Shown here: positions 1-32,658 of the stretch, piece after piece
Layout: each line of letters opens with the position of its first letter
Position numbering within the stretch: position 1 is the first letter of the stretch
Source of the DNA: Prevotella sp.
GTDB taxonomy: Bacteria; Bacteroidota; Bacteroidia; Bacteroidales; Bacteroidaceae
Length of the DNA stretch: 32,658 nt
Reading direction: 5' to 3'
Assembly (NCBI GenBank): GCA_017467705.1
Contig: JAFUSC010000097.1
Location: 1-32,658 of the forward strand
The notes under the pieces: generated by a model
What the model saw: only the letters and a program-made list of their open reading frames with translations
The model's database searches: none
What the model was told of the DNA's origin: nothing
Position numbers and translations under genes: made by a program

Positions 1-24
1 AAGTTACAAAATAATTCTTATAAA

Positions 25-56
25 TTTGCATTTTCGCTCACTTAATCGTACCTTTG
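25..56 (+). promoter_or_regulatory. Promoter of the MATE gene
   Basis: TTTG (25-28) and TACCTTTG (49-56) are separated by 20 bp, matching the Bacteroidetes primary sigma consensus TTTG-N19-21-TAnnTTTG. The start codon at 62 is only five bases past the -7 box, so the transcript should be almost leaderless. The 20-bp spacer is nearly identical (18 of 20) to that of the ksgA promoter at 3302-3333. Confidence 0.75.
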
Positions 57-61
57 CACAC

Positions 62-1632
62 ATGTTTGGTAAGAAAAAGGAAAAGACCGACCTGCTGGCC
101 TACATCCGTGAGGGACGCACGATGACGCGCGGCGAGAAGCTGCGCCTCATTGTCAGCCTGAGTATTCCCAGCATCCTGGCGCAGATTTCGGCCACGGTGA
201 TGTTCTTCATCGATGCTTCGATGGTGGGTCATCTGGGCGCCAAGGCGTCAGCAGCTATCGGACTGGTGGAGACCACGGGCTGGCTGATGGGCGGTCTGGC
301 CTCAGCTGCCAACATGGGCTTCTCCGTTCAGGTGGCCCACTTCATCGGTGCCAACGACTTCGAGTCGGCCCGCCGCGTGCTGCGGCAGTCGATTGTGTGC
401 TGTCTCATCTGGGCGCTGGCCATCACGCTGACTGCACTGGCCGTCGGCCCCTTCCTGCCCTACTGGTTGGGCGGCACCGAGGAGATAGCCCACGACGCAT
501 CACTCTACTTCATGCTCATCGGCGTCTTCGGCCTGTTCTTCCAGATGGAAGGACTGGCGGGCTCCATGCTGAAGTGCTCCGGCAACATGAAAATACCGTC
601 CATGCTCAACATCGGCATGTGCATCATGGACGTCATCTTCAACTATTTCTTCATCTATCTGCTCAACCTCGGCGTCATGGGCGCCGCCATGGGAACGGGT
701 CTGGCCGAGATCATCACGGCCGGGCTGATGTTCTACTTCCTGCTGTGGCGGTCGGAGATATTAGGGCTGTGGAGACATTCTTCGAGCTACGAGGTGCGAG
801 GTACGAGGTACGAAGGTGATTCGAGCTACGAGGTACGAGGTACGAGAATACATTGGAGGATGAAAAGGAGGGCGTGCAAGGCAATCTCGTACCTCGTACC
901 TCGCACCTCGCAGCTCGAAAAGACGCAGCTCGAAAAGACGCAACTCGAAAAAACAATTGGCGTGCTTTCCGTCCCACGACCGACGTAGTAACAACGGCCT
1001 TCAAGATCGGTGCGCCCATGGGCTTGCAGCACATGCTGATGGGTTCGGCCCAGATTGTGAGCACGCTCATCGTTGCCCCGTTGGGCACCATCGCCATTGC
1101 CGCCCACTCGCTGGCCATCACCGTCGAGAGTCTGTGCTACATGCCGGGCTACGGCATCGCCGAGGCTGCCACGACGCTGGTGGGACAGGCTTACGGCGCC
1201 GGACAGCGGGCACTGCTGCGCTCGTTCTCGCGCATGTCAGTCAGTCTGGGCATCGGCATCATGACGCTCATGGGCCTGCTGATGTACGTCTTCGCGCCCG
1301 AACTGATGATGCTGATGACGCCCGTCGGTGAGATCATCGACCTCGGCGCTCAGGTGCTGCGCATCGAAGCCTTTGCCGAACCCATGTTCGCCGCCGCCAT
1401 CGTCTGCAACGGCGTGTTCATCGGCGCCGGCGACACGCTGAAGCCGGCCATCATGAGCCTGGCCAGCATGTGGGGCATACGCCTGACGCTGGCGGCACTG
1501 CTGGCACGCGACTACGGACTGCCGGGCGTGTGGACGGCCATGGCCATCGAGCTCACCTGCCGCGGACTGATGTTCCTCGCACGGCTGTTCAGCGGCAAAT
1601 GGGCCAGAAAGATGGAGGAACAAAGCAAGTGA
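62..1632 (+). pseudogene. MATE-family multidrug/Na+ efflux protein, frameshifted inside a 7-bp repeat element (possible phase switch)
   Basis: Multi-helix MATE (NorM/DinF-like) antiporter. The N-lobe (IPSILAQISATVMFFIDASMVG; SMLKCSGNMKIPSML) is read from ATG 62 and the C-lobe (KIGAPMGLQHMLMG; GVFIGAGDTLKPAIM) ends at 1632. The two halves lie in different frames. The N-terminal frame enters a repeat element at 781 and stops near 988; the C-terminal frame is open from before 853. The element sits in the loop between the two six-helix lobes. Adding one 7-bp GTACGAG unit near 834-846 puts both halves in one frame, and the homologous element in ksgA has exactly one more unit. Without the element the protein would be about 460 residues, a normal MATE length. 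An upstream ATG at 26 is less likely because it lies before the -7 box. The gene is therefore either off by slippage or the victim of a sequencing error in the repeat. Confidence 0.88.
781..953 (+). repeat. Composite 7-bp-period palindromic element inside the MATE gene
   Basis: Two left tracts of GAGGTAC/GAGGTGC heptamers (785-813 and 823-846) are followed by a unique core containing GGGCGTGCAAGGCAATCTCG. A right tract of the complementary heptamers (CTCGTAC type) follows, then three 15-bp units of CTCGAAAAGACGCAG type. Left and right tracts can pair as a long hairpin. A homologous element in the same orientation and reading frame lies in ksgA. Translation of the shared parts gives SSYEVRGTR and VQGNL...RTS...RKDA in both genes. 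Confidence 0.88.
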
Positions 1633-1640
1633 CACCATCT

Positions 1641-1667
1641 TTCGTGTCATTCGCGTCATTCGTGGTC
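1641..1667. repeat. 9-bp-period tract (TTCGTGTCA type)
   Basis: Three consecutive 9-mers, TTCGTGTCA TTCGCGTCA TTCGTGGTC, lie directly after the MATE stop codon. The same word family recurs, mostly in reverse complement, at 16451-16477, 16678-16694 and 17280-17298. Confidence 0.7.
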
Positions 1668-1674
1668 AGAACAA

Positions 1675-1715
1675 GAAAAAAGTGCAGCTCCCGGTTCACA
1701 CCGAAAGCTGCACTT
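1675..1715 (-). terminator. Intrinsic terminator of peptide locus A
   Basis: Read on the minus strand, a stem AAGTGCAGCT / AGCTGCACTT (1680-1689 with 1706-1715) has an inner CGG/CCG pairing and is followed by a run of T (plus-strand A 1675-1680). It lies about 40 bp after the stop of the second tiny gene. Confidence 0.75.
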
Positions 1716-1755
1716 GCCGATATTAATAACTAAAAACCTAATCTGTGCTTTCTCT

Positions 1756-1833
1756 TTAGCGCTTCTCAATGCTGCGATCAATGATAAACGACGTAACAGC
1801 AAAGATAGCGAACAATTCAATTACCAGTGTCAT
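1756..1833 (-). CDS. Putative 25-residue membrane peptide A2
   Basis: This ORF encodes MTLVIELFAIFAVTSFIIDR followed by a basic SIEKR tail, which is one hydrophobic helix with charged residues after it. An AAGGAAAGGGTAACATT leader precedes the ATG and resembles the leaders of the three other tiny genes. It is the second gene of a two-gene locus with A1 (1951-2034) and is followed by a good intrinsic terminator. I do not recognise a family. Roles such as a small subunit of a membrane complex or a stress peptide are possible but unsupported. Its reality is argued from the repeated layout, the ribosome site and the terminator, not from length. Confidence 0.5.
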   Translation of the reverse strand: MTLVIELFAIFAVTSFIIDRSIEKR

Positions 1834-1886
1834 AATGTTACCCTTTCCTTACTTTAAATTTAACAATCTCTTTACTTATCACTTCT

Positions 1887-1927
1887 GGACGCTCCTTACT
1901 GCGTCCCCATTTTTATTTTTTTATTTT
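1887..1927 (+). other. Hairpin with T-rich tail between the two tiny genes
   Basis: GGACGC (1887-1892) pairs with GCGTCC (1901-1906) and is followed on the plus strand by CCATTTTTATTTTTTT. This could terminate transcription coming from the MATE gene. On the minus strand the same DNA is a long A-rich stretch between the two tiny ORFs. Confidence 0.4.
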
Positions 1928-1950
1928 TTTATTCTTTTATTTTTCTATTT

Positions 1951-2034
1951 TTAAATGCGCGGTGTGTTGTCCCGCACCCACATTCCTGTTGCAGCCAGGG
2001 CTGCACACAGGGTAATCAGTGTCATTGTGTTCAT
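1951..2034 (-). CDS. Putative 27-residue membrane peptide A1
   Basis: The start reads MNTMTLITLCAALAATGMWV, followed by the polar tail RDNTPRI. A purine-rich AAAAAGAAAGAGAGGTAAG leader precedes the ATG. It is the first ORF after the promoter at 2169-2176 and is followed by A2. Hydrophobic core length (about 17 residues) fits a single inner-membrane helix. It resembles peptides B1 and B2 (3732-3987) in size, leader and hydrophobic pattern. No function can be assigned. Confidence 0.5.
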   Translation of the reverse strand: MNTMTLITLCAALAATGMWVRDNTPRI

Positions 2035-2168
2035 TTCACTTACCTCTCTTTCTTTTTGTGTTACCCTTACTTAATCTTTTTTCTTGCTCTCTCGTGTAAC
2101 CCATCCGTGTTTTGTTGTTATCCTGATGGCGTTGGGTTTTCATGACGCCTTGTGTTCTGAAGACGGTG

Positions 2169-2251
2169 CAAAGGTACGACGAAAAACGGGTCGGCGTATC
2201 ATTTCCGACCCGTTTTCGGCCAAAAACGGCCAGATTGTTGACCTAAGTCAA
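2169..2251 (-). promoter_or_regulatory. Promoter and operators of peptide locus A
   Basis: A minus-strand -7 box TACCTTTG lies at 2169-2176. Immediately upstream is a perfect 12-bp inverted repeat, AAAACGGGTCGG / CCGACCCGTTTT (2183-2194 and 2205-2216), covering the -33 position, so it could be an operator. Further upstream is TTGACCTAAGTCAA (2238-2251), a perfect TTGAC-N4-GTCAA palindrome of the kind bound by Crp/Fnr-family regulators. Which regulator binds is not known. Confidence 0.6.
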
Positions 2252-2279
2252 ATAGCTGTGCCCGCACACAAAAGCATCA

Positions 2280-3293
2280 TCATTGGCTTTTCAGCACCGC
2301 ATCCACCATGTTCGTCAGCTCAACAAACTGCGCAATGGTCAGCTGTTCAGGGCGTTTGGTCATGAAAGGACTGGAGAAGAGTTGTTCGTACCTCGTACCT
2401 CGTACCTCGCAGCCCGACCCCACCAACTGCCGCAGTGAGACGCGCAGCATCTTGCGCCGTTGGCCGAAGACCGTTTTCACCACGCGGCGGAACAGCTGCT
2501 CGTCGCAGTCCAGATGCTGCACCTTGTTGCGCGTCATGCGGATGACGGCGCTCTTCACCTTGGGCGGCGGGTTGAACACGTTTTCATCAACGGTGAACAG
2601 ATACTCCACGTCGTACCATGCCTGAATCATCACCGACAGGATGCCGTAGGCTTTCGTGCCGGGCTGCGACGCAATGCGCTGCGCCACCTCGCGCTGTATC
2701 ATGCCCGTGCAGCAGGGAATGAGGTCGCGGTTGTCAATCATCTTGAAGAATATCTGCGACGAGATGTCATAGGGATAGTTGCCCGTCAGCACGAACTGCC
2801 CGCCGTCGAACACCGTGCGCAGGTCCATACGCAGGAAGTCACCTTCGATGATTCTCGAAACAAAACTGGTTTGGGGTACGTCTTTTCGAGGTGCGTCTTT
2901 TCGAGGTACGAGCTGCGAGGTACGAGCTGCGAGATTACCTTGCACGCCCATATCAGCCGTAAGTTCTGCCTCTGATGTATTCTCGTACCTCGTACCTCGT
3001 ACCTCGCAGCTCGAATCATCTCCGCACCTCGTACCTCGCACCTCGTAGCTCGAACCATCCTCGTACCTCGAAAAAAACTCTTTCAAATACGCCACGCTCT
3101 CCTTGTCTATCTCCACCACCTTCAGTGGGCGGGGCTTCTCCACGAGATACTGCGTCATGACGCCCATGCCCGGCCCCACTTCGAGCACAGGCAGGTCGGG
3201 ACAGGCATCGACGGTGTCGGCTATCCGTTTTGCTATCGTCAGGTCAGTCAGGAAGTGCTGCCCCAGATTCTTCTTCGGTCTTACTTGTTTCAT
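2280..3293 (-). CDS. ksgA: 16S rRNA (adenine1518/1519-N6) dimethyltransferase KsgA/RsmA with two repeat-encoded insertions
   Basis: SAM-dependent methylase that dimethylates two adjacent adenines in helix 45 of 16S rRNA during 30S assembly. The start ATG at 3293 gives MKQVRPKKNLGQHFLTD, the usual KsgA N-terminus. Longer readings would begin upstream of the promoter. Visible motifs are the SAM loop VLEVGPGMGVMTQYL, VVEIDKE, the catalytic GNYPYDISSQI (Asn kept, NYPY in place of the common NLPY), KAYGILSVMIQAWYDV, NPPPKVKSAVI and RPEQLTIAQFVELTN. The length of 337 residues is about 70 longer than usual. The excess is two repeat insertions: about 58-65 residues after YLKEFF, before the RIIEGDF strand, and about 13 residues in the C-terminal domain before FMTKRPEQ. 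Both fall in surface loops, are in frame and leave all motifs intact, so the enzyme is probably functional. Confidence 0.95.
   Translation of the reverse strand: MKQVRPKKNLGQHFLTDLTIAKRIADTVDACPDLPVLEVGPGMGVMTQYLVEKPRPLKVVEIDKESVAYLKEFFSRYEDGSSYEVRGTRCGDDSSCEVRGTRYENTSEAELTADMGVQGNLAARTSQLVPRKDAPRKDVPQTSFVSRIIEGDFLRMDLRTVFDGGQFVLTGNYPYDISSQIFFKMIDNRDLIPCCTGMIQREVAQRIASQPGTKAYGILSVMIQAWYDVEYLFTVDENVFNPPPKVKSAVIRMTRNKVQHLDCDEQLFRRVVKTVFGQRRKMLRVSLRQLVGSGCEVRGTRYEQLFSSPFMTKRPEQLTIAQFVELTNMVDAVLKSQ
2386..2413. repeat. Four in-frame heptamers in the ksgA C-terminal domain
   Basis: Three TCGTACC units and one TCGCAGC run without interruption and encode GCEVRGTRYE on the minus strand. Flanking protein sequence matches KsgA on both sides, so the tract is an addition to a loop. 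Confidence 0.85.
2876..3071. repeat. Composite 7-bp-period palindromic element inside ksgA
   Basis: This is homologous to the MATE element (781-953) and read in the same orientation relative to the gene. It has heptamer tracts GAGGTGC/GAGGTAC, the same GATTCGAGCT junction, a core with GGGCGTGCAAGG, inverse heptamers, and two CTCGAAAAGACG units. The second left tract has three GAGGTAC units where the MATE copy has two. The element is open in the gene's frame throughout and encodes the low-complexity KsgA insertion. Confidence 0.88.
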
Positions 3294-3301
3294 TCTGCCT
3301 G

Positions 3302-3333
3302 CAAAGGTACGATTAAGTAAGCGAAAAAGCAAA
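3302..3333 (-). promoter_or_regulatory. Promoter of ksgA
   Basis: Minus-strand TTTG (3330-3333), a 20-bp spacer, and TACCTTTG (3302-3309). The ATG at 3293 begins eight bases past the -7 box, so the mRNA is nearly leaderless. The spacer is an 18/20 match to the MATE promoter spacer. Confidence 0.75.
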
Positions 3334-3470
3334 TTAATTTGCATTTTTCCGAACATGAGCGCTCGCAATGCAGGCTTTAAACCCCATGAGCGACCAACTG
3401 CGGCTCCATTGAAAACGGTCTGAGGGTATCAAGACAGCTGTCCCGGGGTACAATAACTATCGTCTTGAAA

Positions 3471-3536
3471 AGTAAAGTCGCCGAGATTACTGAGTAAAGT
3501 CGCCGAGATTACTCAGCAATCTCGGCGACTTTACTC
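3471..3536. repeat. 22-bp-period palindrome array 1 (three units)
   Basis: Three 22-bp units start at 3471, 3493 and 3515. Units 1 and 2 begin AGTAAAGTCGCCGAGATTAC and unit 3 is essentially the reverse complement. The second and third units form a perfect 19-bp stem (3492-3510 with 3518-3536) with a 7-nt loop. There is no T run, so it is not an obvious terminator. The stretch 3334-3470 holds no recognisable gene. Confidence 0.8.
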
Positions 3537-3620
3537 GTTCAAAGCAGCGTTATTGGAATCCAATACGGCAGGCGCTGCACCCGAAGACGGCAGTAACGGG
3601 AACGCAAGAGCGCCGTACAC

Positions 3621-3653
3621 AAAAAAACAGAAGCCTGCATCCGCAGACTCCTG
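3621..3653 (-). terminator. Intrinsic terminator of peptide locus B
   Basis: On the minus strand an imperfect stem, CAGGAGTCTGC / GCAGGCTTCTG (3628-3653), is followed directly by seven T. It lies about 80 bp past the stop of peptide B2. Confidence 0.65.
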
Positions 3654-3731
3654 TCACACTTAAAACATTTATACGCCTATGAAAAAAACTCTAATTACTT
3701 TCTTTTTAAAAATGGGTGAAGACCAACCGTG

Positions 3732-3836
3732 TCAGTCAATCTTGCCCGTAGCCTTGTAATCAACGACCAGCCCTGTTGCTGCGATGGCGGCCAGAAGCAC
3801 GGCCGAAATGGCTACTAAGTTAAACATTGTCATCAT
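3732..3836 (-). CDS. Putative 34-residue membrane peptide B2
   Basis: This ORF encodes MMTMFNLVAISAVLLAAIAA, then TGLVV and a polar tail ending KATGKID. The strong leader AGAAAGGATAACAATT sits just before the tandem ATG ATG start. It is the second ORF of locus B, with B1 upstream and an intrinsic terminator downstream. The single helix of about 20 residues predicts an inner-membrane peptide. The MTxxxL start and Ala-rich helix recall peptide A1. No family recognised. Confidence 0.52.
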   Translation of the reverse strand: MMTMFNLVAISAVLLAAIAATGLVVDYKATGKID

Positions 3837-3897
3837 AATTGTTATCCTTTCTTCTATTAGTTAACTGTGTTTTCTTTTTCTCGTTGAAAGACCGTGC

Positions 3898-3987
3898 TTA
3901 CTTTTCAGCGCTGATCTCTTTGTTAATACGGAACGCTTCTGCGAGCGTAATGGCCACGATGGCCAATGTAAATACTGTTACCATCAT
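3898..3987 (-). CDS. Putative 29-residue membrane peptide B1
   Basis: This ORF encodes MMVTVFTLAIVAITLAEAFR and then a charged tail, INKEISAEK. AAAAAGAAAGGAAACACAGT precedes the ATG ATG start. It is the first ORF after the promoter at 4046-4053, with B2 following after about 60 bp. Layout matches locus A: promoter, Crp/Fnr-like boxes, two tiny hydrophobic ORFs, terminator. Function unknown. Confidence 0.52.
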   Translation of the reverse strand: MMVTVFTLAIVAITLAEAFRINKEISAEK

Positions 3988-4045
3988 ACTGTGTTTCCTT
4001 TCTTTTTAATGTTATCCTAAATACTCTTTTGTCCTTTTGTCGATG

Positions 4046-4053
4046 CAAAGGTA
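4046..4053 (-). promoter_or_regulatory. -7 box of peptide locus B
   Basis: Minus-strand TACCTTTG about 60 bp upstream of the B1 start. The -33 position is not a clear TTTG, which is consistent with an activator-dependent promoter. Confidence 0.55.
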
Positions 4054-4114
4054 CACACTATTTCCGAACGACGGATACATCATCGGTCGCTTTTAGTGTA
4101 AAACTTACATTTCT

Positions 4115-4146
4115 TTGACCTTCATCAAACCTTTGACTTAGCTCAA
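4115..4146. promoter_or_regulatory. Two tandem Crp/Fnr-like boxes upstream of locus B
   Basis: TTGACCTTCATCAA (4115-4128) and TTGACTTAGCTCAA (4133-4146) both have the TTGAC-N4-NTCAA form. Their starts are 18 bp apart, 60-90 bp upstream of the locus B -7 box. The second is almost the same as the box upstream of locus A (2238-2251, minus-strand TTGACTTAGGTCAA). They also lie about 90 bp upstream of the plus-strand -7 box at 4232. Confidence 0.5.
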
Positions 4147-4211
4147 TCACCCCACGCGCGCGAACATTATTTATATTATTATATTATTCATTTTTAACGG
4201 AGTTCACGCCC

Positions 4212-4239
4212 TTTGGTTCATGATTATTTCGTACCTTTG
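4212..4239 (+). promoter_or_regulatory. Promoter of the YbhN-like gene
   Basis: TACCTTTG at 4232-4239 with a TTTG at 4212-4215. The 16-bp spacer is shorter than the usual 19-21. The ATG at 4254 follows after 14 bases. Confidence 0.55.
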
Positions 4240-4253
4240 CTGCTGCAATCAAA

Positions 4254-5312
4254 ATGGAAACAAAGCAGATTCTCACCAATACGGCCAAGATAGCGCTGCC
4301 GCTCGTGCTGGGCGGAGCCATTCTCTACTGGATGTACCGTGACTTCGACTTCCAGAGTCTGAGCCACGTGCTGTGGCACGAAATGGACTGGACGTGGATG
4401 CTGCTGTCGTTCCCCTTCGGCGTGCTGGCACAGGCTTTCCGTGGCTGGCGCTGGCGGCAGACGCTGGAGCCCGTGGGCGAGCGGCCGCGCACATCAACGA
4501 GCATCAACGCCGTGTTCCTGAGCTACGCCGCCTCGCTGGTCATTCCGCGCATCGGCGAGTTCACGCGCTGCGCCGTGCTGAAGCGTTACGACGGCGTGTC
4601 GTTCTCAAAGGCACTGGGCACGGTGGTCACCGAGCGGGCCGTCGATTCGCTGGTGGTGCTGCTCTTCTCGGGCATCACGCTGCTGTTGCAGGTGCCGGTG
4701 TTCCGCACGTTCTTCAGCGAGACGGGCACCAGCGTTGACTCCTTCTTCGAGCGTTTCTCGCTGACGGGCTACATGGTGACAGCCATCTGTGGCGCCGCCG
4801 TCCTGCTGCTGCTCCACATCCTGCTGCGCAAGCTGTCGTTCTACGACCGCGTGCGCGCCACGCTGAGTGGCATCTGGCAGGGCGTCATCTCACTGAAGAA
4901 CGTGCGCAACGTGCCGCTGTTCATCTTCTTCACACTGGGCATCTGGATCAGCTACTTCCTGCACTACTACCTCACCTTCTTCTGTTTCGACTTCACCGAA
5001 CACCTCGGCCTGACCTGCGCCATGGTCACATTCGTCGTCGGCAGCATCGCCGTCATCGTGCCCACGCCCAACGGCGCCGGCCCGTGGCACTTCGCCGTGA
5101 AGACCATGCTCATTCTCTACGGAGTGGCCGACACCGAGGCCCTCTACTTCGTGCTCATCGTACACACCGTGCAGACCATGCTCGTCATCCTCCTTGGCGT
5201 CTGGGCGTGGATTTCTTTGTGGTTCTCAAAGAGAACTTCAGAGGGGAGTGCAGACACCTATTCTCACGCAGAGGCGCAGAGTCCACAGAGCATGCCGCAG
5301 AGTAATGATTAA
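4254..5312 (+). CDS. YbhN/UPF0104 family integral membrane protein (flippase-like, LPG_synthase_TM)
   Basis: A polytopic membrane protein of 352 residues with the features of the lysylphosphatidylglycerol-synthase-type transmembrane domain (PF03706). These are an early GWRWRQTLEP helix end, PRIGEFTRCAVLKRY, the TERAVDSLVVLL motif near residues 124-135, and the late VPTPNGAGPWHFAV segment. Family members are proposed lipid or glycolipid translocases; the substrate here cannot be read from sequence. About eight hydrophobic segments are visible. The last 20 residues (TSEGSADTYSHAEAQSPQSM...) are not family-like and come from a short-period repeat (5262-5299) that supplies the stop region, so the C-terminus has been rewritten by the repeat. 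The stop overlaps the start of the GxxExxY gene. Confidence 0.85.
   Translation: METKQILTNTAKIALPLVLGGAILYWMYRDFDFQSLSHVLWHEMDWTWMLLSFPFGVLAQAFRGWRWRQTLEPVGERPRTSTSINAVFLSYAASLVIPRIGEFTRCAVLKRYDGVSFSKALGTVVTERAVDSLVVLLFSGITLLLQVPVFRTFFSETGTSVDSFFERFSLTGYMVTAICGAAVLLLLHILLRKLSFYDRVRATLSGIWQGVISLKNVRNVPLFIFFTLGIWISYFLHYYLTFFCFDFTEHLGLTCAMVTFVVGSIAVIVPTPNGAGPWHFAVKTMLILYGVADTEALYFVLIVHTVQTMLVILLGVWAWISLWFSKRTSEGSADTYSHAEAQSPQSMPQSND
5262..5281. repeat. Left arm of a 20-bp inverted repeat flanking the GxxExxY gene
   Basis: TCTCACGCAGAGGCGCAGAG here has an exact reverse complement at 5801-5820. The arm is built of 8-mers (ACGCAGAG GCGCAGAG) and similar CAGAG words continue to 5302. It lies inside the C-terminal codons of the upstream membrane protein. 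Confidence 0.85.
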
Positions 5313-5721
5313 AAGAAAAGAAACTATTGGAGTAATGGGAGTCATTTTAGATAAGGAATATACGCACCGGCTGTTAGGATGTGCTTATAAAGTGCATACA
5401 GCACTGGGGCCAGGACTGCTGGAGAGTGTCTATGAGGCAGCATTGGTGCATGAACTGAGGTCGCAGGGATTTGAGGTCAAACATCAGGTTCCTGTAAAAG
5501 TAAGATACGAAACAGTGGAATTGGATGTAGACCTCCGTCTGGACATCATTGTCGACGACAGTGTTATCTTGGAACTGAAGTCGGTAACAGAGATTCTGCC
5601 GGTCCACTCAAAACAACTCTTGACCTATATGCGATTGACGAATTGTAAACTTGGATACATCATCAACTTCAATGTTGAGTGGCTTAGAGACGGAATAGAA
5701 AGAATAGTCAATAACTACTGA
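5305..5721 (+). CDS. GxxExxY protein (PDDEXK_3 nuclease-like)
   Basis: Small protein of 138 residues from ATG 5305; an alternative ATG at 5335 would give 128. The name-giving motif is GLLESVY within ALGPGLLESVYEAAL. A PD-(D/E)XK-like core follows: LDIIVDDSVILELK, with Asp, Glu and Lys in the expected order, and then KQLLTYMRL. The family (PF13366) is predicted to have a nuclease fold but has no settled role. Codon use is less GC-rich than its neighbours (for example GGATTTGAGGTCAAACATCAG), suggesting separate acquisition. The ATG overlaps the upstream stop (ATGATTAA), and the gene is bracketed by a 20-bp inverted repeat (5262-5281 and 5801-5820). It may be part of a small mobile or repeat-making cassette. 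Confidence 0.9.
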   Translation: MIKRKETIGVMGVILDKEYTHRLLGCAYKVHTALGPGLLESVYEAALVHELRSQGFEVKHQVPVKVRYETVELDVDLRLDIIVDDSVILELKSVTEILPVHSKQLLTYMRLTNCKLGYIINFNVEWLRDGIERIVNNY

Positions 5722-5788
5722 TTTACATGCACAGGGTTTCAATTTCACACTCGCGCGCAGGAAAACACGGAATGAAGTGCCTGCACCC

Positions 5789-5820
5789 CTCTCTGCGTAA
5801 CTCTGCGCCTCTGCGTGAGA
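5789..5820. repeat. Right arm of the inverted repeat flanking the GxxExxY gene
   Basis: CTCTGCGCCTCTGCGTGAGA (5801-5820) is the exact reverse complement of 5262-5281. CTCTCTGCGTAA precedes it, so the short-period tract extends leftwards. Confidence 0.85.
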
Positions 5821-5891
5821 AAAAAAATGTGCTCTGTGCGAGAAGAAACAAACAATAACATAACTCAATAAAACTCTAAAGCTTTAAAGAA

Positions 5892-7349
5892 ATGAACGAA
5901 ATTCAAAACCTGAACCCGCAGTGCATCTGGAAGAACTTCTATGCACTGACACAAGTGCCTCGCCCGAGCGGACACTTAGAGAAAATTCAGCAGTTCCTGC
6001 TTGACTTCGGCAAGCAGGCAGGTGTGGAAGCCTTCAAGGACCCCGCCGGCAACATCGTTTTCCGCAAGCCCGCCACCGCCGGCATGGAGAACCGCAAGGG
6101 CATCATCCTGCAGGCACACATGGACATGGTGCCGCAGAAGACGCCCGAGTCAACCCACAACTTCGAGACCGACCCCATTGAGCCGTGGATTGACGGCGAG
6201 TGGGTGAAGGCCAAGGGCACCACGCTCGGTGCTGACAACGGCCTCGGCGTGGCAGCTATCATGGCCATCATGGAGGACAAGACACTCGTGCACGGCCCCA
6301 TCAACGCCCTCATCACCGCTGACGAGGAGACGGGCATGTACGGCGCCAACGACCTGCCCGAAGGTGAGCTGGAGGGCGACATCCTCATGAACCTCGACTC
6401 TGAGCACTGGGGAAAGTTCGTCATCGGCTCTGCCGGTGGCATCGACGTGACCGCCACGTTGGAGTATAAGGAAGAAGAGACCAGCACTGACGATGCTGCC
6501 GTGCGCGTGACGCTGAAGGGTCTGCGCGGCGGACACTCCGGACTGGAGATTCACGAAGGCCGCGGCAATGCCAACAAGATGATGGCCCGCTGCGTGCGCG
6601 AGGTCATCGAGACCTGCGACGCACGGCTGGCCAGCTGGCACGGCGGCAACATGCGCAATGCCATCCCCTTCAAGGCCGAGGTGGTGCTGACACTGCCGAA
6701 AGAGAACGTGGCCGCCCTGAAAGAAGCCGCCGAGGAGTGGAAGGCTGACTTCGTGGACGAGTACAAGCAGATTGAAACCGGCATTGAGTTCTTCGTGGAA
6801 GACGTGGAGCTGCCCAAGACACAGGCACCCGAGGAGATCAGCGACAACCTCATCAATGCCATCCTGGCCTGCCACGACGGTGTGGTGCGCATGATTCCCT
6901 CCTACCCCAGCGTCGTAGAGACATCGAGCAACCTCGCCATCATCGACATTGAGGAAGGCAAGGCCGCCATTAAGATTCTGGCCCGCTCCAGCCGCGAGGA
7001 CATGAAGCAGTACATTGTCGACATGCTGGAGAGCTGCTTCAACATGGCCGGCATGAAGGTGGAGACCGCCGGCTCGTATGGTGGTTGGGACCCCAACCCC
7101 GACTCGGAAATCCTGCACCTGCTGCTCAAGGAGTACAAGGAGTTGTTTGGCAAGGACGGCATCATTCAGGTGGACCACGCCGGACTGGAGTGCTCCGTCA
7201 TCCTCGGCAAGTATCCTTGGCTCGACGTCGTCAGCCTCGGCCCCACGATGAAGTCACCGCACACCACCACGGAGCGCGCCCTCATTGAGACCGTTGCCCC
7301 GTTCTGGGAACTGCTGAAGAAGACGCTCGCCGATGTGCCGGTGAAGTAG
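5892..7349 (+). CDS. pepD: Aminoacyl-histidine dipeptidase (M20 family, PepD-type)
   Basis: Cytosolic zinc dipeptidase of 485 residues, the normal PepD length, hydrolysing Xaa-His and other dipeptides. The start MNEIQNLNPQCIWKNFYALTQ and PRPSGHLEKI are typical. M20 metal and catalytic residues are visible: His76 and Asp78 (QAHMDMVPQ), Asp115 (LGADNGLGVA), Glu145/Glu146 (TADEETGMYG), the Asp of NLDSEHWG, and a C-terminal His in QVDHAGLECS. There is no signal peptide. It stands alone, with a hairpin downstream at 7375-7405. The ATG follows an AT-rich leader (AGCTTTAAAGAA). Confidence 0.96.
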   Translation: MNEIQNLNPQCIWKNFYALTQVPRPSGHLEKIQQFLLDFGKQAGVEAFKDPAGNIVFRKPATAGMENRKGIILQAHMDMVPQKTPESTHNFETDPIEPWIDGEWVKAKGTTLGADNGLGVAAIMAIMEDKTLVHGPINALITADEETGMYGANDLPEGELEGDILMNLDSEHWGKFVIGSAGGIDVTATLEYKEEETSTDDAAVRVTLKGLRGGHSGLEIHEGRGNANKMMARCVREVIETCDARLASWHGGNMRNAIPFKAEVVLTLPKENVAALKEAAEEWKADFVDEYKQIETGIEFFVEDVELPKTQAPEEISDNLINAILACHDGVVRMIPSYPSVVETSSNLAIIDIEEGKAAIKILARSSREDMKQYIVDMLESCFNMAGMKVETAGSYGGWDPNPDSEILHLLLKEYKELFGKDGIIQVDHAGLECSVILGKYPWLDVVSLGPTMKSPHTTTERALIETVAPFWELLKKTLADVPVK

Positions 7350-7366
7350 CAAACAGCAGTAACAGC

Positions 7367-7405
7367 AAAAAAACATCCCCCTTGTCCGTCACGGATGAGG
7401 GGGAT
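7367..7405. terminator. Bidirectional intrinsic terminator
   Basis: ATCCCCCTTGTCCG pairs with CGGATGAGGGGGAT (14-bp stem, two mismatches, 3-nt loop, 7375-7405). On the minus strand it is followed by seven T (plus-strand A 7367-7373), a good end for the glucanase cluster. On the plus strand TTTCTT follows and could serve pepD. Confidence 0.85.
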
Positions 7406-7479
7406 TTCTTCAACAAACTACTAATTACTAACTATAACTATTAACATTACTACTAAAACAAATTCTTCAAAAAAACTGG

Positions 7480-7674
7480 TTATTCGTCATCGTCCCACAG
7501 CAGTTCGCGTGCAGCCACGCTTTCGTCGCTGCCGAACGAACCGCCGACGCCGTCGTAGTCAAGACCGCCGGGAGTCTCTGTCGCCTTTCCCGTTCCACTG
7601 ACTAACAGCAGCGTCTGCCGGGTCTGTATCTTGATGGTCTCCATCGTGGGAGTGATGTATGCACTTTTCTTCAT
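7480..7674 (-). CDS. Small acidic-tailed protein S1 (family with 12831-12989 and 17429-17596)
   Basis: 64 residues: MKKSAYITPTMETIKIQTRQ, then a TLLLVSG segment, a Gly/Asp-rich middle and an acidic end LLWDDDE. AAGGAT lies just before the ATG. It shares with two other small ORFs in the cluster the pattern MKKxYxxPxM...LLxxSG...AxRE...DDE, and like them it lies directly downstream of a large secreted protein gene (here GH81, 25 bp away). There is no Sec signal peptide. The N-terminal block followed by a Gly/Ser step is reminiscent of a peptide leader, but no processing enzyme is nearby. Function unknown. Confidence 0.7.
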   Translation of the reverse strand: MKKSAYITPTMETIKIQTRQTLLLVSGTGKATETPGGLDYDGVGGSFGSDESVAARELLWDDDE

Positions 7675-7699
7675 ATCCTTGTACTTTTCTGATGATGGT

Positions 7700-10600
7700 T
7701 CATTTCACGACGACGGTCCGTCCGTTCCTGATGTAAATGCCTTTGCGTGTCGGCTTGCTGCCCAAGCGACGGCCCTGCAGGTCATACCATGTCTCCGCCT
7801 CTTGGGTGAGGGTCGGGTTGAGGTCCACTCCCGTAGTGCCGTCCACGTAGACGCGGGCCCCCTCGGGCACGTCAGCTAAGTAGGCACGGAACGCGCCCAC
7901 CGTTGTGCCTTCGTTGTTCAGCCAAGCCAACTGGCCGTTGCCCTTGAAGGCCGCATAGCCCTCGCTGCCCGTCACTTGGAACTGGGCGAAGTTACCGACG
8001 AAGCGCACATTGTCCACGGTCGTTGTGAGCTGTGCCGCTGTGCGTGCCAGCTCCACGTTGCCCTGCGTGCCGTTCACACGCAGCTCCATGGCAGTGCTGC
8101 CCGTGTTGCGGATGAGATACGGTTTGTAGGCTTCCATCTTCGTGCCCGTCAGCTGCGTGAACTCCAGTCCGGCAGCCGTGGCACTGCTCAGCTCATAGAC
8201 CGTGATGCCCGTCGGGATGTCCATCTCGCGCGGCATGCACAGCGTGCCATAGGCACCGGCAGCAACCGTACGGCTGTAGGTGAACTTCGTGCGGCCGCCG
8301 TAGTTGGCGGGATAGACGGGATAACCGTCTTGGAACACGATCTGATAGTCCGTTGCCTTCAACGGCAATATCCATCCACCGGCGTCATAGGCCAGGTTCT
8401 GCGTATTGGTCAGACGGGCCGTCTGGTCCGACGCCGCATTATCATCACCACCCGCACCTTGCAGCAAGAGCACGGTATTGGGGTTGTTGGGCGTGCTGAT
8501 GGTCATCGGCGTGGTGTTGCTCAGTGTGATGTTGCTCAGGTCAATGGCCGTGGCCGTGGCAGGCAGGGCGGCAATGTCGGCTAAGAAAGCCTCCTTGTTC
8601 GCATCGGTGATGCCCGTGCCGAACGATGTCACCGTGACCAGTCCGCGTGCATCAGGGTCGCTGACGAACACCCTGTCGCCCGACTCCTTGTAGAAGTAGA
8701 CGTTGGCAATGAGGGCTTCGTTCGTGCCGGCCTGATAGTTGGAGAAGGCGAAGAACAGCCAGTTCACCGTCGTGTTGGTGACGGGCAGGTCCACGCTGTT
8801 CCACTGGCCTTTCGTCAGTGACTTGGCATACTCCTTATTGGCGGGCAGTCCTTCAAAGTGGAAGCTGAACGCGGGTGCATTGTTCACCACGTAGATGTCA
8901 GCATGTATCATGTTGTAGTCGGAAATGTCCATGTTGCCCAGTGCGCCGAAGCCGAAGGTTCCTAACTGTGACACGAACAGGGCGCGCGTGGTGCCGCCGC
9001 CGATGGTGGGCACGGGGAAGTTATCCGTTCCTTTCAGCGAACCGCCGTTGTAGTCGAAGTTCATGCCGCTGGGCTCCGTCTGGCCGACGAACAGGGGCAG
9101 TTTGCCGCTCATACTTGGTGCAGCAGCCACGGCGGGAATGTCCTCGTAGCTGATGCCGGTGGGACCGATGCCGCGCACGTTGACCGTCTGGCGCAGGGCA
9201 CCCGACTTCACCACGATGACGTAGTTGCCGGCCTGATGCGCCGTGAAGGTCATGGCATCGGTGTCCAGCGTGGCATGGGTCGTGGCGATTTGCTCACCGT
9301 CCACGTCCTCATACAGCTCGTAGCTCAGCGCAGCACTGGCATAGGGAGCACCGAACTGGTCGCGTCCCTCGGCGGTGAAGCTCACGGCATGACCGATGAC
9401 AGGGTCGCCCTCCATCTCAATGGTCACCGACGTCAGTTGCAGCGCTTCCTCCACGGGCAGCGTCTTCGTGGCGGTCATGCCGCTGACGGCTGCCGTCACG
9501 CTCACGTTGCCGTATTTCGTCGGGGTGAACTCGTTGCCGCTGAACGTGCCGTCGCTGCTGCTCCACGTGGCGCCCACCGTCTTCGGCTGCTTCGCGTAGT
9601 TGTAGCCCTGAATGGTCAGCACCGTGGGCTCACCCTGTTTCAGCACGCTCTTCGCGCTGGTAATCTCCACGCCCATCAGGTCGGCGTCGAGTGTTGATGC
9701 CAACCGGCCGTAGACTTCCAGCTCATAGAGTGACGTGCCGTACTGCGTGCCGCGCTTCACACCGACCACGCGCACATAGCGTCCCGGCTGGTCGTCCAAC
9801 GTCAGCTCGGTCCAGTCGTTGGGCTTGCCGGTGCCTGTCTTGCTGTAGGTCACCGCGCCGTCGGGCGTGTTGCGCAGTTCAATGCGGTACTCCGAGGCGT
9901 AGGCTGCCTCCCAACGTATCTTGGTCTTGTATATGGTGGCGTTCTCGCCTAAGTCCACTTGCAGCCACTCGTTGTCCTGATGGGCACTGCCCCAACGGGT
10001 GTCCAGACTGCCGTCCGTGGCGTTCTGAGCCACTGAGCCGTCGTTCTCGTGACTGCTCTCGGTGCAGGTTTTGTTCAGCGCCAGGTTCTTCATCACCAGC
10101 CGTTCGCGCAGGTCGGGCTCACTATCGTCCACGGGGTAGACGTAGTTGTAAGCCGTTGACTCCACGCCCTCTACCTTCAGCTGTCGGGCCGGCACGGTCA
10201 GGCTGGCACCGTCAGAGAAGCTGACGGTCACGGCCTCGTCCGTCGGATTAAAGGCCATGTGGGTCTTCACGCCGTCCTTGATGTAGACGCGGGCGGTGGG
10301 AATCGAGGCCGTCACGTCCCACACGATGTCGCCATACGTGCGGTGCGAGTGGGTGACGAAGTAGGTGATGCCGTTGGTCGAGCTGGTGGTCATCGTCCCC
10401 CACCCTTTCGCCCAGCCTTCGTCGAAGATGGCGGCAGCGTCGTCGGGGTCGCTCCACTGCCGATAGCTCAGCACCACGTTGCCCCAGTCGGAGTTGCCCA
10501 GCCATGCATCCGTGCCGCTGTAGTCTTCCCAGCCCACGTGCTCCTTCAGCGCCATCAGCCGGTCATAGTCCCATGCGGCAAACGCCTTGTCCTCGCCTAA

Positions 10601-12685
10601 GTAGTCCAGTGCCGGGGAAATCGGCATCCACTGGATGCCCTGCATGAACACGGGGTCGCCGCCAAACCATGTCCACCAGCCAATGCCGTGACTGGTCAGG
10701 TTCGAACTCCACGGCTGCACGTAGTCCACCACGCCGTCTCTCCGGTGCACGAACTTCTGGTAGTCAATGTTGTAGAGGTTATCCACGTCGGCAGCATCGT
10801 AGTCGGGCGTCGCGGTGTGGAAGTCGGCACCGATGCTTTCTCCGTGGCGGTCAAACCAGTATTCGGCCGTGGCGCGGCTCTCGCTCACCCAACCGAAAAT
10901 GCCGGCGTCGCGCAGCTCGTCGTCGCCCAAGGCCACACCGAGCAGGTACATGCCGCCCCACGACTGCATCGATTCGCTGGTCGACTCCTGGCCGTTGCCG
11001 GCACCGTCGCCCAGTCCGCCGGCATAGCAGTGGCCGGCCCACGGGTCCATCATGCGCAGGAAGCACGACCAGTCGTCGCGCTTGTAGTTATTATAGTCGC
11101 GGGCTATGAGCTTCAGCATCTCGCCGTAGCCCGCCTTGAAGTCGTCGTCCACCATGCAGAGCATGGCTGCGGCCAGCGTGTAGTAGCCGTAGTGGAAATG
11201 GTGATCGTTGTATGTGTCGCTGTCGTAGCTCGTCTCGTAGCCTATGAGTCCGCCGAAACGGTTGTCGCGGGCAAAGAAGAAGTTACTCTCGCCGGGCGTG
11301 TAGGTCAGCCAGTCCACCAGCGCCTCCTTCAGCCGGTCGTGCGTCTGACGGAACATCGCCTCCTCACCCATCTCGCGGGCAAACGTCATGTAGAGCGCCA
11401 TCTGCGTCAGTCCCTTGCCGCCCCAGTAGGTGTCACCGCCGAACTCGCCCGTCTGGGCATACCGCTCCAGCATCTGCAGCATCTTCGCCGGGTCATAAGT
11501 CCCTGTCCCACTGCCCTCAACCGGCAGCGCATACCACGGCAGCATGCCGCTGAACCGATAGCTCACGCTGAGGTCAGCGCCCGCAGCCAGCTTCAGCATG
11601 CCGCGCGGCGTGCGGTAGTGCTGGCCGTTGAACGTGAAGGCTGGCGTGGCACCGTTACGATACTGATGCGGAATGAAGCCCTGCAGCACGTCGGTCGTTG
11701 CCGTGCCCGTGCGCAGGTCGTTGGCCGTCACCTGCCAATGCGTGGTCAGCGTGCCGGTAGCCTGTGTGTAGTTCCACGACACCTCGGTGTTCACGGGCTT
11801 GCTGTAGGCATAGGGCGCATACGTGTTCAGGTCGGCGGTCTGTTTCAGCAGCGCCACCACCACGAACTGCGGCCCGCTGCCGAACGTCACCCGTGCCTCG
11901 CCGTCCTCGACACTCACCGTGGCCCCGTCGGGCAGGTAAACGCCGTACAGGTCAGCCGTCGTCTCATAAGCATCGGCACTGCCAATGCCTACCACGAACC
12001 TGTTGCAGGCACCGCTGGTCAGCTCCGCGCCGCTGGCGTCCGTCAGCTTCACCGTCGTCTTGCCCGTCAGCCGGTTCTCGGCACCGTCGTTGCCCGTCTT
12101 CACAACTGTGATGACAGGGCTGATGCCCTTCGTCTCTATCCACGTGAACGGCACGCCGTGGGCCAGCGTCACCAGCATGCTCGCATCAGCCGACGCGAAG
12201 TCAGCCGCACCCTGCGGCAGCAGCGAGAAGCCCACCGTCCAGTCGCTCCACTCCTCAGCCAGCGGCTGGCGGGCAGCGAAGTCATCACCACCGCTGATGC
12301 GCAGCTTCGACTGCGCTTTCATCTCTGTGCCGTTGTCAATCCAGTACTTCGGGTAGTGCACGTCCACGCCGTACTTCATGCCCTGTACGTACTGCGGATA
12401 GCTCCACAGGTGGCCCGTCAGCTCCTGACCGCTGCGTCCGCGGTCAGCGTTGATCATGTCTGTCCACCAGTCGTTGGTCGGAATAGGCCGTCCCGCCTGT
12501 TCCTTGATATACAGCTTGCGATATTGCATGTACTGGCTTTGGTCGCCGCCGTGCTCCGCCGTCCGCGACTTAGCCAATGGCGTATAGGCAGCATAACTGC
12601 CACGGCCCACCTGCACCGCCTCCTGCGCACGCGCAGCAACCGAAGCAGTGAGCATCAGCACAGACATGATGATCAGCTTTCTCAT
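7700..12685 (-). CDS. Secreted GH81 endo-beta-1,3-glucanase with discoidin and Ig-like modules
   Basis: The start is ATG 12685 (MRKLIIMSVLMLTASVAARA signal peptide) with an AAGGAAGGA site before it. The open frame extends 20 codons further, but that part is not signal-like. Mature protein: a GH81 domain from about residue 40 to 720, with PIPTNDWWTDM near 70, the DxxYNDHHFHYG motif near 489-500 and GHCYAGG...NGQESTSES near 551-572. In GH81 these segments carry the catalytic Asp and Glu. Next come a discoidin-like F5/8 type C (CBM32-like) domain near 870-995, Ig-like segments near 1000-1170, a further beta-sandwich near 1210-1360 (WNSVDLPVTN...ANVYFYKE), and a C-terminal beta region ending WYDLQGRRL...RKGIYIRNGRTVVVK, a short sorting-type tail. 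It cleaves internal beta-1,3 bonds in glucan outside the cell or at its surface. It follows a 52-residue small gene in the same direction. Confidence 0.93.
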   Translation of the reverse strand: MRKLIIMSVLMLTASVAARAQEAVQVGRGSYAAYTPLAKSRTAEHGGDQSQYMQYRKLYIKEQAGRPIPTNDWWTDMINADRGRSGQELTGHLWSYPQYVQGMKYGVDVHYPKYWIDNGTEMKAQSKLRISGGDDFAARQPLAEEWSDWTVGFSLLPQGAADFASADASMLVTLAHGVPFTWIETKGISPVITVVKTGNDGAENRLTGKTTVKLTDASGAELTSGACNRFVVGIGSADAYETTADLYGVYLPDGATVSVEDGEARVTFGSGPQFVVVALLKQTADLNTYAPYAYSKPVNTEVSWNYTQATGTLTTHWQVTANDLRTGTATTDVLQGFIPHQYRNGATPAFTFNGQHYRTPRGMLKLAAGADLSVSYRFSGMLPWYALPVEGSGTGTYDPAKMLQMLERYAQTGEFGGDTYWGGKGLTQMALYMTFAREMGEEAMFRQTHDRLKEALVDWLTYTPGESNFFFARDNRFGGLIGYETSYDSDTYNDHHFHYGYYTLAAAMLCMVDDDFKAGYGEMLKLIARDYNNYKRDDWSCFLRMMDPWAGHCYAGGLGDGAGNGQESTSESMQSWGGMYLLGVALGDDELRDAGIFGWVSESRATAEYWFDRHGESIGADFHTATPDYDAADVDNLYNIDYQKFVHRRDGVVDYVQPWSSNLTSHGIGWWTWFGGDPVFMQGIQWMPISPALDYLGEDKAFAAWDYDRLMALKEHVGWEDYSGTDAWLGNSDWGNVVLSYRQWSDPDDAAAIFDEGWAKGWGTMTTSSTNGITYFVTHSHRTYGDIVWDVTASIPTARVYIKDGVKTHMAFNPTDEAVTVSFSDGASLTVPARQLKVEGVESTAYNYVYPVDDSEPDLRERLVMKNLALNKTCTESSHENDGSVAQNATDGSLDTRWGSAHQDNEWLQVDLGENATIYKTKIRWEAAYASEYRIELRNTPDGAVTYSKTGTGKPNDWTELTLDDQPGRYVRVVGVKRGTQYGTSLYELEVYGRLASTLDADLMGVEITSAKSVLKQGEPTVLTIQGYNYAKQPKTVGATWSSSDGTFSGNEFTPTKYGNVSVTAAVSGMTATKTLPVEEALQLTSVTIEMEGDPVIGHAVSFTAEGRDQFGAPYASAALSYELYEDVDGEQIATTHATLDTDAMTFTAHQAGNYVIVVKSGALRQTVNVRGIGPTGISYEDIPAVAAAPSMSGKLPLFVGQTEPSGMNFDYNGGSLKGTDNFPVPTIGGGTTRALFVSQLGTFGFGALGNMDISDYNMIHADIYVVNNAPAFSFHFEGLPANKEYAKSLTKGQWNSVDLPVTNTTVNWLFFAFSNYQAGTNEALIANVYFYKESGDRVFVSDPDARGLVTVTSFGTGITDANKEAFLADIAALPATATAIDLSNITLSNTTPMTISTPNNPNTVLLLQGAGGDDNAASDQTARLTNTQNLAYDAGGWILPLKATDYQIVFQDGYPVYPANYGGRTKFTYSRTVAAGAYGTLCMPREMDIPTGITVYELSSATAAGLEFTQLTGTKMEAYKPYLIRNTGSTAMELRVNGTQGNVELARTAAQLTTTVDNVRFVGNFAQFQVTGSEGYAAFKGNGQLAWLNNEGTTVGAFRAYLADVPEGARVYVDGTTGVDLNPTLTQEAETWYDLQGRRLGSKPTRKGIYIRNGRTVVVK

Positions 12686-12830
12686 TCCTTCCTTGATGTT
12701 ATATATACTTGTTCGTGAATAGTTGATGTCGTCGTCCCGAAACAATCTCTCTACACTTAGAAAGCGCTAATGTCTATCCCTTAAATAATAAAAAACTAAC
12801 ATTTCTCATTCTAACTTTCTTGCCCACGAC

Positions 12831-12989
12831 TTAATCGTCGAAGTCGTACTCACGAGAGTCGGCATAAACATCACTATCGGTTACCACATCGCCATTAACC
12901 GAAAAACTTTCTTCGCCACTTCCTGCCAATAAAGGCATCGTGTTGATGATGACTTCTGCCATTTCCGGCTTCATATATTGCTTTTTCAT
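12831..12989 (-). CDS. Small acidic-tailed protein S2
   Basis: 52 residues, MKKQYMKPEMAEVIINTMPL then LAGSGEESFSVNG and an acidic end DSREYDFDD. The leader AGAAAGGATACATGATT precedes the ATG; an in-frame ATG two codons upstream is possible. It lies between the 13152-16178 gene and GH81, all on the minus strand. It is clearly related to S3 (DSRGEYDY...DDEEDW) and more loosely to S1. Confidence 0.7.
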   Translation of the reverse strand: MKKQYMKPEMAEVIINTMPLLAGSGEESFSVNGDVVTDSDVYADSREYDFDD

Positions 12990-13069
12990 AATCATGTATC
13001 CTTTCTTCTGTTTTCTAATGAATAACTTTTTTGTCTCTTTCTTTTTGTCTAAGGAGTTAAGGAGCTTCG

Positions 13070-13129
13070 GAATTTGCTCCGCCCAAGGGCTGTAGCCAAT
13101 TGGCTTTCACCATGGGCGGCAGCAAATTC
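13070..13129. other. Large nested hairpin after the 16178-13152 gene
   Basis: GAATTTGCT-CC-GCCC (13070-13084) pairs with GGGC-GGC-AGCAAATTC (13114-13129). In the loop lies the perfect palindrome AGCCAATTGGCT (13094-13105). It sits between a secreted-protein gene and small gene S2 and could act as an mRNA stabiliser, attenuator or mobile repeat. Confidence 0.65.
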
Positions 13130-13153
13130 TTCATTCTTCACTCTTCATTCTTC
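13126..13153. repeat. Heptamer tract ATTCTTC at the end of a gene
   Basis: Four units, ATTCTTC ATTCTTC ACTCTTC ATTCTTC. The last unit supplies part of the stop codon of the minus-strand gene 13152-16178. Confidence 0.8.
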
Positions 13154-16100
13154 ATTTAACAACCACCTTCTTACCGTTGTGGATGAAGATGCCCTTAGTG
13201 GGATTCTCCACGCGGCGACCGGCGAGGTCATAGTAAGCACCGTCCTCCACCGTGATGTTACCGTTAGCATCGATGTGACCGATGGCTGTGGTCTCACCGT
13301 CGTCGAACAATGCGCGGGCACCGCCGCCACCAGCTGTAACTCCAGTGAAGTAAGCACGGTAGGGACTAATCTTAGGACCGCTAGCAGGTCTGATTTCTGT
13401 GCCATAAAGAATCCATTGGTTACCATCGGTTGTGATAGTATTCATCGTACCAAGCACTTTTACTCCATCAACAGCCTCTACTTCACCGTCTGCCTGATTT
13501 GCGACATCAAGATATACTTGATCTCCACTACTCTGCCATTTCAAATTGAGCGGGCCAGAAGTTGTATTATGAATCACATAGCCTTTACCTTTTGCAAGAC
13601 TGCCAGTAACCTTGGTGAAGGTCAGCTCACCAGCCACAGCCTTAGTAAGTTCAAATGCTTCCAAACCGTCATCCAATGTGGCAGCTATTGCACCAGCATT
13701 GCTACTCATAAACGTAGTTACATAACTATTAGCAGCAATAGTACGATTAATAACTACCGACTTGCCTGAGCCGATTGCAGAATACGCCTTAGTGGGCAGA
13801 AGGGGAACATTAGCAGGACTGTCAACAAACGTCAGACCATTGGGAGCACCGTAGAAACGGACATCAGCGTAATAGACGCTATTCGTTGTCTTTGTTGCAG
13901 CAGCAGCGGCTTCAGAGGTTCCATAGACGAATATAGCATTGACATTATTCGTAGTAAGCTCATCAATATCGTCAGCAATAGTGGCACGGCTGATATTAAT
14001 GAAAGAAGCGTTACCTACTGCGGTCTTAAAGGCTGCAAGGTTCGACGTGGAAATAGTGCCTGTAACAGCGGCTTCCTCACCAATAACCATGACATCATAC
14101 GTTGCGTCATTGGCTACTTCAACCCAATCAAATGCAGGATTGCTTTCATCACTTTCCTTGAAGGTTACTTCACCAGGCATATTGATATACAACGGAGTAT
14201 CCATAACAGGCGCAGTAGTTGACCTCACCCGGACGGTCATTGTCTTGTTCTCATCGCTATGTGTAATATTAGCAGCGCTCAACAATGTACCGCCAGGATT
14301 ACCATTCAATTTCCAATAAGCACCGCCAAAACCTATCATTGCCTCTTCCGAAGTAATAATAAGCTCATAGTCAAAAGTACCTGTGTAATGACGTGGCTGT
14401 ACGAGAATCTCATGAGTTCCATTTGTGTAAGTCTGTCCTGTGGGGGCAGCGGTAACAGTCAAATCAATAGTATTTGAGATTGTAGGACTGGAGCCAGTTA
14501 CCGTTGCAGTGATGGTAACACTACCTTCGGCAACACCAGATACAACACCTGTGGTACTAACCGTAGCCTTTTCGGGATCACTGCTTACAAAAGTGATGTC
14601 GCTGGCATCAAGTACATTTTCGCCCTGATTCTTTACCGTCAATTGAAGTGTCTTACCCACGGCTACTGATGCAGCAGGAGCTGTCACGGTGATTGATGTT
14701 GTTTCTACAACAGGTGTTTCATTCTCGAAATAAACATTATCAATCAATACATCACGGGCTTTGTCGCTACCATCTGTACCAAAATAGATGTCTATCCAGT
14801 TATTACCACCAGCTGTTGCCAACCCTGTGAGGTCTATGTCCACAGGTGTCCATGCACCTGCTGTTGTAACAAACGCCTTGTTATCAATATTTGTTTTTTC
14901 AATCTTTACTTTACCTGATACAGCAGCAACAGTATATACATCGAAATGCAACTTAGTGTACTGAGTTAAATCAGCGTCAGAAGGATAAGGGAATCCATAC
15001 GTACCAACATTATGAATACGAACACAATTATCGCTATTGATAACCACTATGTCACGACTGCCATAGCCCCATTCCCAACCAGTGTTCCAGCCGTCATAGT
15101 TCTCGGTACTGTATGTACCACTGTATATTGCCAGCACATCACTGCTTGAAGCTGTGGGAGATGCAGGATTTGTGCCCACCATATAAACCGGCGTTGTTAC
15201 AGAAGTTCCTCCACTCGTAGCCTTTAAAGTATAGGTTCCTGCACCAGAAGCAGCACCGAATGTAATATTTTGCCCACTGATAACTGCACCCACAGGGGCA
15301 CTTCCTTCCCAAGAGAGCGTAACATCATTTTCAAAAGGATTACCTTCCGTGTCAAGCACTGTTGCTACAACACCACCAGCACCTTGTGTTGCACTCCAAA
15401 TACGATAAGGTAATGCGACACTGCCTAACACCTGAGGAGCGGTAACAGTGAAAGTAATTTCTCCAGAGGTCTTGCCGCCAGCCGTTGCACTAATAGTGGT
15501 TGTACCAACAGCTGAGGCATTGAACGTCTCATTAGTTACAGTTCCGGTAGCTGGAGTTCCATTATTCCATGTAATAGTTCCTGTCGGAATTTCCTCGTCC
15601 TCAGCAGTTTTACCTATGAGCGACAATGCTATCGTTCTACCTGCATTGGTAGATGTTACATTGTTGTATGAACTGAGCGTCACGTTATCCAACGCTTTGC
15701 CAGAATAGTCAATATTATACACCTCAAACTCCCAGAAGCTATAGCCCCAAGTTCCTTGTTTTACGCCTTGGAATCGTACATATTGAGCAGTTGCAGGCTC
15801 ATTAAACACAACCGTGATATAAGAGTCGGCACCATTTTTCCCCCAAACATGCTTCTTGGTCGTCCAGTTTGTACCATCATCAGAAACCTGAATATCAAAG
15901 GCCAAATTAGGAGCATTACCTACACTCATAGCTCCCTCGCATAAAATTTTAACAGTATTAAAAGTCTGGGAACTAGCCCACGCAATCTGATACCATTCTG
16001 TATCAGTTCCACCACTTGACCCCCAACGAGTTCCTGTATTCCCGTCATTTGACTCTCCTGCTGAGGTATTGTTAAACGACGCAGAGGCTGTACCTGACAA

Positions 16101-16178
16101 TGCCAGATTCTCTGGGGCTTGCGCCCATGCCGTGAGTGTTGCCACAAAGGCAAGCGCTGTTAAAAGAATTTTTTTCAT
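13152..16178 (-). CDS. Large secreted multi-module protein, likely beta-glucan binding (F5/8 type C, Ig-like, 'IYS' module)
   Basis: 1008 residues with the signal peptide MKKILLTALAFVATLTAWAQ. In order: a discoidin-like F5/8 type C domain (about 22-155, NLALSGTASASF...WEFEVYN), Ig-like segments (about 165-335), a 'DVLAIYSGTY' beta-sandwich module (about 345-490, ending DVLIDNVYFEN), a Big_2-type Ig domain (VTAPAASVAVGKTLQLTV..., about 495-580), a roughly 100-residue module shared with the 17718-21539 protein (HEILVQPRHY...MPGEVTF), and a C-terminal beta domain with the tail YYDLAGRRVENPTKGIFIHN. No catalytic glycosidase motif is seen. Its own promoter (16257-16287) carries the same upstream box as the operon head. 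It probably anchors or concentrates glucan at the surface. Confidence 0.82.
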   Translation of the reverse strand: MKKILLTALAFVATLTAWAQAPENLALSGTASASFNNTSAGESNDGNTGTRWGSSGGTDTEWYQIAWASSQTFNTVKILCEGAMSVGNAPNLAFDIQVSDDGTNWTTKKHVWGKNGADSYITVVFNEPATAQYVRFQGVKQGTWGYSFWEFEVYNIDYSGKALDNVTLSSYNNVTSTNAGRTIALSLIGKTAEDEEIPTGTITWNNGTPATGTVTNETFNASAVGTTTISATAGGKTSGEITFTVTAPQVLGSVALPYRIWSATQGAGGVVATVLDTEGNPFENDVTLSWEGSAPVGAVISGQNITFGAASGAGTYTLKATSGGTSVTTPVYMVGTNPASPTASSSDVLAIYSGTYSTENYDGWNTGWEWGYGSRDIVVINSDNCVRIHNVGTYGFPYPSDADLTQYTKLHFDVYTVAAVSGKVKIEKTNIDNKAFVTTAGAWTPVDIDLTGLATAGGNNWIDIYFGTDGSDKARDVLIDNVYFENETPVVETTSITVTAPAASVAVGKTLQLTVKNQGENVLDASDITFVSSDPEKATVSTTGVVSGVAEGSVTITATVTGSSPTISNTIDLTVTAAPTGQTYTNGTHEILVQPRHYTGTFDYELIITSEEAMIGFGGAYWKLNGNPGGTLLSAANITHSDENKTMTVRVRSTTAPVMDTPLYINMPGEVTFKESDESNPAFDWVEVANDATYDVMVIGEEAAVTGTISTSNLAAFKTAVGNASFINISRATIADDIDELTTNNVNAIFVYGTSEAAAAATKTTNSVYYADVRFYGAPNGLTFVDSPANVPLLPTKAYSAIGSGKSVVINRTIAANSYVTTFMSSNAGAIAATLDDGLEAFELTKAVAGELTFTKVTGSLAKGKGYVIHNTTSGPLNLKWQSSGDQVYLDVANQADGEVEAVDGVKVLGTMNTITTDGNQWILYGTEIRPASGPKISPYRAYFTGVTAGGGGARALFDDGETTAIGHIDANGNITVEDGAYYDLAGRRVENPTKGIFIHNGKKVVVK

Positions 16179-16256
16179 AAGCTTAATAATGTTTTGTTAT
16201 GTTGATAATAATTGTTTTGGAATTTCCGCAGTTTTTAGCTTGACTTTTTTCGACAG

Positions 16257-16287
16257 CAAAAGTACGGATTATCCGCATACGCACAAA
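16257..16287 (-). promoter_or_regulatory. Promoter of the 16178 gene
   Basis: Minus-strand TTTG (16284-16287), 19-bp spacer and TACTTTTG (16257-16264) fit the Bacteroidetes consensus. The leader to the ATG at 16178 is about 70 nt. Confidence 0.75.
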
Positions 16288-16316
16288 GAAAACGACCTCA
16301 CAAAAAACTCACTTTT
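16288..16316 (-). promoter_or_regulatory. Candidate binding box of the cluster regulator (copy 1)
   Basis: Just upstream of the -33 element is CTCAC-AAAAAA-CTCAC (16297-16312, plus strand), two direct copies 11 bp apart. The same box, at the same distance from -33, precedes the operon head at 27514 (27596-27611). Surrounding bases also match (CAAAGAAAA before, TTTT after). A one-turn direct repeat next to -33 is typical of an activator site; the LuxR-type regulator at 27893-30799 is the natural candidate. Confidence 0.65.
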
Positions 16317-16450
16317 CGGCTTCCAGAGCACTTGAAAAGGGCACTTCCGTCCACAGCCGCAGAAACCTGAAACAGCGACAGACAGGGCGTTTCAAGGCTT
16401 TCACCATACAGCGTTTTCCACTTTTTTACGACCTCACCGCCATATTGAAC

Positions 16451-16513
16451 CACGAATGACGCGAATGACACGAATTTTTTTACTACCACAGATGACGCAG
16501 ATGACACGGATTC
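16451..16513. repeat. 9-bp-period tracts (CACGAATGA and CACAGATGA types)
   Basis: CACGAATGA CGCGAATGA CACGAATTT (16451-16477) and CACAGATGA CGCAGATGA CACGGATTC (16487-16513). The first is the reverse complement of the 1641-1667 word family. Confidence 0.75.
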
Positions 16514-16518
16514 CCGTT

Positions 16519-16569
16519 CATCGGCATTTGAAATGCCGATGCCGTTGGTCGGTGCATCTGCGATGCACC
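16519..16569. repeat. Two adjacent perfect hairpins
   Basis: CATCGGCATTT/AAATGCCGATG (16519-16541, one-base loop) and GGTGCATC-TGC-GATGCACC (16551-16569). Different sequences, same design, as in the palindrome arrays further right. Confidence 0.7.
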
Positions 16570-16577
16570 ATTCAGCA

Positions 16578-16627
16578 TTGTGTGATTTGATTGGATTTGC
16601 AGGATTTCTCGCCGCAAGCGACTTATA
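16578..16627. repeat. Left arm of a 50-bp inverted repeat
   Basis: This is the reverse complement of 17211-17260 with 46 of 50 positions identical; it contains GATTTCTCGCCGCAAGCGAC. Arms are about 580 bp apart and bracket the tandem repeat and both palindrome arrays. Confidence 0.85.
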
Positions 16628-16669
16628 CAGCTCTGCCGCAAAACGGGCTCTGAGGCCACGGACTTCTCT

Positions 16670-16694
16670 ATTACGACCACGAATGACGCGAATT
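16670..16694. repeat. Left arm of a perfect 25-bp inverted repeat
   Basis: The 25 bases beginning ATTACGACCACGAATGACGC recur exactly in reverse complement at 17280-17304. The order of arms (A, B, then A', B') shows a mosaic rather than one simple large palindrome. Confidence 0.85.
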
Positions 16695-16706
16695 CGTCCA
16701 TCCGTT

Positions 16707-16823
16707 CATTCGTCTAAAAGCCGTTCTTTCGTCTAAGATTCGTCATCCGTCCATTCGTCTAAAAGCCGTTCTTTCGTCTAAGATTCGTCATCCGTCCATT
16801 CGTCTAAAAGGCGTTCTTTCGTC
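16707..16823. repeat. 45-bp tandem repeat, 2.6 copies
   Basis: Units start at 16707, 16752 and 16797 (the last partial). Each begins CATTCGTCTAAAAGCCGTTC. Copies 1 and 2 are identical; copy 3 differs at one base in the part present. The shorter word TTCGTCn recurs inside the unit. Confidence 0.88.
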
Positions 16824-16845
16824 CTTTCTGTGAATGGCGGACGTG

Positions 16846-17005
16846 CCGTCACTGCTTGACGGTCGTCCCGTCAGCCCGTGACGGTCGCGTCGTCACCCGT
16901 TGACGGTCTCACCGTCACCCTTTGACGGAAAGTCCGTCAAAGCATGATGACAGCGTTTACTGTCAACCTTACTTGACAGCAAGTACTGTCAAACAACGTT
17001 GACAG
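16846..17005. repeat. Palindrome array 2 (seven units, 22-bp then 26-bp period)
   Basis: Four 17-bp palindromes of CCGTCA-N5-TGACGG type start at exactly 16846, 16868, 16890 and 16912 (22-bp steps). Three 20-bp palindromes follow at 16934, 16960 and 16986 (22 then 26-bp steps), changing to CTGTCA-N8-TGACAG. Centres and linkers vary but pairing is kept, and the change from CC/GG to CT/AG at the stem ends is compensatory. Confidence 0.88.
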
Positions 17006-17069
17006 CGGTATTTTAAAGTGGTCAATACATATATCTGTGAAATCCACGTAATCTGTGGTTTAAATAAAA

Positions 17070-17099
17070 GTCCGTGCCCGTCCGTGATTGTCCGTGGCA
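17070..17099. repeat. 10-bp-period tract GTCCGTG (copy 1)
   Basis: GTCCGTGCCC GTCCGTGATT GTCCGTGGC. A near copy lies at 17311-17337. Both follow an A-rich stretch. Confidence 0.7.
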
Positions 17100-17100
17100 A

Positions 17101-17181
17101 TACTCGCGTTGGGGATCGCCAGTTCTCGCGGTGGGAATCGGCAGTTCTCGCGGGGAGAATCGACGTTTCTCGACGCGAGCG
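17101..17181. repeat. Palindrome array 3 (four units, 22-bp period)
   Basis: Fifteen-base quasi-palindromes start at 17101, 17123, 17145 and 17167: TACTCGCGTTGGGGA, TTCTCGCGGTGGGAA, TTCTCGCGGGGAGAA and TTCTCGACGCGAGCG. CTCG occurs at exact 22-bp steps (17103, 17125, 17147, 17169). The sequence is unrelated to array 2, but the period is the same. Confidence 0.8.
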
Positions 17182-17210
17182 AAGGGTATACGCGCGCACG
17201 TACATTATTA

Positions 17211-17260
17211 TATAAGTCGCCTGCGGCGAGAAATCCCACAAATCTAATCAAATCACACAA
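17211..17260. repeat. Right arm of the 50-bp inverted repeat
   Basis: Reverse complement of 16578-16627 with four mismatches. Confidence 0.85.
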
Positions 17261-17279
17261 TAGAATAAATAATTCGTTT

Positions 17280-17304
17280 AATTCGCGTCATTCGTGGTCG
17301 TAAT
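17280..17304. repeat. Right arm of the 25-bp inverted repeat
   Basis: Exact reverse complement of 16670-16694, containing ATTCGCGTCATTCGTGGTCG, a 9-mer-family tract. Confidence 0.85.
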
Positions 17305-17310
17305 AAAAAA

Positions 17311-17337
17311 GTCCGTGCCCGTCCGTGTCCGTCCGTG
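17311..17337. repeat. 10-bp-period tract GTCCGTG (copy 2)
   Basis: GTCCGTGCCC GTCCGTGTCC GTCCGTG, a close copy of 17070-17099 in the same orientation. Confidence 0.7.
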
Positions 17338-17361
17338 GCTAAATATCTCCGTGGTTACGGA

Positions 17362-17398
17362 ACAGGGCAGCGTCTACGCGAAGTAGATGCTGCCCTGT
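17362..17398 (-). terminator. Strong hairpin after small gene S3
   Basis: ACAGGGCAGC-g-TCTAC-gcgaa-GTAGA-t-GCTGCCCTGT (37 bases). It lies 31 bp past the S3 stop. There is no T run, so it may be a processing or stability hairpin rather than an efficient terminator. Confidence 0.6.
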
Positions 17399-17428
17399 GG
17401 TTAGTGTTCTGTGTCTGATGAGCAAGGC

Positions 17429-17596
17429 TTACCAGTCTTCCTCGTCGTCCAACAGATAGTCGTACTCGCCGCGGGAATCGGCCCAGCCGGAGCTTGTGCT
17501 GCCGCCGGGGTTCCACACCTTTTCACTGGCTGCCAATACCGTGGCAGTCCCTATCTCAATCTCCACCATTACTGGCTGTTGATAATGCTTTTTCAT
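17429..17596 (-). CDS. Small acidic-tailed protein S3
   Basis: 55 residues: MKKHYQQPVMVEIEIGTATV, then LAASEKVWNPGGS and an acidic end DSRGEYDYLLDDEEDW. It lies downstream of the 17718-21539 secreted protein gene in the same direction. It shares with S2 the MKKxYxxPxM start, an LAxS step and the DSRxEYD segment. Function unknown. Confidence 0.7.
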   Translation of the reverse strand: MKKHYQQPVMVEIEIGTATVLAASEKVWNPGGSTSSGWADSRGEYDYLLDDEEDW

Positions 17597-17717
17597 ATCT
17601 ATTGGAGCCTCGCGCCGCCCCCTCCCTGACGGGAGAGGGCAAGTGCAGAGGACTTTTTTAGTTCATTAATTTGTCATTATTATTTAATCACAACCCTGAG
17701 CTGCGCTCGGTTCTTCC

Positions 17718-20700
17718 TCACTTAATCACGACCTTGCGTCCGTTGACGATGTAGATACCCTTAGTAGGATGCTCCACGCGGCGACCGGAGAGGTCATAGA
17801 CACCATCTTCAATATTCAATTGTCCATTTTCAATCTTGAAGATGCCCGTCGTCTGACCGTCGTCGAAGCGAGCAGTAGCGCCAGCCTCAAGACCCGTGAA
17901 GTAAACGCGGAAGGCACCGATCTTAGCACCAGTGGTAAACTCTACCAGATTGCCATTTTGCAGAGCAAACGCTTCTCCAGTAGGCTCAACATAGCGGAAA
18001 GTACCATGCTGCATAACGGTGGACTCACCGATAGCTGCTGCTGCGGGATTAGCCGTCAGGTTCAGGTCACCCGTACCATGAGCGGTGATCTCAACAGCGC
18101 CACCAGTGGTGTTGTGCAGGACAACAGGATCATTGGCACCTACGCCCTTGTTGTCTTGACGGGTGAAGGTAATCTCACCTGATGTAGCAGCCGTAGCCTT
18201 ATAGACGTCAACGCCGTCGGGAATCACAGTAGCAGCCGGTGAGTTGAAGGTCACCCACTCTGCACTGACAGTGCGCGTATAGGTAACACCCTCGTCGTCT
18301 GCCGAACCTGTATCAATCGTGAAGTCGTAAGCAGGCTGCGACTCATTATCGTCAACAATGGTAATAGCGTGACCTGTAGCAGTACGATAGTAAGTATCAA
18401 AGACAACAAGGTTGCCATTGCTTACAGTCACCTTGTCCGTGTTAGGAGTCTTTCCCGTACCACCAACAACCACAACAGCGTTCTTGTTGGTCGGGGTGAT
18501 GGTGATGGCCTCGTTAACCGTTGCACCTGAGAGGTCGATAACGGCAGCAGTGCCGGCATTGGTGACGATGGTTGCAACGTCAGCTGCGTTCACAGGACCC
18601 GTCACAGTAGCCTTGTCGCCAGAGACAACGACAGAGAGTGCAACTTCGCCGATATTGTTCCATACAAATGTGACATCGCTGAAAGCAACTTCACCCGGCA
18701 TCAAGACATACAACGGAGTGTAGAGTGCGGGATCTGTCGTAGAGACGGCCGTAATGGTCATAGTCTTCTTGTCTGCGCTAAGAACAAGGTTTTCACGCAA
18801 ATCAGCATTGCCAGTGCTAAGCGTCCAGTATGAGCCACCAAGACCCTCCATTTCTTCCTCAGAAGTAATGATTACTTCATAAGTATTGGTAGCCAGATAG
18901 TGGTTAGCCTGAACGTAGATGGTGTGGCCATTGGCAGTGTAAGGAGTGCCCTCAAGTGAAACGGGAGCAGACAGGTCATACTCCTTGCCATTCACGAAGT
19001 CGAGATCATCAGTCTGGTTAACACCCTTTACGCTACCTTCCAATGTTCCATCATTGAAGATGATCTTAGCAGGAGCAGCAACAGCCTTAAAGGAAATGGT
19101 GTATACGCCATCTGTCAGCGTCATCTTTGTGCCAGGCCATGTGCCAAGAGTCTCGGCATTGTAGGTGTAGGCATAAACATTCTCCCAACCGATAGAGTTC
19201 TTGAACGTAGCAGTAAAGGTAGAAGGAGCCACGTATGTGCTGGTCGTGTAAGTAGAATTACCACCTTCACCATCACTCCATGATGCAATTGTGAACAGCG
19301 TGTTGTTGGCAACTGCGGTGAAGTCAATGTCAACAGTCTGGTTCCACTTGTTGTCCCAGTTGATTTCCGTACCTGCTTCTCCACGAACGAAAATCAGGCC
19401 AGTATAGTTAGCGGGAATAGCAGCCGTGTAGTAAGGAGTATCTTCCACTGGCGTCATGGCAATCCATTCGTCACCATCGCCATCCCACACATAAGCAGCA
19501 TAAGCCTCCGTTGCATCTGAAGCATCCCACATACTGGGCTCCAGATAAACGGTCTTCTCAGTGGGAGTAGTTGCTTCCTTCCAGAAGTAGATGTTGTCGA
19601 CGTAGATGGTTGCACCGTTACCTCTGTCAAGCTTTAACTGATGGCTCAACGCTGTTGTAAAGTTCATACCTGTGAACTGAGTCAAAGGAATATCAACTGA
19701 CTTCCATTCATTTGTAACAATACCTGTGATTTCCTGAGAGTTCTCTGTACCAGTCGCACCGCCACCGGGCTCAAGAATAGGAGTGATGCCGACTGAAGTC
19801 TCTTCCATGGTCAGCACATCAATATGCAAGTACTCCATGCTCTTCAAATCAATAGAAGGAGTATATTCGAAGCCCAGATAGTTAAAGTTGTCCAACTTCA
19901 GCATTTCATTACCGCCAACATTTACTGTGCTGACTTGCGTTGACTGTCCCCAACCGCCAATGCCATAAGCAGTGGCAGCGGTATAGCTATCACTATAGAT
20001 ACTCATGACATCAGCAGCTGCCTTTGTGGGAACAGGAGCTGCGGTCAAAGCAGCTGTCGTTGCATTGACAGTCTTCGAAGCAGAAGCGTTTTCATTGTCA
20101 TCCTTGGCAATAACAGTAAAGGTATAGGCTGTTGCAGGCTGCAAACCACCTACCACATAAGTAATTTCAGTACCATTATCACCCTTGGTGGTATAAGTCT
20201 TACTGTCTTGATCAGTGATGACGTATGTCACCTGAGCGACCTTGTCGTCAGTTGCTTTCAAGCGCAGGGTTGCACTTCCAATGCCTGTGCTCACGAGTTC
20301 GGCTGTATTCAGCACAGGAGCCTCAGAGTCATCAACAGCAGGCTTTGCAAAATAGAAGTGGTCAAGATAGAACTCTGTTTCACCTACTAATTCAATAAGA
20401 ATATAGTTCGGGTAATTGCTGCTATTGTCAAGCTCAATATAGTTCCACTGACCGGGAACAAGACCCGTCACAGAAACAGCACTTCCGTATGCATTATCGC
20501 CAAAGAGCTTAGCCTCAGTCGCAGTATAAGGATACACTGCCACATGAATCTTATTGTAATCCGAAGTAATGCCTACACCACCAGCAGTGCGGTTGTTAAA
20601 GCCTGTGCCGTTGACATGCACCACCTTGTGACCAGCGGCAATCTCAACTTCCTCTAATGAACTGTAGAGCGGGTTAGGAGCACCGCCGCCGACACCCCAA

Positions 20701-21539
20701 CCGGGGTTATTATCAACAAGGCCCTTTCCATACTTGGCGCTATAGACTGCAATGACATTAGCAGCCAAATCGGTCGGCTCAGTTGGATTAGCGGTAGGAG
20801 CAGAGACATTGATGGCAGAAATAGTCTTGCTGATTGACACGCCACCAAGCGTTGCAGTAATCTTCACGTCACCGACAGCTGTAGCCGTCAGGGTAGTACC
20901 AGAGAGCGTTGCGTTAGTAGCCGTATAAGTAACGCCTGTAAGTGTCAAGCCAAGCTGATCCTTAGGAGTAAACGTCATTTCAGTAGGCTCACCTACCTGA
21001 ACTACAGAGGGAGAAACCTCCAATGAGGTCAAAACAGAAGCCTCTTTTTCCAGAGCAACGAAGGTACGAATCTTCACGCCCCATCCAGCGTTAGTAGGTT
21101 CGGTGGGTACAAAGACGATGTAACGTCCACTGTTCTCCACACTCACAGCTATGTTCTTTTGAGCTTCCTGAGCGTTCGTAAACTCACCGATTTTCGTCTC
21201 ACCGGTCAGCGTGCCGTCAGCAGCGGGTTCGGTGTTAGTTACGTAGATGTTGGCACCACAGTCGGCACCCTCCCATGTTGACTGGATGGCACCGATGCTC
21301 TTAGCTGAGCCCAAGTCAATGTAAAAGCCTTGGATAGGAGTACCCGCAGTACTGGGCTCCGGCAGCAGGAAAACATTTGTGGTGTTGTTGTCAACGGTTA
21401 TCAGCTGTAGGTTTTCCAATGAAATACCTTCATTCAACCCACCCAACGGAACAACCGTCTTACCTGATGTCAGGTTGGTTTGTGCCATCGCCGTCAGCGA
21501 GGCAACAAACACAAGCGTTAATAATAAAAGTTTTCTCAT
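17718..21539 (-). CDS. Very large secreted multi-module protein, likely glucan binding
   Basis: 1273 residues with signal peptide MRKLLLLTLVFVASLTAMAQ. In order: a discoidin-like beta domain (about 21-165), an Ig-like Big_2-type domain (about 170-245), an 'NVIAVYSAKYG' module (about 260-400, ending YLDHFYFAKP), a fibronectin-III-like domain (about 405-500), a second 'DVMSIYSDSYT' module (about 505-660, ending IYVDNIYFWKE), two CBM26-like segments (VYLEPSMWDA... and VYAYTYNAETLGTWPGTKMT...IIFNDG, about 665-880), a module shared with the 16178 protein (HTIYVQANHY...MPGEVAF), and a C-terminal beta region ending YDLSGRRVEHPTKGIYIVN. No glycosidase motif was found. It follows GH128 after 252 bp that hold two hairpins. 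Most likely a surface or secreted binding protein helping the glucanases. Confidence 0.82.
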   Translation of the reverse strand: MRKLLLLTLVFVASLTAMAQTNLTSGKTVVPLGGLNEGISLENLQLITVDNNTTNVFLLPEPSTAGTPIQGFYIDLGSAKSIGAIQSTWEGADCGANIYVTNTEPAADGTLTGETKIGEFTNAQEAQKNIAVSVENSGRYIVFVPTEPTNAGWGVKIRTFVALEKEASVLTSLEVSPSVVQVGEPTEMTFTPKDQLGLTLTGVTYTATNATLSGTTLTATAVGDVKITATLGGVSISKTISAINVSAPTANPTEPTDLAANVIAVYSAKYGKGLVDNNPGWGVGGGAPNPLYSSLEEVEIAAGHKVVHVNGTGFNNRTAGGVGITSDYNKIHVAVYPYTATEAKLFGDNAYGSAVSVTGLVPGQWNYIELDNSSNYPNYILIELVGETEFYLDHFYFAKPAVDDSEAPVLNTAELVSTGIGSATLRLKATDDKVAQVTYVITDQDSKTYTTKGDNGTEITYVVGGLQPATAYTFTVIAKDDNENASASKTVNATTAALTAAPVPTKAAADVMSIYSDSYTAATAYGIGGWGQSTQVSTVNVGGNEMLKLDNFNYLGFEYTPSIDLKSMEYLHIDVLTMEETSVGITPILEPGGGATGTENSQEITGIVTNEWKSVDIPLTQFTGMNFTTALSHQLKLDRGNGATIYVDNIYFWKEATTPTEKTVYLEPSMWDASDATEAYAAYVWDGDGDEWIAMTPVEDTPYYTAAIPANYTGLIFVRGEAGTEINWDNKWNQTVDIDFTAVANNTLFTIASWSDGEGGNSTYTTSTYVAPSTFTATFKNSIGWENVYAYTYNAETLGTWPGTKMTLTDGVYTISFKAVAAPAKIIFNDGTLEGSVKGVNQTDDLDFVNGKEYDLSAPVSLEGTPYTANGHTIYVQANHYLATNTYEVIITSEEEMEGLGGSYWTLSTGNADLRENLVLSADKKTMTITAVSTTDPALYTPLYVLMPGEVAFSDVTFVWNNIGEVALSVVVSGDKATVTGPVNAADVATIVTNAGTAAVIDLSGATVNEAITITPTNKNAVVVVGGTGKTPNTDKVTVSNGNLVVFDTYYRTATGHAITIVDDNESQPAYDFTIDTGSADDEGVTYTRTVSAEWVTFNSPAATVIPDGVDVYKATAATSGEITFTRQDNKGVGANDPVVLHNTTGGAVEITAHGTGDLNLTANPAAAAIGESTVMQHGTFRYVEPTGEAFALQNGNLVEFTTGAKIGAFRVYFTGLEAGATARFDDGQTTGIFKIENGQLNIEDGVYDLSGRRVEHPTKGIYIVNGRKVVIK

Positions 21540-21597
21540 AATTGAATTGTTTTAAATGTTGATAATATGAATAATTTTGCTATTCGTTCTGCTGAAA

Positions 21598-21625
21598 GCC
21601 CTGCCAGCCGTGCTGTCGGCAGGGC
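21598..21625 (-). terminator. GC-rich hairpin upstream of the 21539 gene
   Basis: GCCCTGCC (21598-21605) pairs with GGCAGGGC (21618-21625). On the minus strand TTTC follows. It lies about 165 bp after the GH128 stop and 60 bp before the next start, so it may terminate most read-through or sit in the next gene's leader. Confidence 0.5.
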
Positions 21626-21753
21626 GAAAATGGCCAAAGGGTATTCACTGAGTAATGAATTATTTAACTATCATGTAAGCATCACGCCCACTTTTCTCCT
21701 GAATATTTTTGACCATTAGCTTTTCTCAGCTTTGTATTATTGTTCTCCCCAGT

Positions 21754-21788
21754 CCCCCTCTCCTTTCGGGGAGGGGTTAGGGGTGAGG
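21754..21788. repeat. Heptamer tract GGGGAGG with hairpin
   Basis: GGGGAGG GGTTAGG GGTGAGG (21768-21788) preceded by CCCCCTCTCC (21754-21763), which pairs with GGGGAGGGG. It abuts the GH128 stop. Same 7-bp period as the in-gene tracts. Confidence 0.75.
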
Positions 21789-21791
21789 CTG

Positions 21792-23348
21792 TCACTTCAC
21801 CACGACCCGACGTCCGTTGATGATGTAGATGCCTTTAGTGGGATGCTCCACGCGGCGACCAGAGAGGTCGTAGACAACGTTACCGTTTATCATTTCTACG
21901 TTATCATTGAACGTAGCGCCAATGCCCGTAGGGTCTGCATCGAAACGGAGGCTGTTCACGAAGATGGACGTGGTGCCCATGTTGTAGAGCAGCAACGTCT
22001 GCCGACCGGCTTGCAGTGTGACCGTCGTGGTGACATCGGCCCAAGCGCCGCCAGTAGAGGCCAGCGTGGTGTCGAGCTTCTTGTTGGCAGCACCGAGGGC
22101 TTCACGATAGATGCGGAACTTGTTATCAGCCGTCGACTTGATGTGAAGCGTCAGCGTGTAGTCGCCGTCGGCAGGCAGGTCAACCTGATAGGCCGTCCAC
22201 GCACTGCTCTTCCACTCCACTTGCAGGGGGATGTCGCTGGCCGTCTCGGTGTTGGGACGCACGCGGGCCTGCTGCCCGTCCATGGAGGCGTCAATGTAGT
22301 CCTTGGCCACAATCTGCTCGCCTGGCACGTAGAACTTCTCCGTGTCGAACGACGACATGTAGACATAGACCCGACCGAGGTCAGAGAGCTCGCTTGACGG
22401 GGTGTTGGACTGGAACACGCTGTTGTAAGGATAGACCGAAGGAGCCTGCGAGGTGTCGCCCATGAACCAGGCATAGCCTGCCACGAGGTCGCTCTGTTCA
22501 AGCTTCTGCACCTTCTGCGTCATCTGGTCAATCTGCGAGTCGACGGAAGAGACGTAGCCGTCCTTGTCGCCCTCCCACGAACAGAACTCCGTGAGATACA
22601 TGCGGGGGAACTGGCCGTGAGCCTCCTTGTAGCTCTCCAGATACTGCACAAGATGCGGATAAAGCGCCTTGTTGGTGGGAGCGAAGAGGTCGGAAGTCTC
22701 CTTGTCGGTATAGAAGTACTCACTGGCTACCCAATTGACGGCCGAATACCAGTTCATGTAGCTATGGAAGGCTAAGTAGTCGATGGCGGGGTCAACGCCG
22801 GCTTCAGCCAGCAGGCGGAAGAACTCATCATACCACTGGAAGGGAGTCCACACGCGGCCGCCCACCTGGTCGCCCGAGAAGTTCAGGGCCGGTGCCACCA
22901 GCTGCAACCCGTAGTCCTGAGCTACCTGCTTCACGGCTGGCCAAGCATTGGCTGCCTGCTGAGGGGTCATCTGCGAACCGCCGACGTTCCATACAAGGTT
23001 GGGCTCGTTAAAGCCTAACAGAATGGACGGGTTGAGGGTAGAGGACTGAGGGTCAAGGGTGGAGAGATAGTTGCGGAGGGCGGTTTCGTTGAAGTCGCCG
23101 TTCCAGCACATGGGGGCAAACACGATGCCGTCAGGCACATTGAGCAATGTGGCCGGACCTTGCGGACTGATTCCCCAGTTGTAGATCCAGCTGACGCCCG
23201 GCGCCATCTTCTGGAGTGGAGCGTCAGTAAGCGGCTGATTGTTTTCATCCCAACACATACCGCGCTTGGCACTGCGTTGCTGTGCCAAGGCGGTAGTGGT
23301 GGAAATCAGCATACCTAAAAAAACTATGAAACAAAATTTTATCTTCAT
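21792..23348 (-). CDS. Secreted GH128-type beta-1,3-glucanase with C-terminal CBM6-like domain
   Basis: 518 residues from ATG 23348, which overlaps the GH16 stop (TGATG), so translation is probably coupled. Signal peptide MKIKFCFIVFLGMLISTTTALAQ. The catalytic TIM barrel covers about 28-345 with the GH128 (Glyco_hydro_cc) marks RGMCWDENN, VSWIYNWG, FAPMCWNG, LGFNEPN (acid/base Glu about 115), YLAFHSYMNW and MYLTEFCSWEG (nucleophile Glu about 253). A CBM6-like beta-sandwich follows (about 350-480), then the sorting-type tail YDLSGRRVEHPTKGIYIIN. It cleaves beta-1,3-glucan oligomers or polymer. Codons for STLDPQSSTLNPS, just before the LGFNEPN strand, come from a heptamer tract (23030-23064), an in-frame addition to a barrel loop. 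Confidence 0.92.
   Translation of the reverse strand: MKIKFCFIVFLGMLISTTTALAQQRSAKRGMCWDENNQPLTDAPLQKMAPGVSWIYNWGISPQGPATLLNVPDGIVFAPMCWNGDFNETALRNYLSTLDPQSSTLNPSILLGFNEPNLVWNVGGSQMTPQQAANAWPAVKQVAQDYGLQLVAPALNFSGDQVGGRVWTPFQWYDEFFRLLAEAGVDPAIDYLAFHSYMNWYSAVNWVASEYFYTDKETSDLFAPTNKALYPHLVQYLESYKEAHGQFPRMYLTEFCSWEGDKDGYVSSVDSQIDQMTQKVQKLEQSDLVAGYAWFMGDTSQAPSVYPYNSVFQSNTPSSELSDLGRVYVYMSSFDTEKFYVPGEQIVAKDYIDASMDGQQARVRPNTETASDIPLQVEWKSSAWTAYQVDLPADGDYTLTLHIKSTADNKFRIYREALGAANKKLDTTLASTGGAWADVTTTVTLQAGRQTLLLYNMGTTSIFVNSLRFDADPTGIGATFNDNVEMINGNVVYDLSGRRVEHPTKGIYIINGRRVVVK
23030..23064. repeat. Five in-frame heptamers inside the GH128 gene
   Basis: GGTTGAG GGTAGAG GACTGAG GGTCAAG GGTGGAG. Read on the minus strand they encode a Ser/Thr/Pro-rich loop. 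At 35 bp, five units are not a multiple of three, yet the frame is open, so neighbouring bases compensate. Confidence 0.85.
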
Positions 23349-26300
23349 CACTTAATCACGACCTTTTTGCCGTTATAAATGTAGATACCACGCTGAGAAG
23401 GTTTCCCTGCCAGACGACGACCGGAAAGATCGTACCAATTGGGTTGAGGGTGGAGGGTTGAGGGTGAAGTGGTGACGGGTGAGTCGATGGCTGTGGCGGC
23501 TTTCTCTCTCCAGAAGAAGATTTCGCCCAGCTGCAACTCGTCGCCCGTGTGACCGCCGCTCATGAACCAGATCATGTTACCCTTCCAAGCGGCCTGCGGA
23601 CTGTTGGTCTGCGGATAGAGGCTGGGGAATGTCTGCTTGATGTAGCTGTAGGGAATGTCGAACGAATACCACTCGCCGTTGCGCTCGTAGTTACCGACGA
23701 CGGGCGTGTTCTGGTCGAACGTAGCGGAACCGATGGTGAAGCGTGACTCAGCGAAACCGATGAGGTGGTTGCACTGGTCTGTGCCACGCATGGCGAAGTG
23801 CAGATACCAGTCGCCAGACTCCAAGATGGTGAGGTCAGCGCCGTCAGGTTCGACGAAGCCGCCGCCCGACCAGCCTTTGGTGCCTACCACCCAATCAATC
23901 CAGCCCTGATTCTCAACACCGAAGGAGTTAACGGTCTCACCGCTCTTGGAACCGTCGGTGTAGCAGTCGCCCTCCCAGTTGTAGAGCGTGTAGTAACCGG
24001 CCAGGATGTTCTCATCCTTCGTGCCGCCCTCGGTCTGCATGTCAATCGTTGCAGCAGAGACGTTGAAGTTGATGAACTCCTTGTTCTCGAAACTGAAGTC
24101 GCTGTTGCCTGCTGCGTCGAGGCTCTTCGTGGTAAACTCACCTAAGGGGTTCACCTCAGGCACGCTGCCGTCAGCCTTCTTCCAGAAGAAGATGTTGTCA
24201 AAGGAGAACCAGCTGCCATTGTAGTAGGTGTCCATGGTGTAGAAGCACAGGAGGTTATCACCGACGCCCACCTTGCCGTTACCCTTACTCCAGAGCTTGC
24301 CGTACTTCTTCAGCTCAGCCACGGGGATGTCGAAGGCATACCACTCGCCGTCGCGGGGGAAGTCAGCAAAAATGGGGTGCGTGCTGTAGGCACCGAACGT
24401 CAGAATGGCGTCATTATCCTCAGCACCCATGCGGACACGGACAGGGATATGACCCACGGCAGCGTCAGAGCGCAAGGCAATGTGCAGATAATAGCTATCG
24501 TCAATCATCGACAGGTCTTTCTGTGTGGCCGAGGCGATGCCCATGCCGTTCCAGCCGAGCGCGGTGGTTGAAGCCCATGCCGAGATGCCGCCGGTGTAGA
24601 CGCCCGTAGAGTTGGCCACGTCATCGATGTGGTCACCCACCATGGTGCCCTCCCAAGTGTAATAGTTATTGCTCTGCGTGTAGTCGTGGTCAGCCGACAC
24701 GAGGTCAGTTGGCTGATAGGTGCCGTCGCTGGTCACGCCCTTCCACACGTCCTCAGAGAGCTGGATGGGAATGATCTCACCAACCTGCGACAGGTCGAAG
24801 GCCCATGTGCCTTCGTCGGTCACGCTCTTGTAGCCGAACTTGCCGAGAGGTGCCTGCGTGTCGGCGTAGGTGGGAATCTCCTTGGTCTTGCTCTTGTAGA
24901 AGAAGATGTTGTCAATGCTGAGTTCAGAGTCAGTGATGCCACCGCTGATGAAAGCGATGATGTTATCGTCGAACGCAGCAGCGTTGCCCTTCAGTACGGG
25001 GTCGGCAAACTGACGGAGTGCCTTGACGGGAATGTCGAAGTAGTACCACTTGCCGTCGCGCTTGAAGTCGCCGATGCTGGCCAGCTTGCCGTCGCTGTTG
25101 CCCACGATGAAGTTGGCATTGCTGACGGTGATCTGATGCGAGGTGTGGCGTTCCTGGTCGTCGCCCTTCATGGCGAAGTGGAGCCAGTACGTGTCGTCAA
25201 TCATCGACAGGTCCTCATTCACGATGTTGAAGCCCAGTCCGCTCCAGCCTGCGCTGGCCACGGTGAACATGTTGTAGCCCTCTTCCCAACCGAAAGAGTT
25301 GACCTTTCCGTCGCGGGCAACGGGCACGAAGGTATTATCCCAGATGTAGAGGTTGCGGTTGGTGTTGTTGACGTTGTAGTCGTAGACGGTAGCACCGGCC
25401 CCATACAGATTACCGGTGACGCCCTCGCTGGTAGAGATCAGCACGGCATCCGACACGTCGTTGAAGTCGAACGTGGTGTTGCCGTTCTCGTCGAGTGCCT
25501 CAGAAGCAAAGCCTGACAGTTCGGTCAGGTTGTCGTCATGATGCTCGGGCTCCGGCTCGTCGGGGATGTTGGTCTGCTTGTCGCCGTTCTCGTCGGTGAA
25601 GAGATACTGCGCATCATCATCACTGTCAGCCTGATAGACGCGCACCCAGTCCACATACATTTTGGCCTCAGAGCCAGCAGTGGGCAGGGCGGTGATGCCT
25701 GCGGCGTTGTAGATATTGGTAAACGTACCGCCCACGGCCAGATTGAACAGGAAGTAGAAAGGCTTTTGGAAGTAATGACCGGGGGCCATGTTGTCGTCGC
25801 TGGGAGCAATGCCGAGCGTGAAGTAGCGTGCCTGACGCTTCTTGGCGTTGTTGTAAGCCTCCAGGTCGTAATACATATATAGGTATTCGCCATCCCATTC
25901 AATGGTGAAGATGTGGTAGTCACCTTCCACGGCACCGATGGACTCGAACTTCTCTTGCGTGAACTCCTGACTGTTCTGCTGGTGATGCTCATTGGTGGCA
26001 TCGGGGCCATAGTGGAGTGTGCCAGAGAAATAACGGTCCTGCCAGCCGGCATAGTGGCCGGAAATAGCGTTGAAGTGGCCCATCTCCACGATGTCCATCT
26101 CACCACAGCGCGGCCAACCGTACTTATTAATATCGTTACCCATCATCCAGTAAGCGGGCCAGAGACCGTTGGCTGTCATCGGGAACTTGATGCGAGCCTG
26201 CATGATGCCATGCTTGAAGGCTGCCTTCTGGTTAGAATTGATGCGGCCAGACGTGAAGTCCTTGCCTTGGTAGCTCTCACGACGGGCGGTCAGCACCAGA

Positions 26301-26533
26301 TTGCCGTCCTCCACCGCCACGTTCTCACGACGATAGTACTGCAGCTCCTGATTACCGCCACCGCTTCCGGTGACCTCAATGCTCCAGTTCCTTTCGTCCA
26401 AGGCCGTGCCGTTGAACTCATCACTCCACACCAGCGAATAGCCGTCGGGAGCGCCGATAATGGCCTGTGCGTTTGCAGCAGTCGGCAGGACCGCTGCAAA
26501 CAAGGCACTGTAAATAAAGGTTGATAATTTCAT
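23348..26533 (-). CDS. Secreted GH16 endo-beta-1,3-glucanase (laminarinase type) with three repeated C-terminal modules
   Basis: 1061 residues with signal peptide MKLSTFIYSALFAAVLPTAA. The GH16 domain (about 30-305) has SLVWSDEFNG, NQELQYY, RIKFP...GLWPAYWMMG and the active-site GEMDIVEMG (Glu145 nucleophile, Asp147, Glu150 acid/base). The NQELQYY and WPAYWMMG context is that of laminarinase-like GH16 (GH16_3). Then three homologous modules of about 180-200 residues begin near 345 (LSGFASEALDENG), 560 (LGKFGYKSVTDEG) and 795 (LGEFTTKSLDAAG). Each has a GWxGxGF segment, a 'YLHFAMRG' strand and 'NIFFWK/YK', and is probably carbohydrate binding. The tail is WYDLSGRRLAGKPSQRGIYI. It starts 30 bp after the 26564 gene stop. 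A heptamer tract (23442-23469) encodes TSPSTLHPQPN before the tail. Confidence 0.94.
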   Translation of the reverse strand: MKLSTFIYSALFAAVLPTAANAQAIIGAPDGYSLVWSDEFNGTALDERNWSIEVTGSGGGNQELQYYRRENVAVEDGNLVLTARRESYQGKDFTSGRINSNQKAAFKHGIMQARIKFPMTANGLWPAYWMMGNDINKYGWPRCGEMDIVEMGHFNAISGHYAGWQDRYFSGTLHYGPDATNEHHQQNSQEFTQEKFESIGAVEGDYHIFTIEWDGEYLYMYYDLEAYNNAKKRQARYFTLGIAPSDDNMAPGHYFQKPFYFLFNLAVGGTFTNIYNAAGITALPTAGSEAKMYVDWVRVYQADSDDDAQYLFTDENGDKQTNIPDEPEPEHHDDNLTELSGFASEALDENGNTTFDFNDVSDAVLISTSEGVTGNLYGAGATVYDYNVNNTNRNLYIWDNTFVPVARDGKVNSFGWEEGYNMFTVASAGWSGLGFNIVNEDLSMIDDTYWLHFAMKGDDQERHTSHQITVSNANFIVGNSDGKLASIGDFKRDGKWYYFDIPVKALRQFADPVLKGNAAAFDDNIIAFISGGITDSELSIDNIFFYKSKTKEIPTYADTQAPLGKFGYKSVTDEGTWAFDLSQVGEIIPIQLSEDVWKGVTSDGTYQPTDLVSADHDYTQSNNYYTWEGTMVGDHIDDVANSTGVYTGGISAWASTTALGWNGMGIASATQKDLSMIDDSYYLHIALRSDAAVGHIPVRVRMGAEDNDAILTFGAYSTHPIFADFPRDGEWYAFDIPVAELKKYGKLWSKGNGKVGVGDNLLCFYTMDTYYNGSWFSFDNIFFWKKADGSVPEVNPLGEFTTKSLDAAGNSDFSFENKEFINFNVSAATIDMQTEGGTKDENILAGYYTLYNWEGDCYTDGSKSGETVNSFGVENQGWIDWVVGTKGWSGGGFVEPDGADLTILESGDWYLHFAMRGTDQCNHLIGFAESRFTIGSATFDQNTPVVGNYERNGEWYSFDIPYSYIKQTFPSLYPQTNSPQAAWKGNMIWFMSGGHTGDELQLGEIFFWREKAATAIDSPVTTSPSTLHPQPNWYDLSGRRLAGKPSQRGIYIYNGKKVVIK
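23442..23469. repeat. Four in-frame heptamers near the end of the GH16 gene
   Basis: GGTTGAG GGTGGAG GGTTGAG GGTGAAG. They encode the Ser/Pro-rich linker between the last module and the sorting-type tail. Same word family as 23030-23064. Confidence 0.85.
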
Positions 26534-26563
26534 TAGTCTTATGTCTTTAGTATTAACTCTTCC

Positions 26564-27514
26564 TTATTTCACGGCCACTTTCTTGACGCCGTTGGCAGTC
26601 TTCACGATGTAGAGACCGGGAGCGTTCATGTCAGCGGGACGGCCTGCGAGGTCATAGACGGCCTGCACGTCGTCATTGCCGGGAACGACGGTGTTGGCAA
26701 TGCCCGTGGTTTCAGGCTTGTAAAGGAACACACCGTCAATAGCCAGTGCAGAACCCTTCTCTGTAATAGTAATAGAATACATGCCCGTGTCGGGGTCAAC
26801 AGCACCCTGCGTGTAAGTAGAAGGAGTAGCACCGTCGAAGCCCACGGTGAAGATGATGGTCTGGGCGGGCTGTGTGAAGTCAGCCTCGAAACCGAAGTCA
26901 CCATTCTCATCCAGCAGGACGCTCATGGGAATATCCAGATAATACCACTTGTTGACATCGGGAGCACTGCCCACACCGACCAGACTACCGGCCATCTGGC
27001 CTACGGCCTTGTTGACCACGAGCTGGATGTCATTGCCCTTCGGACCGAAGAGGAACTTGAAATTGTTGGATGCCGTGGCAGCACCGATGTTCATGAAACC
27101 GATGTGCAGGACGTGGTCATTGGTAATGGCCGTGAGGTCGTAAGCCTTGGCCTTGGCACCGAAATGACCTGAACCCCAGTCGAACAGCGGGGTCATGTCG
27201 AGCTTGTCGCTGCCACCGTAAGAGTTGGCTTGCGTGTCTTCAATATCATAAAGCGTGAAGAGCTTGGCATCCCAGTCGGCTGTCCAGTAGTAGAACTGGT
27301 TGTTCACCATGGTGGGGTCAAGGTTCTGGTCTGACAACATCTTGTCGCCGATAGCGTTTACCTGAGCTTCAGGTGAGTAGATAACCACATAGTCTTTACC
27401 TTTTGAGAAGTCGAAACCACCGGCAGGAGCCTCGGTAATGTACTGTGCATGAACGGTTGCTGATGCCATCATCATGGCACCCAGCAATGCAGAAAATAAG
27501 TAATTCTTTTTCAT
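26564..27514 (-). CDS. Secreted protein, probable glycan-binding head of the glucanase operon
   Basis: 316 residues with signal peptide MKKNYLFSALLGAMMMASATVHA. One domain (about 28-265) resembles the repeated modules of the adjacent GH16 protein: LYDIEDTQANSYGG, the 'DHVLHIGFMNIG' strand, 'WYYLDIPMSVLLDENG' and 'LAIDGVFLYKPE'. The tail AVYDLAGRPADMNAPGLYIV fits a type IX-like sorting signal. There is no lipobox cysteine, so it is not a lipoprotein. It is the first gene of the minus-strand operon, has its own promoter and the shared regulator box, and is followed by GH16 after 30 bp. A surface or secreted beta-glucan-binding role is an inference. Confidence 0.75.
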   Translation of the reverse strand: MKKNYLFSALLGAMMMASATVHAQYITEAPAGGFDFSKGKDYVVIYSPEAQVNAIGDKMLSDQNLDPTMVNNQFYYWTADWDAKLFTLYDIEDTQANSYGGSDKLDMTPLFDWGSGHFGAKAKAYDLTAITNDHVLHIGFMNIGAATASNNFKFLFGPKGNDIQLVVNKAVGQMAGSLVGVGSAPDVNKWYYLDIPMSVLLDENGDFGFEADFTQPAQTIIFTVGFDGATPSTYTQGAVDPDTGMYSITITEKGSALAIDGVFLYKPETTGIANTVVPGNDDVQAVYDLAGRPADMNAPGLYIVKTANGVKKVAVK

Positions 27515-27555
27515 GAGTTTTGCTTTTTAGTTGATAGTTAAATTAATTTCGGAAG

Positions 27556-27586
27556 CAAAGATAGACCTTTTATAAATATAGGCAAA
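27556..27586 (-). promoter_or_regulatory. Promoter of the glucanase operon head
   Basis: Minus-strand TTTG (27583-27586), 19-bp spacer and TATCTTTG (27556-27563); leader of about 35 nt to ATG 27514. Confidence 0.8.
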
Positions 27587-27615
27587 GAAAAACAACTCGC
27601 AAAAAACTCACTTTT
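27587..27615 (-). promoter_or_regulatory. Candidate binding box of the cluster regulator (copy 2)
   Basis: CTCGC-AAAAAA-CTCAC at 27596-27611 (plus strand), at the same spacing from the -33 element as the copy upstream of the 16178 gene. The rest of the 27515-27892 intergenic stretch holds only promoters and the regulator leader. Confidence 0.65.
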
Positions 27616-27764
27616 TGTCCGAAATGGCCTCATTTCCACCTCACGAAATCCACTTTGCCCCATCACGGAAATGCCCTGTAAATGCGGATTTTAGGCACAA
27701 GAACCCCTGACCGCATCCACTTTTTGCAGTCCTCACAGAAAAATTCTGAAAAAAAGTCCGGCTT

Positions 27765-27798
27765 TTTGACCGTCTGTCATAAAAAAGCATTACCTTTG
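27765..27798 (+). promoter_or_regulatory. Promoter of the regulator gene
   Basis: TACCTTTG at 27791-27798 with TTTG at 27765-27768 (22-bp spacer, slightly long). The leader to ATG 27893 is about 90 nt. Confidence 0.6.
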
Positions 27799-27892
27799 CA
27801 GCATCAAAAGACTACTAACCATCCCCCTGCTGGCGGAGCATGCCGTCACGGCACGGCTGCAACAGGAAGGGAGACCAAAAGCCCCCTGAAAG

Positions 27893-30799
27893 ATGAGGAA
27901 AGGAATTTATATAGTTATTACTTTAATAATGTTCGCGCTTACGCACGCGCGAGCACAATACACCCAAGTACGTAATTTCTACAGCGAAGAGTATCGGGCA
28001 GGCACTCAGAACTGGAGCATCACCGAGGGACCTAACCAACGCATGTTCTTCGGCAACAACCAGGGCATGCTGGTTTTCGACGGTGAGACGTGGAGCCTGC
28101 GTTACGTCACCAACTATTCCGTGGTGCGGGCTCTCTACTTCGACCCGTCGACACAGCGCATCTACGCCGGCGCTTCCAACGAATTAGGATACTTTGAAGC
28201 CGACACCACGAACAGCACCGTGCGCTACCACTCGCTGGGCAACCTGATTCCCAAGCACAAGCACCCGGCCAGCGAGATATGGCGCATCATCAAGCGCGGT
28301 CAGGACATCATCTTCCAAAGCAAGGAGGCACTGCTGGTCTACTCGGAACAGACGCAGCAGATACGCGACTACCGCAACGACCAACGGCTGGAGTGCATTG
28401 CGCTGGTGAACGGTCAGGTGGTGGTGGCAGGCAACGAGTGCGCCATGACGCTCACGGCCAACGGGCTGGAACCGCTGCCCGGCACCGAAGCCCTGCGCGG
28501 CAAGGTGGTGCGCAGCATCCTGCACTACGACGGGAAAACGCTCTTCGTGACCAACAGCGACGGAATATTCAGCTACGACGGTCAACAGACCACCGTGCTC
28601 AACCTGCCCATATCGCCCTATCTGAAGGAGTGTCAGGTGTTCTGCGCCGAGATTGACGGCGACAACCTGGCCTTCGGCACCGTGCGCGGCGGTGTGGTGC
28701 TCTACGACATCAAGACAGGCCGGACCAACTACTCGAACATCAACACATGGCTGCAGAACAACACGGTGCTCTCCATGATGTTTGACCGCAACCACAACCT
28801 GTGGCTCGGACTGGACAACGGCATCAGCTACTTACAGACCAACTCCCCTTTCGGTAGCCTGTTCAACAGTCACAGCCACATCGGCACGGGCTATGCCGCT
28901 GCCCTCAACCGCCAGCACCTCTATCTGGGCACGAACCAAGGACTCTTCTTCACCCCATGGCCCATAACCAACAAGGCTGAGCCTCCCCATCCCCAGTCGC
29001 TGACGGGAGTGACGGGGCAGATATGGTCACTCGTCGACGTGGACGGCACGCTGCTCTGCGGCAGTGACAACGGCGCCTACACCATACACGGCACCACGGC
29101 TGAGCGCATCAGCCAGACCGAAGGCACGTGGAACTTCGCCGCGCTGACGGGACATGAGGGCATGGTCGTGGGCTGCGACTACAAGGGTTTCTTCCTGCTG
29201 GAACGCCAAGGCAACGGCTACCGGCTGCGCAACCGCATTGAAGGGCTCGACATGGTCAGCGGAGGATTCCTTATCGATGACGACGGCTCACTCTGGATCT
29301 GTCACTGGCAGGAAGGCGTCTATCACGTGTGGCTCGACGAAGGGCTGGCAAGGGTGAGCCGGCAGGAGCGGTTCCACAAGGGCAACGGGCTGCTGATGGA
29401 CGAGGGCAACGGGCTCTGCTGCATCAACGGACGCATCTACATCTCGTGCGTGGATGGCTTCTACTACTACGACAAGAACAAGAAGCAGCTGACATACGAC
29501 GAGCCCGTCAGCCGCATCTTCGACACCTACGGCACCGCCCTGCGCATCTACCAGACCCGTCGCGGCGACCTGTGGGCCTACAAACCGGGCTATCTGGCAC
29601 TGGCACGCCGTCAGGCTGACGGCAGCTACCGTACCGACAGCGTCTCCTTCCGGCGTGCCAACGGCGAGTTGCACGTGGGAGCACAAGACATGTGCAGCCT
29701 GGACGAGCAGCGCATGCTCATCAACGGCAACAACGGATTCTTCGTGCTCAACAACGACTACACCGACAAGAGCCAGCCGACGACGACCTTCATCCGGCGC
29801 ATTGTGGGCACCAACGGTGCTGACACGCTGCTCTATCAGGACTTCACCATGAGCCACTCACCGCTCACGGTCGTACGCATACCTCACCAGCAGAACAGCA
29901 TCCGCATTGAGTTCATACAGACGGAGTACCGCAACGGCGAGTCAGTGAAATACCAATGCCTGCTGGAGGGCTACGACAAAGACTGGAGCCAGTTGCAGAA
30001 GAGCACGTCCAAGGAATACACGCAGCTGTCGAAGGGCACCTACACGTTCCACGTGCGGGCCGTCAATCAGCTGAACGGACAGACCAGCGAGGCCACCATA
30101 CAGATTGAGGTGCTGCCTGCATGGTACGAGACATGGTGGGCCTACACCATCTACCTGCTGCTCTTTGCCGTGGGCGTGTGGCAGCTGTTGCTGTACCTCA
30201 AGCGCCGCGCCGAGCGCGAGCTCATCAAGGTGCGGGCCGAGAAAGAGCGCCAGCTGAAGGAACAGCAGGCCGCCTTCTCGCTGCAACAGGCGGAGCAGGA
30301 GAACGAGCTGATGCGCCTGAAGGCTGAGCAGATGGAGCTGGAGATGAAGCAGGGCGCCAGCAAACTGGCCGACTCCACCATGAACCTGATGCGCAAGAAC
30401 GACATGCTGTTAGCCATCGACGCGCAGATGGAAGAGCTGTCGGAGAGCGTGCGCCGCGAGGACAACAAGACGAGCATCAACAAGAAGATCAAGGACATTC
30501 GTTTTGACATACAGCAGAACATCCGCGACGACGAGAACTGGGAGAAGTTTGAGGAGAACTTCAACCTGGTCTACGACAACTACATGCGCAAACTGACGGA
30601 GCACTTCCCTGACCTGAAGCTCAATGACCGCAAGCTCTGTGCCTATCTGCGCATGGGACTCAGCTCCAAGGAGATGGCGTCGCTGCTCAACACCAGCGTG
30701 CGCAGCATTGAGACCGCCCGCTACCGCCTGCGCAAGAAGCTGCAAATGGAGAGCGGCGACAATCTGCAAGAGTTCATCCAGAGTTTCGACCAACCGTGA
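27893..30799 (+). CDS. Membrane-spanning one-component regulator: periplasmic propeller, Y_Y_Y domain, LuxR-type HTH
   Basis: 968 residues. Signal sequence MRKGIYIVITLIMFALTHAR, then Reg_prop-like beta-propeller blades (about 25-655; repeats such as GNNQGMLVFDGETW and DRNHNLWLGLDNGISY), a Y_Y_Y (triple tyrosine) domain about 665-745 (YQCLLEGYDKDWSQL, YTFHVRAVN), one membrane helix (about 750-770, WWAYTIYLLLFAVGVWQLLL), a long charged coiled coil (about 772-890) and a C-terminal LuxR-type helix-turn-helix (LNDRKLCAYLRMGLSSKEMASLLN, SVRSIETARYRLRKKL, about 905-950). No histidine-kinase or receiver domain is seen, so it is not a classical hybrid two-component system. It is divergent from the glucanase operon, so it probably senses a beta-glucan oligosaccharide in the periplasm and activates that operon. 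The ligand is an inference. Confidence 0.9.
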   Translation: MRKGIYIVITLIMFALTHARAQYTQVRNFYSEEYRAGTQNWSITEGPNQRMFFGNNQGMLVFDGETWSLRYVTNYSVVRALYFDPSTQRIYAGASNELGYFEADTTNSTVRYHSLGNLIPKHKHPASEIWRIIKRGQDIIFQSKEALLVYSEQTQQIRDYRNDQRLECIALVNGQVVVAGNECAMTLTANGLEPLPGTEALRGKVVRSILHYDGKTLFVTNSDGIFSYDGQQTTVLNLPISPYLKECQVFCAEIDGDNLAFGTVRGGVVLYDIKTGRTNYSNINTWLQNNTVLSMMFDRNHNLWLGLDNGISYLQTNSPFGSLFNSHSHIGTGYAAALNRQHLYLGTNQGLFFTPWPITNKAEPPHPQSLTGVTGQIWSLVDVDGTLLCGSDNGAYTIHGTTAERISQTEGTWNFAALTGHEGMVVGCDYKGFFLLERQGNGYRLRNRIEGLDMVSGGFLIDDDGSLWICHWQEGVYHVWLDEGLARVSRQERFHKGNGLLMDEGNGLCCINGRIYISCVDGFYYYDKNKKQLTYDEPVSRIFDTYGTALRIYQTRRGDLWAYKPGYLALARRQADGSYRTDSVSFRRANGELHVGAQDMCSLDEQRMLINGNNGFFVLNNDYTDKSQPTTTFIRRIVGTNGADTLLYQDFTMSHSPLTVVRIPHQQNSIRIEFIQTEYRNGESVKYQCLLEGYDKDWSQLQKSTSKEYTQLSKGTYTFHVRAVNQLNGQTSEATIQIEVLPAWYETWWAYTIYLLLFAVGVWQLLLYLKRRAERELIKVRAEKERQLKEQQAAFSLQQAEQENELMRLKAEQMELEMKQGASKLADSTMNLMRKNDMLLAIDAQMEELSESVRREDNKTSINKKIKDIRFDIQQNIRDDENWEKFEENFNLVYDNYMRKLTEHFPDLKLNDRKLCAYLRMGLSSKEMASLLNTSVRSIETARYRLRKKLQMESGDNLQEFIQSFDQP

Positions 30800-30897
30800 A
30801 TTTCTGTTAATTCTGTTAAATTTTCGGACTGAATTTTTCTGGGATTTTTGGTGTAACTACGATTCAACAGTGATGCAAAACTATATAGTTTGAGCGA

Positions 30898-31051
30898 GAG
30901 GCGGCAGCTTCCGAGTCGGGAACTGCCGACTTTCGACGTGCGAAACGGCATGTTTCAGCTTGCAAAACGCCGCGTTTCGCATCGTGAAACGGCACGTTTC
31001 AGCGCCTGAAACGGTGCGTTTGGCAACCTAAAACGGCCTGTTTTGCAAGGC
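30898..31051. repeat. Palindrome array 4 (five clear units plus two degenerate, 22-bp period)
   Basis: Fifteen-base palindromes start at exactly 30942, 30964, 30986, 31008 and 31030: GAAACGGCATGTTTC, AAAACGCCGCGTTTC, GAAACGGCACGTTTC, GAAACGGTGCGTTTG and AAAACGGCCTGTTTT. Seven-base linkers differ each time. End positions vary in a paired way (G..C in units 1 and 3, A..T in unit 5). Degenerate units at 30898 and 30920 keep the period. The array lies between the regulator and the ATPase; the rest of 30800-31331 holds one hairpin (31212-31240) and the ATPase promoter. Confidence 0.88.
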
Positions 31052-31211
31052 CGAAAAACAGAATTTTTCGTTTAACACTGATTATCAACGACTTACAAAG
31101 TGGCTCAAAACTCGCGTATTTACGACCGAAGGCAAAGTTTTTTGAAAAGTGCCCCTTCTCCGTGTTAATAGATTTTGACCGATTGTTAAACTTTGCAAAA
31201 TCCAATATATA

Positions 31212-31240
31212 GAACACAAAGACACAAAGACTTTGTGTTC
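31212..31240. repeat. 8-bp-period hairpin ACACAAAG
   Basis: GAACACAAAG pairs perfectly with CTTTGTGTTC around a 9-base loop that repeats ACACAAAG. It lies about 90 bp upstream of the ATPase start. Confidence 0.75.
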
Positions 31241-31292
31241 AGTTTTAGATTCAATCATGAAACTTTGCAACCGAGTTGCGAAAAAACTGCCC

Positions 31293-31300
31293 TACCTTTG
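31293..31300 (+). promoter_or_regulatory. -7 box of the metal ATPase gene
   Basis: TACCTTTG, 31 bases before the ATG at 31332. A TTTG at 31264-31267 is 25 bp away, longer than usual, so the -33 element is uncertain. Confidence 0.55.
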
Positions 31301-31331
31301 CACCGTGAAATCAAAACAAAAGTGCAAAAAT

Positions 31332-32658
31332 ATGGAAAATCATCATCATCACCACGAGCACAGTCTGAAGAAGCAGCTGGTGCTCATCATAGCCACGATT
31401 GTGCTGCTGGCAGCAGCCGTCTGCATCGAGAAGTTCGGCGGACTGAGCAACTGGCAGTTGCTGCTGGTCTATCTCGTCCCTTATCTGCTGATAGGCCACG
31501 ACACGTTGCACGAGGCCGCTGAGGGCATAGCCCACGGCGACGCCTTCAACGAACACCTGCTCATGAGCATCGCCACCATCGGTGCCTTGTGCATCGGATT
31601 CCTGCCCGGAGCTGAGACGCAGTTCCCCGAGGCGGTCTTCGTCATGCTTTTCTTCCAAGTGGGCGAGCTCTTTGAGGGCTACGCCGAAGGCAAGAGCCGC
31701 GACAGCATAGCCCACCTCATGGACATACGCCCCGACGTGGCGCATGTGAAGGAGCAAGGAGCAAGGGGCAAGGAGCGAGGTGCGAGTGACGAGGTGCGAG
31801 GTGCGAGTGACGAGGTGCGAGACGTTGACCCTGCTGAGGTGCCCGTGGGTAGCATCATCATCGTGCGGCCCGGCGAGAAGGTGCCGCTCGACGGCATCAT
31901 CGCCGAAGGCACATCGGCACTGAACACGGTGGCCCTGACGGGTGAGAGCATGCCCCGCCCGGTGACGACGGGCGACGAGGTGGTCTCCGGCTGCGTCAAC
32001 CTGAGCGGCGTCATCAGCGTGCGCACCACGAAGAGCTACGGCGAGAGCACAGTGGCGAAAATCATCGACCTCGTGGAGCACGCCAGCGAGCACAAGTCGC
32101 AGAGCGAGACCTTCATCACGCGCTTTGCCCGCATCTACACGCTCATCGTCGTCGGGCTGGCTGTGCTGTTGGCCGTCGTGCCCCCCGTTTTGTCATTGCT
32201 CATTTATCATTCCTCATTTAGCGCAACGTTCGCCACGTGGCTCTACCGTGCCCTGATGTTCCTCGTGGTGTCGTGCCCCTGTGCACTGGTCATCAGCGTG
32301 CCGCTGGCGTTCTTCGGCGGCATCGGCGGTGCATCGCGCCGCGGCATCCTCATCAAGGGAGCCAACTACATGGACGTGCTGGCCAAGACGGACACCGTGG
32401 TGTTCGACAAGACGGGCACCCTCACCCACGGCCAGTTTGCGGTGGAGGCCGTGCACCACAGCCAGCTCGACGAGCGGCAGCTGCTACACTTAGCCGCCCA
32501 CGTGGAGCACTACAGCACCCACCCCATCGGCGCAGCCCTGCGCGACGCCTTCCCCGAGGAAGCCACCGACGGCTACCGCGTCAGCAACGTGCAGGAAATA
32601 GCCGGCCAGGGCATCACGGCGGAAGTGGAATTGAGAGTGGAGAGTGGAGAGTGGAGAG
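31332..32658 (+). CDS. P1B-type heavy-metal translocating ATPase (partial, runs off the window), with three heptamer insertions
   Basis: 442 residues are visible, open to the window edge. The start MENHHHHHHEHSLKKQ is a His-rich metal-binding N-terminus with no CxxC domain. Membrane helices follow, then the actuator domain (PGEKVPLDG, ALTGESMPRPV), the transport motif SCPCALVISVPLAFFGG, the phosphorylation site VFDKTGTLTHG and the HP locus HYSTHPIGAALR. The CPC motif with a His-rich N-terminus suggests Zn2+/Cd2+/Co2+ export rather than copper, but the last helices that decide this are outside the window. Three 7-bp tracts add codons: EQGARGKERGASDEVRGASD in the actuator domain, LSLLIYHSSF near a membrane loop, and ELRVESGEWR in the nucleotide-binding domain at the window edge. 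All motifs remain intact and the frame is open. Confidence 0.92.
   Translation, partial: MENHHHHHEHSLKKQLVLIIATIVLLAAAVCIEKFGGLSNWQLLLVYLVPYLLIGHDTLHEAAEGIAHGDAFNEHLLMSIATIGALCIGFLPGAETQFPEAVFVMLFFQVGELFEGYAEGKSRDSIAHLMDIRPDVAHVKEQGARGKERGASDEVRGASDEVRDVDPAEVPVGSIIIVRPGEKVPLDGIIAEGTSALNTVALTGESMPRPVTTGDEVVSGCVNLSGVISVRTTKSYGESTVAKIIDLVEHASEHKSQSETFITRFARIYTLIVVGLAVLLAVVPPVLSLLIYHSSFSATFATWLYRALMFLVVSCPCALVISVPLAFFGGIGGASRRGILIKGANYMDVLAKTDTVVFDKTGTLTHGQFAVEAVHHSQLDERQLLHLAAHVEHYSTHPIGAALRDAFPEEATDGYRVSNVQEIAGQGITAEVELRVESGEWR
31751..31820. repeat. Ten perfect heptamers in the ATPase actuator domain
   Basis: Ten consecutive 7-mers: two GGAGCAA, GGGGCAA, GGAGCGA, four GGTGCGA and two GTGACGA, with a gradual change from one word to the next. 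This grades the GGAGCAA family into the GTGCGAG family seen in MATE and ksgA. Confidence 0.9.
32189..32216. repeat. Four heptamers TTnnTCA in the ATPase gene
   Basis: TTTGTCA TTGCTCA TTTATCA TTCCTCA, encoding LSLLIYHSSF in a hydrophobic stretch between two predicted helices. AT-rich against a GC-rich gene. Confidence 0.82.
32631..32658. repeat. Heptamer tract TGGAGAG at the window edge
   Basis: TTGAGAG followed by three TGGAGAG up to the last base; it probably continues beyond. It interrupts the nucleotide-binding domain after GQGITAEVE. Confidence 0.85.

What the first reader, a model, noticed from the sequence alone, without database searches (positions are those of the whole stretch)
781..988. 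MATE gene switched out of frame by one 7-bp repeat unit: candidate phase-variable locus
The MATE N-lobe and C-lobe are each intact but in different frames, and the change falls inside a GTACGAG heptamer tract. The homologous element in ksgA has one more GAGGTAC at the same place and is open throughout. Adding 7 bp (1 mod 3) is exactly what restores the MATE frame. Heptamer slippage would cycle the gene among three frames, giving an on/off efflux switch.
Basis: partly seen in the sequence, partly recalled or inferred. Interest (0 to 1): 0.85.

Follow-up and report, generated by a model that had tools for sequence, protein, structure and literature searches.

The report
Palindromic heptamer elements inside Prevotella genes
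A transporter gene of a rumen Prevotella is put out of frame by a small palindromic repeat element; relatives of this element sit in frame inside many other genes, so it looks more like a dispersed in-gene passenger with one broken copy than like an on/off switch.

Summary
In detail: the two MATE lobes are each open but lie in different frames, and the change falls in a heptamer tract inside a roughly 175-bp palindromic insertion (781-957). Frame-switching as a working on/off system is not supported. The insertion belongs to a dispersed family in a draft rumen Prevotella genome: inverted arms of tandem GAGGTRC heptamers, in some copies around a core GAGAATA...AAGGTAAYCTC. It is patchy: core in 6 of 100 genus genomes, arms in 6 of 100. 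Of 94 clusters classified, 45 are in frame in a gene (41 with three or more tandem units, 9 with the core). Four have different frames on their two sides, three of these at gene boundaries, so MATE is the only in-gene break seen. In 109 of 109 related MATE loci the lobes share one frame, even where the same loop carries its own heptamer array. The MATE tract has about 3 units. Likeliest readings of the break: a recent frameshift, or an assembly error (3 of 24 contig ends examined sit in such arrays). The element works like the Rickettsia palindromic elements but is not shown to be one.

The parts
62..778 (+). MATE transporter N-lobe; its ORF continues through the element to a stop at 986-988
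   Evidence: Pfam MatE 2.9e-24; ORF list
781..819 (+). left arm, first copy, of the palindromic element
   Evidence: direct repeat D1 and inverted repeat I1
820..843 (+). left arm, second copy: the heptamer tract in which the reading parts from that of the homologous ksgA copy
844..888 (+). element core GAGAATA...AATCTC, 45 nt
886..919 (+). right arm, inverted heptamers
909..957 (+). right flank: three 15-bp repeats CGCARCTCGAAAARA, last part of the insertion
958..1632 (+). MATE C-lobe, other frame, to the stop codon
   Evidence: Pfam MatE 1.4e-29
2280..3293 (-). ksgA/rsmA, open through two heptamer insertions (start codon chosen by alignment with relatives)
   Evidence: NCBIfam TIGR00755 246.1 bits, cut-off 171; aligned with 24 relatives
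2879..3075 (-). homologous palindromic element inside ksgA, in frame; core 2931-2984
2386..2409 (-). second, arm-only heptamer patch near the ksgA C-terminus, inside the open frame
31749..31842 (+). in-frame heptamer array (AAGGAGC, then AGGTGCG) inside a P-type ATPase gene
32633..32658 (+). GAGAGTG array in the same ATPase gene; the contig ends inside it

Best explanation
The feature is one copy of a dispersed, palindromic, coding-tolerant repeat family of rumen Prevotella. Inverted arrays of a stop-free heptamer, usually GAGGTRC, flank a short core (GAGAATA...AAGGTAAYCTC, read as ENx...GNL in the genes); many copies are arm arrays without the core. Because 7 is 1 mod 3, a heptamer without a stop in its cyclic reading is open in every frame, so insertion is survivable wherever the total length keeps the frame and the site tolerates extra residues. 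Copies lie inside conserved genes (KsgA, MenC, 3-dehydroquinate synthase, RelA/SpoT, TamB, a TonB receptor) and selection keeps them in frame. Shown: the family, its arms and core, the in-frame rule, the patchy distribution, and the out-of-frame state of the MATE copy in this assembly. Inferred: that copies move or are copied between sites (multi-copy in a few genomes, not found in most, near-identical pairs within a genome); that the sites are surface loops (no structure could be run); and that the MATE copy lost its frame recently by a change in arm length, or only appears to because the assembly dropped part of the repeat. On this reading no regulated switch is involved and, if the break is real, this allele encodes a non-functional or split transporter.
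For: Own-genome BLAST lists 56 matches, many overlapping or on both strands of one copy. The core pattern hits 17 places in 6 of 100 genus genomes and none for the reversed control; 15 of those 17 cores have a length divisible by 3. The exact arm pattern gives 117, 41, 40, 21, 17 and 2 overlapping hits in six genomes and none in the other 94, with one reversed-control hit in G085. In-gene copies: 45 in frame against MATE alone out of frame; 41 against 1 if at least three tandem units are required. Neighbouring heptamer arrays are inverted complements in 16 of 23 pairs, against 5.5% for random pairs. Two copies in L105 (ksgA and an LPG-synthase-type gene) differ at 2 of 54 core positions and share GAGGAGT arms. 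At the same ksgA loop L062 (same sequence as L031) has GAGGTRC arms, L103 GAGGAAA and L105 GAGGAGT, and L115 a core-less CCAACAC array; 61 of 61 ksgA loci keep frame. MATE: 109 of 109 relatives' loci keep frame. dN/dS of the two lobes against four relatives is 0.096-0.168, against 0.065-0.113 between those relatives, so both lobes were under purifying selection until recently.
Against: Only 9 of the 45 in-frame clusters hold the core; the rest are arm arrays, for which local growth is as possible as copying. No insertion event or empty allele within one species was seen, and target-site duplications were not tested. No mobilising enzyme is known: Y1 transposases (PF01797) exceed the cut-off in 4 of the 7 genomes with core or arm hits and in 58 of the other 93, and G056, with the most arm hits, has none, though it is only 62% complete. 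Arm carriers are all incomplete drafts (0 of 50 high-quality genomes; core 1 of 50). In-gene placement is not universal: only 2 in-frame clusters come from the G056 stretches. Window dN/dS exceeds every control value in 5 of 8 comparisons, a weak hint of relaxation. 35 of 94 clusters had a non-coding side and 4 were at stretch edges and could not be judged.
Confidence: 0.66

Rival explanations
1. Real, recent loss-of-function frameshift in this strain by a change in arm length, on its way to a pseudogene. (This and the next three rival accounts of the MATE break share about 0.9 between them; the rest is unassigned.)
For: Lobes intact and still conserved. It is the only in-gene break among 46 judged in-gene clusters, as expected if breaks are rare and purged.
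Against: No second defect is seen in either lobe; no independent assembly.
Confidence: 0.4
2. Assembly or consensus error: the true genome keeps the MATE frame and the draft lost part of the repeat, because heptamer arrays and two similar elements 2 kb apart confuse short-read assembly.
For: The genome is a 170-contig draft, 77% complete. 3 of 24 contig ends examined lie in period-7 arrays, against 1.3% of interior 60-mers, and the window's own right end is one of them. Both lobes look selected, and none of 109 related MATE loci is out of frame.
Against: The left-arm region is under 70 bp and should be spanned by ordinary reads (read type not known here); the ksgA copy nearby was assembled in frame. 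The contigs were ones chosen because they bear elements.
Confidence: 0.3
3. Phase-variable switch: heptamer slippage turns the transporter on and off.
For: Unit numbers differ between homologous arms. Heptamer tracts are proposed to mediate phase variation in H. influenzae (PMC2651432). A palindrome may promote slippage (inference).
Against: Few, imperfect units; 45 of 46 judged in-gene clusters in frame; 109 of 109 relatives' loci in frame; many hosts are housekeeping genes.
Confidence: 0.1
4. The gene is expressed in spite of the frame change, by ribosomal or transcriptional slippage (an A6 run at 948-953 lies in the overlap, where a -1 slip would pass from the N-lobe frame to the C-lobe frame) or as two half-transporters from an internal start (a GTG at 874 follows AAGGAGG).
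For: Sequence of the overlap 820-988 (phase counted by hand); both lobes conserved.
Against: The A6 run is not a phased slippery heptamer for the N-lobe frame; Bacteroidota rely little on Shine-Dalgarno pairing (recalled); none of the 109 relatives' loci shows this arrangement.
Confidence: 0.08

Closest known systems
Rickettsia palindromic elements (RPE; Ogata et al. 2000, 2002, not seen; known here through passages of the review PMC10969869)
   Same: Palindromic, of the order of 100-200 bp, dispersed, inserted in frame in unrelated protein-coding genes, with a shared peptide.
   Different: Bacteroidota host; arms are tandem heptamers whose unit differs between genomes; many copies are arms only; no sequence comparison with RPEs was made.
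Heptanucleotide repeats: TAACTGA in Beggiatoaceae, Cyanobacteria and some Bacteroidetes (PMC4679880) and GGGAATC-type in Xanthomonas/Nostoc (PMC4692102), passages seen
   Same: Genome-wide 7-nt tandem units of patchy distribution.
   Different: In the passages seen they are tandem direct repeats, mostly intergenic or over-represented in non-coding regions; here they are inverted arms, in some copies around a core, and often in frame in genes.
Heptanucleotide phase-variation tracts of Haemophilus influenzae (hmw1A/hmw2A promoters; PMC2651432, section 3.5 and passages seen)
   Same: 7-nt unit; copy number changes alter expression.
   Different: At hmw 13-38 units with variation between strains; here about 3 units and no variation data. 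(Another proposed H. influenzae tract has 1-7 units.)
REP elements and their Y1 (RAYT) transposases (PMC3733652: title and start of abstract seen; otherwise recalled)
   Same: Short dispersed palindromes.
   Different: No association with PF01797; often in genes.

Membership tests
Phase-variable simple-sequence contingency locus | Tract of many near-perfect units inside or just before the gene | tested here: not met
   About 3 imperfect units
Phase-variable simple-sequence contingency locus | Unit number varies between cells or strains and changes the frame | not testable with these tools
   No reads and no second genome of the species; loci of other species all in frame
Rickettsia palindromic element type (in-gene palindromes) | Palindromic fold | tested here: met
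   97% complementary arms; folds with z -7.26 and -5.57
Rickettsia palindromic element type (in-gene palindromes) | Dispersed copies inserted in frame in unrelated conserved genes | tested here: met
   45 in frame of 46 judged in-gene clusters, 9 of the 45 with the core; 12 of 13 core-bearing copies with both sides coding; hosts
Rickettsia palindromic element type (in-gene palindromes) | Shared encoded peptide | tested here: met
   ENx...GNL in core-bearing copies read in frame in ksgA, L143, L145, L105 and L093; core length divisible by 3 in 15 of 17, some of these outside genes
Rickettsia palindromic element type (in-gene palindromes) | Sequence homology with RPE families | not tested
   No RPE sequence was fetched or compared
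REP/RAYT system | Co-occurring Y1 transposase | tested here: not met
   Over the cut-off in 4 of 7 genomes with core or arm hits and 58 of 93 others; G056 has none
MATE efflux transporter | Two MatE lobes in one reading frame | tested here: not met
   Both lobes present, frames differ

The most novel reading that the evidence does not exclude
A so far undescribed class of mobile hairpin elements in rumen Prevotella: a short conserved core whose flanking arms are tandem heptamers rewritten in concert, genome by genome (GAGGTRC, GAGGAGT, GAGGAAA, or octamers), which colonise conserved genes in frame; occasional changes in arm length then act as rare frame switches, as in this MATE gene.
Probability: 0.33. 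Interest if true: 0.78.

Novelty: new variant of a known kind. Interest (0 to 1): 0.52.

Why it matters
In-gene palindromic elements with in-frame insertion are best known from Rickettsia. A gut lineage with the same habit, and with repeat arms whose unit differs between genomes, would allow comparison of how such elements spread and how proteins tolerate them. It also warns that frameshifts at such repeats in draft genomes should be checked with reads before they are called phase variation or pseudogenes.

Tried and rejected
Phase switching as the main reading: set aside on unit number, on the in-frame ratio and on the relatives.

REP/RAYT mobilisation: no association of PF01797 with carriers.

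Old pseudogene: set aside, both lobes open and conserved, though dN/dS is slightly above controls in 5 of 8 comparisons.

Known RNA family: Rfam (evalue mode, 600-3400) gave only two microRNA-family matches far below their gathering scores (28.5 bits against 73, and 21 against 90), taken as chance.

Other different-frame clusters as further broken genes: L185, L224 and L230 were read by eye (no family search) and lie at boundaries between two genes.

Literature: ten searches listed no description of these elements in Prevotella; most subscription journals are not held, so absence from print is not shown.

Analysis flaws seen: one search did not turn minus-strand loci and was redone. In one search the looser pattern set one core start (L165) 7 nt too early. 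The cluster rule admits sparse clusters; one search recounts with at least three tandem units (41 in frame, all four different-frame clusters kept). One search counted periods 4 to 30 only; its Markov control, run on the own-genome stretches, gave no array of period 7 and one of period 11. The own-genome stretches were chosen because they bear elements, so their densities are not genome averages; the 80 loci were not chosen that way.

Full report
What the window is. It is the whole of contig C45 of a draft genome (2.53 Mb, 170 contigs, 77% complete). The closest named loci for its MATE C-lobe are Prevotella/Prevotellaceae drafts (RUI127 86% and RUG571 84% identity in the C-lobe; records of the window's own species may be left out there). 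That these are rumen organisms is read from record titles and recalled naming.

The observation. The MATE N-lobe (62-778) and C-lobe (958-1629) both match MatE but lie in different frames. The N-lobe ORF runs through an inserted palindrome and stops at 986-988; the C-lobe ORF is open back to 820. The palindrome consists of a left arm present twice (781-819 and 820-843), a core (844-888), a right arm (886-919) and three 15-bp repeats to 957. It folds far better than shuffled sequence (z -7.26; the ksgA copy z -5.57). The reading follows the ksgA copy in the first left arm and parts from it in the second, where the unit numbers differ.

A family, not a single tract. BLAST of the insertion against its own genome lists 56 matches. 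Compared by eye, several copies share a core that begins GAGAATA and ends AAGGTAAYCTC, flanked by inverted arrays of GAGGTRC heptamers. In L105 such a core carries GAGGAGT arms; in L103 the end of the core is kept with GAGGAAA arms; in L093 the MATE copy has octamer arms, and a GGTGGAG palindrome there shares the GAGAATAG start. The core pattern hits 17 places in 6 of 100 genomes of the genus with no reversed-control hit, and 2 of 151 genomes of the family, one of them this genome. The exact arm pattern is present in 6 of 100 genus genomes, in 2 to 117 overlapping hits (one reversed-control hit, in G085), and in the order in this genome alone of 149 (reversed-control hits in two other genomes). 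More generally, period 7 is the commonest tandem period among 4 to 30 both in element-bearing stretches of this genome (65 arrays in 302 kb) and in 80 relatives' loci not chosen for repeats (64 arrays in 659 kb); a first-order Markov control on the own stretches gave none of period 7. Neighbouring arrays are inverted complements in 16 of 23 pairs.

In genes and in frame. Using a codon model trained on long ORFs, 20 of 50 own clusters and 9 of 50 clusters in relatives, of any heptamer, lie within a gene in one frame without a stop. Fourteen clusters had different frames on one strand; only in MATE does the upstream ORF run past the end of the array. For the GAGGTNC family I examined 94 clusters in 76 stretches: the window, 20 own stretches, 53 stretches of five other genomes chosen by the arm pattern, and two named loci. 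45 are in frame in a gene, 35 have a non-coding side, 4 are at an edge, 3 follow a stop, 3 lie between genes on opposite strands, and 4 have different frames. Three of those four lie at boundaries of two genes, leaving MATE alone. Requiring at least three tandem units leaves 41 in frame; 9 of the 45 hold the core; by source they are 12 from this genome with the window, 14 G051, 13 G085, 2 each from G056, G067 and L135. Among 17 core-bearing copies with paired arms, 12 are in frame, MATE is not, and 4 have a non-coding side. Hosts of GAGGTRC-type clusters in this genome include a beta-eliminating lyase, MenC, 3-dehydroquinate synthase, RelA/SpoT, a nucleotidyl transferase, WbqC, TamB and a TonB receptor; hosts of other heptamers include an M49 peptidase, a radical-SAM/TRAM protein, a sigma factor and a pseudouridine synthase. 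KsgA with its insertions still scores 246 bits against a cut-off of 171.

Relatives at the same sites. The loop between the MATE lobes is 6-54 nt long in 101 of 109 relatives' loci (29 of the loci, all 80, some the same sequence) and longer in 8. All 109 keep both lobes in one frame, and 7 carry heptamer arrays of their own, of differing units. L093 has a full element there and L135 a GAGGTGC-type array, both in frame. In one search, 80 of 100 genomes gave 81 matches; all 80 outside this genome have an open frame of 457 aa or more, two of them with one TAA in the matched stretch. In ksgA, 61 of 61 loci keep frame; insertions over 60 nt are found in L031/L062 (one sequence, GAGGTRC), L103 (GAGGAAA), L105 (GAGGAGT) and L115 (CCAACAC, no core). 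So these loops have been filled more than once, and the frame is kept.

What the MATE break means. dN/dS of the lobes against four relatives is 0.096-0.122 (N) and 0.098-0.168 (C); between those relatives it is 0.065-0.107 and 0.097-0.113; the window exceeds the control range in 5 of 8 comparisons, slightly. The window carries 1 and 2 unique residues at columns invariant in nine relatives; the relatives carry 0 to 5. The break is therefore recent or not real. An artefact is a serious rival: 3 of 24 contig ends examined lie in period-7 arrays, about nine times the interior rate, and the window's right end is one. A switch would need a tract that slips often; here there are about 3 imperfect units, and the 45 to 1 ratio shows that copies in genes are not cycling through frames. 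I put a real recent frameshift at 0.4, an assembly error at 0.3, a switch at 0.1 and expression despite the break at 0.08.

Known things. The element works like the Rickettsia palindromic elements, which the review PMC10969869 describes as about 150 bp, nearly half of them in genomic ORFs, encoding a conserved peptide (passages). It is not filed as an RPE: no sequence comparison was made and heptamer arms are not part of that description. Other heptamer repeats in print (PMC4679880, PMC4692102, passages) are mostly intergenic or over-represented in non-coding DNA. How the copies spread is open; Y1 transposases do not track them.

Change on checking: because only 9 of 45 in-frame clusters hold the core, I lowered confidence in the element reading from 0.70 to 0.66 and the novel case from 0.35 to 0.33.

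Noticed in passing
own-genome stretches L141-L157, e.g. L142:4754-4832, L155:7884-7922: Intergenic heptamer arrays often have units with a stop codon on the gene's strand and tend to begin within about 30 nt of the upstream gene's stop codon.
   Followed up: partly
L105:3156-3260 and L105:6049-6155: A second palindrome family with TTGAACT-type heptamer arms and another core, twice within 3 kb.
   Followed up: no
L115:7007-7096: About 13 near-perfect CCAACAC units in frame inside ksgA, a far better slippage candidate than the window's tract.
   Followed up: no
window 32633-32658: The contig ends inside a GAGAGTG heptamer array within a P-type ATPase gene.
   Followed up: partly
window 3471-3540: Two perfect 22-bp repeats AGTAAAGTCGCCGAGATTACTG followed by their inverse, between ksgA and the next gene.
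   Followed up: no
window 16692-16823 and 30942-31037: Tandem repeats of 45 bp and 44 bp.
   Followed up: no
L043, MATE inter-lobe loop: A 267-nt in-frame insertion with SES-type repeated peptides at the same loop in genome G047.
   Followed up: no
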